Positions 1-53,544 of a stretch of 53,544 nucleotides of DNA are shown piece by piece; position 1 is the stretch's first letter, and every line of letters begins with the position of its first letter. Source of the DNA: Coriobacteriia bacterium (GTDB lineage Bacteria > Actinomycetota > Coriobacteriia > Anaerosomatales > Anaerosomataceae); NCBI GenBank assembly GCA_030655755.1, contig JAUSOQ010000072.1, forward strand, positions 1-53,544, in the 5' to 3' direction. The notes beneath the pieces were generated by a model that saw only the letters and a program-made list of their open reading frames with translations, had not been told where the DNA came from and searched no databases. Both the position numbers and the translations under genes were made by a program.

Positions 1-1
1 A

Positions 2-127
2 TCGGCGGCGCAACTCTATCGACTGTTAGACCCGGCAAACTACAGCAAGTCCGTCGACAGTATGCTTGAGCTTCTGAGCGTCCTTGGATGCGAAGTCGAG
101 CTATCGGTTCGAAAGCGGACGGCGTGA
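2..127 (+). CDS. C-terminal end of a probable HTH-type antitoxin-like regulator (partial at left edge)
   Basis: The window opens inside a reading frame that stays open for 41 codons and stops with TGA at 125-127. The visible end reads AAQLYRLLDPANYSKSVDSM followed by a segment with LGCEVELSVRKR. A final helix leading into a short basic beta strand of the type LGCEVELxVR is common at the C-terminus of XRE/HTH antitoxins and HicB-like regulators; that comparison is from memory. The N-terminus and any DNA-binding helix lie outside the window. No partner toxin can be recognised downstream. Family assignment is tentative. Confidence 0.45.
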   Translation, partial: SAAQLYRLLDPANYSKSVDSMLELLSVLGCEVELSVRKRTA

Positions 128-476
128 CCGTTCAGGAGGGCGCTCATCGGCGTTCGTAGGTCGCGAACTTGGGCTTCGACAGTCGGATCTTGAACGGCAG
201 CTCGGTGTCGGAGGACGGACTCCTCTTCGGCGATCTATTGATGGCTATCGATGTCTCGAGGCGGATATCGAGGTTCGTCGATTAGAGTTTCGAAGCGCAT
301 CGATACCACGTGCGCCCCAGGATATGCTCACCGGTCAGGAGAACAGGATCGCTGTGGGCGCTGCCGATCAACATCTTGTGGGCTTAGTAGAGGAGGGTGG
401 TGCACTGGGGGACGCGCCTTTTGCTAGGCTGTCAGTGGATCACACCGTCGCTGTTGGCAGGAAAGGATCTTCAAAG
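128..476. other. Intergenic stretch without a supportable gene
   Basis: About 350 bases between the antitoxin-like fragment and galE. One forward frame is open across the whole stretch and runs into galE, but the residues look random and no ribosome-binding site supports a start. In another forward frame, 160-285 is open for 41 codons with GC-rich third positions and contains the plausible peptide GLLFGDLLMAIDVSRRISRF before TAG at 283-285. That segment could be the remnant of a small gene such as a lost toxin partner. No terminator or convincing promoter was found. Confidence 0.3.
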
Positions 477-1454
477 ATGCGCATTCTTCTCACCGGCGGC
501 GCTGGCTACATAGGATCTGTGACCGCACGGATGCTGCTCGACGCGGGACACGACGTCGTGGTGCTGGACACGCTTGAGCGTGGACGGCGCGAGGCAGTGG
601 ACCCGCGTGCCACGTTCGTGCAGGGCGACGTGGGAGACGCTTCTGTGGTGCGCTCGGCGCTGGCGGGTGTCGATGCGGTCATGCACCTTGCCGGCTACAT
701 CGAGGTCGCTGAGTCGGTCGCGGACCCGGAGCGCTACTTCGCCAACAACGCCGAGCGTCCGGTCGTGATGCTGGAGACCATGCGGGATGCGGGTGTAGAC
801 GCGATCGTGTTCAGCTCCACCGCTGCGGTCTACGGTGAGCCGCAGTCACTGCTGCTGCTGGAGAGCGCTCCCACGAGTCCAGTGAACCCCTACGGCGCTT
901 CCAAGCTGCAGTTCGAACGTGAGCTGGCGGCGCGCGCCGATGAGGGGTTGCGTTCTATCGTGTTCCGCTACTTCAACGTCGCGGGAGCGTGGCCGGACGG
1001 GTCTCTCGGCGAGGCGCACGATCCGGAGACACATATCATCCCGCGCATCCTCTCGGCGATGGCGAGCGGGCAGCGCCGCTTCGAGGTCTACGGGAACGAC
1101 TACCCCACACCGGACGGCACCTGCGTGCGCGACTACATCCATGTGTGCGACCTCGCTCGCGCGCACGTGATCGCGCTGGAGCGTCTGCATGCGGGTGGAG
1201 AGGGCGGCACCTTCAACCTCGGCAACGGGGACGGCTTTTCCAACCTCGAGGTCGTTCGCACCTGCGCGCTGGTGACGGGTATAGATGTGGAAGTGGACTT
1301 CGGTCCGCGTCGCTCGGGTGACCCTGCTGCGCTGGTCGCTTCAAGCGCGCTTGCGCGCGAGGTCTTGGGCTGGAAGCCGGAGCGTGCGTCGTTTGAGATG
1401 ATCGTTGCGGACGCCTGGCGCTGGCATTTGGGATGCCGTAGTGCGCTAGACTAG
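477..1454 (+). CDS. galE: UDP-glucose 4-epimerase
   Basis: This 325-residue extended short-chain dehydrogenase interconverts UDP-glucose and UDP-galactose using bound NAD, supplying galactose for surface polysaccharides. The N-terminal NAD-binding motif GGAGYIG is at residues 7-13, the catalytic Ser region SSTAAVYG at 113-120, and the YxxxK pair is Y139/K143 in YGASK. The FRYFNVAGA and DYIHVCDLA segments are typical of GalE. The frame is open upstream to position 84, but ATG 477 is chosen because AGGAAAGGA lies just upstream and the family N-terminus MRILLTGGAGYIG begins there. The length is normal. wecB follows 39 nt later, probably co-transcribed. Other UDP-sugar epimerases of the family cannot be fully excluded. 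Confidence 0.9.
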   Translation: MRILLTGGAGYIGSVTARMLLDAGHDVVVLDTLERGRREAVDPRATFVQGDVGDASVVRSALAGVDAVMHLAGYIEVAESVADPERYFANNAERPVVMLETMRDAGVDAIVFSSTAAVYGEPQSLLLLESAPTSPVNPYGASKLQFERELAARADEGLRSIVFRYFNVAGAWPDGSLGEAHDPETHIIPRILSAMASGQRRFEVYGNDYPTPDGTCVRDYIHVCDLARAHVIALERLHAGGEGGTFNLGNGDGFSNLEVVRTCALVTGIDVEVDFGPRRSGDPAALVASSALAREVLGWKPERASFEMIVADAWRWHLGCRSALD

Positions 1455-1493
1455 GCACGGCAACACAAGGCTCGTCCCGCCAAAGGGGGCTCC

Positions 1494-2582
1494 ATGCGTC
1501 TGATCGTCGTTGTTGGTGCACGTCCCAACTTCATCAAAGTCGGTCCGCTCATGCCGGCGTTGCTCTCGGCAGGTATAGACGCGAAGCTGGCGCACACCGG
1601 CCAGCATTATGATGCGGCGATGTCGGACGTCTTCTTCACCGATCTTGAGATTCCCAAGCCCGAGTGGTTCCTCGGTGTGGGAAGCGGTACGCACGCGGTG
1701 CAGACCGGCACGGCGATGATGAAGCTCGAGGAGCTCTTCGCCGCCGAGCGCCCGGATGCGGTCATGGTGGTCGGCGACGTGAACTCCACGCTGGCCGCCG
1801 CGCTCGCCGCCGCCAAGCTCAACATCCCGGTCGTCCACCTCGAGGCGGGACTGCGCTCGCGCGACATGTCCATGCCCGAGGAAGTGAACCGCCTGGTGAC
1901 CGACCAGCTCTCGGCGATGCTCCTCACACCCGTTCGCGAGGCCGACTCGAACCTGCTCGCGGAGGGCGTTGACAGCTCCCGCATCCATCTGGTGGGCAAC
2001 ATCATGGCCGAGTCCGTGCTGCGCAACCTGCCGCGCATCGAGGGTCGCGATGTGTGCGGGCGTTACGGCCTCAAGCCACGTGAGTATGTGCTCGTCACGA
2101 TCCATCGTCCCGAGAACACCGACCATCCCGAACGCCTCAGCGAGATCGTCTCGTCCCTGCTGGCGTCACCATTACCGGTCCTGTTCCCCGTGCACCCCCG
2201 CACGCGTCCTTTGCTGGCCGAACACGGTATGGCCGAGGACGCACCCGGTGTCGTGTTGGTGGAGCCTGTGGGCTATCTCGATATGCTCGCCCTTCAGCGG
2301 GATGCGGCCGCTATCGTCACCGACTCCGGTGGCGTACAGGAGGAGTCGTGCATGGTGGGAACGCCGTGCGTCACCGTGCGGCGAAACACCGAGCGCTACA
2401 TCACCGTCGAGGTGGGGGCGAACCGGCTCGTCTCGGCCCAAAGCGCCGCGATCAAGCCCGCACTCGCCGATGCACTCGCGTCCGACCGCACGTGGCAGGT
2501 GCCCGAGCGGTGGGATACGGAAGTCGCTGCACGTGTCGTCAAAGCGCTGCAGAGCGGCGTGGCGCCGCTTATGGGCTGCTAG
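1494..2582 (+). CDS. wecB: UDP-N-acetylglucosamine 2-epimerase (non-hydrolysing)
   Basis: This cytoplasmic enzyme of 362 residues interconverts UDP-GlcNAc and UDP-ManNAc for teichoic acid, enterobacterial-common-antigen-like or capsule precursors. Family hallmarks are GARPNFIKVGPLMPAL near the N-terminus, GDVNSTLAAALAA, HLEAGLRS, VTIHRPENTD and, near residue 280, TDSGGVQEES. Length matches the family. ATG 1494 follows an AAAGGGGG ribosome-binding site. It lies behind galE with a 39-nt gap. A TAGACT hexamer at 1447-1452, overlapping the galE stop, could be a weak internal -10 box, but no -35 is visible. The neighbourhood points to cell-surface sugar nucleotide supply; the polymer served is not encoded here. 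Confidence 0.92.
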   Translation: MRLIVVVGARPNFIKVGPLMPALLSAGIDAKLAHTGQHYDAAMSDVFFTDLEIPKPEWFLGVGSGTHAVQTGTAMMKLEELFAAERPDAVMVVGDVNSTLAAALAAAKLNIPVVHLEAGLRSRDMSMPEEVNRLVTDQLSAMLLTPVREADSNLLAEGVDSSRIHLVGNIMAESVLRNLPRIEGRDVCGRYGLKPREYVLVTIHRPENTDHPERLSEIVSSLLASPLPVLFPVHPRTRPLLAEHGMAEDAPGVVLVEPVGYLDMLALQRDAAAIVTDSGGVQEESCMVGTPCVTVRRNTERYITVEVGANRLVSAQSAAIKPALADALASDRTWQVPERWDTEVAARVVKALQSGVAPLMGC

Positions 2583-2628
2583 CGGGGCGGAACACGAAAC
2601 CGGGGTACCCCTTGTCATGCGAAAACGC

Positions 2629-2634
2629 TAGAAT
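2629..2634 (+). promoter_or_regulatory. Possible -10 element for tRNA-Val
   Basis: TAGAAT about 34 nt upstream of the mature tRNA end would place transcription start near 2641. No good -35 lies at standard spacing; the TTGTCA at 2612-2617 is only 11 nt away. The same TAGAAT hexamer recurs upstream of cmk and the FMN riboswitch. Confidence 0.3.
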
Positions 2635-2667
2635 GGTCGTCGCCGCTCTTGGGTGGCGGATAGGTGC

Positions 2668-2742
2668 GGGCGATTAGCTCAGTGGGAGAGCGCTTCCTTC
2701 ACACGGAAGAAGTCACAGGTTCAAATCCTGTATCGCCCACCA
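2668..2742 (+). tRNA. tRNA-Val (anticodon CAC)
   Basis: The 75-nt cloverleaf folds fully. The acceptor arm GGGCGAT (2668-2674) pairs with ATCGCCC (2732-2738). The D-arm is GCTC/GAGC, the anticodon stem CTTCC/GGAAG encloses the loop TTCACAC, and the T-arm ACAGG/CCTGT encloses TTCAAAT. The anticodon CAC reads GUG valine codons. The terminal CCA is encoded (2740-2742). Confidence 0.96.
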
Positions 2743-2750
2743 GTGAATCT

Positions 2751-2782
2751 CGAAGGGCTCCGGCTTTTTCCGGGGCCTTTCG
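2751..2782 (+). terminator. Hairpin after tRNA-Val, probable terminator
   Basis: Two 13-nt arms (2751-2763 and 2770-2782) pair completely with only two G-U wobbles around a T-rich 6-nt loop, starting 8 nt after the tRNA CCA. The downstream sequence (TTGTGTCC) is only weakly T-rich, so termination may be inefficient or the hairpin may act in tRNA 3' processing. Confidence 0.55.
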
Positions 2783-2831
2783 TTGTGTCCGCTGTCGAAT
2801 CAGCGACCGCTCGGCGCAAGGAGCCTCATTC

Positions 2832-2847
2832 TGTGACGGCTGTCACT
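2832..2847. promoter_or_regulatory. CRP/FNR-family-like palindrome upstream of a secreted-protein gene
   Basis: TGTGA, six bases, then TCACT: one base short of the CRP consensus TGTGA-N6-TCACA, with a perfect inner inverted repeat GTGAC/GTCAC. It lies 83 nt upstream of the start codon at 2930. No clear promoter could be paired with it, so its regulatory role is a guess. Confidence 0.3.
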
Positions 2848-2929
2848 CAGAGCCGGGTAGTACAGAACGATGGACTACATGTTGCTTCCCGAAAGGCGAC
2901 CGGGCTTTGCGCTACAGGAGGTAGTTTTG

Positions 2930-3379
2930 ATGAAGAAGATGATCGCAGTTCTTACCACAGTGGTCCTGCTCTCGGTCCTGGTTGTACCGGGTACCGCGTT
3001 GGCCGCCAAGGGCGGCAACGACAAGGTGAAGAACACGCCGCCCGGGCAGGCGAAGAAAGAAGCGCCCGTTGACCCGGACGCAGTAGCTGACGTTCCAACT
3101 GAGGACACGAGTGCGGACGTTGTCGGTTCCGAGAAGCACTTCAAGAAGGTACATCGCGAGCAGGTGCGCGTCTCTGAAGAGGGCTCGGCGACCGTTGAGC
3201 CCAAGAAGACCGGTATCGCCAATGCGCTGTCTCGCATCGAGGTCAATCTGGAGCGTGCTCAGCAAAAGGTCCTCGACGGCACCAAGAAGGCGCTTCCGCC
3301 AGGTCTCGTGCGTGTCTACGAGAAGTTCATGAGCTGGCTTGGCATGACTCCGGACGAGTCGACCCCCGATGATAGCTAG
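2930..3379 (+). CDS. Small secreted protein of unknown function
   Basis: I do not recognise the family. The 149-residue product has a clear signal peptide: Met-Lys-Lys, a hydrophobic core to about residue 20, and an AxA-type site in PGTALA followed by AKGG. The mature part begins with a Lys/Gly-rich linker KGGNDKVKNTPPGQAKK, a motif type I recall from exported proteins of high-GC Gram-positives. It continues with an acidic Asp/Glu/Thr segment and ends in an amphipathic region RIEVNLERAQQKVLDGTKKA that may be helical. ATG 2930 is preceded by AGGAGGT; upstream in-frame ATGs lack a ribosome-binding site. The stop overlaps the convergent oxidoreductase gene by 4 nt. Export by the Sec route is inferred. 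Confidence 0.75.
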   Translation: MKKMIAVLTTVVLLSVLVVPGTALAAKGGNDKVKNTPPGQAKKEAPVDPDAVADVPTEDTSADVVGSEKHFKKVHREQVRVSEEGSATVEPKKTGIANALSRIEVNLERAQQKVLDGTKKALPPGLVRVYEKFMSWLGMTPDESTPDDS

Positions 3380-4722
3380 CCTGTCGTCCAGTTGATGGCT
3401 TCAGACAGCGCCGGGTGTATGGCTCGCGTGGCTGCTATCTGTGCGATCGTCGATCCTGTGCGCACTGCAAGCGCGTACGTGTAGATGAGGTCGGATGCAT
3501 CGCGTCCCACGATGTGCGCACCCAAGACGGTCCCGTCCTCGGCGATGACCACTTTGATGAACCCGGTGCGCCTATCGGTGATGATCGCGGCGCCCACGTA
3601 CTCCAACGTGCCGCGCAACACGCGATGCACTATGCCGCGCTGTGTCGCCTGAGCCTCCGTAAGGCCCACTTGGGCCAGCTCTGGCACCGTGAAGCATGCG
3701 GAGGGTATAGCGCTGGTGTCGACCATCTGGGGTTGCCCTGTGATGATCGAACGGGCGACGTGGCTGCCATGTACGCTTGCGATCGGCGTGAGCATCGTAA
3801 GGCCGGTCGCATCTCCTGCGAACCAGACGCGCTGATTGGTGGAGCGTAGCGCGCTGTCGAGGGCCGGCCTGCCGTTGCGGTCGCGCTCGATCCCTGCCGC
3901 GTCGAGTCCAAGATCGTCGAGATTCGCCCGTCGCCCGGTCGCCATGAGTACACGTTGGGTCGGGAGATATCGTGGGACACCATCGTCGGCTGTGTACTCG
4001 ACGGTAAGATCGCCCGCCATACCGGTGATGCCGGTGACCGACGCGCCGCGGATGAAGACGGCGCCGAGTCGCTGTAGTTCGCCGATGGCGATGGCCACGG
4101 TCTCCTGGTCGAACGGTGTCAGGACGGTGTCGCGCACGAGCACCGTGACCGCGGTGCCGAACGACGCATAGATCCCGGCGAACTCCATCGCGATGTAGCC
4201 CGCGCCGATGATGACGAGCGACTCGGGAAGCTCCGGATAGCGGAGTGCGTCGTCGCTGATGTCGGCGAGCTCGGCGCCGGGTATCGGCGGGATGATCGCA
4301 TGCGAGCCGGTCGCCACGACGATGGCATCGGGTTCGTAGACGGTCTGTCCTGCGATGACCTCGGTACTGGAGAGGAAGCGAGCGGCCTCTGTAAGATGCC
4401 GGATGCCGCGAGACGCCATGAGGTCTTCCTGGTCTCCGGCGTAGGTCTCCTGGGAGTGCCACTTCCACGCCAGCACACTCGGCCAGTCAAGTTCGACACC
4501 GCTTGTCAGGACGCCGAACTCATCTGCGTGCTGCACGTCGCGGTAGGCCATCGCCGAGTTGAAGAGCGCCTTTTTGGGGATGCAGCCGTGCCAAAGACAC
4601 GTGCCGCCGACCTTGTCGGGTTCGGCGACCGCCACAGAGAGTCCCTCGGCTGCTACCGCGCGCGACGCGGCGTTTCCGGCAGTGCCGCCGCCGATCACGA
4701 AGACATCGATGTGTTCGGCCAT
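3376..4722 (-). CDS. Class I pyridine nucleotide-disulfide oxidoreductase (mercuric reductase/dihydrolipoamide dehydrogenase-like)
   Basis: This 448-residue flavoprotein has an N-terminal FAD motif GGGTAGNAAS (11-20) and a redox-active disulfide in GGTCLWHGCIPKKAL (C42 and C47). The NAD(P)-binding motif is GAGYIAMEFA (173-182), and the C-terminal dimerisation domain carries the catalytic His in HPALSEAINW. It transfers electrons from NAD(P)H to a disulfide or metal substrate. The spacing C-4-C matches dihydrolipoamide dehydrogenase, mercuric reductase and related enzymes; neither lipoyl-domain partners nor mer genes are nearby, so the substrate is unknown. The frame extends further upstream, but ATG 4722 follows GAGGAGG. 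It is divergent from the ABC-F gene and ends tail-to-tail with the secreted-protein gene through a shared CTAG. Confidence 0.85.
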   Translation of the reverse strand: MAEHIDVFVIGGGTAGNAASRAVAAEGLSVAVAEPDKVGGTCLWHGCIPKKALFNSAMAYRDVQHADEFGVLTSGVELDWPSVLAWKWHSQETYAGDQEDLMASRGIRHLTEAARFLSSTEVIAGQTVYEPDAIVVATGSHAIIPPIPGAELADISDDALRYPELPESLVIIGAGYIAMEFAGIYASFGTAVTVLVRDTVLTPFDQETVAIAIGELQRLGAVFIRGASVTGITGMAGDLTVEYTADDGVPRYLPTQRVLMATGRRANLDDLGLDAAGIERDRNGRPALDSALRSTNQRVWFAGDATGLTMLTPIASVHGSHVARSIITGQPQMVDTSAIPSACFTVPELAQVGLTEAQATQRGIVHRVLRGTLEYVGAAIITDRRTGFIKVVIAEDGTVLGAHIVGRDASDLIYTYALAVRTGSTIAQIAATRAIHPALSEAINWTTG

Positions 4723-4756
4723 GAGATGACCTCCTCGAGGTGTTAGACTGCTTGAC
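4723..4756. promoter_or_regulatory. 34-nt divergent start region with a palindromic Shine-Dalgarno core
   Basis: Only 34 nt separate the start codons of the oxidoreductase (minus) and ABC-F (plus) genes. The palindrome CCTCGAGG (4733-4740) supplies GAGG on both strands: part of GAGGAGG for the minus gene, GAGGTG on the plus strand. TAGACT at 4744-4749 sits 7 nt before the GTG at 4757, as expected for a -10 box of a leaderless transcript. On the minus strand, GATAAT (4765-4760) inside the ABC-F start could be the opposite -10 box. Confidence 0.4.
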
Positions 4757-6739
4757 GTGATTATCACCGCAGACCATGTTACGAAAACCTTTGGCGAACG
4801 CGTCCTGTTCAAGGATGCGTTCATTCGCGTTGGCGGTCGTGACCGCGTGGCGCTCGTCGGTCCCAACGGCGCCGGCAAGACGACCCTGCTCGAGATCTTG
4901 GCAGGGGAGCAGGACTGCGACGGCGGGCGCGTCATCACGCCCAAAGACGTCGTCATCGGCTATCTGCGCCAGGAAGCGATCGAGATGGCGGGCTCGACGG
5001 TGCTGGCCGAGGTGATGAGCGTGGCCTCCCATGTCACCTCGCTGGAACATCGCATCAGGGTGCTGGAGGAAGATATCGCCGTGACTCCGGAGGGCGAGGA
5101 GCTTGAGCGCCTGCTGGAGGAGTACGGTCGCTTGCGCGATCGGTTCGAGCACCTCGGCGGCTACACGCTCGAGTCTGATGCGCGTGCGGTGCTCATGGGT
5201 CTGGGCTTTAAAGAACGCGACCTTACGCGTGATACCGCCGAGTTCTCCGGCGGGTGGCTCATGCGTATCGCCATGGCCAAGTTGCTGCTCCAGCAGCCTG
5301 ACCTGCTGCTGCTGGACGAACCCACCAACCACCTCGATCTAGAGTCGGTCACCTGGCTTGAAGGATTCCTGCGCGGTTATGACGGCGGGATCATCCTGGT
5401 GAGCCACGACCGTGCGTTCATGGACGGTTTCGTGGACCATGTCGCCGAGATCGACCAGCGCAGACTCACTGTCTACAAGGGCAACTACGAGCAGTACCTC
5501 GCCGCCAGGGAGCTGGCGCTTGAGCAGTTGAAGGCGGCTTTCGTCCAACAGCAGCGCAAGATCGCTGACACGCAGCAATTCATCGAACGTTTCCGCTACA
5601 AGCAGACCAAAGCCAAGCAGGTCCAGAGCCGGGTGAAGATGCTCGAGAAGATAGAGATCATCGAGCTGCCCGAAGAGCGCAAGACCGTTCGCTTCGCGTT
5701 CCCGCAGCCGGAGCGTACAGGTGAAGAGGTCATATGTCTGGAGGGCGTGCGCAAGGCCTACGGCGACCTTGTCGTCTACAAAGGCCTCGACTTCACTCTT
5801 TATCGCGGAGATAAGATCGCCCTGGTAGGCCCTAACGGCGCCGGGAAGTCCACGCTGCTCAAGATGCTTGCGGGCGTTTTAGATCCCGACGCAGGGACAC
5901 GTCGTCTCGGCCATAAGGTCACCGTGTCCTACTTCGCGCAGCACCAGCTCGAGGCCCTTGACGGTCGCAACACGGTGCTTGCCGAGCTGGACTCAGCAGC
6001 TCCCGGTTGGACGCAGCAGGAGGCGCGGCGTCTTCTCGGCGCGTTCCTGTTCCATGGCGACGACGTTCAGAAGAAGGTACGTGTGCTCTCGGGTGGCGAG
6101 CGGGGACGGCTCGCGCTTGCCAAGATGCTCGTGCATCCGGCGTCGTTCCTGTGCCTGGACGAGCCCACCAATCACCTGGATATCGCGTCGAGTGACGTGC
6201 TCGAGCAGGCGTTGCGGGCCTACAGCGGCACACTTGCGCTCATCACCCATGACCGGCATCTCATCCGTGCGATCGCGACCAAGATCGTCGAGGTCGCAGA
6301 CGGCGGGGTGACCTTCTACGACGGCGACTACGACTACTATCTGTTCAAGCGCGAGCAGATGGCCGCGGCGGGGGAGAGTACAGCCCGGGCCGTAAAGGCG
6401 GATGTGCCTCCCGCGCGCGGTCAAGATCCGGTGAAGACGGTCGTTTCAGGTCCCAAGACCAAAGAGCAGAAACGTGTCGAAGCAGAAGTTCGCAACCGAC
6501 TGTATCGTGTGGGCAAGGACGCGAAGTTGCGAGAGAAAGACGCCGAGAAGGCGCTGGCCGAGGCGCACGCCCGGCATGACCGGTTGCTTGCTGAACTCGC
6601 TGAACCGGAGATGTACGCTGACAACAGGCACTTTGTCGAGATGATGACGGCGTATAGCGAGGTCAAACAGGCGCTGCCAAGACTCGAGGAGGCCTGGTTG
6701 GCCGCTGTGGAGGAGCTGGAACGACTCGCTGAAGAGTGA
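4757..6739 (+). CDS. ABC-F family ATPase (Uup/YheS-type)
   Basis: The 660-residue protein carries two ABC ATPase domains and no membrane segments, as in ribosome-associated ABC-F factors. Walker A motifs are GPNGAGKT near residues 35-42 and GPNGAGKS near 358. Signature sequences are FSGGW near 162 and LSGGERGR near 445, and Walker [10 protein letters not shown] occurs in both domains. The interdomain linker has the typical charged [19 protein letters not shown] stretch. After residue 540 a charged C-terminal extension is predicted to form a coiled coil, as in Uup. The first signature has Trp where Glu is usual. GTG 4757 fits the family start MI[10 protein letters not shown]. It may be translated from a leaderless mRNA. 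A role in translation or resistance is a family-level inference. Confidence 0.92.
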
Positions 6740-6759
6740 GGGAAGTTCGAGAGATTATA

Positions 6760-6783
6760 ACATTGTAACAATGTTTACAATGT
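6760..6783. promoter_or_regulatory. Operator-like triple heptamer upstream of nuoA
   Basis: ACATTGT (6760-6766), one A, then its inverted copy ACAATGT (6768-6774), forming a perfect 15-bp palindrome. Two bases later comes a further direct copy, ACAATGT (6777-6783). The third copy overlaps the -35 hexamer of the nuo promoter, so a bound regulator should occlude RNA polymerase. The region is strikingly AT-rich against its surroundings. I cannot assign it to a known regulator; it is not a Rex, FNR or LexA consensus. Confidence 0.65.
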
Positions 6784-6803
6784 CACAGACTTCATGCTAT
6801 AAA
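6774..6803 (+). promoter_or_regulatory. Promoter of the nuo operon
   Basis: -35 TTTACA (6774-6779), an 18-bp spacer and -10 TATAAA (6798-6803), giving a start near 6810 and a leader of about 29 nt before the nuoA GTG. It is the best sigma-A-type promoter in the window and the only one ahead of the 11-gene complex I operon. It overlaps the operator-like repeat. Confidence 0.65.
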
Positions 6804-6838
6804 GCCGAAAACCAGTTGGCAGGAATGGGGGGCGATCG

Positions 6839-7207
6839 GTGCAGTTTGCGTCTTCAGACAGCGTTCTGTTCGTGCTGGGGTTGGCTGCTGGTCCGGTCAT
6901 CGTACTGCTCATTCTCTTCGGCGTGAGTCGGCTCCTTGCGCCGCGTTCTCCAAGTGGGGCCAAGAACACCGCCTACGAGTGCGGGATCCCGCAGCAGGGA
7001 TCGCCATGGCGACCAGTCAACCTGCGGTTCTCCACGATCGCGCTACTCTTCGTGATCTTTGACGCAGAGACAGTCCTACTGTTCGCTGTGGCTCCCGGTG
7101 TGAGGGGCTCGGTGATCGGCGCAATCGAGGTCGGCTCCTTCGTCTTCTTCCTGAGCTTCGGTCTTTACTACGCATGGCGGAAGGGAGCCCTACGGTGGCC
7201 CTCGTAG
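6839..7207 (+). CDS. nuoA: NADH-quinone oxidoreductase subunit A
   Basis: This 122-residue membrane subunit of complex I lies next to NuoH at the quinone-site end of the membrane arm. Three transmembrane segments are visible near residues 8-30, 60-82 and 90-112. The conserved YECGIPQQG loop and FDAETVLLF helix identify NuoA. It starts with GTG 6839, behind GGGGGGCGA. It is the first gene of the nuo operon and directly follows the operator and promoter. It overlaps nuoB by 13 nt. Confidence 0.92.
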   Translation: MQFASSDSVLFVLGLAAGPVIVLLILFGVSRLLAPRSPSGAKNTAYECGIPQQGSPWRPVNLRFSTIALLFVIFDAETVLLFAVAPGVRGSVIGAIEVGSFVFFLSFGLYYAWRKGALRWPS

Positions 7208-7788
7208 ACGACCTCGGCAAGGCGCTCGATCGCTCTCCGGGCGGGAGCATCATCCTCACGAGTGTGGACGCGATCTTGGACTGGTCGCGCGGCAAGTCGC
7301 TCTGGACGATGCCCATGGGCACGGCGTGTTGTGCCATGGAACTGATCGCTGCGTCGTTCTCGAAGTTCGATTTCGACCGGCACGGGACGATCCCGCGTCC
7401 TGACCCTCGGCACACCGACGTCATGGTGGTGGCAGGCACGATCACCCATAAGATGGCTCCCGCAGTGAAACTCCTCTACGCGCAGATGCCGGAACCGAAG
7501 TGGGTCATCGCGATGGGTAACTGCGCGATCTCTGGCGGTATCTTCTACTACGACACGTACTCTGTGGTTCGCGGCGTCGACGAGTTCTTGCCGGTGGACG
7601 TCTACATCGCCGGATGTCCGCCACGACCGGAGGCGCTGCAAGACGCCATCTTCCAGCTGCGCAAGAAAGTCGCGGGTGAGTCGATCGCATCTGGACGCGA
7701 GCGCAAGGTGGAGTATCTACTTCCCCGGCCTGAGGATCCCCGTAAGGGTGACCTCGCCGCTGAGGCCGAAGACGGTGAGGACCGGTGA
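7195..7788 (+). CDS. nuoB: NADH-quinone oxidoreductase subunit B
   Basis: The product has 197 residues and is the connecting subunit that holds cluster N2, the last Fe-S centre before quinone. All ligands are present: the tandem Cys pair in GTACCAMEL, one Cys in GNCAISGG and one in AGCPPRPEAL. ATG 7174 is possible, but GTG 7195 is preferred because GGAAGGGAG sits about 8 nt upstream, whereas ATG 7174 has no ribosome-binding site. The C-terminus is acidic and extends beyond the core. It overlaps nuoA by 13 nt and nuoC by 4 nt, implying translational coupling. N2 should receive electrons from the NuoI position, here a fusion protein. Confidence 0.93.
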   Translation: MALVDDLGKALDRSPGGSIILTSVDAILDWSRGKSLWTMPMGTACCAMELIAASFSKFDFDRHGTIPRPDPRHTDVMVVAGTITHKMAPAVKLLYAQMPEPKWVIAMGNCAISGGIFYYDTYSVVRGVDEFLPVDVYIAGCPPRPEALQDAIFQLRKKVAGESIASGRERKVEYLLPRPEDPRKGDLAAEAEDGEDR

Positions 7789-8246
7789 ACATCAACAAGC
7801 TGCGCGAGCACCTCTGCGCTACGTACCCGGATCTCTGCCCGCTGTTCTCGATCGAGTTCGGTGATGGGTCGCTGACGGTTGCGCCCGAGCGTCTGCACTC
7901 GGCCGCTTCGGACATGCGTGACTTGGGATTCGACTTTCTCGGCATGGTGACCGCTGTGGATCGCGGCGAGACTTTTGAACTCGTCTATCGGATCCAGTCG
8001 CGAAAGATGAGCGCAGGGATCTTCCTGAAGGCCTATGTCTCACGAGAAGAGCCGTATATCTCGTCTGTCTACGATCTGTGGCCTGCCGCCGACTGGCAGG
8101 AGCGCGAGGTCTACGACATGTTCGGCATCATCTTTGAAGGCCATCCAGATCTCCGTCGCATCCTGCTCACGGACGACTGGGTAGGCTACCCGCTCAGAAA
8201 AGACTACGAAGACGAGCGGATGATCCGCCGTCCCGACTACATCTAG
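7785..8246 (+). CDS. nuoC: NADH-quinone oxidoreductase subunit C
   Basis: The 153-residue protein is a peripheral-arm scaffold subunit (30-kDa family) that docks NuoD. The diagnostic segment EREVYDMFGIIFEGHPDLRR with the following ILLTDDWVGYPLRKDYE lies in the C-terminal third. It is a stand-alone NuoC, not fused to NuoD. GTG 7785 overlaps the nuoB stop in GTGA. nuoD follows with an AGGAGG that itself overlaps the nuoC stop codon. Confidence 0.93.
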   Translation: MNINKLREHLCATYPDLCPLFSIEFGDGSLTVAPERLHSAASDMRDLGFDFLGMVTAVDRGETFELVYRIQSRKMSAGIFLKAYVSREEPYISSVYDLWPAADWQEREVYDMFGIIFEGHPDLRRILLTDDWVGYPLRKDYEDERMIRRPDYI

Positions 8247-8258
8247 GAGGTGTGTGCT

Positions 8259-9353
8259 TTGTCTGAAGAGCTCGTTGTCAACATAGGTCCGGCGCACCCC
8301 TCCACACACGGGGTGTGCCGCGTCATCGTCACACTCGACGGTGAGGTCGTACGGCACTCCGAGGTCGTTATCGGCCACCTGCATCGCGGCATCGAGAAGA
8401 TGGCCGAGAACAGAACCTACCTGCAGATCGTGCCGCTGACCGACCGTCTGGACTACGTCGGCTCGATGTATGCCAACTGGGCGTACTGCCGCGCGGTCGA
8501 GCGGCTCGCCGGTATTCGCGTGCCGGAGCGTGCCGAGTACATCCGCGTGATCGTGTGCGAATTGCAGCGGATCGCAAGCCACATGATGTCGGTCGGGCCC
8601 GCAGGCGCCGACACGGGAGCGACCAGCGTGTTCATGTACACGTTCAATCAGCGCGAGCAGGTCGTCGATCTGTTCGAGCAGCTGTGCGGCGCGCGTCTGA
8701 CCTACAACTATGTACGCCCGGGCGGCGTGTCGATGGACACACCCGTTGGTTGGGCCGACAACGTGCGTGCCTTCTGTCGCACGCATCCCGCAGCCATGGC
8801 CGAGGTCGATCGGCTGCTCTTCGGCAACGTGATCGCACGTCAGCGCATGAAGGGTATCGGGGTGCTGTCAGCGCCAGACGCGGTCGCATGGGGAGCATCG
8901 GGGCCTGTCGCCCGCGGTTCGGGCGTGAGCTGGGACCTTCGCCGGGATAGCGCCTACAGCATCTACCCGCGTCTGGATTTCGACGTGCCGGTCGGGTCGA
9001 ACGGTGACTGCTACGATCGTGCACGGGTCCGCCTGTGGGAGTGCATCGAGAGCTGCCATATCATCGAGCAGGCGCTCGATCAGATGGAGCCCGGTCCGGT
9101 GATGGCCGAGGCCGTCCCGCGGCTGCTCGCACCGCCTCCCGGAGAAGCCTACGACCACATCGAGAGCGCGCGCGGTTCTCTCGGCGTCTATCTGGTGTCT
9201 GACGGTACGCCGCGGCCGTATCGCATGAAGGTGCGCTCACCGGCGTTTTGCAACCTCGCGCTGCTTCCCAAGCTGGCCGAAGGGCATACGCTGTCCGATC
9301 TTATCGTGATCTTAGGTTCGCTTGACCCCGTCTTCGGGGAGGTGGACCGGTGA
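8259..9353 (+). CDS. nuoD: NADH-quinone oxidoreductase subunit D
   Basis: The 364-residue product is the 49-kDa-type subunit, homologous to [NiFe]-hydrogenase large subunits, forming the quinone-binding pocket with NuoB and NuoH. The N-terminus NIGPAHPSTHGV, RGIEKMAENRTYLQIVPLTDRLDY and the C-terminal ending GSLDPVFGEVDR are all typical. The hydrogenase nickel-binding cysteines are absent, as expected for a complex I subunit. The TTG at 8259 is chosen because AGGAGG (8245-8250) lies 8 nt upstream; the GTG at 8250 is overlapped by that ribosome-binding site. It overlaps nuoH by 4 nt. Confidence 0.92.
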   Translation: MSEELVVNIGPAHPSTHGVCRVIVTLDGEVVRHSEVVIGHLHRGIEKMAENRTYLQIVPLTDRLDYVGSMYANWAYCRAVERLAGIRVPERAEYIRVIVCELQRIASHMMSVGPAGADTGATSVFMYTFNQREQVVDLFEQLCGARLTYNYVRPGGVSMDTPVGWADNVRAFCRTHPAAMAEVDRLLFGNVIARQRMKGIGVLSAPDAVAWGASGPVARGSGVSWDLRRDSAYSIYPRLDFDVPVGSNGDCYDRARVRLWECIESCHIIEQALDQMEPGPVMAEAVPRLLAPPPGEAYDHIESARGSLGVYLVSDGTPRPYRMKVRSPAFCNLALLPKLAEGHTLSDLIVILGSLDPVFGEVDR

Positions 9354-10297
9354 GCTTTTTGTGGGGAGTCGTATGGGGTGTCGCGGCGGTGCTCGTGGTC
9401 GCGGTCGGCGCGATCATCGGCGTGTGGTGGGAGCGTAAGGTCGCCGCCCGCATCCAGTTGCGCCTCGGGCCGCAGCAGATCGGGCCCGCAGGCTCGCTGC
9501 AGATGGTCGCCGACGTACTCAAGCTGCTCGTGAAAGAAGACATCGTGCCCGACGCTTCCGACGAACCGTTCTTCCGCTACGCGCCGCTCGCGGTCTTCGC
9601 CCCGGTGGCTATGTCGATCGCGGTGATCCCGTTTGCGGCCGGTTGGGCGCCGTTCGATGCGAGCGTCGGGGTGTTCTTCTTCCTTGCTGTTCCGTCGATC
9701 GGTGTACTCGGCATCCTCTTTTCGGCATGGGCGTCGCACAACACCTTGTCTGCGCTCGGCGGTGTTCGCGCTGCCGCGCAGATGGTCAGCTATGAAGTAC
9801 CCAGGTCACTGTCGGTGCTCTCGGTGCTTGTCCTTGCGGGCACACTTCGACCGGTCGGCGTGATGGACGCATGGCAGTGGTGGTGGATACCGGCGACGTT
9901 CGTCGGCTTCATCGTCTACCTGATCTCATCGATCGCCGAGATGAACCGCGGGCCCTTCGACATCCCCGAGGCGGAGTCAGAACTCGTCGCCGGGTACTTC
10001 GCCGACTACGCCGGGATCCGGTGGGCCGTGTTCATGATGGGTGAGTACGGCGCGATGATCTCGGCCAGTCTGTTTGGCGCGGCAATGTTCCTGGGTGGCT
10101 ATCACCTGCTACCCGGGGCGCTGGGCATCGTCGCGTTCATTGCGGTAGCCTCGCTGCTCATGACCGTGATCATGTGGGTGAAGTGGACGCTGCCGCGGAT
10201 GCGCCAGGACCAGCTGATGGAGTTCTGTTGGAAGATGCTCACACCGATCGCGCTCGTTCAGCTTCTCGTCGCGGGGGTGATCGCTGCATGGCTGTAG
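9350..10297 (+). CDS. nuoH: NADH-quinone oxidoreductase subunit H
   Basis: This 315-residue membrane subunit with about eight transmembrane helices connects the peripheral arm to the proton-pumping arm and forms part of the quinone channel. Characteristic sequences are GVWWERKVAARIQLRLGPQQ near residues 24-43, ADVLKLLVKEDIVP, and the loop EMNRGPFDIPEAESELVAGY. GTG 9350 overlaps the nuoD stop in GTGA. The 3' end overlaps the nuoI-like fusion gene by 10 nt. The length is normal. Confidence 0.94.
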   Translation: MSFLWGVVWGVAAVLVVAVGAIIGVWWERKVAARIQLRLGPQQIGPAGSLQMVADVLKLLVKEDIVPDASDEPFFRYAPLAVFAPVAMSIAVIPFAAGWAPFDASVGVFFFLAVPSIGVLGILFSAWASHNTLSALGGVRAAAQMVSYEVPRSLSVLSVLVLAGTLRPVGVMDAWQWWWIPATFVGFIVYLISSIAEMNRGPFDIPEAESELVAGYFADYAGIRWAVFMMGEYGAMISASLFGAAMFLGGYHLLPGALGIVAFIAVASLLMTVIMWVKWTLPRMRQDQLMEFCWKMLTPIALVQLLVAGVIAAWL

Positions 10298-12342
10298 AAC
10301 GCGACAGACTCAAGGTGCCCGAGTCGGTATCTGACGAGTATGCTCCCGGCGTGAAGGGCTTTTTCCAGGGTGCGCTCTCCGTGTTGACCGGCCTCGGTAT
10401 CACCGCCAGAGCCGCGACCCGCACACCGACGACTGTGCGATATCCTGACGAGAAACTGACACTCAGTGATCGTTGGCGCGGACCGCTATACCTGCGTGGG
10501 GCGTTGGGTCGGGATTCGATAGATATCATCTCGGCGCCACCGGACGAGTACAACGGCGTGATCGACGAGCTGTATCGCACTGAGCGCCTTTCGCCGTGCA
10601 TAGGTAACTGCCCCGCGAACGTGGATGCTCGTGGCCAGGCCTTCCTGATCGCCGATGACCGGGTGCCCGAGGCCTATGAGCTTGTTCGCGAGCGCAACAT
10701 CTTGCCGGGCGTGCTCGGCCGCATCTGTCACCACCCGTGTGAGACCGCGTGCCGCCGCACTCGCTACGATGAACCGATCTCGATCCGGCCGTTGCACCGC
10801 TTTGCGTACGAGGAGTATCGCAAGGTGGCGTCCGAACGGATCAAGCCGCTGCCGCAGACGCGCGGCAAGCGAGTCGCGATCGTCGGCGCCGGACCCTCCG
10901 GCCTGACCGCGGCCCACGATCTGATGCGTCTGGGTTACACCGTGACGATGTATGAGGGGGAGTCTAAGCCGGGGGGCGCGCTGTCTACCGGCGTGCCGTC
11001 ATACCGCCTTCCGCGTGACGTGCTCTACAACGAGATCGACAACATCGTCGCAATGGGACTGGATCTGCATTGCGGTGTGAAAGTCGGCAAGGACGTCATG
11101 CTCGCCGATATCATGCGTGACAACGATGCAGTGTTGGTGGCGGTCGGCTTGCAGCAGAGCCGCATCCTGCCGCTGCCAGGCACCGACGCGGAAGGTGTCA
11201 TCGGGGCGCTGGAGTTTTTGTGGGCCGCCAACAACCTCGGCGAGGCAGGGGTCGCAGGTAAGCGAGTCCTCGTCATCGGTGGCGGCAACGTGGCCGTTGA
11301 CGTTGCGCGTTGCGCGTTGCGCGTAGGTGCTTCAGAAGTGAAGCTGGCGTGCCTTGAGGGCGATAACGAGATGCCGTGCCATCCGTGGGAGATCGAGGAG
11401 GCCATCGATGAAGGTGTCATCGCGATGTGCTCGCTTGGTCCCGTGGAGGTGCTGAGTAGCGAGAACAAGGTCACCGGGATGCGGATGCGGCCCTGTCTGT
11501 CGGTGTTCGATGAGTCCGGCCGCTTCTCGCCGACCTACGGTGAAGAGATGACCGACATCGAGACCGACGTCGTCGTGTTCTCCATAGGTCAGGCCGCCGT
11601 GCTCGATGATCTTGTGAGTGGTACGGCGCTGCTCGTCTCGGGCAGAGGCCAGCTGGTCGTCGATAGTACGGACTTCACGACATCGGCGCCGGGAGTCTTC
11701 GCGTGCGGGGAGGTCGTCACCGGTCCCGGGAGCGCTATCGGGTCGATCGCGACAGGGCACGAGGCTGCAACTTCGGTCCACCGCTATCTTGAAGGACAGT
11801 CGTTGACCGAGGGTCGCGTTCCGCGACCGGTACCGGTTCTCGAGAAATATGGTCCGGTTGATTTCGATTACGTTGAGCCGGAGCGGCGTAGAGCGGTCAT
11901 CGAGCTCGCCGATCCCGAGGAGCGGGTCACTGATTTTCGGGTGGTCGAGCCGGGACTCACGCGAGAGCAGGCTATGGCCGAGGCCATGCGCTGCTTGCGA
12001 TGCGAGTCCGAGGTCTGTGTGGGTTGCACGTTCTGTGCGCGGGTGTGTCCGGACTATGCGATCAAGGTGGAGCGCAGCGACGAACCGGGTGCGCGTTGCC
12101 TTACCACGTACGAACTCGATCTCACCAAGTGCTGCTTCTGTGGTCTCTGTGCCGAGCAGTGCCCCACCGGTGCACTGCAGCACAGCGGCCAGTACGAGCT
12201 GTCTTTCTACCATCGCGAGCTGATGGTCTTCGACAAGGGAGAGATGTTGCGCGACGGGGGCGGGACGCGTTCAACTGGTCGTGACGGCATCACATCGCCG
12301 GCGTGCCCGGCGCCGCCACGCAAAGCGGGGGAGGCGTCATGA
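10288..12342 (+). CDS. NuoI-GltD fusion: complex I ferredoxin subunit with an inserted Fe-S flavoprotein oxidoreductase
   Basis: The uninterrupted 684-residue frame occupies the nuoI position. Residues about 20-66 match the NuoI N-terminus (GFFQGALSVLTGLGITARAA, YPDEK, RWRG). Residues about 100-545 form a complete GltD/NfnB-like module: Fe-S cysteines C104/C108 and C147/C151/C155, FAD motif GAGPSGLTAAHDL (200-212), NAD(P) motif GGGNVAVDVAR (331-341) and the second FAD site FACGEVVTGPGSA (471-483). After C569/C572 come the two NuoI [4Fe-4S] motifs, C577-C580-C583-C587 and C615-C618-C621-C625, and the NuoI-type ending YELSFYHRELMVFDKGEML. NuoI normally has about 150-200 residues. The paired arginines binding NADPH in relatives are replaced by LE (356-357), which favours NADH (inference). 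ATG 10288 overlaps nuoH by 10 nt and the stop overlaps nuoJ. It is probably the electron-entry subunit, since nuoEFG are absent here. Confidence 0.88.
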   Translation: MAVERDRLKVPESVSDEYAPGVKGFFQGALSVLTGLGITARAATRTPTTVRYPDEKLTLSDRWRGPLYLRGALGRDSIDIISAPPDEYNGVIDELYRTERLSPCIGNCPANVDARGQAFLIADDRVPEAYELVRERNILPGVLGRICHHPCETACRRTRYDEPISIRPLHRFAYEEYRKVASERIKPLPQTRGKRVAIVGAGPSGLTAAHDLMRLGYTVTMYEGESKPGGALSTGVPSYRLPRDVLYNEIDNIVAMGLDLHCGVKVGKDVMLADIMRDNDAVLVAVGLQQSRILPLPGTDAEGVIGALEFLWAANNLGEAGVAGKRVLVIGGGNVAVDVARCALRVGASEVKLACLEGDNEMPCHPWEIEEAIDEGVIAMCSLGPVEVLSSENKVTGMRMRPCLSVFDESGRFSPTYGEEMTDIETDVVVFSIGQAAVLDDLVSGTALLVSGRGQLVVDSTDFTTSAPGVFACGEVVTGPGSAIGSIATGHEAATSVHRYLEGQSLTEGRVPRPVPVLEKYGPVDFDYVEPERRRAVIELADPEERVTDFRVVEPGLTREQAMAEAMRCLRCESEVCVGCTFCARVCPDYAIKVERSDEPGARCLTTYELDLTKCCFCGLCAEQCPTGALQHSGQYELSFYHRELMVFDKGEMLRDGGGTRSTGRDGITSPACPAPPRKAGEAS

Positions 12343-12833
12343 GCGCGACTGTTGCATACGTGTTCGCACTGCTACTCCTCCTCGGGGGGGCGGTCGGCGT
12401 GATGTTGTGCCGTGAGGCGCTGCGTCTCACCCTCGCATTCGGTGTCTTCCTGCTCGGCGTCGCTGCCTGCTTTCTCTACTTCGGTCTCGCTTTTCTCGCT
12501 GTGGCGGAAGTCTTCGTCTACGTCGGTGGCGTGCTGATACTCGTGCTCTTCGCGCTGATGATCGTGCGTCGTGCCGACGAAGACCGGGTGCTGATGGACA
12601 TCCGCTTCGACTGGGGGTCGGCTACCACCGCGATCGGAGTAGCGATCCTGATCATGATGATGTTGTGGTCCGAGTTCGATGTGCTCGTGCCGCCCACAGG
12701 AACTTCCGATCCCGCTGCACTGGCCGCAACACTTTTGGGCCACTATCTGGTGCCCTTTGAGATCGTAGGCGGTCTGCTGCTCGTCGCGGTGCTCGCCGTC
12801 CTGGCCATCGTGGGCAAGGAGGACGGACGATGA
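12339..12833 (+). CDS. nuoJ: NADH-quinone oxidoreductase subunit J
   Basis: The 164-residue integral membrane protein has five predicted transmembrane helices. The segment LAVAEVFVYVGGVLILVLFALM is the conserved NuoJ helix 3, which carries the pi-bulge involved in the conformational coupling of quinone reduction to proton pumping. ATG 12339 overlaps the fusion-gene stop in ATGA and follows GGGGGAGG. An earlier in-frame ATG at 12303 lies within the fusion gene and lacks a ribosome-binding site. It overlaps nuoK by 4 nt. Confidence 0.88.
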   Translation: MSATVAYVFALLLLLGGAVGVMLCREALRLTLAFGVFLLGVAACFLYFGLAFLAVAEVFVYVGGVLILVLFALMIVRRADEDRVLMDIRFDWGSATTAIGVAILIMMMLWSEFDVLVPPTGTSDPAALAATLLGHYLVPFEIVGGLLLVAVLAVLAIVGKEDGR

Positions 12834-13126
12834 GCATGCTGGTCGCGTGTTCGGTCGTGTTCGGTATCGGTCTGTTCGTGGTGCTCTCGCGTCGGGATAT
12901 CATCGCCCTGCTGATCGGTCTCGAACTGATGTTGGGTTCTGCCAACGTCTTGCTGGTCGCGCTTTCGACCTTGAACGGTCATGACCCGGCGACGACTCAG
13001 TCGGTCGGTGTGATGGTCCTTGTCTTGGCCGCGGCTGAGGCCGCGCTCGGGCTCGCGCTTCTCATCGCGTCGGTGCGCCGCACCGGGCGTTCGCGTGTCG
13101 AGGAGTTCGAGGAGGTGACCGGCTGA
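12830..13126 (+). CDS. nuoK: NADH-quinone oxidoreductase subunit K
   Basis: This 98-residue, three-helix MrpC-like membrane subunit has the conserved buried glutamate in ALLIGLELMLGSANV and a second in AAAEAALGLAL, both part of the proton path. ATG 12830 overlaps nuoJ by 4 nt (ATGA), and the stop shares one base with the nuoL ATG. Length and hydropathy match the family. Confidence 0.92.
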   Translation: MSMLVACSVVFGIGLFVVLSRRDIIALLIGLELMLGSANVLLVALSTLNGHDPATTQSVGVMVLVLAAAEAALGLALLIASVRRTGRSRVEEFEEVTG

Positions 13127-14946
13127 TGTCGATATTGGTGCAACAGCCGTGGATCGCCGTACTCGTCCCCGCGACGCTGGCGTTCGTCATCGCCCTCGGG
13201 GGACGTCGCGCGGTCCCGTTGACGCGCTGGCTTGCGCTGGTCGGCCCCCTTACGGTTCTTGCGACGGGCGTGGCGGGGCTTGCAGGCGCAGGATCCGATC
13301 CTGCGATAGTGAGTGTGTCCTGGCTCGCGCAGGGCGCCCGGTCCATCGCAGTGGGCGCGTCGGTCGATGCGCTTGCTGCCGTGATGCTCACGGTCGTGGG
13401 TGTCGTCTCGGCGATGGTCGTGCTCTTCTCGGTCGGATACATGGCCGAGGACCCCGCGCAGGCTCGCTACTTCGCGTTGGTCTCTGTTTTCAGCGCAGCG
13501 ATGACCGGGCTTGTGATCTCCACTACGCTGGTCGGTCTGTTCGCCGCGTGGGAACTCGTGGGCGCGTGTAGCTATCTGCTCATCGGCTTCTGGTACCGCA
13601 AACCCGCTGCGGCGAACGCCGCGATGAAAGCGTTCATCGTGACGCGTATCGGTGACGTCGGCTTCCTGCTGGGCATCGCGCTTTTGTGGGCGAACGCGGG
13701 TACGGCGGACATCGCCACAGTGAACACTGCGGTGGGTACGCTTCCGGTCGCCGTCGCTACACTGGCGGCGCTCATGCTCTTCGCCGGAGCGGCGGGCAAG
13801 TCGGCGCAGTTCCCTCTGCACATCTGGTTGCCCGAGGCGATGGAAGGTCCTACGCCGGTCTCGGCACTGATCCACGCGGCGACGATGGTTGCCGCAGGCG
13901 TCTTCCTGGTAGCCCGGATGTGGCCGGTGTTCGCCGCGTCGGAGATCGCGTTGCAGGTCATGTTGTGGGTCGGGCTCATCACGGCGCTCGGCGCCGCGAT
14001 GGCTGCCATCGCGCAGCGCGACATCAAGCGTGTCCTTGCCTACTCGACGATAAGCCAGCTCGGCTTCATGTTCGTGGCGCTCGGCGCCGGACAGTGGCAG
14101 ATCGCCATCTTCCACCTGGTGACGCACGCTGCCTTCAAAGCGCTGCTCTTCCTCGGCTCCGGCAGTGTGATCCACTCGGCCGGGACGCAAGACCTGCACG
14201 AGATGGGCGGACTGGGTCGCGTGATGCCGGTGACGATGGTGACCTGGGTGCTGGGCGCAGGAGCGCTTGCGGGCATTCCGCCGTTGGCGGGCTTTTTCTC
14301 CAAAGACGGCATCATCCACGCGGCGTGGGTCGCCTCGCCGGTCGCCGGTGCGGTGCTCGTGCTGGCGAGCCTGATGACGGCGTTCTACATCACGCGAGCG
14401 ACGCTTCTGGCGTTCGCGGGCGACTTCCGAGGGCAAGGACATCCTCACGAGTCGCCGTGGACCATGACGCTACCGCTGATGGTGCTTGCCGCAGGCGCGG
14501 TGGGACTGGGGTTTGCGGGAGGCTCGCTTGCAGAACTGCTCGGCGGGCATGGTGCGCTGGAGCCGGTCGTCGCGATCGTGTCGGCGCTGGTGGCTCTCAC
14601 AGGCGTTGCCGTGGGCTGGTCGTTCTACCGGCGGGGTCCGTCCGCGGACACGGTACTTGAAACACGTCTGGGAGCCGTATACCCCACTGCCGCCAATGCA
14701 TTCGGCGTTGATGCGCTGCTCACGAGACTGTTCGTGCGACCTGCCAGGTCTTTCGCCGAGAAGGTCTATGACGCGATCGACCGGAGGCTTATCGATGGCG
14801 CGGTCAACGGCGTCGGGAAGCTGGCGGTGGGCGCGGGGCGTTTGGCGGCCGGGCTCCAGACCGGTCAGATCGACCTGGCGGCGGCGATGGTGGGTGCGGG
14901 TATCGTGTTTTTGACCGCGCTCGTCATCGGTTGGGGAGGGAGGTAG
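13126..14946 (+). CDS. nuoL: NADH-quinone oxidoreductase subunit L
   Basis: The 606-residue antiporter-like subunit lies at the distal end of the membrane arm. The pump signature GKSAQFPLHIWLPEAMEGPT, followed by PVSALIHAATMV, is near residues 225-255, and AFKALLFLGSGSVIH near 335. The length and the C-terminal extension, which includes the lateral helix running along the membrane arm, match full-length NuoL. It starts at ATG 13126, overlapping nuoK by one base, and is followed by nuoM with 2 nt between. The long minus-strand frame inside it is a composition shadow. Confidence 0.94.
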   Translation: MSILVQQPWIAVLVPATLAFVIALGGRRAVPLTRWLALVGPLTVLATGVAGLAGAGSDPAIVSVSWLAQGARSIAVGASVDALAAVMLTVVGVVSAMVVLFSVGYMAEDPAQARYFALVSVFSAAMTGLVISTTLVGLFAAWELVGACSYLLIGFWYRKPAAANAAMKAFIVTRIGDVGFLLGIALLWANAGTADIATVNTAVGTLPVAVATLAALMLFAGAAGKSAQFPLHIWLPEAMEGPTPVSALIHAATMVAAGVFLVARMWPVFAASEIALQVMLWVGLITALGAAMAAIAQRDIKRVLAYSTISQLGFMFVALGAGQWQIAIFHLVTHAAFKALLFLGSGSVIHSAGTQDLHEMGGLGRVMPVTMVTWVLGAGALAGIPPLAGFFSKDGIIHAAWVASPVAGAVLVLASLMTAFYITRATLLAFAGDFRGQGHPHESPWTMTLPLMVLAAGAVGLGFAGGSLAELLGGHGALEPVVAIVSALVALTGVAVGWSFYRRGPSADTVLETRLGAVYPTAANAFGVDALLTRLFVRPARSFAEKVYDAIDRRLIDGAVNGVGKLAVGAGRLAAGLQTGQIDLAAAMVGAGIVFLTALVIGWGGR

Positions 14947-14948
14947 GC

Positions 14949-16394
14949 ATGAACGTACTACTTCCCATCGCGATACCGCTTACAGGTGCGCTCGTTGTCG
15001 CCCTCGCCGGACGTGGAGAGTCGGGAGGCGCGCGACGAGTGTCGGCGATGTTCGCGTTCGCGACATTCGCCGTGACCGTCTACCTGGCTTTCGCGTGGAA
15101 TGCCGAAGGTGGGGAGTGCATCAGGTGGGTCATCAGCAGTGCTCAGGGTCTGGGAGTGTTGAGCCTTGCGGTTGACGGTCTGTCGTTGCCACTCGTCGTG
15201 CTCACCGGGTTCCTCGGCCTGATCGCCGTTCTCACCTCGTGGGAGGTACACGAGCACGCTGCCGCACATCATGCGCTGTTGCTTTGCCTTGAGGCGGCCG
15301 TCATGACCGTCTTCTTGGCGGACAACGTCATCCTCTTCTACGTCGCATGGGAAGCCGTGCTCATCCCGATGTTCTTCCTGATCTCGGTGTGGGGTCACGA
15401 GAACCGACGTGCTGCCGCGTTCAAGTTCTTCATCTACACGTTCGCAGGCTCGGCGCTGATGCTCGTGGGCATCATCACGCTCCTTGTGTCATCGCCATTG
15501 GGATCGCTGGCCGGAGGAGTGACTGCGATCTCAGCGGACAAGCAGACGCTCGTGTTCTGGCTGCTTGCGGCGGGGCTGCTTGTCAAGGTGCCGGTGGTAC
15601 CGTTGCATACATGGCTGCCCGACGCGCACGTGGAAGCTCCGACAGCGGGCTCGATCATGCTCGCAGGCGTCTTGCTGAAGATGGGAGGCTATGGTCTGCT
15701 GCGCATAGCGCTTCCCGTCGCACCTGATGCGTTCGCGGCTGCCGGACCCGTTCTGGCGGTGCTGGGCGGTATCGGTATCGTGTACGGAGCGATACTCGCC
15801 CTCGGTCAGCGGGATCTCAAACGGTTGGTCGCGTACTCGTCGGTCGCTCATATGGGCTTCATGTTGCTCGCGATGTCGACCGGCACCCGGCTCGGTATCG
15901 GTGCTGCGATGCTTATCATGGTGAGCCATGGTGTGGTCTCCGGTCTGCTGTTCTTCTTAGTGGGCGCGATCTACGATCGCACGCATACGCGTGAGATATC
16001 GCGTTTCGGCGGTCTGATATCGCAGATACCTGTGTGGGGCGGGGTGTTCGTCTTCGGAGCGCTTGCGAGCCTCGGGCTTCCCGGTCTGTCGGGCTTCCCG
16101 GGCGAACTCCTGAGCGTGCTGGAGGGGTTCGGGAGATTCGGCTGGTGGATCGCGCCGATCGGTGTGGGCGTCATTCTCGGCGCTGCGTACAACCTGTACG
16201 CCGTGCGTGCAGTCGCACACGGTGAGCCATCGGCCGAGTGGCAGGGGATATCTGACCTGGGTGTGCGTGAGCGGTTGATCGCTGCATCGTTCGTGGTGTG
16301 CATCGTCGGTCTGGGTCTGTGGCCGGGGACGGTGTTGTCGGTGACCGATGCGGCGAGCCGCGTCCTTTCGATGGCTTTGGGAGGCGGGCAGTAG
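14949..16394 (+). CDS. nuoM: NADH-quinone oxidoreductase subunit M
   Basis: The 481-residue antiporter-like proton-pumping subunit has about 14 transmembrane helices. The conserved pump region reads LVKVPVVPLHTWLPDAHVEA then PTAGSIMLAGVLLKMGGYG, and FYVAWEAVLIPMF contains the key helix-5 glutamate. ATG 14949 is selected, with GGGAGG 7 nt upstream at the end of nuoL; an upstream in-frame TTG lies within nuoL. nuoN starts immediately after the stop codon. Confidence 0.94.
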   Translation: MNVLLPIAIPLTGALVVALAGRGESGGARRVSAMFAFATFAVTVYLAFAWNAEGGECIRWVISSAQGLGVLSLAVDGLSLPLVVLTGFLGLIAVLTSWEVHEHAAAHHALLLCLEAAVMTVFLADNVILFYVAWEAVLIPMFFLISVWGHENRRAAAFKFFIYTFAGSALMLVGIITLLVSSPLGSLAGGVTAISADKQTLVFWLLAAGLLVKVPVVPLHTWLPDAHVEAPTAGSIMLAGVLLKMGGYGLLRIALPVAPDAFAAAGPVLAVLGGIGIVYGAILALGQRDLKRLVAYSSVAHMGFMLLAMSTGTRLGIGAAMLIMVSHGVVSGLLFFLVGAIYDRTHTREISRFGGLISQIPVWGGVFVFGALASLGLPGLSGFPGELLSVLEGFGRFGWWIAPIGVGVILGAAYNLYAVRAVAHGEPSAEWQGISDLGVRERLIAASFVVCIVGLGLWPGTVLSVTDAASRVLSMALGGGQ

Positions 16395-17834
16395 ATGGAG
16401 TTCGTGACCCCCACCGTGCTTTGGATCCCCGGAGCGGTCGTGCTGATCGGTGTCGTTGTCGGTCTGGCAGCCGAGGCTGCTAAGCACCGGGCTTTAGGTG
16501 TCGGTGTTATCGCTGTCGCCCTGATGGTCGCGGCGGTCGTGTGCGCATGGTCTGCGGTGAAGGTCTCGATAAGTCCCGCGTTCGGTTGGATGTTCCTCGG
16601 CGGGGGAGGCTTCTCCACAGTAGCGAGCGTGGTCTACCTGCTCGCGGGACTATCGGTGGCTTCAGGATGGCGTCGGGCGATTTCCACGTCTCGTGGCGGA
16701 ACGGTGGCGGGTATCACTGCGCTGAGTGCCGTCGCGATCCAGTTGCTTACGTCCACATTAGATCTTCTGCCCGCGATCCTTGCGCTCGAGGTCGTTGCGC
16801 TTGCGGGGTATGCCTTGGTGTCCGCTGCGGCGAGTCGACGTTCGGATGAGGCCGCGCTGCGCTACTTCGTGCAAGGTGGCGTGGCTGCGGGTTTCACGGT
16901 CTTGGGTCTCGCGGTCATATACGGCGTGTACGGCACGACTGGTTACGTCCGATTGTTTGAGATCGTTGACGGTGGATCGCGTGCTGCTGCGTTCGGGATG
17001 GTGCTCGTGCTTGCCGCCTTCGCGTTCAAGCTTGGCGCCGTGCCCTTCCACTCCTGGGCTCCCGACGTCTACGAGACTGCGGACGCTTCTGTGGCCGGAT
17101 TCTTGGCCTCTGCGCCCAAGATCGGCGCCTTGATGGCGCTGCTGCTGCTGTTTCCCGCCGGCATGTTCAACGAAGGTCGTTTCCCTACAGCGACCCTTGC
17201 GATCGCGGTCATGGCTGCAGCATCGATAATCTTGGGGAATCTCGGCGCGCTGCGACAGAGCTCACTTGGCCGGATGCTCGGCTACTCCGGGATCGCGCAG
17301 GTTGGATATGGACTCATCGGACTTGCTGCGGGAGTGACCGGCTATCAGGCGACGGCGCTGTTCGCCCTCACCTACGCCGTGGGTGTCGCTACCGCGTTCT
17401 TCGTGGCCGAGGCAGTGCGTGAACGACGTCCCGGGTGGGACGGCAGCATCGGGGGGTTGTCGGGTCTCGCCGCTGAGGCTCCGTTCCTGGCGGCGGCGAT
17501 GGTGGCCGCGCTGCTGTCACTTACCGGTATACCGCTGCTGATCGGGTTCTGGGGCAAGCTGTTCGTGTTCGTTGCAGCGGTGTCCGCTGATCTGACCTGG
17601 CTTGCGGTCATCGGTGTGATCGGGTCGGTCGTGTCCTTCGGCTACTACGGAGCCGTGATCCGCTCGATGTACACGCGTGGAGTGGAGACAGAAGAGAACA
17701 TCCCGGCGGGAACACGTTTCTCGGGTCGCGTTGCTTGTGCGGTAGCGTTGGTCGCGGGTCTCATCGTTGTTGTCGGTGGAGTCGGTCCGCTGATAGCGGG
17801 TCTGGATGTGATCTCCAGACTACTCGTGTTCTAA
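16395..17834 (+). CDS. nuoN: NADH-quinone oxidoreductase subunit N
   Basis: The 479-residue third antiporter-like subunit closes the operon. Typical sequence includes AFKLGAVPFHSWAPDVYETA around residue 215, LGRMLGYSGIAQVGYGLIGL around 293, and ALLSLTGIPLLIGFWGKLFVF around 375. ATG 16395 abuts the nuoM stop. No terminator follows; the FlgM-like gene begins 47 nt later. With nuoA, H, J, K, L and M this completes the membrane arm of complex I. Confidence 0.93.
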   Translation: MEFVTPTVLWIPGAVVLIGVVVGLAAEAAKHRALGVGVIAVALMVAAVVCAWSAVKVSISPAFGWMFLGGGGFSTVASVVYLLAGLSVASGWRRAISTSRGGTVAGITALSAVAIQLLTSTLDLLPAILALEVVALAGYALVSAAASRRSDEAALRYFVQGGVAAGFTVLGLAVIYGVYGTTGYVRLFEIVDGGSRAAAFGMVLVLAAFAFKLGAVPFHSWAPDVYETADASVAGFLASAPKIGALMALLLLFPAGMFNEGRFPTATLAIAVMAAASIILGNLGALRQSSLGRMLGYSGIAQVGYGLIGLAAGVTGYQATALFALTYAVGVATAFFVAEAVRERRPGWDGSIGGLSGLAAEAPFLAAAMVAALLSLTGIPLLIGFWGKLFVFVAAVSADLTWLAVIGVIGSVVSFGYYGAVIRSMYTRGVETEENIPAGTRFSGRVACAVALVAGLIVVVGGVGPLIAGLDVISRLLVF

Positions 17835-17864
17835 CGAACATACGCGTTGGGCGCACGGTGTTGC

Positions 17865-17892
17865 TTAAGTGAGCCGCAGGTGTGGCCGATAT
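17865..17892 (+). promoter_or_regulatory. Possible sigma-28-like promoter at the FlgM-like gene
   Basis: TTAAGTGA (17865-17872), 12 bases, then GCCGATAT (17885-17892). The flagellar sigma-28 consensus is TAAAGTTT-N11-GCCGATAA. The -10 box matches at 7 of 8 positions and the -35 box at about 5 of 8, with a spacer one base longer. Transcription would start near 17900, exactly at an in-frame ATG. It may be coincidence. Confidence 0.3.
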
Positions 17893-18163
17893 ATCACCCA
17901 TGATCATCTCCGAAGAGCAGGTACGGCGAGCCGTCGAATACCTGCATACGCAAACTGCACACAGTGCGGCCGTGGCCATCCGGACTCCGGATGAGGCGAC
18001 CATCGAGATCATTCGCCGTGTCATCGATCTGCTGCGGTGCACACCGGACGTCAGAGTCGATCGCGTCGCCGAGGCTCGTGTGCTACTCGCAGGATCGATG
18101 CCGTCTACGGAAGTAGTGGCAGGCAAACTCATCGGCAGGGTCATCTCCGATTCCATTCGATAA
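17882..18163 (+). CDS. FlgM-like anti-sigma factor family protein
   Basis: The 93-residue soluble protein (87 if ATG 17900 is used) has a C-terminal half resembling the FlgM sigma-28-binding region: PDVRVDRVAEARVLLAGSMP, then STEVVAGKLIGRVISDSIR, following the FlgM pattern DVRxxRVxxxRxxIxxGxY...IAxKLL. FlgM binds and inhibits the flagellar sigma factor until export. No flagellar gene or sigma-28 gene is in the window; the neighbours are nuoN and pilB. GTG 17882 has a weak AAGTGAG upstream, whereas ATG 17900 would suit a leaderless transcript from the sigma-28-like site. Family assignment is by pattern memory. A strong terminator follows. Confidence 0.55.
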   Translation: MADISPMIISEEQVRRAVEYLHTQTAHSAAVAIRTPDEATIEIIRRVIDLLRCTPDVRVDRVAEARVLLAGSMPSTEVVAGKLIGRVISDSIR

Positions 18164-18185
18164 ACCAACAGCTCTGTCAACTCGC

Positions 18186-18218
18186 GAGAGGCGACGCGTA
18201 TGCGTCGCCTCTTCTGTT
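18186..18218 (+). terminator. Rho-independent terminator after the FlgM-like gene
   Basis: An 11-bp perfect GC-rich stem, AGAGGCGACGC (18187-18197) with GCGTCGCCTCT (18202-18212), encloses a GTAT loop and is followed by TCTGTT. It starts 23 nt after the FlgM-like stop and separates that gene, and probably the nuo transcript, from pilB. Confidence 0.75.
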
Positions 18219-18239
18219 ACGATTCAGAGAGTGAGCGCA

Positions 18240-18253
18240 CGCAAGGTCTTGCG
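18240..18253. promoter_or_regulatory. Near-palindrome upstream of pilB
   Basis: CGCAAG (18240-18245), GT, CTTGCG (18248-18253): a 14-bp inverted repeat with 6-bp arms about 90 nt before the pilB start. It could be an operator or a weak hairpin in a leader. No good promoter could be assigned in 18219-18343; a second small hairpin (GCCC/GGGC) lies near 18295-18306. Confidence 0.3.
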
Positions 18254-18343
18254 GACAATGAGCAGGTCGTAGTGCATGATGGCGCTTGTCTGAAGCCCAT
18301 GCGGGCAAGAATGTATGTGTGACCCACAGGACCGGGAGGCGGC

Positions 18344-20008
18344 GTGTCGTACTCACGCGAACGCATAGGCGAGATCTTGATGAGAAGCGGTCTTCTTACC
18401 GTCGAGCAGCTTGATGAGGCTTTGGCGCGTCAACGTGTGGAAGGCGGCAAGCTCGGACAGGTGCTTGTCCGGACACTGGTTCTGAGTGAGGAGGACATCG
18501 GCCGCACGCTTGCAGAGCAGAAAGACTACCCGTTCATCAGCATGACGTCATATGCTTTCGATCGCGCTGCTGTCTCTATGATCCCGGAACGCCTTGCGCG
18601 TCGTCATCTCGTGATACCCGTTGGCTTTGACGGTGAGTCGATCGTGCTTGCTATGGCTGACCCGCTCGACGTCGAGGCGATCGATGATGTGAGACTCCAG
18701 ACCGGGATGAGCGTGATGCCGGTCGTAGCGACGGCGACACAGATCCAATACGCCATCGAGAAGTACGTCGCCTCAGCGGACGCGGTGCAAGACATCATGT
18801 TTGCTCCGGATGATGAGGAAGTGTCCGATGAAGTGCTCACTGGCGATGAGGACGTCCCGATCGTTCGTCTCGTGAACCAGATGATCCGGGAGGGCGTCTC
18901 TGACGATGCGAGCGACATCCATATCGAACCGGGCGACAAAGGCGTGCGCATCCGCTATCGCATCGATGGCGTCTTGCATGAGGTCATGCAGCTGCCATTG
19001 AGTGCGAAGGCGGGGCTGATCAGCCGGATCAAGGTCATGGCAGAGATGGACATCGCCGAGCGCAGACGGCCGCAGGACGGTCGTATCGCGGTGATGGTGA
19101 ACGGTCGTGCTATCGATTTTCGCGTCGCCACGCTGCCAACGCCACAGGGTGAGAGTATCGTGATCCGCATCCTGAACCAAGACGACCGGGTGCATAGCCT
19201 GGAGGACTTGGGTATGTCGCCTCTGCACCTGGAGATCGTGCAGCGTTTCCTGTCGCGGCCGTTCGGTGCGGTACTGGTTTCGGGTCCGACGGGTTCTGGC
19301 AAGACGACGTCTTTGTATGCGGGACTACTGCAGTTGAACCAGATCTCTCGAAAGATCATCACCATCGAGGACCCGATCGAGTACCAGATAAACGGTATCA
19401 CCCAGATGGCGGTCAATCCCGGCATCGGTCTTTCGTTCTCGCGTCTGCTGCGGACCGTTCTTCGTTCCGATCCCGATATCGTCATGGTGGGGGAGATCCG
19501 GGACCCGGAGACCGCGGAGATCGCGATCCGTGCCGCGCTGACCGGACACCTCATGTTGTCCTCGATACACACCAACGACGCTCCGTCCACTCTCACACGG
19601 CTTGTGGATATGGAGGTCGCTCCTTATGTGACAAGTTCTGCGCTCGTCGGTGTCATCGCACAGCGACTTGCTCGTCGCCTCTGTCCGCAATGCAAGAAGC
19701 GCGTACGCGTATCGAAAGCGGAGCTGGTCTCGATAGGCTTCAGTGCCGCGGAAGCGGAGAGTGTCAAGCCGTATGGGCCGATAGGCTGTGATGAGTGCTT
19801 CGGCACCGGCTACCGCGGGCGTATCGGACTGTTCGAGATCATGGAGATGACCGACGAAGTGCGGAGGCTCTTCTTGAAACAGGCGCCTTCGGAGCAGCTG
19901 CGCGAAGTCGCGCTCGGCAATGGCATGCAGACGATGCGGCGTGACGCGCTCGAGAAGGTCGCACAGGGCGTGACGAGCGTCGAGGAGATCGAGCGGGTCG
20001 TCGTCTGA
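18344..20008 (+). CDS. pilB: Type IV pilus assembly / type II secretion ATPase PilB/GspE
   Basis: This 554-residue hexameric cytoplasmic motor ATPase powers pilus extension or pseudopilus assembly. The N-terminal MshEN domain carries two repeats of the cyclic-di-GMP-binding pattern: RIGEILMRSGLL with LDEALARQ (residues 7-30), and KLGQVLVRTLVL with TLAEQ (about 36-59). The core has Walker A GPTGSGKTTS near 311, the Asp box TIEDPIEYQ, Walker B-like VGEIRDPETAEIA and the His box LSSIHTND. A zinc tetracysteine (CPQC, CDEC) follows near 446 and 487, as in PilB/GspE. GTG 18344 follows GGGAGG. No pilC, pilT, pilin or secretin gene is adjacent, which is unusual. PilB and GspE cannot be separated from this sequence alone. 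Confidence 0.88.
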   Translation: MSYSRERIGEILMRSGLLTVEQLDEALARQRVEGGKLGQVLVRTLVLSEEDIGRTLAEQKDYPFISMTSYAFDRAAVSMIPERLARRHLVIPVGFDGESIVLAMADPLDVEAIDDVRLQTGMSVMPVVATATQIQYAIEKYVASADAVQDIMFAPDDEEVSDEVLTGDEDVPIVRLVNQMIREGVSDDASDIHIEPGDKGVRIRYRIDGVLHEVMQLPLSAKAGLISRIKVMAEMDIAERRRPQDGRIAVMVNGRAIDFRVATLPTPQGESIVIRILNQDDRVHSLEDLGMSPLHLEIVQRFLSRPFGAVLVSGPTGSGKTTSLYAGLLQLNQISRKIITIEDPIEYQINGITQMAVNPGIGLSFSRLLRTVLRSDPDIVMVGEIRDPETAEIAIRAALTGHLMLSSIHTNDAPSTLTRLVDMEVAPYVTSSALVGVIAQRLARRLCPQCKKRVRVSKAELVSIGFSAAEAESVKPYGPIGCDECFGTGYRGRIGLFEIMEMTDEVRRLFLKQAPSEQLREVALGNGMQTMRRDALEKVAQGVTSVEEIERVVV

Positions 20009-20036
20009 CGGACCTGTGCACAAGAGGGAGGTCATC

Positions 20037-21239
20037 GTGTCGCAGGGCAACCACGCACGCCGAGCCATCGTGCTTGTTCTCGATAGCGTCGGCGCCGGTG
20101 CGCTGCCTGATGCGGCTGAATACGGAGATGTAGGCTCCAACACCCTCGGCAATATATCGCGCGCTGTCGGCGGACTTAAGATGCCGTACCTGGGGGCCAT
20201 GGGTCTTGGCAATGTGACGGAGATCATGGGTGTGCCACCCACGGATGCTCCGACCGCGTCGTGGGGCAAGAACGCCGAGCGTTCAGCGGGTAAAGACACC
20301 ACGACGGGCCACTGGGAGATGATGGGGCTTGTCTTGGAGCATGCTTTCCCAACGTATCCCGATGGCTTCCCACAGGAGGTCATCGAGGAGTTCATCGCCG
20401 AGGCGGGTGTCCCCGGAGTGCTCGGCAACTATACGGCGAGCGGCACGGTCATCATCGATGATCTCGGCGATGAGCACGTTGCGAGCGGCAGACCGATCGT
20501 GTACACGTCAGCCGACTCCGTCTTTCAGATCGCGTGTCACGAGGAGGTGTTCGGCCTTAAGCGGCTCTACGAGGTGTGTGAGATCGCCCGAAAGATGCTG
20601 AAGGGCGAGCACTGTGTCGGACGCGTGATCGCGCGTCCGTTCATCGGTCCGGATACGGACGGACACTACGTGCGGACCCATCGCAGGAAAGACTACGCGG
20701 TCAAGCCGTTCGAGCCGACCGTCCTCGATCTCCTTCAGCAGGCGGGTATACCGGTCTTCGGTGTCGGTAAGATAGGCGACATCTTCGGGTGGCAGGGCAT
20801 CACGTCCTCCCCGCATGTCACCGACAACATGGACGGATTCAGTAAGCTGGTCGAGGAAGTGAGCAGAGACGAGCAAGGATTCGTGTTCGCGAATCTTGTG
20901 GACTTCGACATGCTGTGGGGGCATCGCAATGATGCGGATGGGTACGCACGTAGTCTGGAGGAAGTGGACGCGCGCATGCCCGAGCTTCTTGAGGCGATGG
21001 CCGAGGGCGACCTGTTGATCGTCACTGCCGATCACGGTTGCGATCCGACGATGCCGTCGACAGACCATAGTCGTGAGTACACGCCACTGATCGTGAAGGT
21101 AAAGGGTGTCGACCGCGGTGCAGCGCTTGGCGTGCGTGAGACCTTCGGCGATATCGGTGAGACGGTGCTGGACTTCTACGGTCTGCCGAACCGGTGTGAC
21201 CGCGGGAGATCGTTTTTGGCGGAGGCGAGCGGCATATGA
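20037..21239 (+). CDS. deoB: Phosphopentomutase
   Basis: This 400-residue alkaline-phosphatase-superfamily metalloenzyme interconverts ribose/deoxyribose 1-phosphate and 5-phosphate in nucleoside salvage. N-terminal VLDSVGAGALPDAAEYGDVG contains the first metal-binding Asp, KDTTTGHWEM the phosphorylated Thr, and NLVDFDMLWGHRND and TADHGCDPT the remaining metal ligands. The frame extends to 20016, but GTG 20037 is chosen because GAGGGAGGT lies just upstream. Length matches the family. The stop overlaps the nucleoside phosphorylase gene by 4 nt; the two steps are consecutive, phosphorolysis then mutase. Confidence 0.93.
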   Translation: MSQGNHARRAIVLVLDSVGAGALPDAAEYGDVGSNTLGNISRAVGGLKMPYLGAMGLGNVTEIMGVPPTDAPTASWGKNAERSAGKDTTTGHWEMMGLVLEHAFPTYPDGFPQEVIEEFIAEAGVPGVLGNYTASGTVIIDDLGDEHVASGRPIVYTSADSVFQIACHEEVFGLKRLYEVCEIARKMLKGEHCVGRVIARPFIGPDTDGHYVRTHRRKDYAVKPFEPTVLDLLQQAGIPVFGVGKIGDIFGWQGITSSPHVTDNMDGFSKLVEEVSRDEQGFVFANLVDFDMLWGHRNDADGYARSLEEVDARMPELLEAMAEGDLLIVTADHGCDPTMPSTDHSREYTPLIVKVKGVDRGAALGVRETFGDIGETVLDFYGLPNRCDRGRSFLAEASGI

Positions 21240-22537
21240 GATCGGTGCTCGAACTCATCGAGTTGAAACGTGACGGCGGAAGGCACAGCGCCGAGGAGCT
21301 GCAGCGACTGGTGGACGGGTTCGTGAGCGGCGAGATGCCCGACTACCAGATGGCCGCCTGGCTGATGGCCGCGCTTCTCAACGGCTTGGACGGCGATGAG
21401 ACCGTGGCGCTCACCAAGGCCATGACCGCATCCGGCCGCAGGGTCGACCTGTCGGGAGTCCCCGGTATCAAGGTCGACAAGCATTCCACCGGTGGTGTCG
21501 GCGACACCACCACGATGGTGCTCGCGCCGTTGGTCGCGAGCTGCGGCGTTCCCGTTGCGAAGATGAGCGGACGAGGTCTCGGTCATACGGGCGGGACACT
21601 GGATAAGCTTGAGTCGATACCGGGCTTCTCGGTCACACTCGACCCGGAGGTGTTTAAGAGGCAGGTACGTGATATCGGCGTCGCGGTGATCGCGCAGAGC
21701 GCGGATGTGGATCCTGCGGACAAGAAGATGTATGCGTTGCGTGACGTGACCGGTACGGTCCCGGCGATCCCGCTCATCGTGAGTTCGATCATCAGCAAGA
21801 AGGTCGCGGGTGGAGCTGACGCGATCTTACTTGATGTGAAGACAGGCTCCGGCTCGTTCATGAAGACCGAGCAACAGGCCCGGGAGCTGGCGGCCGAACT
21901 CACGCGGGTGGGTGAGCTTTTAGGGCGCACCGTCGTGTGCGTGATGAGTGATATGGACCAACCGTTGGGCCGAGCGGTGGGCAATGCGCTCGAGGTGCGC
22001 GAAGCGATAGCGACGTTACAGGGTGAGGGCCCCGGGGATCTGACGGAACTCTGTCTCGCCCTTGGCTCGAAGATGCTCGTGCTCGGTGGTGTCGCGACCG
22101 ACGAGGAAGATGGCCGGGACAGACTCCTGGACTCCATCGCCTCCGGGCGCGCTCTTGAGACGTTTCGCGCATGGGTGACGGCTCAAGGCGGTGACGCCCG
22201 GATCGTGGACGACCCCGGGTTGCTGGTGCTTGCGCCGATCATGCACATGGTGACCGGGGACCGGGATGGGTATGTCGCGGGTTTCGATGCCGAAGGCGTG
22301 GGTCGTTCGGCGATGGCGCTGGGCGCCGGGAGAGCGCACAAGGAAGATGAGATCGATCTGGGAGCCGGACTGGTGATGGAGCACAAGGTGGGCGACCGGG
22401 TCGAGGCCGGGGACGTGATCGCCACGTTGTACACGAGCGATGCATCGTGCTTGCCGGAAGCGGAGGCGCGCTTCAAAGCCGCTCTTCGTATGTCCGATAC
22501 CCCCGTCAATCCGCCACCACTCTTTCACGAGGTGTAG
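21236..22537 (+). CDS. pdp: Pyrimidine-nucleoside phosphorylase (thymidine phosphorylase family)
   Basis: The 433-residue enzyme cleaves thymidine, uridine or deoxyuridine with phosphate to the free base and pentose 1-phosphate, the substrate of the neighbouring DeoB. Family signatures are the catalytic lysine region VDKHSTGGVGDTTT near residue 80, MSGRGLGHTGGTLDKLESIP near 110 and the phosphate-binding KTGSGSFMKT near 200. The C-terminal domain with AHKEDEIDLGAGLVMEHKVG is typical. Length is that of Pdp or DeoA; specificity between them cannot be read reliably. ATG 21236 overlaps deoB in ATGA. Confidence 0.9.
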   Translation: MRSVLELIELKRDGGRHSAEELQRLVDGFVSGEMPDYQMAAWLMAALLNGLDGDETVALTKAMTASGRRVDLSGVPGIKVDKHSTGGVGDTTTMVLAPLVASCGVPVAKMSGRGLGHTGGTLDKLESIPGFSVTLDPEVFKRQVRDIGVAVIAQSADVDPADKKMYALRDVTGTVPAIPLIVSSIISKKVAGGADAILLDVKTGSGSFMKTEQQARELAAELTRVGELLGRTVVCVMSDMDQPLGRAVGNALEVREAIATLQGEGPGDLTELCLALGSKMLVLGGVATDEEDGRDRLLDSIASGRALETFRAWVTAQGGDARIVDDPGLLVLAPIMHMVTGDRDGYVAGFDAEGVGRSAMALGAGRAHKEDEIDLGAGLVMEHKVGDRVEAGDVIATLYTSDASCLPEAEARFKAALRMSDTPVNPPPLFHEV

Positions 22538-22540
22538 ACG

Positions 22541-25192
22541 GTGCTGCGTCGCAAACAGACGCGGACGCCTGATGCGACGCAGCTTGTCGTCGGGCATGCG
22601 AACCCTGATTTCGATGCGTACGCCGCGATGATCGCAGCGACGAAACTCTACCGCGGTGCCAAAGCGGTCTTTCTCGGCAGTCAGAACGCGAACGTGCGGG
22701 ACTTCCACAACCTGCATGAGGAGTTCCTCGAGTTCATTGACGTGCGGGCGATCGACCCGGAGGCTATCGAGCGCGTCATCATGGTGGACACGCGGGATGC
22801 GGGTCGTGTCGGAGAGGTCGGGGAGATCTTACGCCGCCCGGGCGTGGAGATCATCGTCTACGATCACCATCCCCGTGCCGAGGGGGATCTCGTGGTCGCC
22901 GACGACCACTCGATGGATGTGGGGGCAGCGACCTCGATCCTTGTGCACGAGATCCATCAGCGCGGTATCGCCGTGACGCCGCTGGAAGCAAGCGTGATGC
23001 TTCTCGGGATACATGAGGACACGGGGTCTTTGACCTATCCCAACACGACAGCGTACGACGCCGAAGCAGTCGCCTTCCTTATGTCGGCCGGCGCGGACCT
23101 CGAGGTCGTGGTGCGTTTTCTCGCGCGTGCATTGACGCCCGGGCAACGGGTCCTGCTCGAGGCGGTGCTGGACTCGCTGCAGGTCTGGGACATTCACGGG
23201 CAGGAGATCGCTGTAGGCACGGCGGTGACCGACGCGTATGTCGACTCGGCGAGTGTCCTTACCCACTACCTGTGCGAGGACCTCGGTTACCGGGTCGCCA
23301 TCGCGGTGGTGCGCATGCCCGAGCGGCTACATATCGTCGGCCGCTCCCGTGTGGCCGAGATAGACATCGCCGCCGTGCTCGGCCATCTCGGCGGTGGGGG
23401 ACACCCCCAGGCTGCGTCGGCGGCCCTGAAGCACATCACACCCGAGGAGGCGCTGGCTCGCCTTCGCGACGCCCTGGAGGCCGAAGTGCCGCCGCCGTTG
23501 CGTGCGAAAGACATCATGAGCTCGCCGGTCCACACGATCACACCGCAGACGACGATGGCGGAGGCGGGGCGCTTGATGGCGACCTGGGGTCATGGGGGAC
23601 TTCCGGTCATCGATGACGGTGCGCTGGTCGGCCTGGTGACGCGCAAGGACGTCGACAAGGCCGTGCGACACGGGCTGGACCACGCTCCCGTGACCGGCTT
23701 CATGGCGCGCCAGCCGCGCGTTGTCAGCCCGGAGACCGATCTTGGCGAGCTTGAGCGTTTGCTTGCCCGTGCCGGGATCGGGCGCGTCCCTGTCGCCGAG
23801 GAGGGGGAGCTCCTTGGCATCGTGACGCGCAAGGACCTGCTCCGCGCGGAACATGGCGAGTCGTACCTGGACCGTGCGATGACGCGGGAGCGGAGTGAAG
23901 CGTCCAGACGCTTCATGGCGTCCTTCGACCACCTCCTGCCCGCCTCGGCCCGTCAGGCCGTGGCAGAGCTGGGCCGTCTTGCCGATGAGGACGGTCTGCG
24001 CGCACATGTGGTCGGAGGCTTCGTTCGAGATATGCTTCTGGGCAGGCCGAATCTCGACATCGATGTCGTCATCGAGGGAGACGGGCTGGCGTTCGCCCAA
24101 TGCGCCGCCGGTCGTTTGGGTGCACGGGTGCGCGTGCATAAGCGCTTCGGTACCGCAGTGCTGATCTTGAGTAAGACGCTGCACGTGGACATCACGAGCG
24201 CCCGCACCGAGTACTACACTCGCCCGGGCGCACTCCCCACGGTGGAGCGTTCGTCGCTTCGGCAGGACCTGTTCCGCCGTGACTTCTCGGTCAATGCGAT
24301 GGCGGCATGCATCAACGCCCAGTGCTTCGGCGTCCTCGCCGACCCCTTCGGCGGTCTGCATGATCTTGAGCGCGGCGTGATCCGGGCGCTCCATTCGTTG
24401 TCGTTCGTAGAAGACCCGACGCGCGTGCTCAGAGCAGCGCGATTCGAGCTCCGCTACGGCTTCACGATCGATCCATCGACCGAGGCCTTGCTGCGCCAGG
24501 CCATCGATATGCAGATGCTGGATGAAGTGAGTGGTGCACGCATTCGCGAAGAGATACTCGACATCATCGATGAGGACTCTGTCGCTCCTATCATGCGCCG
24601 ACTCCATGAACTCGGCGCGCTGGAACTGTTGCTGCCCGAGGGTGCGCGACCGGCCCGGGTGCTGGACGAGCTCGAGCTGACCGAAGCCGCGTACCGTACG
24701 CTCGCAGCTTCGTTCGTCCGCGAGCCGCGTCGTCGGATCACGCTGCTGGTCCCCTTCGGCGCCACCGTCCCAAGGGCTGTGGCGGAGCATTGGACGCTGT
24801 GGATGCGTTTCGGCCGCGAGTACGGTACCCCGATCATCACAGCTGCCGAGAAGCGCGACACCGTCTTAGTGCGACTGCGTGACCGTCGCGGGATGCGTGA
24901 CAGTCGCCTGTACCGACTGCTTGCCGAGTTGCCGTCGGAGACGCTCATCTATCTGTGGGCTACATCGGACGCGACGGGACGCGAACGGATCGGTCGGTTC
25001 GTGGAGGTGCTCTCAGCCGTAGATGCGGCTGTGACAGGTGAGGACCTTGTCGCTTTGGGGCTGACGCCGGGACCATACTTCTCTGCTATCCTGGGCGAGG
25101 CGCTCGCTGATCGATTGGACGGACGCGCCGTAGGCCGCGAGGCCGAGCTTTCGAACCTGCGCCGACTTGCGCGCAAACACGCGAACGGCTGA
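22541..25192 (+). CDS. DHH phosphoesterase - CBS pair - CCA tRNA nucleotidyltransferase fusion
   Basis: The 883-residue multidomain protein opens with a DHH phosphoesterase domain (NPDFDAYAAM near 27, DHHP near 108, DHHA1 motif GGGGHPQAAS near 284). Two CBS domains follow (about 323-450, IMSSPVHTITPQTTM and GLVTRKDV/GIVTRKDL). A class II nucleotidyltransferase of the poly(A) polymerase/CCA-adding family completes it (VGGFVRDMLLGRPNLDIDVV near 491-510, with the catalytic DxD, and an RNA/basic helical tail). The order DHH-CBS-CBS-NTase is a known architecture in several bacterial phyla. It probably adds or repairs tRNA CCA ends; the DHH part may degrade nanoRNA or a cyclic dinucleotide, and the CBS pair may sense adenine nucleotides (family inference). 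GTG 22541 lies 3 nt after the phosphorylase gene, behind ACGAGGTG. Confidence 0.88.
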   Translation: MLRRKQTRTPDATQLVVGHANPDFDAYAAMIAATKLYRGAKAVFLGSQNANVRDFHNLHEEFLEFIDVRAIDPEAIERVIMVDTRDAGRVGEVGEILRRPGVEIIVYDHHPRAEGDLVVADDHSMDVGAATSILVHEIHQRGIAVTPLEASVMLLGIHEDTGSLTYPNTTAYDAEAVAFLMSAGADLEVVVRFLARALTPGQRVLLEAVLDSLQVWDIHGQEIAVGTAVTDAYVDSASVLTHYLCEDLGYRVAIAVVRMPERLHIVGRSRVAEIDIAAVLGHLGGGGHPQAASAALKHITPEEALARLRDALEAEVPPPLRAKDIMSSPVHTITPQTTMAEAGRLMATWGHGGLPVIDDGALVGLVTRKDVDKAVRHGLDHAPVTGFMARQPRVVSPETDLGELERLLARAGIGRVPVAEEGELLGIVTRKDLLRAEHGESYLDRAMTRERSEASRRFMASFDHLLPASARQAVAELGRLADEDGLRAHVVGGFVRDMLLGRPNLDIDVVIEGDGLAFAQCAAGRLGARVRVHKRFGTAVLILSKTLHVDITSARTEYYTRPGALPTVERSSLRQDLFRRDFSVNAMAACINAQCFGVLADPFGGLHDLERGVIRALHSLSFVEDPTRVLRAARFELRYGFTIDPSTEALLRQAIDMQMLDEVSGARIREEILDIIDEDSVAPIMRRLHELGALELLLPEGARPARVLDELELTEAAYRTLAASFVREPRRRITLLVPFGATVPRAVAEHWTLWMRFGREYGTPIITAAEKRDTVLVRLRDRRGMRDSRLYRLLAELPSETLIYLWATSDATGRERIGRFVEVLSAVDAAVTGEDLVALGLTPGPYFSAILGEALADRLDGRAVGREAELSNLRRLARKHANG

Positions 25193-25206
25193 CCCGAAAG
25201 GCGCCC

Positions 25207-25884
25207 ATGTCCGATATCGTCCTACGCGTCCTGATGTTCGCCATCGCCATCCCGTCCATCGTGTTGCATGAGGTCGCACACGGGTACATGGCGTACCGTC
25301 TGGGCGATCCGACCGCCAAGTCGCGCGGTCGCCTCTCACTGAATCCGATCAAGCATGTTGATCCCTTTGGCACGGTGCTGCTCCCGCTCCTGCTCTCGGC
25401 TGGAGGTCTGCCGCCGTTCGGCTACGCCAAGCCCGTGCCGATCAACCCGGGCTACTTCAAAGATTACCGAAAAGGCATGTTACTGACCGGATTGGCCGGA
25501 CCCGCGACCAATCTCATCCTTGCTGTTACCGCCGGGCTCGCCTCGCGAGCGATCGGTGTCGTCATGGAGGTCGGAGGCATAGCGGCCGGAGGTGTCGTCG
25601 ACTGGCTTTGGATAGCGTGCGTTCTGATCGCGTACTTCAATCTCGTGTTGATGTTCTTCAACCTCATCCCGATCCCGCCGCTGGACGGATCGCGGGTCCT
25701 GCCCGTCTTCCTCAGTGACGAGGCGTTGCATCACTACCACCGTTTCGAGCGGTACGGCATCATGATCGTCTTCGGCGCGCTGCTGATACTCCCGCAGGTC
25801 TTCCACATCGACATAGTGGGCGCGTATTTCAGCGTGACGGTCGACCCACTGCTCAAGCTGCTGACAGGGGCTTCTTTCGGCTAG
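25207..25884 (+). CDS. Site-2 protease family (M50) membrane metalloprotease
   Basis: The 225-residue protein has about five transmembrane helices. The zinc motif HEVAHG is near residues 20-25 in the first helix, with the following DPTAKSRGRLSLNPIKHVDP segment typical of the short M50 group. The second active-site element NLIPIPPLDGSRVL near 155 contains the metal-binding Asp. There is no PDZ domain, so it belongs to the compact family often placed next to trpS-scpAB in Gram-positive genomes. Its substrate is unknown. ATG 25207 follows GAAAGG, 14 nt after the upstream gene. Confidence 0.88.
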   Translation: MSDIVLRVLMFAIAIPSIVLHEVAHGYMAYRLGDPTAKSRGRLSLNPIKHVDPFGTVLLPLLLSAGGLPPFGYAKPVPINPGYFKDYRKGMLLTGLAGPATNLILAVTAGLASRAIGVVMEVGGIAAGGVVDWLWIACVLIAYFNLVLMFFNLIPIPPLDGSRVLPVFLSDEALHHYHRFERYGIMIVFGALLILPQVFHIDIVGAYFSVTVDPLLKLLTGASFG

Positions 25885-25961
25885 ACGGTAGCTCCGCAAC
25901 GGCTTTTACCTGCGGTATGATACTGACCGACCGTTCGCGAACCGAGGAGACTGTTCCTTTC

Positions 25962-26957
25962 ATGACGAAGAAACGCGTGCTTACCGGCTACCGTCCAACC
26001 GGCCGATTGACCCTCGGCCACTGGTTCGGCAACCTCATGAACATGCGGGAGCTGCAGGATGCCTACGAGGCATACTATTTCGTGGCCGACTGGCATGCGC
26101 TTACTTCCGACTGGGCCGACACCTCCGGGGTGCGTCGCTATACAGAGGAGATGGTGCTCGACTGGGTGGCGGCCGGTATCGACCCGAAGAAGGCCACGAT
26201 CTACCGGCAGTCGGACGTACCCGAGGTGGCCGAGCTCACGATGTACCTCTCGATGGTCGCACCCATGGCCTGGCTCGAACGCGTTCCCAGCTACAAAGAA
26301 CAGCGCGAGCAGATCACCGAGAAAGACCTCGGCAATGTCGGGTTCTTCATGTACCCGCTCCTGCAGGCCGCTGACATCGTCATCGTCAGGGGTGACATCG
26401 TGCCGGTCGGCGAGGACCAGTTGCCGCACCTGGAACTCACGCGTGAGATCGTGCGCCGCTTCAACAACACGTACGGCGAGCTTTTGAAAGAGCCTCAGGC
26501 GATGATCGCCAAGGAGGGCGCGCGCGTGCCGGGTACCGACGGCCGCAAGATGTCCAAGTCCTATGGCAACGCGATCTATCTGTCGGAGACCGCCGAGGAG
26601 ACCGCCGCCAAGGTCATGAGTATGATGACCGACCCCGCGCGCAAGCTGAAGACGGATCCGGGCGACCCCGATATCTGTCCGCTGCACCAGATACACAAGC
26701 TTGTGGGTGACCCCGTCAAGGTCGCGGAGTTCGACCACTGTTGTCGCGTGGCCGACTGTGGCTGCGTCATGCACAAACGCCAGTTGGTCGAGGATCTCAA
26801 TGCGTATCTAGCGCCATTCCGTGAGCGTCGTCTTGAGCTGGCGAAGACCCCTGGTCACGCCTGGGAGGTGCTCTCGGAGGGTGCGGCCCGGGTGCGACCT
26901 GCTGTCGACGAGCTTATGGCCGACGTGCGCAAGGCGCTCCACATCGACGCAGGCTAG
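25962..26957 (+). CDS. trpS: Tryptophanyl-tRNA synthetase
   Basis: This 331-residue class I aminoacyl-tRNA synthetase charges tRNA-Trp. The N-terminal TGYRPTGRLTLGHWFGNL contains the HIGH-like element, and KMSKSYGNAIYL near residue 201 is the KMSKS loop. Length fits bacterial TrpRS. The frame reaches ATG 25917, but ATG 25962 is preferred since GAGGAGA precedes it and the family sequence begins at MTKKRVLTGYRPTG. A TATGAT at 25916-25921 may be a -10 box, without a clear -35. scpA follows after 7 nt. Confidence 0.93.
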   Translation: MTKKRVLTGYRPTGRLTLGHWFGNLMNMRELQDAYEAYYFVADWHALTSDWADTSGVRRYTEEMVLDWVAAGIDPKKATIYRQSDVPEVAELTMYLSMVAPMAWLERVPSYKEQREQITEKDLGNVGFFMYPLLQAADIVIVRGDIVPVGEDQLPHLELTREIVRRFNNTYGELLKEPQAMIAKEGARVPGTDGRKMSKSYGNAIYLSETAEETAAKVMSMMTDPARKLKTDPGDPDICPLHQIHKLVGDPVKVAEFDHCCRVADCGCVMHKRQLVEDLNAYLAPFRERRLELAKTPGHAWEVLSEGAARVRPAVDELMADVRKALHIDAG

Positions 26958-26964
26958 TGCAGCG

Positions 26965-27711
26965 ATGAGCTACACGGTCAAGACGGACATCTTCGAGGGG
27001 CCCTTCGACCTACTGCTCCATCTCGTGGCGCGGCAGAAGGTCGACATCGCCGAGCTGTCGATCTGTGACATCGCCGATCAGTACCTCGCATACGTCGATA
27101 CGATGCGTGAACTGGACCTGGATGTCGCGAGTGACTTCTTGCTCGTCGCCGCGACGTTACTCGAGCTGAAAGCGGCTTCGTTGCTACCCCAGGAGAGCAT
27201 GCCGGAGCTGGAGGAGTTCGAAGACATGCCGGCCGAGGAGGCGCGCGAGCTACTGGTCGCGCGGCTGCTCGCCTACAAACAGTTCAAGACCACGGCAGCC
27301 GAGCTGGCTGCGCGTTTTGAAGCGACCTCGAGAATGCATTCGCGAGCGGCAGGTCTTGAGGACCGCTACCTGCGCCTGATGCCGGACTATCTGGAAGGCG
27401 TGACCCTGCGTGGGCTCGCGGTCATATGTGCGGACCTGGTGTACAGGCGGGAAGTCTTTCTGTTGGAAGCCGAACACATCGCAGCGGCGCCCATCAGTCT
27501 CGAGGCGCATGTAGAGGGTGTGGCACGGACACTTCGCAATCGAGGCCGGGCGATGCTTTCAGAGCTCGTTATGGCCGACGCCAGCAAAGAGGAGCTCGTG
27601 GTGACGTTCCTTGCGATCCTCGAGCTCTATAAGCGTGGGCTTGTAGGGCTCAAGCAAGACGTACTCTTCGGCGACATAGAGGTCGCCAGCATCGAGAAGG
27701 AGGACCGATGA
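26965..27711 (+). CDS. scpA: Segregation and condensation protein A
   Basis: The 248-residue kleisin subunit of the Smc-ScpAB condensin links Smc heads and recruits ScpB. The N-terminal YTVKTDIFEGPFDLLLHLVA then RQKVDIAELSICDIADQYL is diagnostic, and the C-terminal winged-helix region ends in VTFLAILELYKRGLVGLKQD. The frame is open upstream inside trpS, but ATG 26965 matches the family start. It overlaps scpB by 4 nt. Confidence 0.93.
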   Translation: MSYTVKTDIFEGPFDLLLHLVARQKVDIAELSICDIADQYLAYVDTMRELDLDVASDFLLVAATLLELKAASLLPQESMPELEEFEDMPAEEARELLVARLLAYKQFKTTAAELAARFEATSRMHSRAAGLEDRYLRLMPDYLEGVTLRGLAVICADLVYRREVFLLEAEHIAAAPISLEAHVEGVARTLRNRGRAMLSELVMADASKEELVVTFLAILELYKRGLVGLKQDVLFGDIEVASIEKEDR

Positions 27712-28358
27712 GCGATAGGACCGAGGAACTCCGTGGACCGCTTGAAGCATTGCTGTTCGTCTCGGATGAACCGGTCAATGCCGCGCGTCTCGCCAAGATC
27801 TTGGACGCGGATCCGGTCGAGGTCGACAAGGCGCTCCGCGAGTTGTCCGACGAATATGCGGATGAAGAGCGGGGTTTCCAGCTGCGCGAGGTCGCTGGCG
27901 GTTGGCGGATGTATACCCACCCGGCTCACCATCCCTACATCGAGCAGTTCGTGCTGTCATGGGACACACGCCGTCTGTCTCAGGCAGCACTGGAGGCTCT
28001 TGCGGTCATCGCCTATCACCAGCCTGTCAGCCGCGGCGGAGTGAACGCCGTACGGGGTGTCAACAGCGAGGCGGTCATCGCATCGCTGGTGGAGAAGGGA
28101 CTCATACGCGAGACCGGGCGGGACAAGAACGCCGGGAACGCGATCTTGTACGCTACGACACGCGCGTTTTTAGAGAAGTTCGGTCTCAAAGACCTTGCTG
28201 AACTACCGCCGCTCGAGGAGTTCGCTCCCGATCCGGACACCGAACGTGCGATACGTGAGCGCCTGAACGCGCTCGACGGTCCCACACTGGCGGACGAGGA
28301 CGTCGAGGACGATGAGGACGACGACAAGTGCGAGGACTCCATAGATGATGTCGAGTGA
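27708..28358 (+). CDS. scpB: Segregation and condensation protein B
   Basis: The 216-residue tandem winged-helix protein binds ScpA in the condensin complex. The signature LSQAALEALAVIAYHQPVSR near residues 88-107 and the N-terminal GPLEALLFVSDEPV identify it. The C-terminal 25 residues are strongly acidic (Asp/Glu repeats), beyond the core fold. ATG 27708 overlaps scpA in ATGA, and the 3' end overlaps the pseudouridine synthase gene by 14 nt, the scpA-scpB-rluB order common in Gram-positives. Confidence 0.93.
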   Translation: MSDRTEELRGPLEALLFVSDEPVNAARLAKILDADPVEVDKALRELSDEYADEERGFQLREVAGGWRMYTHPAHHPYIEQFVLSWDTRRLSQAALEALAVIAYHQPVSRGGVNAVRGVNSEAVIASLVEKGLIRETGRDKNAGNAILYATTRAFLEKFGLKDLAELPPLEEFAPDPDTERAIRERLNALDGPTLADEDVEDDEDDDKCEDSIDDVE

Positions 28359-29103
28359 CGCCCCCCGTGAGGGTGAGCGACTCCAGAAGTACCTCGCACG
28401 CTGTGGCGTCGCCTCACGACGCGCATGTGAGGAGTACATCACCGCAGGACGGGTGAGCATCAACGATGTCGTTTCCACGGAGCTGGGCGTGCGGGTCGTA
28501 GAAGGGCGCGATGTCGTCACTGTCGACGGGGTGGTGGTGACGCCGCCCCGCGAGCATGTCTACTACGTCTTGCATAAGCCTGCCGGCTACGTCACCACGC
28601 TGGATGACCCGGAGAGCCGGGCGACGGTTGCAGAGCTGTTCCCGCAAGACGGTCGTCGACTGTTCACAGTCGGCCGCCTGGACAGGGACACGACCGGGTT
28701 GCTGTTGCTGACCGACGACGGTGAGTTCGCGAACCGTTTGATGCACCCGCGCTACCACGTCAGCAAGTCCTACGTGGCTCGAGTCACGGGGACTCCAGGC
28801 GAGTCAGACCTTGCCAGATTGAGGCGTGGGGTCGAACTCGATGATGGTCCCACCCGGCCTGCGGAGGTCGAACGTCTCGTGAACGGGGCCGGGTGGACCG
28901 ACGTCCGCATCACGATATCGGAAGGCCGCAAGCGTCAGGTGCGACGGATGTTCTCCCACATCCACCACCCGGTCATGCGACTGCATCGCGAATGCTTCGG
29001 CCCGGTGACTCTAGGCACTCTCGCCGAGGGGGCGGTCCGTCCCCTGGAGGAATCAGAGGTCCGTGCACTGTTGGAATCGGCAACCGATGACGGAGGTGCC
29101 TAG
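28345..29103 (+). CDS. rluB: rRNA pseudouridine synthase (RluB/RsuA family)
   Basis: The 252-residue enzyme converts a specific uridine in ribosomal RNA to pseudouridine. The S4 RNA-binding domain occupies residues about 10-55 (RLQKYLARCGVASRRACEEY). The catalytic domain includes VGRLDRDTTGLLLLTDDGEF with the catalytic Asp, and GRKRQVRRMFSHIHHPVMRL near the end. ATG 28345, or ATG 28348 next to it, overlaps scpB by 14 or 11 nt with GAGGA upstream. The gene order after scpB supports RluB rather than RsuA. Confidence 0.9.
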   Translation: MMSSDAPREGERLQKYLARCGVASRRACEEYITAGRVSINDVVSTELGVRVVEGRDVVTVDGVVVTPPREHVYYVLHKPAGYVTTLDDPESRATVAELFPQDGRRLFTVGRLDRDTTGLLLLTDDGEFANRLMHPRYHVSKSYVARVTGTPGESDLARLRRGVELDDGPTRPAEVERLVNGAGWTDVRITISEGRKRQVRRMFSHIHHPVMRLHRECFGPVTLGTLAEGAVRPLEESEVRALLESATDDGGA

Positions 29104-29688
29104 ATGCTCGTGGTCGTCACAGGTCCGGCGCGCAGCGGCAAATCAAGGATCGCTACCGAACTTGCGTTTTCGTGCGGAAAACCGGTCGTCGTGGTCGCAG
29201 GCGGACAGGAGAGCGATCCGGAGATGGCGCGTCGCATCGCGCATCATCAGGCGGAGCGGCCCGTCGAATGGCGGACGCTCGAGGTGGAAGAAGCGACCGG
29301 GTGGATGGGTGACGTCGACGCGGGCGAGTGCGTCGTCGTCGAGTGTCTCGGCACGCTCGTGGCGCGCATGATGGGCGGGCTTTGTTGGGATGACCCTGAT
29401 CACGTGTCCGAGCAGGCGGAGACGATGCTCGGCATGAAGGCCGACCTGCTTGTCGAGGAACTTTACAACCGGGAAGGTGACACGATCGTGATCTCTAACG
29501 AGGTCGGGTGGAGTGTCGTCCCAGAGACGCCTTCGGGACGTCTGTTCCGCGATGTGCTTGGTAGGGCGACTGCGCGTCTTGTCGACAGCGCCGATGCAGC
29601 CTGGCTCGCGGTAGCCGGCAGGTGCATCGAACTGACGGGATATCCGCGCAGTGTCACGTGGGACGACGTGAATGGAGACTCCGAGTGA
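29104..29688 (+). CDS. cobU: Adenosylcobinamide kinase / adenosylcobinamide-phosphate guanylyltransferase
   Basis: The 194-residue bifunctional enzyme phosphorylates adenosylcobinamide and transfers GMP, activating it for attachment of the lower-ligand nucleotide in cobalamin synthesis. The P-loop GPARSGKSRIATE is at residues 7-19. MARRIAHHQAERPVEWRTLE near 40 carries the guanylylated His region, and VVECLGTLVARMM and ISNEVGWSVVPETPSGRLFRD complete the family pattern. ATG 29104 directly follows the rluB stop; the stop overlaps cobT. It is the first of four cobalamin assembly genes. Confidence 0.93.
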   Translation: MLVVVTGPARSGKSRIATELAFSCGKPVVVVAGGQESDPEMARRIAHHQAERPVEWRTLEVEEATGWMGDVDAGECVVVECLGTLVARMMGGLCWDDPDHVSEQAETMLGMKADLLVEELYNREGDTIVISNEVGWSVVPETPSGRLFRDVLGRATARLVDSADAAWLAVAGRCIELTGYPRSVTWDDVNGDSE

Positions 29689-30752
29689 CCTACGAAGCGG
29701 ACCTGCGAACGATCACCGAGGCGGTCACTGCCCCGGAAGCCGGATTCGAGATGTATGCATGGGAGCGACTGGACAGCCTGACGAAGCCGCCACGCTCACT
29801 CGGCAGACTTGAGGAGCTTGCTGCGCGATTGGCTGTCGTCCAACACGATGTCAGGCCGACCGTCAGCCCGATGGCGATCGTACTCATGGCGGGCGACCAT
29901 GGCGTCGTCGCCGAGGGAGTGAGTCCGTACCCCCAGGAAGTGACCGCGCAGATGGTGGCGAACTTCTCGGCAGGAGGAGCCGCGATAAACCAGCTGGCAG
30001 CGCACATCGGCGCCAGCCTCGTGCTCGTCGATGTCGGAGTGGCCGGCGATGTGAGTGCGATACCGGGCGTGCGTCACGCGAAAGTACGTGCGGGGACACG
30101 TAATATGGCCGAGGGACCTGCGATGACGCGCGAGGAGGCCGCCGAGGCCGTCTTGGTAGGAGTAGGTGTGGCGCGCGAACTCGCCGCTGCAGGAGTGAGG
30201 TTGATCGGCACGGGAGAGATGGGGATCGGCAACACCACAGCCGCTGCCGCGTTGACCGCCGCGTTCACGGGTCTTGAGCCTTCGTTGGTGGTAGGACGAG
30301 GCACGGGTCTGGACGACGCGGGCGTTTTGCACAAGGCAGAGGTGGTGGGTCGCGCGCTCGCGAGAAACGATGTCGCGGAACTCGATGCGTTGGGTGTACT
30401 CGCCGCCGTCGGCGGCTTGGAGATCGCCGGCCTTACCGGAGTCTTCATCGGCGCTGCCGTATCCGGCGTAGGTGTGGTCGCCGATGGTTTCATCTCCGGT
30501 GCGGCGCTGCTTGCTGCGACACACATCTGCCCCCCGTGCAGTGGATACGCGTTCCCCTCGCACCGCTCGGTCGAGCCGGGCCACACGGCCGCGCTTAAGG
30601 CAGTGGGGCTTACGCCGGTTCTCGATCTGGAGATGCGGCTCGGCGAAGGTACGGGGGCCGCGTTGGCCATGGGGATCATGGACGCCGCATGTAAGGTGAT
30701 GAGCGGGATGGCGACGTTCGGGGATGCAGGCGTCAGCGACCGGGAGGGCTAG
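29685..30752 (+). CDS. cobT: Nicotinate-nucleotide-dimethylbenzimidazole phosphoribosyltransferase
   Basis: The 355-residue enzyme activates the lower-ligand base to its alpha-ribotide. Diagnostic parts are LTKPPRSLGRLEELAARLA near residue 28, MAGDHGVVAEGVSPYPQEVT near 66, GEMGIGNTTAAAAL near 180 and the C-terminal glutamate region LRLGEGTGAALAM-type segment (here MRLGEGTGAALAMGI). The frame extends upstream into cobU, but GTG 29685, overlapping the cobU stop in GTGA, is consistent with operon style. The base used cannot be deduced. Confidence 0.93.
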   Translation: MTYEADLRTITEAVTAPEAGFEMYAWERLDSLTKPPRSLGRLEELAARLAVVQHDVRPTVSPMAIVLMAGDHGVVAEGVSPYPQEVTAQMVANFSAGGAAINQLAAHIGASLVLVDVGVAGDVSAIPGVRHAKVRAGTRNMAEGPAMTREEAAEAVLVGVGVARELAAAGVRLIGTGEMGIGNTTAAAALTAAFTGLEPSLVVGRGTGLDDAGVLHKAEVVGRALARNDVAELDALGVLAAVGGLEIAGLTGVFIGAAVSGVGVVADGFISGAALLAATHICPPCSGYAFPSHRSVEPGHTAALKAVGLTPVLDLEMRLGEGTGAALAMGIMDAACKVMSGMATFGDAGVSDREG

Positions 30753-31492
30753 TGCAGGTCTGGGAGGACGTCAAAGGGGCGGTAGGACTCCTTACACTGC
30801 TGCCTTCAGGGCGATCGCATGGCCCCACGCGGCCTGCTGCATGGTTCCCCTGGGTGGGATGGGTGTTCGCCGTCAGTGGGTTGGCTGTCGCTTCCGCAGC
30901 GTCGATCTTCATCGAAAGTGATCGTGCATCGTTGCTCGTAGCGGTGCTCATCGTATGTGTGTGGGCTTTTTTGAGCAGACTCCTGCATTGGGACGGGCTC
31001 GCCGACACTGCCGATGCGTTATGGGGAGGTCACACACCGCAACGACGCCTTGAGATCATGCGTGACCCGAGGAGTGGGGCGTTCGGCATCATCGTGATCG
31101 TGCTGATGGCGCTGCTCCAGGTCACCAGCATCGCCATCATCTTCGCCTCGCGTGATTGGTGGGCACTCGGCGCAGCGCCGGTGATCGGGCGGTTCTCGGC
31201 ATCGCTCGGTCTATGGTCGGCAAGGCCGGCCCGTGAAGATGGCCTCGGTGCGTCACTCAGCACGGTTCCGCATGCGAGCGAGATCATGATCGCCGCTCTG
31301 GCGGTCGGCGCCACACTCGTCGTCCCGTGTCCGTGCCGTCTCATGATCTTTTGCGGAGCCATGGTAGTCGCGTTTGCCGCACCACGCTTGCTTGGTCGCA
31401 AGGTGGGTGGAGTGACCGGCGACATCCTGGGCGCATCGGTCATGATCGTGGAAACGGTGGTCCTGGTGGCCGCAGCGTTGATGGGAGCGTAG
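30752..31492 (+). CDS. cobS: Adenosylcobinamide-GDP ribazoletransferase (cobalamin synthase)
   Basis: The 246-residue integral membrane protein joins adenosylcobinamide-GDP with the alpha-ribazole moiety, the final assembly reaction. The N-terminal AVGLLTLLPSGR, then AAWFPWVGWVFAV, LLHWDGLADTADALWGGHTP with metal-binding acidic residues, and MRDPRSGAFGIIVIVLMALLQ are typical. Several hydrophobic helices are evident. GTG 30752 shares one base with the cobT stop. Confidence 0.9.
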   Translation: MQVWEDVKGAVGLLTLLPSGRSHGPTRPAAWFPWVGWVFAVSGLAVASAASIFIESDRASLLVAVLIVCVWAFLSRLLHWDGLADTADALWGGHTPQRRLEIMRDPRSGAFGIIVIVLMALLQVTSIAIIFASRDWWALGAAPVIGRFSASLGLWSARPAREDGLGASLSTVPHASEIMIAALAVGATLVVPCPCRLMIFCGAMVVAFAAPRLLGRKVGGVTGDILGASVMIVETVVLVAAALMGA

Positions 31493-32095
31493 ATGACATC
31501 GAGCAGGATCTTGCTGGTGCGTCATCCCCAGACAGAGTCCAACGTCGCGCAGCGGTTCGTGGGGAGCGGAGAGTCACCCTATACCGAGGTCGGCCGCCAT
31601 CAGGCCGACGAACTCGTGGTGGGTCTCACAAAATGGCGTGCCGATCGCGTGTATTCATCACCGCTGCATCGTGCGCTCGACGTAGCGGCTCGCATCGCCG
31701 GGTGCGGTATCCTGCTGATCGTTAAAGATGAGCTCTCAGAGGTCGATTTCGGGTTGGCCGAGGGCATGACCTACGCCGAGATGACCGCGCTCGACTTCTC
31801 GGCGGACCACTTGTGGTTCGAGCCGCGCCCCGGGTCGGTCCCGGTGGGGGAGACCTGGGACGGATTCACCCAGCGCGTGGGGGGTGTCGGTGACGAGATA
31901 TTGGGCCAGAGCGGTCGTACGGTCGTGGTGACACATGGCGGTGTCATCCGGGCTTTGATGCACCGCTGGATGGGCGTGCCTCGCGAGAGCGCCGTTCGCT
32001 TCACGATCGCGAACGCGACATGCGTGTCGTTCACGGTCGACGACGGATGGGTGGCGCTGCACCGGTTCGGCGTGAGAGCCGAGGATGCCGAGTGA
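31493..32095 (+). CDS. cobC: Histidine phosphatase, probable alpha-ribazole phosphatase
   Basis: The 200-residue member of the phosphoglycerate-mutase-like branch has the phospho-acceptor motif LLVRHPQTESN (residues 6-16), SSPLHRALDVA near 57, and the second catalytic His in VVTHGGVIRALMHRW near 145. Placement directly after cobS (ATG 31493 abuts the stop) supports alpha-ribazole phosphate dephosphorylation in the lower-loop pathway. On sequence alone another small phosphatase or mutase would be possible. It ends the cob run; the next gene has its own promoter. Confidence 0.8.
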   Translation: MTSSRILLVRHPQTESNVAQRFVGSGESPYTEVGRHQADELVVGLTKWRADRVYSSPLHRALDVAARIAGCGILLIVKDELSEVDFGLAEGMTYAEMTALDFSADHLWFEPRPGSVPVGETWDGFTQRVGGVGDEILGQSGRTVVVTHGGVIRALMHRWMGVPRESAVRFTIANATCVSFTVDDGWVALHRFGVRAEDAE

Positions 32096-32102
32096 TCGCG
32101 GC

Positions 32103-32131
32103 TTGCGTCTGAAGCGCGCGTGCGGGACAAT
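32103..32131 (+). promoter_or_regulatory. Promoter of the hisC-aroF-tyrA-aroA operon
   Basis: -35 TTGCGT (32103-32108), a 17-bp spacer and -10 GACAAT (32126-32131), giving a start near 32138 and a leader of about 27 nt. The leader contains a small inverted repeat, TCAAC with GTTGA, next to the GAGGAGA ribosome-binding site, which could modulate initiation. Confidence 0.5.
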
Positions 32132-32164
32132 CCTCGTCAACCTCTGACCTGTTGAGGAGAGACG

Positions 32165-33265
32165 GTGTCCTGGGACGATATCATCCGACCCCACCTTGAG
32201 CCGCTCGTGCCGTATGCCCCCGGGCTGCGCGCGAGTCAGGTACGCGAGCGCTCGGGTAAGGACGTCGTACTGAAGCTCTCGAGTAACGAGCACCCGTGCG
32301 GCCCTGTGCCGATGGCGATCGCCGCCATGGAGGCCGTGCTTCCCTGGATGAATCGATATCCCGATGGCGGTGCAGGTGCGCTGCGCCGGAAGCTTTCCCA
32401 GCGCCATGGCGTCCCGATCGAGCAGGTCGTCGTCACGAACGGTTCCAACGAACTGCTTCGTTTTGTCGCTGAGGTACTCGTACGGCCGGGTGATGAGATC
32501 GTCTATCCGTGGCCGTCGTTCGTGGTCTACCCGATGGTCGCCAACATATTCGAGGCGACACATGTGAAGGTCGCTCTTGATGACGGCCATGCGTGTGACC
32601 TTGATGCGATGCTCGCTGCGATCACGGAGCGCACGCGACTCGTGTTCCTCTGTAACCCGAACAACCCGACCGGAGCGATCTACGGTCGCGACGCGTTCAC
32701 GCGCTTCATGGAAGCGGTCCCGGAACACGTCGTGGTCGTCGTCGACGAGGCGTACTTCGAGTTCGTCACTGCGCAGGACTATCCGAACGGGTTGGAGTGG
32801 TTCGACGGCGAACGCCCGCTGGTGGTCGCCCGTACATTCTCGAAGATCTACTCGCTTGCCGGACTGCGCATCGGCTACGGCTTCATGCCAGAACCGCTTG
32901 CGCAAGCTCTGGACAAGGTCCGTGAACCGTTCAACGTGAATACGGTGGCACAGATCGCTGCGTACTACTCGCTTGATGATGAGGTCGAAGTCCGGCGTCG
33001 TCGCGCCGAGAACCAGGAACAGAAGGTCTACCTGTATTCGTGCTTTGACCGGCTCGGTGTTTCCTACGTGCCGTCGGAAGCGAACTTCGTCTACTTCATG
33101 ACGGAGCGACCGGTCGAAGTCTTCCAGGCCCTTCTCGAGGAGGGCGTGATCGTGCGTGACTTCGGGAACGCTCCGGCGCTCAGGTTGGGTATCGGTACTC
33201 CAGAGGACACTGCGATCACGATCACTGCATTCGAGGCGGTCGCTGCCCGGTTGGGCGCCTTCTAG
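32165..33265 (+). CDS. hisC: Histidinol-phosphate/aromatic aminotransferase family protein
   Basis: The 366-residue PLP-dependent class I/II aminotransferase of the HisC family has LKLSSNEHPCGP near residue 37, NGSNELLRFVAEVL near 94, CNPNNPTGAIYGRDAF near 162 and the PLP lysine in RTFSKIYSLAGLRIGYGF near 224. It heads an operon with DAHP synthase, prephenate dehydrogenase and EPSP synthase, so it may transaminate prephenate or 4-hydroxyphenylpyruvate/phenylpyruvate as well as, or instead of, histidinol phosphate; no other early his genes are here. GTG 32165 follows GAGGAGA. Confidence 0.88.
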   Translation: MSWDDIIRPHLEPLVPYAPGLRASQVRERSGKDVVLKLSSNEHPCGPVPMAIAAMEAVLPWMNRYPDGGAGALRRKLSQRHGVPIEQVVVTNGSNELLRFVAEVLVRPGDEIVYPWPSFVVYPMVANIFEATHVKVALDDGHACDLDAMLAAITERTRLVFLCNPNNPTGAIYGRDAFTRFMEAVPEHVVVVVDEAYFEFVTAQDYPNGLEWFDGERPLVVARTFSKIYSLAGLRIGYGFMPEPLAQALDKVREPFNVNTVAQIAAYYSLDDEVEVRRRRAENQEQKVYLYSCFDRLGVSYVPSEANFVYFMTERPVEVFQALLEEGVIVRDFGNAPALRLGIGTPEDTAITITAFEAVAARLGAF

Positions 33266-33336
33266 GCGTCGTCTTCGGTCGGCGTCGCAGGTTTGCCGAC
33301 ACTGCACGCGAATGCGTGCTGAAGGAGTGAGAGACG

Positions 33337-34362
33337 ATGCTCGTGATCATGCGTGACCACGCTACAGCGGAAGAGATCGATCATGTCGTCAACCATCTGC
33401 ACGAGGCTGGCGCAGAAGCTCATCTCTCGGCAGGTGAGGTCAAGACCATCATCGGCGTGATCGGTGATCGGGATGTCATCTACTCGTTGGAGATAGAGGG
33501 TCTGCCGGGCGTCGAGCAGGTCATCCGCGTACTGAAACCCTACAAGCTCGTGTCCCGGGACTTCCAGCCTGACGACACCGTGGTGACCGTGAAGGGCTCC
33601 TCGGTAGGTGGCGGCGCCATAGCGGTGATCGCGGGGCCCTGCTCGATCGAGTCTGAGCAGCAGCTGATGCGTACCGCCGAGGCCGTGAAGGCGGCGGGGG
33701 CCACGATGATCCGCGGCGGCGCCTACAAGCCACGGTCGAGCCCGTACGCGTTCCAGGGCATGGGCGAAGAGGGTCTTCGTCTGCTCGCCGAAGCGGGACG
33801 CGTGACGGGACTGCCGGTGGTGACCGAGGTCCTCGACGTGCGTGATGCCGATAAGGTGGCGTCCTACGCCGATGTCCTGCAGGTAGGCGCGCGCAATATG
33901 CAGAACTTCATGATGCTGGAGGAACTCGGCAGGATGCAGAAGCCGATCCTGCTGAAACGGGGTCTATCGGCCACGATCGAAGAGCTGCTCTCGGCGGCCG
34001 AGTACGTGCTCAAGGGCGGGAACCGCGACGTGATCTTGTGCGAGCGCGGGATACGGACGTTCGAGACCTACACGCGCAATACCCTCGACCTCGCGGCCGT
34101 CGCAGCGCTCAAGCAGCTCACGCACCTGCCGGTCATCGCGGATCCTTCGCATGCGACCGGGCGACGCGACCTGATCGTGCCGATGAGTCGTGCTGCTCTG
34201 GCGGCGGGCGCAGATGGGTTGATGGTGGAGGTGCACATCGATCCCGAGCATGCGCGATGTGATGGCCCGCAGTCGCTCACTCCTGACGAGTTCACCAGGC
34301 TGATGGCCGACATCGAACCGCTCGTCAAGCTCGACGGACATCGCTGGGGCCTTGGGTCATGA
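33337..34362 (+). CDS. aroF: 3-deoxy-7-phosphoheptulonate synthase (class I beta)
   Basis: The 341-residue enzyme condenses phosphoenolpyruvate and erythrose 4-phosphate, the first step of the shikimate pathway. An N-terminal ferredoxin-like regulatory domain occupies residues 1-70 ([18 protein letters not shown]). The barrel contains [55 protein letters not shown] and [20 protein letters not shown]. The N-terminal domain marks the I-beta type, often feedback-regulated by Tyr or prephenate. AGGAG precedes ATG 33337. The stop overlaps tyrA by 4 nt. Confidence 0.93.
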
Positions 34363-35522
34363 GCGCGACTCCGAACCGCGAGCGTGATGATTTCGGGTCC
34401 GTTCTCGTGATCGGCCTCGGGTTGATCGGCGGTTCGATCGCTGCGGCTGCACATCGTCTGGATCCTGCGCCTACGGTCTACGGCGTGGACGTCGATGCGG
34501 CCACCCTATTCGTCGCCGTTGAGTCCGGTGTCGTCGATGCTGCCGCGCGACCGGACGTCGCACGCAGCAACGGCTGGCTGTCCGGTGACGGTGTCGACCT
34601 CATCGTCTTGGCGACACCGGTGGCACAGACCATCGAGTGGCTCGGCGTTCTGGCCGAGGCAGGATACGCCGGTGTCGTCACCGATGTGGCGTCCACGAAG
34701 TCCCGCGTGGTCGAGGCGGCAGAGGCTTTGAATGGCGTGGCATTCACGTTCATCGGCGGACACCCGATGGCCGGCTCGGAGCGTAGCGGCATCGACGCTG
34801 CGCGCAAGGACCTCTTCGACGGTGCGTATTACGTGCTGACACCGGGTGTTGCCGCCGGCGCTGACGAGTTCCGTCGCCTGCACTCGTTCATATCATCGCT
34901 GGGTGCGCGCGTCGTCTGTGTCGATCCCGCCGCTCATGATGAGTCCGTCGCGATCATCAGTCATGTGCCGCATGTAGCGGCGGCAGCACTGATAGAACTC
35001 GCGAACTCCCGTGCGGCCGAGGGCGGCGAAGACCTTCTCCGCCTCGCAGCCGGTGGTTTCAAAGACATGACCCGGATCGCGGCAGGCAGCGCCGAGTTGT
35101 GGACGGGTATCTGTATGGACAATGCAGATGCGATCACGACCGGGTTGCGGGACCTACGTCACGTGATAGCCGAGTTCGAGCAGTTGGTCGGCGCACGCGA
35201 CGTCGAGGGTATGCGGGTGTGGTTGAGTCGTGCCGCCGAGGTCCGTCGCAGTCTGCCTACGCAGTGGGTGCCCGCGACAAGCAGGCTATCCGAGCTGACG
35301 TTGCCGGTGAGCGACCGTCCCGGTGTCATCTCCGCGGTCACGACCGCTGTGGGCCGTGCCGGCTGTAACATCGAAGACATCGAGATCGACCATCAGTCGG
35401 AGGACTCGGCGGTGTTGCGTCTGGTGCTGACTGACGAAGGTGACGTTCACGGCCTCATGGGTGACCTTGCCCGGCGTGGTTTCGAGCCGCAGCTTCGGTC
35501 GCTTGAGGAGGGGAGCGAGTAG
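34359..35522 (+). CDS. tyrA: Prephenate dehydrogenase with C-terminal ACT domain
   Basis: The 387-residue NAD(P)-dependent enzyme oxidatively decarboxylates prephenate to 4-hydroxyphenylpyruvate for tyrosine synthesis. The dinucleotide motif [15 protein letters not shown] is at residues 17-31; [20 protein letters not shown] near 132 and the Hxxx[12 protein letters not shown] region near 205 follow the family. From about residue 305 an ACT domain ([18 protein letters not shown]) suggests allosteric control by tyrosine. ATG 34359 overlaps aroF in ATGA. The stop shares one base with the aroA GTG. Confidence 0.92.
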
Positions 35523-36838
35523 TGAAGTACTACGCCACACGAGCGGATCGGCCGTTGCGGGGGGAAGTGCGCGTTCCGGGTGACAAGTCGATCTCACATC
35601 GCGCCGTACTCTTCTCGGCAATGGCTCAGGGCACGTCGCATCTAACAGGCGTGCTGGACAGCGCTGATGTGCGCTCGACCATCTCTGCAGTGTCGGCGTT
35701 GGGTGCGGAGATAGAGGTCGTGCGCGAGACTCGCGATGGTCTTGATCTCCGTGTGACGGGTTGGGGCGGTGGGGGACCGGTCGCGCCGGCGGAAGCGATC
35801 GAGTGCGGCAACAGCGGAACGACAGCGCGCCTGCTCATGGGCGTTTTAGCGGGATGGGACCGGCATGTCGTGCTGCAAGGTGACGGATCACTCTCACGAC
35901 GTCCGATGGCGAGGGTCACCGACCCTCTTGTCGCGATGGGCGCGGAGTTCAAGTCTCGCGGTGGTCTGTTGCCGGTGAGCGTCCGGGGCGGCTCCCTGCA
36001 CCCTGTCGACCATGTGCTTACGGTGGCGAGTGCTCAAGTCAAGACAGCGCTGCTCTTGGCGGGCCTGCGCGCCGAGGGGTGCACCGTGGTGACCGAGCCC
36101 GCGCCAAGCCGGGATCACACTGAACGCATGTTGCCGGCGTACGGGGTCGCGGTCGGCAGAGATAAGGATGCGCACCGCGCCTGGGTGGACGGTCCTGCGT
36201 ATCTTACGGCCGCCGATGTGGCCGTGCCCGCGGATCCCTCCTCGGCAGCATTCCTCGTAGCTGCGGCAGTCCTGGTGCCCGGGAGCGACGTCGCCATGCT
36301 AGACATCGCGGTCAACCCGACGCGTACGGGATTTTTGCGTGTGCTGGCACGGATGGGCGCTCGTGTCAGTGTCGACCTTGATGACGCGACAGGCGGTGAG
36401 CCTACGGCCGTCTTACGTGCGCACTTCACAGAGGACCTGCGTGCCACCACGGTCACCTCGGAGGAAGTGCCCTCGCTCATCGACGAAGTGCCGGTACTGG
36501 CGGTCGTCGCGACCGCCGCCTCGGGTACGACGCGCTTCGAGGGAGTCCGGGAGCTGCGCGTCAAAGAATCCGACCGGTTGATGGCGGTAGCGGAAGGGCT
36601 TGCGGCACTTGGGTGTACGGTACGGACCGGAGAGGACTGGCTCGAGATCGACGGGCCCTGTCAGCTGGGATCCGCAGCGCTGGATTCATGCGGTGATCAC
36701 CGTCTTGCCATGGCGTACGCAGTGGCGGCTCTTGTCGCGCAGGAACCGGTGACGATCGATCATTTCGAAGCCGTGGACGTCTCCTACCCGGGATTCGTGT
36801 CGGATCTGCAGGCGTTGAGCGTCTCGGCCGCCCTCTGA
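35522..36838 (+). CDS. aroA: 3-phosphoshikimate 1-carboxyvinyltransferase (EPSP synthase)
   Basis: The 438-residue enzyme transfers enolpyruvyl from PEP to shikimate 3-phosphate. Conserved elements include VPGDKSISHRAVLFSAMAQG near 17-36, GNSGTTARLLMGVLAG near 99, DPSSAAFLVAAA near 238 and KESDRLMAVAEGL near 348, with DHRLAMAYA near 394. Its gene starts with GTG 35522, overlapping tyrA by one base. It is the last gene of the aromatic operon. Confidence 0.94.
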   Translation: MKYYATRADRPLRGEVRVPGDKSISHRAVLFSAMAQGTSHLTGVLDSADVRSTISAVSALGAEIEVVRETRDGLDLRVTGWGGGGPVAPAEAIECGNSGTTARLLMGVLAGWDRHVVLQGDGSLSRRPMARVTDPLVAMGAEFKSRGGLLPVSVRGGSLHPVDHVLTVASAQVKTALLLAGLRAEGCTVVTEPAPSRDHTERMLPAYGVAVGRDKDAHRAWVDGPAYLTAADVAVPADPSSAAFLVAAAVLVPGSDVAMLDIAVNPTRTGFLRVLARMGARVSVDLDDATGGEPTAVLRAHFTEDLRATTVTSEEVPSLIDEVPVLAVVATAASGTTRFEGVRELRVKESDRLMAVAEGLAALGCTVRTGEDWLEIDGPCQLGSAALDSCGDHRLAMAYAVAALVAQEPVTIDHFEAVDVSYPGFVSDLQALSVSAAL

Positions 36839-36862
36839 GCGCGCCGCCGCACCCTGCTCACG

Positions 36863-36871
36863 TGCTAGAAT
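36863..36871 (+). promoter_or_regulatory. Extended -10 promoter candidate upstream of cmk
   Basis: TGC followed by TAGAAT (36866-36871) fits the extended -10 form TGnTATAAT. No good -35 was seen, which extended -10 promoters tolerate. Transcription would begin near 36878, about 30 nt before the cmk ATG. Confidence 0.4.
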
Positions 36872-36907
36872 CCCCTTGCATCACTGCCGAGTGGGAGAGT
36901 GCGCTTC

Positions 36908-37576
36908 ATGATCGTCGCCATCGATGGCCCGGCCGCTTCGGGCAAGTCAACAGTCGCCAAGGCCGTGGCCCGCAGGCTCGGGTTCCGCTATCTGGATACC
37001 GGTGCGATGTATCGCGCTGTCGCGGCGTTGGCGATCGCTCAAGGAAACGATCTTGAGGATGCCGCGGAGCTGTCGGCTCTCGCCGCTCGTGAGGCGGTGA
37101 CCTTCACTTACACAGAAGGTGACCCCGTACACGCAGGCGTCATCATCGCGGGGTCCGACGTGACGCGTATGATCCGTACGCCCCAGGTGGATGCGGCGGT
37201 GAGCCTCGTGGCACGAGTGCCCGGCGTCCGCGCCGCGATGGTGAGCCAGCAGCGAAGGCTGGCGGGAGATGGTCCCGCAGTCGTCGAGGGGCGTGATATC
37301 GGCACGGTCGTGTTCCCCGATGCGGCATTGAAGATCTACCTGACGGCTTCTGCCGAGGAACGTGCACGGCGGCGGCATTACGAACTGACCGATGCGGGGC
37401 ATTCGCTTAAGAGCGAGCGGGTCCGCGAGGGGATCGAGCATCGGGATGCCGCTGATACCCAGCGCGAAGCAAGTCCGCTTGCGATCGCAGACGATGCCGT
37501 AGAGCTCGACACGACGGGTATGAGCATCGAGGAGGTCGTAGAGCGCATCGTCGACCTTGTAGAGGACACACCGTGA
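36908..37576 (+). CDS. cmk: Cytidylate kinase
   Basis: This 222-residue kinase phosphorylates CMP and dCMP. The P-loop AIDGPAASGKSTVAKAVA is at residues 4-21, RLGFRYLDTGAMYRAVA follows, and VVEGRDIGTVVFPDAALKIYLTA-type sequence (here GRDIGTVVFPDAALKIYLT) binds the nucleotide. An in-frame GTG at 36899 is possible, but GGGAGA sits at better distance from ATG 36908. The stop overlaps plsC by 4 nt. The cmk-plsC-ispH order is common in Gram-positives. Confidence 0.92.
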   Translation: MIVAIDGPAASGKSTVAKAVARRLGFRYLDTGAMYRAVAALAIAQGNDLEDAAELSALAAREAVTFTYTEGDPVHAGVIIAGSDVTRMIRTPQVDAAVSLVARVPGVRAAMVSQQRRLAGDGPAVVEGRDIGTVVFPDAALKIYLTASAEERARRRHYELTDAGHSLKSERVREGIEHRDAADTQREASPLAIADDAVELDTTGMSIEEVVERIVDLVEDTP

Positions 37577-38202
37577 ACCAGACGCTTGGGAGAATGCTCA
37601 GGCCGACGTTGGCCAAGGTGTTTTTGATCGCATTCAAAGTGCGTTTCCACGGCGCACAGAACGTGCCGTCCGGGGGTGCGATCATCGCGGGCAACCACGT
37701 GTCTCACATGGATCCCATCCTGCTGTGGTGCGGAGCGCCTCGCCCGATCCACTTCATGGCCAAACGTGAGCTCTGGGACAGCCGTTTCTTCCACTGGTTC
37801 ATGCCTCGGGTGTGGGCGTTCCCCGTCAATCGCGGTGGCGCCGACCGTAGCGCGATCGAGACCGCAACGGCGTTTCTGAAAGAGGGTGACTTGGTGGGCA
37901 TCTTCCCCGAGGGGACTCGCAGCCAGGACGCGGAGTCTCTCGGCGAAGCACATGGTGGGGCCGCATTCATCGCGATGAGGGCAGGCGTACCGGTCGTGCC
38001 GACAGCGTTCGTGGGGACCGAGAACGTGATGCCGAAGGGCAAGTCGATCCCTCGGTTGCGCCGAGTGACGGTCCTGTACGGTGAGCCGGTGTACCCGGAG
38101 TCGTTCACCGAAGGTGGACGCAAACAGCGCGTCTCGGCCATGACTGCGGCCATCATGCGGCGCATCGGCGAAGAACTCGAACGAGCGAGGGAGCTGCACT
38201 GA
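37573..38202 (+). CDS. plsC: 1-acyl-sn-glycerol-3-phosphate acyltransferase
   Basis: This 209-residue membrane-associated enzyme makes phosphatidic acid from lysophosphatidic acid. The catalytic HX4D motif is HVSHMD within GNHVSHMDPILLW near residues 36-48. FPVNRGGADRSAI near 78 and the phosphate-binding FPEGTRSQDAESLGEAHGG near 111 follow. GTG 37573 overlaps cmk in GTGA; the stop shares one base with the ispH ATG. It cooperates with PlsY and GpsA further downstream in phospholipid synthesis. Confidence 0.92.
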   Translation: MNQTLGRMLRPTLAKVFLIAFKVRFHGAQNVPSGGAIIAGNHVSHMDPILLWCGAPRPIHFMAKRELWDSRFFHWFMPRVWAFPVNRGGADRSAIETATAFLKEGDLVGIFPEGTRSQDAESLGEAHGGAAFIAMRAGVPVVPTAFVGTENVMPKGKSIPRLRRVTVLYGEPVYPESFTEGGRKQRVSAMTAAIMRRIGEELERARELH

Positions 38203-39047
38203 TGAAAGTGATCGTCGCAGAGCACGCAGGTGTCTGCTACGGCGTGGAGCGTGCGCTCCGTCTGGCCGAGGAAGCCGCCGCGACGAGCGGGAACGTGCAC
38301 ACGCTCGGTCCGCTCATCCATAACCCGCAAGCCGTGGAAGGACTGCGCGATCACGGCGTGGACGTCGCTACCACTCTCGATGAGATCGAGAGTGGTATCG
38401 TCATCATCCGTTCGCATGGCGTCGACCCCGCCATCATCGATGCGGCTCGAAACAAGGGACTCGACGTTGTGGATGCGACGTGTCCTTTCGTCGGTGCAGC
38501 GCACACGTGCGCGGCTGAACTGACCGAGGCCGACTACAGTGTCGTGATCGTCGGAGAAGCGGACCATCCTGAAGTCGAAGGCATCCAGGCGCATGCCGGA
38601 GGCAACGCCATCATCGTGCAGCGAGCGGATGAGCTTCCCGCGCGTCTGCCATCGCGCCGAGTAGGGATCGTCGTGCAGACCACGCAGTCAGCGGCCCGAC
38701 TCGAAGAGGTGGTGACGGCGCTCCTGCCGCGGGTCACCGAACTTCGTGTCTGCAACACGATATGCAGCGCCACCACCAAGCGTCAGCGAGCCGCGGACGA
38801 GCTTGCGCGCACCGTCGACGTGATGATCGTCGTCGGCGGCCACAACTCGGGCAATACGACGCGCCTTGCCGAGATATGCCGGGAAGGTAATGAGCGTGTC
38901 TATCACGTCGAGACGGCTGATGAGGTCCGATCAGAGTGGTTCAAAGGTTGCGAGAAAGTGGGTGTTACGGCCGGCGCCTCGACGCCCGACGTCCAGATAC
39001 GCGGGGTCATCGCCGCTATCGAGGCAATGGATGCCCATGACGCGTGA
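38202..39047 (+). CDS. ispH: 4-hydroxy-3-methylbut-2-enyl diphosphate reductase
   Basis: The 281-residue Fe-S enzyme catalyses the last step of the MEP isoprenoid pathway. The three conserved cysteines ligating the cluster are C12 (AGVCYGVERAL), C94 (DATCPFV) and C188 (NTICSATTKRQ). HTLGPLIHNPQAVEGL and VGGHNSGNTTRL are typical substrate-binding segments. ATG 38202 overlaps plsC by one base. It overlaps or abuts the DUF512 gene depending on the start chosen for that gene. Confidence 0.94.
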   Translation: MKVIVAEHAGVCYGVERALRLAEEAAATSGNVHTLGPLIHNPQAVEGLRDHGVDVATTLDEIESGIVIIRSHGVDPAIIDAARNKGLDVVDATCPFVGAAHTCAAELTEADYSVVIVGEADHPEVEGIQAHAGGNAIIVQRADELPARLPSRRVGIVVQTTQSAARLEEVVTALLPRVTELRVCNTICSATTKRQRAADELARTVDVMIVVGGHNSGNTTRLAEICREGNERVYHVETADEVRSEWFKGCEKVGVTAGASTPDVQIRGVIAAIEAMDAHDA

Positions 39048-40350
39048 GACATATGGTATGCCGCACCTTGCACCGGGTTCGGGCGCGGTGGTGACCGATG
39101 TCGTGTCGGGTTCGGAAGCCGACATCGCAGGCGTCTTCGTTGGCGATCGGGTGCTTGCGGTCGATGGTGCGCCCGTGCGCGACGTGCTCGAGTGGCAATG
39201 GCTGACGGCGGAGTCGGACTTCGTGCTGACACTCGAACGCGCTCACGCAAGGCTTCAGATCGAGGTCGAGCATACGGTTGGACGTCCGTTCGGGGTCTCC
39301 TTCGCCGATCTGCTCTTCGATGGTGTGCGGGAGTGCGACAATTCATGCACGTTCTGCTTCGTGGCCCAGCTCCCCAGGGGTCTGCGCGCGTCCCTCTATG
39401 TGCGTGACGACGACTTCAGGCTCTCGTTCCTGAGCGGGACGTTCGTCACGCTCACGAATCTCACCGATGACGATATCGCGAGGATCGCCGAGCAGCGTCT
39501 TTCACCGCTCTATGTGTCGCTGCATGCAGTCGACCCGGCGGTGCGCGCCCGGCTGATGTGCCCCACGGTCGAGGACCGCGCGCTCGAGCGGTTCGATGAG
39601 CTGCTCGCGGAGAACATCAGGTTGCACGCCCAGATCGTGCTCGTCCCGGGCATCAATGACAAAGAGGCGCTTGACGAGACGATCGAGTGGCTTGCCGAGC
39701 GGCCCGGTGTGCTCTCCGTTGGGATCGTCCCGCTGGGTCACACCGGACACCAGTCGCGATTCACCCGTTCGTTCGAAGACCCCGCGAGTGCACGGACGGT
39801 TCTCAAGCAAGTCACCGAGCGCCAGGAGGAACTCACGGTGCGCGGTCGTCGCGCCTGGCTCCAGGCTGCAGATGAGTTCTACTTGAACGCCGGTCTGGAT
39901 GTACCTACTGCCGACGCCTACGGTGATTTTCCTCAGTACGAGAACGGTGTGGGCCTCGTTCGTACCTTCCTCGACGATCTGGTCGAAGAGACTGCTGGTC
40001 GACAGGCTGCTCGTGATGTGGTGGCGGTGACAGGGACGCTCTTTGCGCCGGTGCTGACTCGAGTGCTTGCCGGTGTCGGTCTGGCGGGGGCGGTCGACGT
40101 TCTTGCGGTGCCCAACCGCCTTCTCGGCGGCGGTGTCTCGGTGACAGGACTGATGGGCGGAGCGGAGATCATCGACGCGATCAGGTCCTACGATGGGGAA
40201 GGACCGTTCCTCGTGCCCGACGTTGTAGTAAACTCCGACGGACTACTACTCGACGACACCCCTGCAGGCAGCCTGCCGGCGATGACCGGAAAAGACGTGC
40301 GCATCGTGTCCACAGACGCGATGGGGCTCGTTGCAGTGGTCTGCGACTGA
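39037..40350 (+). CDS. DUF512-family protein with PDZ-like domain and Cx3Cx2C cluster
   Basis: The 437-residue protein has an N-terminal PDZ-like segment (GAVVTDVVSGSEADIAGVFV, VLAVDGAPVRDVLEW). It is followed by a radical-SAM-like motif C100-C104-C107 within ECDNSCTFCFVAQLPRGLR, and a C-terminal DUF512 domain with NRLLGGGVSVTGLMGG and VNSDGLLLDDTPAG. The family is widespread in anaerobic Gram-positives and has no established function. The Cx3Cx2C spacing is that of radical-SAM enzymes. ATG 39037 overlaps ispH by 11 nt; ATG 39058 is an equally plausible start. Its position between ispH and der is frequently conserved, as I recall. Confidence 0.85.
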   Translation: MTRETYGMPHLAPGSGAVVTDVVSGSEADIAGVFVGDRVLAVDGAPVRDVLEWQWLTAESDFVLTLERAHARLQIEVEHTVGRPFGVSFADLLFDGVRECDNSCTFCFVAQLPRGLRASLYVRDDDFRLSFLSGTFVTLTNLTDDDIARIAEQRLSPLYVSLHAVDPAVRARLMCPTVEDRALERFDELLAENIRLHAQIVLVPGINDKEALDETIEWLAERPGVLSVGIVPLGHTGHQSRFTRSFEDPASARTVLKQVTERQEELTVRGRRAWLQAADEFYLNAGLDVPTADAYGDFPQYENGVGLVRTFLDDLVEETAGRQAARDVVAVTGTLFAPVLTRVLAGVGLAGAVDVLAVPNRLLGGGVSVTGLMGGAEIIDAIRSYDGEGPFLVPDVVVNSDGLLLDDTPAGSLPAMTGKDVRIVSTDAMGLVAVVCD

Positions 40351-40375
40351 TCGATACTAGAAGGGCGGTGAGAAG

Positions 40376-41683
40376 ATGGCGTTTCCCGTGATAGCGGTCG
40401 TCGGTCGTCCCAACGTGGGCAAGTCGACGTTCGTCAACCGGCTCATGCAGAACCAAGACGCCATCGTGCATGCGGTGAGTGGGGTGACGCGCGATAGGAG
40501 CTACCACAAAGCCGACTGGAACGGCGTTGAGTTCATGCTCATCGATACCGGCGGTATCGAGTTCACCTCAGAGGACGCGTTCGGCGACTCCATTCGCGAG
40601 CAGGCACTGATGGCGTCTGAAGAAGCCGATGTCATCGTGCTGCTGGTAGACGGGCAGACTGGCGTCACCTCCGGCGACGAAGAGGTTGCACGACTGCTGC
40701 GGCGCGCCGATAAGCCGGTCTTTCTCACCGTGAACAAGATGGATACACCGGGACGCGATGGCGCGATACATGATTTCTGGTCGCTGGGCCTGGACACGCC
40801 GTGGCCCGTCTCGGCGCTCCACGGTCATGGTACCGGGGATCTATTGGATGCCCTTGTCGAGGCGTTGCCGCCCTCGGAGCCTGAAGTGGAGTCCGAGGCG
40901 ATCGGCGTCGCCATCATCGGAAGGCCGAACGCGGGTAAGTCCTCGCTGTTCAACCGCCTTCTGGGCCAGGAGCGTTCCATCGTCTCCGAGGTGGCGGGTA
41001 CCACACGTGATGCGCTAGACACTCTCTTGCAGGTCGGCGAGACACAGTACCGACTCGTCGATACCGCCGGGTTGCGGCGCAAGTCGCAGATCGACGAATC
41101 GATCGAGTACTACAGCTTCGTTCGTGCGATGCGCGCGATCGACCGAGCTGACATCGCACTGCTGATCGTGGACTCGCCGTTGGGCGTCACCGACCAGGAC
41201 CAGCGTGTCGCCCGGTTCGCCGCGGAGCGTGGCTGTGCGCTCGTGATCGTGCTGAACAAATGGGATGTGGTCGATGGCCCCGAGGCCAAGGCCGAGGTGG
41301 TCGAACAGGTCGGAATGAAACTGGGATTCGTTGGTTACGCGCCGGTGGTACGCCTGAGTGCGCTCACGGGGTCGGGCGTGCATAAGCTGTTCCCCCTCAT
41401 GGAACGCGTGTACGATGCGTACTCGAGTACCGTCTCCACTTCGGCACTCAACAGAGTGCTCACCGATCTTAGAGCTACCGGACACACCATCTCAAAGCAT
41501 GGCGTACACCTGCGGCTGCAGTATGTCACCCAGACGCGGCAGAAGCCTCCCGGGTTCACGTTCTTTGCCAACCACCCGCGGTTGGTGGACGAGAACTACC
41601 GGCGTTACATGGAGAACCGGCTCCGGGAGAACTTCGATCTGGAGGGTACGCCCATCGTGTTGAAGTTCAAGAGTAAGGACTGA
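40376..41683 (+). CDS. der: Ribosome assembly GTPase Der (EngA)
   Basis: The 435-residue protein has two tandem G domains and a C-terminal KH-like domain, acting in 50S subunit maturation. First G domain: GRPNVGKSTFVNRL near residue 9, DTGGIE, NKMD. Second: GRPNAGKSSLFNRLLG near 182, DTAGLRRKSQ, NKWD. The KH-like region ends with RLRENFDLEGTPIVLKFKSKD. ATG 40376 follows GGTGAGAAG. plsY follows after one base. Confidence 0.95.
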   Translation: MAFPVIAVVGRPNVGKSTFVNRLMQNQDAIVHAVSGVTRDRSYHKADWNGVEFMLIDTGGIEFTSEDAFGDSIREQALMASEEADVIVLLVDGQTGVTSGDEEVARLLRRADKPVFLTVNKMDTPGRDGAIHDFWSLGLDTPWPVSALHGHGTGDLLDALVEALPPSEPEVESEAIGVAIIGRPNAGKSSLFNRLLGQERSIVSEVAGTTRDALDTLLQVGETQYRLVDTAGLRRKSQIDESIEYYSFVRAMRAIDRADIALLIVDSPLGVTDQDQRVARFAAERGCALVIVLNKWDVVDGPEAKAEVVEQVGMKLGFVGYAPVVRLSALTGSGVHKLFPLMERVYDAYSSTVSTSALNRVLTDLRATGHTISKHGVHLRLQYVTQTRQKPPGFTFFANHPRLVDENYRRYMENRLRENFDLEGTPIVLKFKSKD

Positions 41684-41684
41684 C

Positions 41685-42359
41685 GTGGATCTTTTTTGGC
41701 GCATATCCGTCGCTGCTCTTGCAGCTTACGTACTCGGTTCCATACCGTTCGCGGTGATCGTTGGCAGACTCTTCTGGGGCGTTGATGTGCGGGAGCATGG
41801 TTCCGGCAACACCGGTGCCACGAACGTGCTCCGGGTGTTCGGGCCTGCCCCGGGCTTCGCGGTCCTCGCGCTCGATGCCGCGAAGGGCGCGGCAGCGGTC
41901 TACGTCGCTACACTCATCGCACCGCTGGCGTTCGGGCCTGAAGGTCACGACTGGTTCCGTATCGTAGGCGCCCTGGGCGCGATAGCCGGTCACTCGTCCT
42001 CACCGTTCACAGGCTTCAAGGGCGGAAAGGGGGTCGCAACCGCGACCGGTGCGATCGTCGTGATGGCTCCGAGGGTGATCCCGGTGTTGATCGTCGTGTT
42101 CGTGTTGGCCACAGCGCTCGGCCGCATGGTCTCGCTGGGGTCGGTGACGATCGCGTTGCTTGTCCCGGTCACCACTGCGTTGCTGTACCCGGGTCGGCAT
42201 TCGTTGCTGGCCTTTGCGTTTGCGGCCGCCGCGCTCGTGGTATGGAGACATCGTTCCAACATCCGCCGCATCATCCACGGCGAAGAGGCTAAGATAACGT
42301 TCAGAAGAAGGTTGCTCGATGAGTCTGGTTGGCGAAAGAAGCGGAAGAAGGGGAACTAG
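41685..42359 (+). CDS. plsY: Acyl-phosphate:glycerol-3-phosphate acyltransferase
   Basis: The 224-residue membrane enzyme acylates glycerol 3-phosphate from acyl-phosphate, the first committed step of phospholipid synthesis. The motifs LGSIPFAVIVGR, GSGNTGATNVLRVFG near residue 40 and FKGGKGVATATGA near 108 are the three conserved PlsY loops. At least five transmembrane helices are seen. GTG 41685 follows the der stop by one base. gpsA, which makes the substrate glycerol 3-phosphate, is next. Confidence 0.94.
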   Translation: MDLFWRISVAALAAYVLGSIPFAVIVGRLFWGVDVREHGSGNTGATNVLRVFGPAPGFAVLALDAAKGAAAVYVATLIAPLAFGPEGHDWFRIVGALGAIAGHSSSPFTGFKGGKGVATATGAIVVMAPRVIPVLIVVFVLATALGRMVSLGSVTIALLVPVTTALLYPGRHSLLAFAFAAAALVVWRHRSNIRRIIHGEEAKITFRRRLLDESGWRKKRKKGN

Positions 42360-42360
42360 C

Positions 42361-43377
42361 ATGCGTGTCGCAGTCATCGGTGCGGGTTCATGGGGTACCG
42401 CAGTCTCGTGGCTGCTCTCGGGCAAGGGTATCGATGTCTCTGTGTGGGCTCGTGAGCCCGAGATCGCCGAAGGCATCAACTCCACGCACCGCAACCCGCT
42501 GTATCTGACAGACGTGGTCTTGGCTGACCGTGTCTCGGCTTCTCCTGATATCGAGGAAGCGCTTCGCGGCGCGGAGGCCGTTGTGGTCGTCACACCGAGC
42601 CATGGCGTACGTGGCACTGCAGAGTCCATGAAGCCGCACCTTGGTGCCCGGGTGCCCGTGATCGATCTTGCAAAGGGTGTGGAGGGTGGCACGCTCATGC
42701 GGATGACGCAGGTCATCGAAGACGTCGTCGGTGGGCGCGAACGCCTTGCCGCTCTGTCGGGTCCCAACCACGCTGAAGAAGTATCGAAGGGCATTCCCTC
42801 TGCTACGGTCGTCGCTGCATATGAGGATGATGTCGCGCGCATGTTCCAGGAGCTGTTCATGGCGCCGTCATTCCGCGTCTATACCAATCCCGATGTCATC
42901 GGAGTCGAGCTCGGCGGGGCGTCCAAGAACGTCATCGCCGTCGCCGCAGGTATGTCGGATGGTCTCGGGTACGGCGACAACACGAAAGCGACGTTGATGA
43001 CTCGCGGTCTTGCCGAGATGAGCCGCCTCGGGCGCCATCTGGGCGCCAACCCACTCACGTACATGGGTCTTGCGGGAATGGGTGACCTTATCGCGACATG
43101 TACTTCGCGGCACAGTCGCAACCGTGCGCTCGGACAGTGGGTCGCCGAGGGCGGGACCGTCGATGGTTATGGCGAGAAGACACATATGGTCGCCGAGGGC
43201 GCGCTGAGCGCCATCAGCGTGCACGAACTGGCGCACAGCATAGGTATCGAGGTGCCGATCACGCACCAGGTACACTCCGTACTTTACGAGGGCGTGAACC
43301 CGGCCAGCGCAGGCGATCTGCTGATGGGCCGGAGTGCTCGCGACGAACTGCACGGAATGGATCTGGCCGAGGACTGA
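42361..43377 (+). CDS. gpsA: Glycerol-3-phosphate dehydrogenase [NAD(P)+]
   Basis: The 338-residue cytoplasmic enzyme reduces dihydroxyacetone phosphate to sn-glycerol 3-phosphate for PlsY. The N-terminal dinucleotide motif VIGAGSWGTAVSWLL is at residues 5-19. VVVVTPSHGVRGTAESM, SGPNHAEEVSKGIP, the catalytic lysine region GGASKNVIAVAAGMSDGLGY near 188-207 and GLAGMGDLIATCTSRHSRNR near 236-255 follow the family. The frame extends back into plsY, but ATG 42361 follows AAGGGG and begins the Rossmann fold. Confidence 0.95.
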   Translation: MRVAVIGAGSWGTAVSWLLSGKGIDVSVWAREPEIAEGINSTHRNPLYLTDVVLADRVSASPDIEEALRGAEAVVVVTPSHGVRGTAESMKPHLGARVPVIDLAKGVEGGTLMRMTQVIEDVVGGRERLAALSGPNHAEEVSKGIPSATVVAAYEDDVARMFQELFMAPSFRVYTNPDVIGVELGGASKNVIAVAAGMSDGLGYGDNTKATLMTRGLAEMSRLGRHLGANPLTYMGLAGMGDLIATCTSRHSRNRALGQWVAEGGTVDGYGEKTHMVAEGALSAISVHELAHSIGIEVPITHQVHSVLYEGVNPASAGDLLMGRSARDELHGMDLAED

Positions 43378-43391
43378 GAGGGGAGCGATCG

Positions 43392-44066
43392 ATGCCCGGT
43401 CACGTGCTCATCGCACCATCGATCCTCTCGGCGGACTTCATGCGTCTGGGTGATGCAGTGGAGCTTGTCGAGCAAGCAGGGGCCGACCTCATCCATGTGG
43501 ACGTCATGGACGGGCACTTCGTGCCGAACCTGACTATCGGCCCACCGATAGTGAAGGCGCTCAAGCGTGTGGCCAAGGTGCCCCTCGACGTTCATCTGAT
43601 GATCTCGAATGCCGAGGAGAGCGTCGGCTGGTATCTGGATGCAGGTGCCGATATGGTCACGGTACATGTCGAGGTATGCAACCACCTTCATCGTATCGTC
43701 CAGACGATCCAGCAGGCTGGGGCACAAGCGGGCGTGTCGCTGAATCCCGCCACTCCGGTTGAGACGCTGCGCGAGATCATTCCCGATCTTGACCTGGTCC
43801 TTGTGATGTCGGTCAATCCGGGCTTTGGCGGGCAAGCGTTCATCCCACAGTCGGTCGACAAGATCAAGGCAGTCGCACGTATGATCGCTGAGACCGGCTC
43901 TCCGGCGCGTATCGCTGTCGATGGAGGTATCGATGCGGTGACTGCGTCTACGGTCGTCCGTGCAGGTGCCTCGATGTTGATCGCAGGTAGTGCGATCTTC
44001 AGCGCCGAGGATCCTGCGGCGGCGTTGAGGTCCATCAGGACTAGCGCGGAGACGCGCGTCATGTAG
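43392..44066 (+). CDS. rpe: Ribulose-phosphate 3-epimerase
   Basis: The 224-residue TIM-barrel metalloenzyme interconverts ribulose 5-phosphate and xylulose 5-phosphate. Diagnostic parts are IAPSILSADFMRLGDAVELV at the N-terminus, HVDVMDGHFVPNLTIGPP, LDVHLMIS, VMSVNPGFGGQAFIPQ and VDGGIDAVTASTVVRAGASM. GGGGAGCG precedes ATG 43392. It lies upstream of the FMN riboswitch; ribulose 5-phosphate is also the substrate of RibBA, a metabolic link to the next operon. Confidence 0.94.
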   Translation: MPGHVLIAPSILSADFMRLGDAVELVEQAGADLIHVDVMDGHFVPNLTIGPPIVKALKRVAKVPLDVHLMISNAEESVGWYLDAGADMVTVHVEVCNHLHRIVQTIQQAGAQAGVSLNPATPVETLREIIPDLDLVLVMSVNPGFGGQAFIPQSVDKIKAVARMIAETGSPARIAVDGGIDAVTASTVVRAGASMLIAGSAIFSAEDPAAALRSIRTSAETRVM

Positions 44067-44077
44067 AATGGGTACTG

Positions 44078-44193
44078 CTTTCTTCAGGGCGGGGTGAGAT
44101 TCCCCACCGGTGGTCACAGCCCGCGAACCCCGAGAGGGGCCGACCCGGTGAGATTCCGGGGCCGACGGTCATAGTCCGGATGGGAGAAGGAAG
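44078..44193 (+). promoter_or_regulatory. FMN riboswitch (RFN element)
   Basis: The leader matches the RFN consensus throughout: TTCAGGGCGGGGTGAGATTC, CCCACCGG, AGCCCGCGA, CCGGTGAGATTCCGG, AGTCCGGATGGGAGAAGG. Closing stem P1 pairs CTTTCTTC (44078-44085) with GAAGGAAG (44186-44193) with one wobble. That 3' strand is also the ribD ribosome-binding site, ending 6 nt before the GTG at 44200. FMN-stabilised P1 should therefore hide the Shine-Dalgarno sequence and block translation. No terminator hairpin lies between aptamer and gene. A possible -10 TAGAAT is at 44064-44069, with no clear -35. Confidence 0.96.
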
Positions 44194-44199
44194 GTCTAC

Positions 44200-45333
44200 G
44201 TGCGTTTGTTTCCAGACGCGTCCGCTCTCGTGAGCGATCCCATACTGCAGCGTGCCGTGATGCTTGCTGAACGCGGTCGAGGCGCCACGAGTCCCAATCC
44301 CATGGTCGGCTGTATCGTCGTCTTTGATGGCGTCGTCGTTGGAGAGGGATTCCACGAACTCGCCGGGGGACCCCACGCTGAGGTCACCGCTCTTCGCCAG
44401 GCGGGTGAGCGAGCCCGTGACGCGACCGTATACGTGACCCTCGAGCCGTGCAACCACTATGGCAAGACCCCTCCGTGTACTGCAGCATTGCAGTCGGCCG
44501 GTGTTGCACGGGTGGTCATCGGAATGCCCGACCCTGACCCTCACGTCTCAGGCGGTGGGGCCGATGTGCTGCGCTCGGCGGGCGTTGACGTGGTGTTCGC
44601 TTCTGACGCAACGCCTTTCGAGATGTTGAACGAGGCGTGGCTCAAGCGCCTTCGCACTGGGTTGCCCTGGGTCAGGGTCAAACTGGGGCTCACCATCGAT
44701 GCTCGTGCAGCGATGGTCTCGGGCCGTCGCTCGACGATCACGGGTACGGGAGGCGTCACGATCGCGCGTCAGCTGCGTGCGGGCTCCACCGCGGTCGCCG
44801 TCGGAGCCGCCACGGTGGACGTTGACGATCCAAAGTTGACCGTTCGTGATGATGCGGGTGTTTTAGTGGGCCGACAACCATTGCGCGTCGTACTGTCGCG
44901 GACGTCTGTCCCCGAGCGGGGCAGAGGGTTGTTCGCGCGCGATACCGAGAACGCCTTACTCGTGACGAGCGACCGTACCTCCGGAGCAGCGCTGGATGCT
45001 CTTGTGCGGGAGGGAGTCAGAGTGGCGGTGTATCCCTATGCCGAAGGCATCAACGGGGCATTACGTGCGCTCGTCGCCGAAGGTGTCGACGACGTACTGA
45101 TCGAAGCAGGACCGGGACTTATGAGCGCACTATGGAGTGCGGGATGCATCGATGAGCTCTTCGTGGTCCAAGCTGGCGGTATGGCCGGCAACGCGGCGCC
45201 GCCACTGTATCTCGGCAGTGCGGATGCTGCGGGAACCGATCTCGCGCCACGTATGCGCGCGGTCGAGGCGGGAACCGAAGGCGACGATGCGGTCGTGGTG
45301 TGGCGGCCGCTGCATGAGAAGTCTACCGGGTAG
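44200..45333 (+). CDS. ribD: Bifunctional diaminohydroxyphosphoribosylaminopyrimidine deaminase / 5-amino-6-(5-phosphoribosylamino)uracil reductase
   Basis: The 377-residue riboflavin enzyme performs the second and third steps after GTP cyclohydrolase II. The deaminase domain (about 15-140) has the zinc motif HAE in GGPHAEVTAL near residue 58 and PCNHYGKTPPC near 85-95, with SPNPMVGCIV at its start. The reductase domain follows from about 150 (LPWVRVKLGLTIDARAA) and includes EAGPGLMSALWSAG. GTG 44200 lies 6 nt after a ribosome-binding site that is part of the FMN riboswitch stem. It is the first gene of the rib operon. Confidence 0.94.
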   Translation: MRLFPDASALVSDPILQRAVMLAERGRGATSPNPMVGCIVVFDGVVVGEGFHELAGGPHAEVTALRQAGERARDATVYVTLEPCNHYGKTPPCTAALQSAGVARVVIGMPDPDPHVSGGGADVLRSAGVDVVFASDATPFEMLNEAWLKRLRTGLPWVRVKLGLTIDARAAMVSGRRSTITGTGGVTIARQLRAGSTAVAVGAATVDVDDPKLTVRDDAGVLVGRQPLRVVLSRTSVPERGRGLFARDTENALLVTSDRTSGAALDALVREGVRVAVYPYAEGINGALRALVAEGVDDVLIEAGPGLMSALWSAGCIDELFVVQAGGMAGNAAPPLYLGSADAAGTDLAPRMRAVEAGTEGDDAVVVWRPLHEKSTG

Positions 45334-45348
45334 CCGGAAGGAGCAGGG

Positions 45349-46017
45349 ATGTTCACAGGGCTGGTGGAATGTGAAGGCGTCATCACTCGTGCGGAGCGTG
45401 TTTCGGGCGGAATGCGCCTGGAGGTGTACGCTCCTGAGTTCGGACGTGATATGGCGATCGGTGACTCGATCGCGGTAGACGGCGTATGTCTGACGGTAGT
45501 CAAGTTCATTCGAGGCGCGTTCTTGGCTGATGTGAGCGGCGAGACACTGGATCGCTCGACGCTCGGGACCTTGCGTCAGGGCGGCAAGGTGAATCTCGAA
45601 CGTGCGCTTCGGCTCTCGGACAGGCTCGGCGGGCATCTCGTCTCTGGCCATGTCGACGCGATCGGCACGCTCCAGCTGCGGCAGCCGGCGGGGAAGTTCA
45701 CGGTCTACCAGTTCGGAGCGCCGTCTTCGGTGATGGAATGTGTCGTGGAGAAGGGCTCTATCGCGGTGGACGGCATTTCGTTGACGGTCGCCAAGGTGGC
45801 CGATGAGGGGTTCACCTGCGCGGTGATCCCGCAGACCGAAGCCACGACGACGCTCAAGGACAAAGCGGTCGGCTCAGGCGTCAATCTTGAAGCCGACATG
45901 CTGGCCAAATATGTCAAACGTTTTGTTGATGGCTACATAGGCGCTGACCGCGATGCGGAGCGTGCGCCGCGTAGGGGTCTCGGGGACTTGCTCCGTGAGT
46001 TCTCGGACGGACGGTGA
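45349..46017 (+). CDS. ribE: Riboflavin synthase, alpha chain type
   Basis: The 222-residue enzyme dismutates two 6,7-dimethyl-8-ribityllumazine molecules to riboflavin. It comprises two homologous lumazine-binding repeats: MFTGLVECEGVI with SIAVDGVCLTVV, and GHLVSGHVDAIGTL with SIAVDGISLTVAKV. Length is typical. ATG 45349 follows GGAAGGAG. The stop overlaps ribBA by 4 nt. Confidence 0.94.
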   Translation: MFTGLVECEGVITRAERVSGGMRLEVYAPEFGRDMAIGDSIAVDGVCLTVVKFIRGAFLADVSGETLDRSTLGTLRQGGKVNLERALRLSDRLGGHLVSGHVDAIGTLQLRQPAGKFTVYQFGAPSSVMECVVEKGSIAVDGISLTVAKVADEGFTCAVIPQTEATTTLKDKAVGSGVNLEADMLAKYVKRFVDGYIGADRDAERAPRRGLGDLLREFSDGR

Positions 46018-47255
46018 AGACCGTGAACAGTGTGTTCGCATCGGTCGAAGAAGCCATCGCGGAGATACGGGCCGGTCACATGGTGGTCGTCGTCGATGAT
46101 GAGGACCGTGAGAACGAAGGTGACTTCGTTATGGCCGCCGAGAAGGTGACGCCCGAGGCGATCAACTTTATGGCACAGCACGGTCGGGGGCTGATCTGCA
46201 TGCCACTGACTGCTGAGCGTCTTGATGAGCTCCATGTCCCGCCGATGACCGGGCACAATACATCGGAACAGGGTACGGCCTTCCATGTGTCCGTTGGTGC
46301 GAAAGGTAAGATCACGACGGGTATCTCCGCCGCCGACAGAGCGGTCACGGTCCTCACGGCTATCGATCCGGCTACGACTCCGGAGGACCTGTCGATGCCG
46401 GGTCATGTCTTCCCGCTACGCGCGAAGCCGGGCGGGGTCCTGGAACGGGCGGGCCACACCGAGGCCGCAGTCGACTTTGCGCGATTGGCGGGTCTGAATC
46501 CGGCCGGTGTGATCTGCGAGATCATGAATCCCGACGGAACCATGGCCCGTCGTCCACAGCTTGAACAGGTCGCGCTCGAGCATGGGTTGCTCATGGTCAC
46601 TGTCGCCGAGCTGATCCGCTATCGTCGTCGCACCGAGCAACTTGTCGAACGTATTGCGACAGTGCGTATGCCTACACGCAGCGGCGCTTTCACCGCGTAC
46701 GGTTATGAGTCAAGGGTGGACGGTTCCACCCACATCGCTCTTGTGGTCGGCGAGGTCGCCGGAAAGAGCGATGTGCTGGTCCGCGTGCACTCCGAGTGTC
46801 TGACTGGCGATATCTTCCATTCCCGTCGTTGTGACTGCGGCGATCAGCTTGAAGAGGCGATGCGGCTCGTCCAGGAGGAGGGCCAGGGCGTCATCCTCTA
46901 CATCGTGGGGCATGAAGGCAGGGGGATCGGCCTTGCGAACAAGCTGAGGGCCTATGAACTGCAAGATAATGGAGCCGACACGGTAGAGGCCAATGTGGCG
47001 CTGGGGTTCCCTGCTGATCTTCGGGACTACGGGATCGGTGCCCAGATACTCGTGGATCTCGGGTTGAGTTCGATGCGACTTCTGACCAACAACCCGATGA
47101 AGATAGTCGGTCTGGAGGGCTACGGCCTGACCGTGACCGAACAAGTCCTACTGCAGGTTGGTTGCAGTGTCGACAACATCGCGTATCTACGAACGAAGAA
47201 GGAGAAGATGGCTCACCGGCTGGAGCTGCCGGATGAGGCCAAGGGAGAGGAGTAG
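46014..47255 (+). CDS. ribBA: 3,4-dihydroxy-2-butanone 4-phosphate synthase / GTP cyclohydrolase II
   Basis: The 413-residue bifunctional enzyme supplies both branches of riboflavin synthesis. The N-terminal RibB domain shows [20 protein letters not shown] near 27-46 and acts on ribulose 5-phosphate. The C-terminal RibA domain, from about 205, has the zinc site in [38 protein letters not shown] and [17 protein letters not shown], and opens GTP. GTG 46014 overlaps ribE in GTGA. ribH follows after 2 nt. Confidence 0.95.
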
Positions 47256-47257
47256 GC

Positions 47258-47722
47258 ATGAGTCTGTATGAAGGAAACCTGATCGGCACCGGTCTGAAAG
47301 TCGGCATCGTGATCAGCAGGTTCAACGAGCTTTTGTCCGGTCGCCTGCTGAGCGGTGCGAAGGATGCACTTGCCAGACACGATGTGGCTCTCGATGACGT
47401 GGATATCGCTTGGGTCCCGGGCGCCTTCGAGATCCCGCTCGTGGCACGTCGCATGGCCGATTCCGGCCGCTACGATGTGGTGCTTGCGCTCGGCGTCGTG
47501 ATCCGCGGTGGGACACCTCATTTCGAGTACGTAGCGTCCGAGGTGTCCAAAGGCGTGGCGAAGGCGTCACTGGACTCCGGTGTTCCTGTGATGTTCGGTG
47601 TGATCACCGCCGATACGATCGAGCAGGCCGTTGAGCGCGCGGGAACCAAGTCGGGTAACAAGGGTTGGGACGCCGCCACTGCCGGCATCGAGATGGCCAA
47701 TCTGATCCGCGCGATCGAGTAG
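47258..47722 (+). CDS. ribH: 6,7-dimethyl-8-ribityllumazine synthase
   Basis: The 154-residue subunit of the icosahedral or pentameric lumazine synthase condenses the RibB and RibD-pathway products. Hallmarks are [53 protein letters not shown] with the catalytic His region, and [23 protein letters not shown] 47258 is 2 nt after the ribBA stop. A strong terminator follows, closing the FMN-controlled operon. Confidence 0.95.
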
Positions 47723-47742
47723 TCGTCACACCGCAGGAGTGC

Positions 47743-47782
47743 CGAAAAGCCCGAGCCGTTTGATCGGCACGGGCTTTTCGTT
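47743..47782 (+). terminator. Terminator of the rib operon
   Basis: CGAAAAGCCCG (47743-47753) pairs perfectly with CGGGCTTTTCG (47770-47780). The loop holds an inner GCCG/CGGC stem that extends the hairpin. The A-run on the 5' arm and T-run on the 3' arm make it potentially bidirectional. It starts 20 nt after the ribH stop. Confidence 0.75.
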
Positions 47783-48045
47783 GGGCTACCCAGCGGGCTC
47801 TCGCCATCCTGTGGCTGTCAACCTTGGATGTCCGATCGTGGTTCCGCTCCGAAGAGTGGAAGAACAACCTATCATGGTGATTCCACTTCAGACAAGGGAC
47901 GGTGTGTTCGATTCGACAAGCGGCATCGTACCGGCGGTGGAAGGTGTTTTGCGGTGGCCGAGAGGAGCGCTTCACCGGGCACCTTCAGTGCGCTACCCTT
48001 GTGTCAGGGAGATGTGACGCATCGACTAGAGCAGGAGCATATTCC
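47783..48045. other. Intergenic region ahead of the unknown 233-aa gene
   Basis: About 263 bases without a supportable gene; upstream in-frame codons of the next gene read as random sequence. An inverted repeat AGTGGAA (47855-47861) with TTCCACT (47881-47887) flanks a 19-base loop and may be an operator or RNA stem. A weak promoter candidate is TTCACC (47971-47976), 17 bp, TACCCT (47994-47999), giving a start near 48006 and a leader of about 40 nt before ATG 48046. Confidence 0.4.
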
Positions 48046-48747
48046 ATGGCTGAGAATGATAGCGAGAAAGGTAACCGTTTCGCCGTTTTAGATGTGTTCG
48101 GTCTGAAGTTGGAGGTGAGCAATCCACGTCTGGCGGAGCTTCTGACGATGGATGCGAAACAAGCCCTGGCGTCCGATGTACGAGAGCTTGTCCATACTGA
48201 GAAGTCCACCATCGAGGATGTCAGGCAGGCTGTCCCGGATGTCATCCTGTCTCCGAGTACTCCACACACCGAGGAGATAGCCAGGTACCGCAAAGAGTTC
48301 AGACAGCGTGTGGAAGATAACGCACGCAGACTCGGTTTCGAGGTGCGAGGGGATGGCCTTTGGGTGTCTGCCACCGGTATCTCGATCATGACACGTACGC
48401 TCGAGCGGCCGCTGTCACTGGCGGCGGCTTCACACTTCGTCTCAGAGGTGGCGCAGCACTTCGAAGGTGCCGACGACGAGTTGACAAGTGTCCTGTTCGT
48501 GGTGGATGACCAGCAGACCGCGAACGTGTTCAAAGTGGCGATCCGGCAGCGTGGCCTCTATAAGGACATGCGGACGGTCTCGGTCGACAATCTCGAGGAC
48601 ATGCGCGACCTCTACGGTCATGCGAAGCTCACTCACGAGCAGATCGTCACGTTGCTCGCTCCGGTTGCTAACATCGATGTCGGCGAGGTCCTCTCGGTCA
48701 TCCACGCGGACGGTATCAAGACGACTCCGCCTACCGAATCGGTATGA
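48046..48747 (+). CDS. Hypothetical protein, family not recognised
   Basis: The 233-residue soluble protein has no signal peptide or membrane segment. It starts MAENDSEKGNRFAVLDVFGL, then a charged region with possible helices to about residue 110. A more conserved-looking middle follows (RPLSLAAASHFVSEVAQHFE), then a mixed alpha/beta section with LTSVLFVVDDQQTANVFKVA and VANIDVGEVLSVIHADGI. The alternating strand-helix pattern in the second half suggests a Rossmann-like or restriction-fold domain, but no motif supports it. AGGAG precedes ATG 48046. It overlaps mnmA by 4 nt and so heads the mnmA-hisJ-nif3 transcript. Confidence 0.75.
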   Translation: MAENDSEKGNRFAVLDVFGLKLEVSNPRLAELLTMDAKQALASDVRELVHTEKSTIEDVRQAVPDVILSPSTPHTEEIARYRKEFRQRVEDNARRLGFEVRGDGLWVSATGISIMTRTLERPLSLAAASHFVSEVAQHFEGADDELTSVLFVVDDQQTANVFKVAIRQRGLYKDMRTVSVDNLEDMRDLYGHAKLTHEQIVTLLAPVANIDVGEVLSVIHADGIKTTPPTESV

Positions 48748-49802
48748 GACGCGTGCGACCTGCCGGCAGTGCCAGGTGCGCGTGGGTCGCGCTCAGTGGG
48801 GGAGTCGACAGCGCCGTAGCGGCGGCGCTGGCACTCGACAGCGGATTGGACGTCGTCGGCGTGACCATGCGTCTTGGGGTGAGCGAGCACCTCGACGAGG
48901 CGGTCGTCGGTGCGTCGGCCGAGGTAGCCGGGGTCTTGGGTATCCCACACCACGTCATCGATCTCAGTGCGCCCTTTGAGGAATCGGTCGTGCGACCATT
49001 CATTGACTCCTATGTTCGCGGCGAGACACCGAACCCATGCGTGTTGTGTAACGATCACCTGAAGTTCGGTGTGTTGTCAGGAGCAGCAGTGCGCGCCGGG
49101 GCGGATGTCTTGATCACGGGGCACTATGCACGGATCGATGATCACGATGGTTTGCTTGTGCTGTTACGAGGCATGGACACCAGCAAGGACCAATCGTATT
49201 TCCTCTACCGACTGGTGGGTGCGCGACTGGATCGCTTGTGTTTCCCCTTAGGGGGAATGAGGAAATCAGAGGTCCGCAAGATCGCGCTCGAGCGAGGCTT
49301 GCCATCTGCCGACAGTACCGAGAGTCAGGACGTATGCTTCCTGACTGGGTCCGATGCGGCTTCGTTTCTTGCTGCAAAGGGTGTCGCTCCACGAGTTGGT
49401 GAGATAGTCGACATGTCAGGAGAAGTACTCGGCACGCACGACGGCGTGTGGCGTTTCACTGTGGGTCAGCGCAAGGGTATCGGAGTCGGCGGTGGACCGC
49501 CGCTATACGTTGTCGCTATCGACGCAGATCGGGCGCGCGTGATCGTCGGTCCTGCCGACGCGTGCAATGTGCGAAATGTGACCGCACGAGACGTTGTATG
49601 GGACGGACCCGATGGCGAGCTGCGCATCCAGGCACAGGTCCGCTATCGCGCCACGCCGCAGCCAGGGAACGCGGTACTGTGTGACGGGGTACTTTCCGTG
49701 TGCTTTGACTCACCCGTTTCGGGTGTTGCTCATGGGCAGAGTCTCGTGTGCTACGAAGGTGATCGGGTGATCGGCGGCGGGTATCTGATGGAGGCCTCAT
49801 GA
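48744..49802 (+). CDS. mnmA: tRNA-specific 2-thiouridylase MnmA
   Basis: The 352-residue enzyme makes 2-thiouridine at tRNA wobble position 34 in Glu, Gln and Lys tRNAs. The PP-loop ATP motif SGGVDSAVAAAL is near residues 18-29. The catalytic cysteine pair lies in TPNPCVLCNDHLKF near 93-106 and ESQDVCFLTG near 193-202. MDTSKDQSYFLYRL and GQRKGIGVGGGPPLYV are further MnmA blocks. ATG 48744 overlaps the upstream hypothetical gene in ATGA. The N-terminus has about ten extra residues before the PP-loop strand. Confidence 0.92.
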   Translation: MRRVRPAGSARCAWVALSGGVDSAVAAALALDSGLDVVGVTMRLGVSEHLDEAVVGASAEVAGVLGIPHHVIDLSAPFEESVVRPFIDSYVRGETPNPCVLCNDHLKFGVLSGAAVRAGADVLITGHYARIDDHDGLLVLLRGMDTSKDQSYFLYRLVGARLDRLCFPLGGMRKSEVRKIALERGLPSADSTESQDVCFLTGSDAASFLAAKGVAPRVGEIVDMSGEVLGTHDGVWRFTVGQRKGIGVGGGPPLYVVAIDADRARVIVGPADACNVRNVTARDVVWDGPDGELRIQAQVRYRATPQPGNAVLCDGVLSVCFDSPVSGVAHGQSLVCYEGDRVIGGGYLMEAS

Positions 49803-50614
49803 TCGATCTGCACGTGCACACGTCACGGTGTGGACACGCAACAGGTGAGTTCGCCGACTATGTGCGGCAAGCCGAAGCTACGGGGATCGACGTGCTCGGC
49901 ATCACCGACCACCTACCTCTACCGGAGTCGGTGCTGGCCGCCGACCCGAGTGCCACCCGGTACGCTATGCCCGAAAGTGAGCTCGAAGCGTATGTTGGGG
50001 ATGTTTTTGACGCACAGACTAGGACCGCGTCACAGGGTGGCCCGAGGATCTTGCTCGGGATCGAGGCGGACTACATCCCCGGCGAGGAGTATCACACACG
50101 CGAGTTGCTTTCTCGCTACTCTTTCGACCTCGTGCTCGGTTCGGTGCACATGATCGACGGGTGGGCGTTCGACGATCCCAAGCTGATTGACGGCTATGAG
50201 CGTTGGGACATCGGAGCGCTGTGGGATCGCTATTTTTCGCGGGTGGCCGAAGCGGCAGCGACCGGGCTCTTCGATGTCATGGCTCATGCTGACCTTGTGA
50301 AGAAGTTCCGTTTCTTCCCGGACGACGATCTGGATCCGCGCTATCGGCGACTTGCTGATGCTCTCGCGGATACCGATGTAGCAATCGAAGTGAATACAGC
50401 GGGCTTGAGAAAGCCTTGCGCAGAGCTCTATCCGTCCCTGGCGCTGCTTAAGACCTTCTGTCGTGCAGGGGTGCCGGTCACTATCGGCTCCGATGCGCAT
50501 GCACCCTCCGAGGTGGGTTATGGGTATGACCTGGCCGTGGAGGCCGTGATGGCCGCCGGGTACCGCAGCGTCGTCGTGTTCGAACACCGCGTGTCGCAAG
50601 AGGTGAGATTGTGA
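49799..50614 (+). CDS. PHP-domain phosphatase, histidinol-phosphatase-like
   Basis: The 271-residue metal-dependent phosphoesterase of the PHP family carries the ligands in order: HVHTSRCGHATGEF (HxH, residues 5-18), GITDHLPLP, GIEADYIPG, LGSVHMIDGW, DVMAHADLVKKF and GSDAHAPSEVGYG. The pattern and length fit HisJ, which dephosphorylates histidinol phosphate. No his operon is nearby apart from the hisC-like gene 17 kb upstream, so the substrate is uncertain. ATG 49799 overlaps mnmA in ATGA; the stop overlaps the NIF3-like gene. Confidence 0.85.
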   Translation: MIDLHVHTSRCGHATGEFADYVRQAEATGIDVLGITDHLPLPESVLAADPSATRYAMPESELEAYVGDVFDAQTRTASQGGPRILLGIEADYIPGEEYHTRELLSRYSFDLVLGSVHMIDGWAFDDPKLIDGYERWDIGALWDRYFSRVAEAAATGLFDVMAHADLVKKFRFFPDDDLDPRYRRLADALADTDVAIEVNTAGLRKPCAELYPSLALLKTFCRAGVPVTIGSDAHAPSEVGYGYDLAVEAVMAAGYRSVVVFEHRVSQEVRL

Positions 50615-51726
50615 TGACGGGCCAAGGACCCGTGACGGTCGGAGGGTTCGTGGATTCGCTGTTCAAGGAGTTCCCGCTTGCCTGGGCTGAGCCTTGGGAC
50701 CGCGTTGGTCTTGTCGTCGGTGATGCAAACGCACCGGTACGATCGATTCTGGTCACATTGGACGCTGATCGTGCTACAGTGCGTCGGGCTGCGGATGGCG
50801 GTCACGATGTAGTGCTCACACATCATCCTGCTGCCCTGGATGTTGAGCTGCCACTGGTGGCGGAAGGTCGGACTGCGGTGCTTGTCGATGCCCTCAAGGC
50901 AGGGATCGCTTTAGTGTCGTTCCACACGAACCTCGACAGATCCCCTCTGGGTGCAGAGGCATTGCCGCGTCTGCTGGGGATGCGTGTCATCGAGCCTTTA
51001 GAGGCTGCTCAGGAGCCGTCGACGGTGATAACGACCTTCGCTCCACTTGAGGTTGCGGAGGGTCTCAGGACCGCGCTGGCGGCGGCTGGTGCGGGACGTG
51101 TTGGTCTGTACTCGGCATGTAGCTTCTCGAGTCTCGGCACGGGATGCTACAGCGCCCCAAGGGGGAGTAAGCCGGTGGTAGGGGCCGTTGATTCGAATAT
51201 GAACGAGGAAGTCCGCATCGAGACCACGTGTTCACCCGAGATGACGGCTGCCGTCATCTCAGCGATCAGGGCTGCGCATCCATACAAAGAGCCGCTTATC
51301 ACCTCAGTCGTAGGGAGTGTGTCGCGTGGGGTGGCGCGCCTTGGCAGGTTGTGCGAGCTGGACACCGTGGAGACACTCCTCGCGTTCGCGTCCCGTTGTG
51401 CGACGTCGCTTGAGGTGGATGCGCGAGTATGGGGCGATCCGGAACGGCCGATACGGCGTATCGGGGTAGGCAACGGATCCGCCGGCTCGCTCATCGACCG
51501 TGCGATCGCTCTGGGCGCGGATGCTCTGTTGGCGGGTGAGGTGCGGTATCATGACGCACGTGCTGCGATCGACGCGGGCTTGTCCATTGTCGAGGCAGGA
51601 CATGATGCGACAGAGTGGCCCCTCGTGCACATACTCGCCCAGGCGGCTGTGGCTGCAGTGTCTGGCCTTGCACAGGTGACCGAGGAGGATCCATCCATCG
51701 CTTGGTGGACGACTGAGAGGCACTGA
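50611..51726 (+). CDS. NIF3/YqfO family dinuclear metal-binding protein
   Basis: The 371-residue protein has the NIF3 fold: EPWDRVGLVVGDANAPVRSI near residue 28, VLTHHPAALDVELPL with paired metal-binding His, SFHTNLDRSPLGAEALPRLL, and C-terminal GNGSAGSLIDRAIALGADAL, GEVRYHDAR and EAGHDATEWPLV. The middle insertion (about 125-230) is the YqfO/CutA1-like domain of the long NIF3 subfamily. Proteins of this family form hexamers with a dimetal centre; some related proteins act as GTP cyclohydrolase I type, but the role here is unknown. GTG 50611 or ATG 50614 may start it; both overlap the PHP gene. The DUF164 gene follows, a pairing often seen. Confidence 0.88.
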   Translation: MMTGQGPVTVGGFVDSLFKEFPLAWAEPWDRVGLVVGDANAPVRSILVTLDADRATVRRAADGGHDVVLTHHPAALDVELPLVAEGRTAVLVDALKAGIALVSFHTNLDRSPLGAEALPRLLGMRVIEPLEAAQEPSTVITTFAPLEVAEGLRTALAAAGAGRVGLYSACSFSSLGTGCYSAPRGSKPVVGAVDSNMNEEVRIETTCSPEMTAAVISAIRAAHPYKEPLITSVVGSVSRGVARLGRLCELDTVETLLAFASRCATSLEVDARVWGDPERPIRRIGVGNGSAGSLIDRAIALGADALLAGEVRYHDARAAIDAGLSIVEAGHDATEWPLVHILAQAAVAAVSGLAQVTEEDPSIAWWTTERH

Positions 51727-51729
51727 CAC

Positions 51730-52458
51730 ATGGACCTGGCGCGTGGATTGGCCTCACTGTCCGAGCAAGACCTCGGCATCGTACGCGCTGACAAACGGCT
51801 GGACGAGATTCCCGAGAAGCATGCGGTCCTTGAGTTGCGCAAGCGCATTCGGGACTTCGAGGTCGTGCGCTCCAAAGCACAGGCCTATGTCGATGAGGCC
51901 CAGCGCCTGTTGGGTCGCGACGAGGATGAGATAGCCGGACTTGATGCGAAGATCGACATCGAGCAGCGAAAGATCATCTCAGGGGAGATAACCAATCCGA
52001 AAGAGATCCAGGCGCTGAGCCGTGAGCTCGATGCGCTGAAGCGACGCAAGGACAAGTTGGAGAACGTCACGATCGACGTCATGGAGAAGCTCGAGACCGG
52101 GGTGGCGCAGGTTGCGAAGATCGATGCGGTCATTGCCACGGCGCACGAGAAGGAGGCAGCGCTCATAGCGGCGTTTCAGGAGAAAGGCGGTGCGCTGCAG
52201 CACGAGATCGCTGCAATGAAGGCGAAGCGGACCGCTCTGGCCGCAGCGTTGCCGCCTGATGTCATGGAGCGTTATGAGCACGCCCGTGAGACGAAGCATG
52301 GGATCGCAGTCGGTGTACTGCGGGGCGATATGTGCAGCGCTTGCCGCATCCAATTGCCTGCCGAGAGGATACAGGCCTTGGAAGCGGGTCCTGACATAGG
52401 GGAGTGCCCGAGCTGCAAACGGCTGCTTATCGTCCGGATGGTCGAGGTGAGCGAGTGA
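51730..52458 (+). CDS. DUF164 coiled-coil protein with C4 zinc ribbon
   Basis: The 242-residue protein is dominated by a charged helical coiled coil (about residues 25-180, with KRIRDFEVVRSKAQAYVDEA and the conserved TNPKEIQALSRELDALKRRK). It ends in a C4 zinc ribbon: MCSACRIQLP near 199-207 and CPSCKRLL near 226. This matches the DUF164/zf-RING_7 family typically next to NIF3-like genes. A role in nucleic-acid or translation-related processes has been proposed for related proteins, but I treat it as unknown. ATG 51730 is 3 nt after the NIF3 stop. The stop overlaps rnhA. Confidence 0.88.
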   Translation: MDLARGLASLSEQDLGIVRADKRLDEIPEKHAVLELRKRIRDFEVVRSKAQAYVDEAQRLLGRDEDEIAGLDAKIDIEQRKIISGEITNPKEIQALSRELDALKRRKDKLENVTIDVMEKLETGVAQVAKIDAVIATAHEKEAALIAAFQEKGGALQHEIAAMKAKRTALAAALPPDVMERYEHARETKHGIAVGVLRGDMCSACRIQLPAERIQALEAGPDIGECPSCKRLLIVRMVEVSE

Positions 52459-52919
52459 GTCCAGGCTATACGTTGCATACCGACGGGGGCGCGCGGGGAA
52501 ACCCTGGACCCGCTGGCGCAGGTTTCGTGCTGCGAGACCCAAGTGGTGCGCTCGTATGCAAGGGCGGACGCTATCTTGGCGAGGTCACGAACAACGTAGC
52601 CGAGTACGAGGCGCTGATCTGGGGTCTTGAGACCGCGATCGCACGCGGTGCTCGTGATGTTGTGATCAGGGCGGACAGTGAACTCGTCATCAAGCAGATG
52701 AGGGGACAGTATCGCGTGAAACATCCTGGTCTGAAGCCCCTCTATGAGCGCGCGCGATCTGCTGTGGGAAGGATGGAACACGTGGAGTTCGTCCATGTGA
52801 GACGCGAGCATAACAAAGACGCCGATGACCTCGCGAACCAGGCGATGGATGTACGCGATACCGTTGGCGACGCTGTATGGCCGGCCTGTAATGGTGGCCA
52901 GAGTACACTGTTCGGATAG
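52455..52919 (+). CDS. rnhA: Ribonuclease HI family protein
   Basis: The 154-residue enzyme is a type 1 RNase H without a hybrid-binding domain and degrades RNA in RNA-DNA hybrids. Catalytic acidic residues lie in LHTDGGARGNPGPAGAGFVL (D near 10), TNNVAEYEALIWGLE (E), RADSELVIKQMRGQYRVKHP (D) and RREHNKDADDLANQAMD (D). GTG 52455 overlaps the DUF164 stop in GTGA; the frame is open upstream, but the family N-terminus fits this start. queD begins 13 nt after the stop. Confidence 0.92.
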   Translation: MSPGYTLHTDGGARGNPGPAGAGFVLRDPSGALVCKGGRYLGEVTNNVAEYEALIWGLETAIARGARDVVIRADSELVIKQMRGQYRVKHPGLKPLYERARSAVGRMEHVEFVHVRREHNKDADDLANQAMDVRDTVGDAVWPACNGGQSTLFG

Positions 52920-52932
52920 GAGAGTCCCGACG

Positions 52933-53298
52933 ATGTATGAACTAACGGTCAAAGGCCACTTCGATGCCGCGCATGCGTTGCGCGGTTATCCCGGTGAATG
53001 CAGCAACCTACACGGCCACACCTGGGACGTCGAGGTCACGGTCAAGGGCGAGGAACTCGACGGCATAGATATCGTCTATGACTTCAAGCGCCTGAAAGCC
53101 GATCTTGCTGTTGTGCTGGACAGCTACGACCATGTGTACCTGAACGAAGTCCCACCCTTCGACGTTTTGAGCCCCACGGCTGAGAATCTTGCTCGCGTGG
53201 TGTATGACAGACTCGAGGAGATCGTTGGTGGAGAAGTCTCAGTGAAAGAGATATCTGTGTGGGAGTCGCCGATAGCGCGGATCACCTATCGCCGCTGA
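52933..53298 (+). CDS. queD: 6-carboxytetrahydropterin synthase / 6-pyruvoyltetrahydropterin synthase family
   Basis: The 121-residue zinc enzyme of the T-fold superfamily acts most likely in queuosine/7-deazapurine synthesis. Zinc ligands and catalytic residues are in GHFDAAHALRGYPGECSNLH and HGHTW (His ligands and the catalytic Cys), YDFKRLKADLAVVLDSYDHV, LNEVPPF-SPTAENLA, and the C-terminal VWESP glutamate. Length suits bacterial QueD. No other que genes are in the window. ATG 52933 follows GGAGAG; a hairpin follows downstream. Confidence 0.9.
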   Translation: MYELTVKGHFDAAHALRGYPGECSNLHGHTWDVEVTVKGEELDGIDIVYDFKRLKADLAVVLDSYDHVYLNEVPPFDVLSPTAENLARVVYDRLEEIVGGEVSVKEISVWESPIARITYRR

Positions 53299-53330
53299 TA
53301 GGCGAGAGGTCTTATCGGCCAATCAATGTC

Positions 53331-53355
53331 AAAAAGCGGCCCGGATGGGGCCGCT
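53331..53355 (-). terminator. Terminator-like hairpin, best read on the minus strand
   Basis: AGCGGCCC (53335-53342) pairs with GGGCCGCT (53348-53355) around a 5-nt loop. On the plus strand it is preceded by five A and not followed by T-rich sequence. On the minus strand it is followed by a T-run, as in an intrinsic terminator for a gene entering from the right edge. It may also weakly end queD transcripts. Confidence 0.6.
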
Positions 53356-53407
53356 CATCTATTCGTGGGAATAAAGTTGTCCCAAGAAACCTCGCCTGCG
53401 AGAATCC

Positions 53408-53544
53408 CTACTCCACAGCTTCCCGTTTCACACTCTTGAGGAACCCCGCCGGTCCGGCCCGCTTGCGCTAAACCTTTCCGCCGAGACCCTCGCGAGCAGC
53501 TACTGGTACGCTACTTTTCGAGGTTCGCTCGGTCCGACTTCTTG
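53408..53544 (-). pseudogene. Possible decayed C-terminus of a TnpB-like gene at the right edge
   Basis: On the minus strand one frame runs from the edge, is interrupted by TAG (53470-53468), and then reads RKRAGPAGFLKSVKREAVE before a second TAG (53410-53408). A basic, loosely conserved tail ending in VKREA-type sequence resembles C-termini of IS200/IS605-family TnpB proteins as I remember them. The minus-strand terminator lies downstream of it. The evidence is short and the gene body is outside the window, so this is a suggestion only. Confidence 0.2.

Follow-up and report, generated by a model that had tools for sequence, protein, structure and literature searches.

A fused gene of NuoI and an inserted GltD-like flavoprotein, a candidate NAD(P)H input module in the 11-subunit complex I of Anaerosomatales

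In the complex I-like enzymes of archaea, the F420H2 input subunit FpoF/FqoF is an alternative to NuoEFG. It is a separate, F420-specific subunit of another protein family and is not inserted in FpoI. The 11-subunit complex I of Desulfitobacterium hafniense, which has no nuoEFG, receives its electrons from an unknown separate protein (PMC11238625). According to that paper, which cites Moparthi and Hagerhall 2011, a common donor of the NuoEFG-less complexes has been sought without success, and the complexes are called docking platforms.

Flavoproteins with a GltD-like fold are found in several arrangements. NfnB/NfnL and GltD combine a Fer4_20 domain with the FAD/NAD(P) fold, and the outer-cluster CxxC lies ahead of the domain. 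The Sporomusa StnC and the NfnABC large subunit (8oh5_C, 9bov_A, 9n5u_A) belong to soluble transhydrogenases with NuoG-type, not NuoI-type, domains, and in StnC the fold passes NADPH electrons via two clusters into the NuoG-type domain (PMC10482914). In the PRK12771-type proteins (NF009410), which are soluble and have neither the N-terminus nor the C-terminus of NuoI, the GltD-like part is followed by ferredoxin clusters. The model of the 'putative oxidoreductase' PRK13984 (NF010590) joins a NuoI-like Fer4 part (about 22-115) to a GltD-like part (about 188-609), which is appended behind the ferredoxin part. The protein described here differs from the latter in that the GltD-like part is inserted into NuoI. 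A NuoI-GltD fusion was not found described in the open-licence papers searched, and the original prediction, too, named no described complex of the kind.

The window, the whole stretch of 53,544 nucleotides of coriobacterial DNA that was analysed, carries nuoABCDHIJKLMN in one cluster, without nuoEFG. On the forward strand, nuoA (6839..7207), nuoB (7174..7788), nuoC (7785..8246), nuoD (8250..9353) and nuoH (9350..10297) precede the fused gene (10288..12342), and nuoJ (12339..12833), nuoK (12830..13126), nuoL (13126..14946), nuoM (14931..16394) and nuoN (16395..17834) follow it. They were assigned with NCBIfam models, the matches of nuoB, nuoH, nuoL and nuoM lying over the cut-off; nuoC exceeds the cut-off of TIGR01961 and nuoD that of PRK06075. 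Alignment to PDB chains, those of NDUFS2 in the case of NuoD, shows that NuoB keeps the N2 cysteines (GTACC...GNC...GCPPRP) and NuoD the quinone-site His and Tyr (HPSTHG and TYLQ). The subunits, the absence of nuoEFG and the N2 and quinone-site motifs are shared with the D. hafniense complex, but in place of a separate donor an NAD(P)H-type flavoprotein is found covalently within NuoI. A hydrogenase-type complex was rejected because NuoD has no [NiFe] Cys motifs. The genome contains no NuoEFG for the fused complex, its sole NuoF-like genes being those of a HydB/FdhB-type cluster and of Rnf. In favour of a quinone as acceptor, genes of menaquinone synthesis are present (ubiX, mqnP-like and mqnL-like); against it, quinones were reportedly not detected in two cultured members of the order (PMC9686372).

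The fused gene occupies the nuoI position as one uninterrupted frame of 684 amino acids, from an ATG at 10288 to a TGA at 12340-12342, as had been predicted. It shares 10 bases with the end of nuoH, and its stop overlaps the nuoJ ATG through ATGA. The Pfam domains Fer4_20 (residues 103-179, 2.5e-17), Pyr_redox_2 (195-490, 2.4e-24) and Fer4_7 (577-629, 6.4e-8) all match, as does the NCBIfam NuoI model TIGR01971. On the whole protein the latter scores 93.6 bits, with the match split in two; the better half covers residues 573-652. When residues 74-573 are omitted, a single continuous match covers profile positions 1-120 of 121, and the score rises to 112.6 bits, just under the curated cut-off of 113.05 bits. 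Residues 35-73 are therefore a genuine NuoI N-terminus, and the predicted split of NuoI between its N-terminal helix and the ferredoxin fold agrees with the rejoining of the profile match.

The N-terminal and C-terminal sequence motifs of NuoI are present. The N-terminal part (residues 20-72, 10345..10503) contains an amphipathic helix (22-44), which is also seen in the structure model, and the YPDEK...DRWRG segment. The dicluster domain (residues 573-660, 12004..12267) carries the two CxxCxxCxxxCP motifs of N6a/N6b at 577-587 and 615-625 and the C-terminal YEL...Y strand, YELSFYHRELMVFDK; it is matched by TIGR01971, by other NuoI models and by NuoI chains of the PDB, e.g. 2fug_9 at 3.4e-19. 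The protein thus ends as a NuoI, which had also been foreseen. As judged from the alignments, the insertion point is between the YPxE...RWRG segment of NuoI and the first cluster-binding Cys. The GltD-like flavoprotein spans about residues 100-572. The Fe-S, FAD and NAD(P) domains had been correctly recognized, and the coordinates first given are right except that the end of the insert had been placed at about 545, too early, because the RCLRC motif (568-572) belongs to the insert.

The fusion is a property of the order Anaerosomatales/OPB41 rather than of one assembly. The long match was found in 53 of 61 near relatives, the genome of the window counted; the others of the 53, which are independent assemblies, show 60-81% identity. 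Sixty of the 69 genomes sampled from the order carry the fusion, whereas the other nine, some of them nearly complete assemblies, lack the match. None of 229 other genomes of the class has it, but it turned up in 14 Actinomycetota sampled from other classes, as well as in one Elusimicrobiota MAG; contigs were scanned once with exact peptides of the window protein, a procedure that distant fused forms would escape. Wherever checked, the fused gene stays in the nuo cluster, rearranged clusters included: in one locus nuoBCD-fusion stands apart from nuoAHJKLN (L135), and in another the order is nuoBCD-fusion-AHJK (L136). The dN/dS ratio is about 0.07-0.18 across the GltD-like and C-terminal NuoI parts, and both are under purifying selection. 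A pseudogene was considered and rejected. The hosts are little-known underground bacteria, and the order has cultured members. They are anaerobes with a ferredoxin-based metabolism.

These data also dispose of the possibility that two genes were joined by a frameshift or misassembly. In one actinobacterial locus (L063) the same protein is broken into two frames, so broken forms do exist in assemblies. The full-length open frame, however, is seen in three sequence groups and in dozens of assemblies made independently, and the chance of such an error is negligible. The fused gene is not an assembly artefact.

The insert has the constituents of a GltD-like module, a Fer4_20 domain (10594..10824) and a double Rossmann part for FAD and NAD(P) (10870..11757) with GxGxxG at 200-205, GGGNVA at 331-336 and an acidic CLE at 355-357. 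The set of ligands for two GltD-type [4Fe-4S] clusters, eight positions in all, is complete. Seven of these (C104, C108, C147, C151, C155, C569 and C572) are invariant in 54 aligned sequences, and the eighth is H, K or E. None of the fused and paralogous proteins compared lacks any of the Fer4_20 cysteines, H170 is found throughout the group of the window, and C569 and C572 are also invariant in a comparison of 35 fused proteins. If the arrangement is that of dihydropyrimidine dehydrogenase, the cluster near the FAD would be held by C108, C147, C151 and H170, and the outer cluster by C104, C155, C569 and C572. The last two lie in the CLRC motif (residues 569-572, 11992..12003), which has moved behind the FAD domain, unlike the CxxC of NfnB/NfnL and GltD. 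The glycine motifs for FAD and NAD(P) are likewise invariant or nearly so, even in the most diverged members. Such conservation, together with a dN/dS of about 0.1-0.18 in the insert, makes it very improbable that the insert is a structural or assembly element devoid of redox function, although the FdhF-like domain of StnC is a precedent, as it stabilises its complex and transfers no electrons (PMC10482914).

The label 'complete GltD/NfnB-type' given to the insert in the original prediction is loose, because the module is closer to StnC, the NfnABC large subunit and the PRK12771-type than to GltD or NfnB proper. An AlphaFold2 model of the fused protein built with 54 sequences has a pLDDT of 86 and a pTM of 0.84, with only moderate confidence in the dicluster and the tail; with 27 close sequences the NuoI part was poor (pLDDT 68.5). 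In the structure comparison, StnC and NfnABC chains reach Z 39-40 (40.4 for 9bov_A), whereas NfnB/NfnL and GltD reach 28-31. NuoI chains are not among the best 50 matches, which are dominated by the GltD-like domain, so that their absence there is no argument against a NuoI fold. With StnC and the NfnABC large subunit the insert shares the fold, the positions of the ligands and an RCLxC behind the FAD part. StnC, too, is a GltD-like module fused to a complex I-type subunit, but that subunit is NuoG. Among the families, NF009410 scores highest on the whole protein (458 bits), with which it has in common the order from Fer4_20 to C-terminal clusters; it is below the 516-bit cut-off. The score with NF010590 is 350 against a cut-off of 946.

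The nucleotide motif differs within this fold. StnC and NfnABC have K170 and a YRR motif of the NADPH type, whereas the order of the window has H170 and CLE; after the second Rossmann strand, LE is present in 26 of the 26 members of its group and CLE in 20. The acidic CLE at the place where NADPH-using relatives have YRR makes NADH the more likely donor in the order of the window. Two further groups among the fused proteins have YRR, and NADPH would be the more likely donor there. This assignment is read from one motif, and CLE occurs also in soluble paralogues.

C569 and C572 stand just ahead of C577, the first NuoI ligand. Provided that both clusters form, the outer cluster of the insert must therefore lie near the first one of NuoI, which would set the flavoprotein next to the N6 clusters as originally proposed. 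A continuous wire from FAD over two [4Fe-4S] clusters to N6a/N6b, N2 and quinone is likely on this ground. The fused gene probably encodes the working NuoI of an 11-subunit complex I that has an NAD(P)H input module of its own in place of NuoEFG. NAD(P)H would bind to the insert and pass a hydride to FAD, from which single electrons would travel to the FAD-near cluster, the outer cluster and N6a/N6b. From there they would reach N2 in NuoB and a quinone, probably menaquinone, while the membrane subunits would pump protons.

The FAD might instead bifurcate or confurcate like that of NfnB, so that the complex would couple NAD(P)H, ferredoxin and quinone. It could, for instance, oxidise NADH jointly with reduced ferredoxin, or use NADH and quinone to drive the reduction of ferredoxin. 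NfnB shares the fold and the two clusters, R240, the counterpart of the FAD arginine R201 of NfnB and R239 of StnC, is invariant, and such a reaction would suit anaerobic hosts that live on ferredoxin-based metabolism. The arginine is not decisive, since StnC has it and is non-bifurcating (PMC10482914). Moreover, the glutamate ligand that NfnB and GltD have at the FAD-near cluster is replaced by H or K in the fused proteins, H170 here, and a partner gene of the NfnA type with a second flavin was not seen in the cluster of the window. Bifurcation is considered unlikely. A reverse or ferredoxin mode, in which the complex is fed by reduced ferredoxin bound near the outer cluster and the flavin part acts as an overflow or passes electrons to NAD(P)+, is considered quite unlikely. 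It would agree with the common opinion that 11-subunit complexes are ferredoxin-fed (PMC9686372, PMC11238625) and with the pairing of GltD-type proteins with ferredoxin in Nfn (PMC10482914). A flavin and a nicotinamide site are, however, unnecessary for ferredoxin input, yet both motifs are kept across the fused proteins; such a module was recruited more than once (see below), and the genome already encodes Rnf for ferredoxin:NAD+.

Trees of the insert reject a single origin, and the insert of the window joins soluble actinobacterial GltD-Fer4 proteins. In the NuoI tree, all fused NuoI parts group together with two plain NuoI, apart from the other actinobacterial NuoI (98/98); deep branches are weak when the hydrogenase-type outgroup L172 is included, and the fused group is well supported without it. 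Trees and motifs together indicate at least two recruitments into one and the same site of NuoI, of modules with an NADH-like and with an NADPH-like motif. A further idea, which is speculative and rather unlikely as a whole, is that the NuoI loop before the first N6 ligand is a socket for input modules into which GltD-like flavoproteins of the NADH and NADPH types were plugged independently, with an FAD that is bifurcating or confurcating in some hosts, where complex I would couple nicotinamide, ferredoxin and quinone.

The electron supply of complex I-like enzymes without NuoEFG is an open question, to which an NAD(P)H input module fused into NuoI offers a testable answer. Here the probable donor module forms part of the wire itself, and the order has members in culture, so the question can be addressed directly. 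The N-module of complex I would be replaceable by a flavoprotein unrelated to it; this seems to have happened more than once at one site, probably with a switch between NADH and NADPH. The metabolic models published for these bacteria assume ferredoxin input and may need revision.

The fused gene is a single open frame of 684 codons at 10288-12342 on the plus strand and takes the nuoI position in the cluster nuoA-B-C-D-H-(fused gene)-J-K-L-M-N (6839-17834). Its ATG falls within the last part of nuoH, and the start of nuoJ overlaps its stop codon. The neighbouring nuo genes match NCBIfam models, several above the curated cut-off; nuoE, nuoF and nuoG are absent from the cluster. Pfam assigns Fer4_20 to residues 103-179 of the protein, Pyr_redox_2 to 195-490 and Fer4 to 577-630, and the C-terminal residues 573-652 match NuoI models. 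In phmmer searches against the PDB, the C-terminal part aligns with NuoI/TYKY chains from numerous complex I structures, and residues 97-625 align with StnC, a subunit of the Sporomusa Stn transhydrogenase, and with the large subunits of the NfnABC transhydrogenase. When the GltD-like insert is removed, two NuoI matches become one full-profile match (+19 bits), which shows that NuoI is interrupted where the N-terminal part would pass into the dicluster domain that binds N6a and N6b. The original prediction of a NuoI interrupted by a flavoprotein within one gene is confirmed by the single frame, the Pfam and NuoI models and the removal of the insert. PRK13984 (NCBIfam NF010590), matched at 10567-12198, is a named, uncharacterised family that also combines a NuoI-like ferredoxin part with a GltD-like one, but with their order reversed.

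The second AlphaFold2 model of the fused protein (pLDDT 86, pTM 0.84), less confident for the N-terminal helix 22-44 and the dicluster, matches the transhydrogenase structures 9bov_A, 8oh5_C and 9n5u_A with Z of 39-40 over 460 residues. Alignments show that C104, C108, C147, C151, C155, C569 and C572 are invariant in the fused proteins and their paralogues. The two N-terminal clusters of dihydropyrimidine dehydrogenase are held by C79, C82, C87, C140 and by C91, C130, C136, Q156. By analogy, C108, C147, C151 and residue 170 would bind the cluster near the FAD; C104, C155 and the pair C569/C572 would bind the outer one. This pair lies after the FAD domain, not before it. Residue 170 corresponds to a glutamate in NfnB and to K170 of StnC, whose replacement by A or C severely lowers activity (PMC10482914). 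It is H in 26 of 26 proteins of the window's group (the fused proteins of the order and of loci L059, L177, L178 and L135), and K throughout the two other fused groups; paralogues have K or E. The NuoI dicluster motifs (577-587 and 615-625) directly follow the insert, with five positions from C572 to C577. Both GxGxxG, which marks the FAD site, and GGGNxA, which marks the NAD(P) site, are conserved, with at most one departure each among the fused proteins compared. Behind the second Rossmann strand, LE in the window's group stands in place of the RR of NADPH-using relatives, and two other fused groups retain YRR. NADH is the more likely donor in the window's order.

When the window's genome is counted with its 60 close relatives, a long match is present in 53 of the 61, at 60-81% identity in the relatives, which include assembly EMTCatB1 and MAGs titled Anaerosomatales, Coriobacteriia or Actinobacteria bacterium. 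Across 298 sampled genomes of the class, the fused gene occurs in 60 of the 69 from the same order and in none of the 229 outside it. Among 296 genomes across the phylum, 14 from outside the class encode the fused protein over its full length, with identities of about 36-50%. One Elusimicrobiota MAG (UBA5214, L059) encodes it at 48%, and no other among the 247 further Elusimicrobiota genomes sampled does. In the Elusimicrobiota cluster (L059:146-17736), six large antiporter-type genes (NuoL/M/N or Mrp-like) surround the fused gene, more than complex I needs, and possibly provide additional ion-translocating units.

In all cases checked the fused gene lies in a nuo cluster. It stays with the hydrophilic subunits where clusters are rearranged: at L135, nuoBCD and the fusion occupy one strand and nuoA-H-J-K-L-N the other, and the order at L136 is B-C-D-fusion-A-H-J-K. 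L135 and L171 belong to the same genome (G735/G589), which thus has complex I twice: one cluster includes the fused gene in a split operon, the other a plain NuoI. Against five orthologues, dN/dS is 0.10-0.18 for the insert and 0.07-0.17 for the C-terminal NuoI part. An artefact is ruled out by the spread over genomes, the nuo-cluster setting and the low dN/dS. At L063:794-2643 the frame of the fused protein is interrupted after the Fer4_20 part, so that the FAD part lies in a second frame, by a sequencing error or a real split.

The inserted domain was placed in a quick tree of 52 rows and a careful one of 34, and the NuoI part in a separate tree; in all of them the rows are few and some have long branches. 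The inserts do not form one group: the window's group joins actinobacterial soluble paralogues (97/97), and the L129-L134 and L136/L175/L176 groups fall among mostly YRR-type proteins (100/97). One origin of all inserts is rejected (p-AU 1.3e-8); for pairs of groups the test gives no clear rejection (0.05 and 0.17). In the NuoI tree, the NuoI parts of all fused proteins and the plain NuoI of L169 (7839-8342) and L170 (7319-7795) form one group (98/98) against other actinobacterial NuoI. The plain proteins, in which RGAP.. leads directly into the dicluster, are nested among the fused ones and either lost the insert or are forms preceding the insertion; a clade of only the fused proteins is rejected (p 0.013). 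Together, these results suggest that GltD-like modules entered the same site of one NuoI lineage at least two times, or that the module was exchanged in place.

The only NuoF-like genes in the window's genome are RnfC (contig C41) and one HydB/FdhB-type gene, which clusters with CO dehydrogenase/acetyl-CoA synthase and methylene-THF reductase genes; the sole NuoG-type Fe-S domain found in the genome is in that cluster. Eight relatives, six with the fused gene, have no Complex1_51K match. On contig C76 (L137:3961-5952), a GltD-like/Fer4 protein with an FlpD/MvhD-like tail is encoded close to NuoF-like and molybdopterin genes, within a cluster for CODH/ACS and methylene-THF reductase, and is likely part of a Wood-Ljungdahl pathway reductase complex. 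In a same-order MAG in which part of the fused gene is present, another fragment (L180; G029, contig C217) carries nuoBCD adjoining a NuoF-like gene, which is either a second, canonical complex I or contamination. The menaquinone genes ubiX, mqnP-like and mqnL-like lie at L183:4540-7587 (contig C36). Despite these genes, quinones were undetected in two cultured Anaerosomatales; the same study found NuoEFG lacking, listed NuoI as an ordinary subunit and proposed ferredoxin as the donor (PMC9686372). Taken as a whole, the order to which these two strains belong bears the fused gene.

In the proposed mechanism, NAD(P)H would reduce the FAD of the insert, electrons would pass through the two insert clusters to N6a and N6b, then to N2 and quinone, and protons would be pumped as in complex I. 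StnC, in which NADPH electrons pass from the same fold through two clusters to a NuoG-type domain (PMC10482914), provides a precedent for a path from a GltD-like fold into a complex I-type domain, although here the acceptor would be NuoI. Less probably, the FAD would bifurcate electrons: the fused proteins retain the FAD arginine (R240), but StnC also has this arginine and does not bifurcate. Gene structure, conservation, motifs and context support the original reading of the insert as an input module, through which electrons would enter. With the fused NuoI, this is a new form of complex I whose predicted input module is built in and replaceable.
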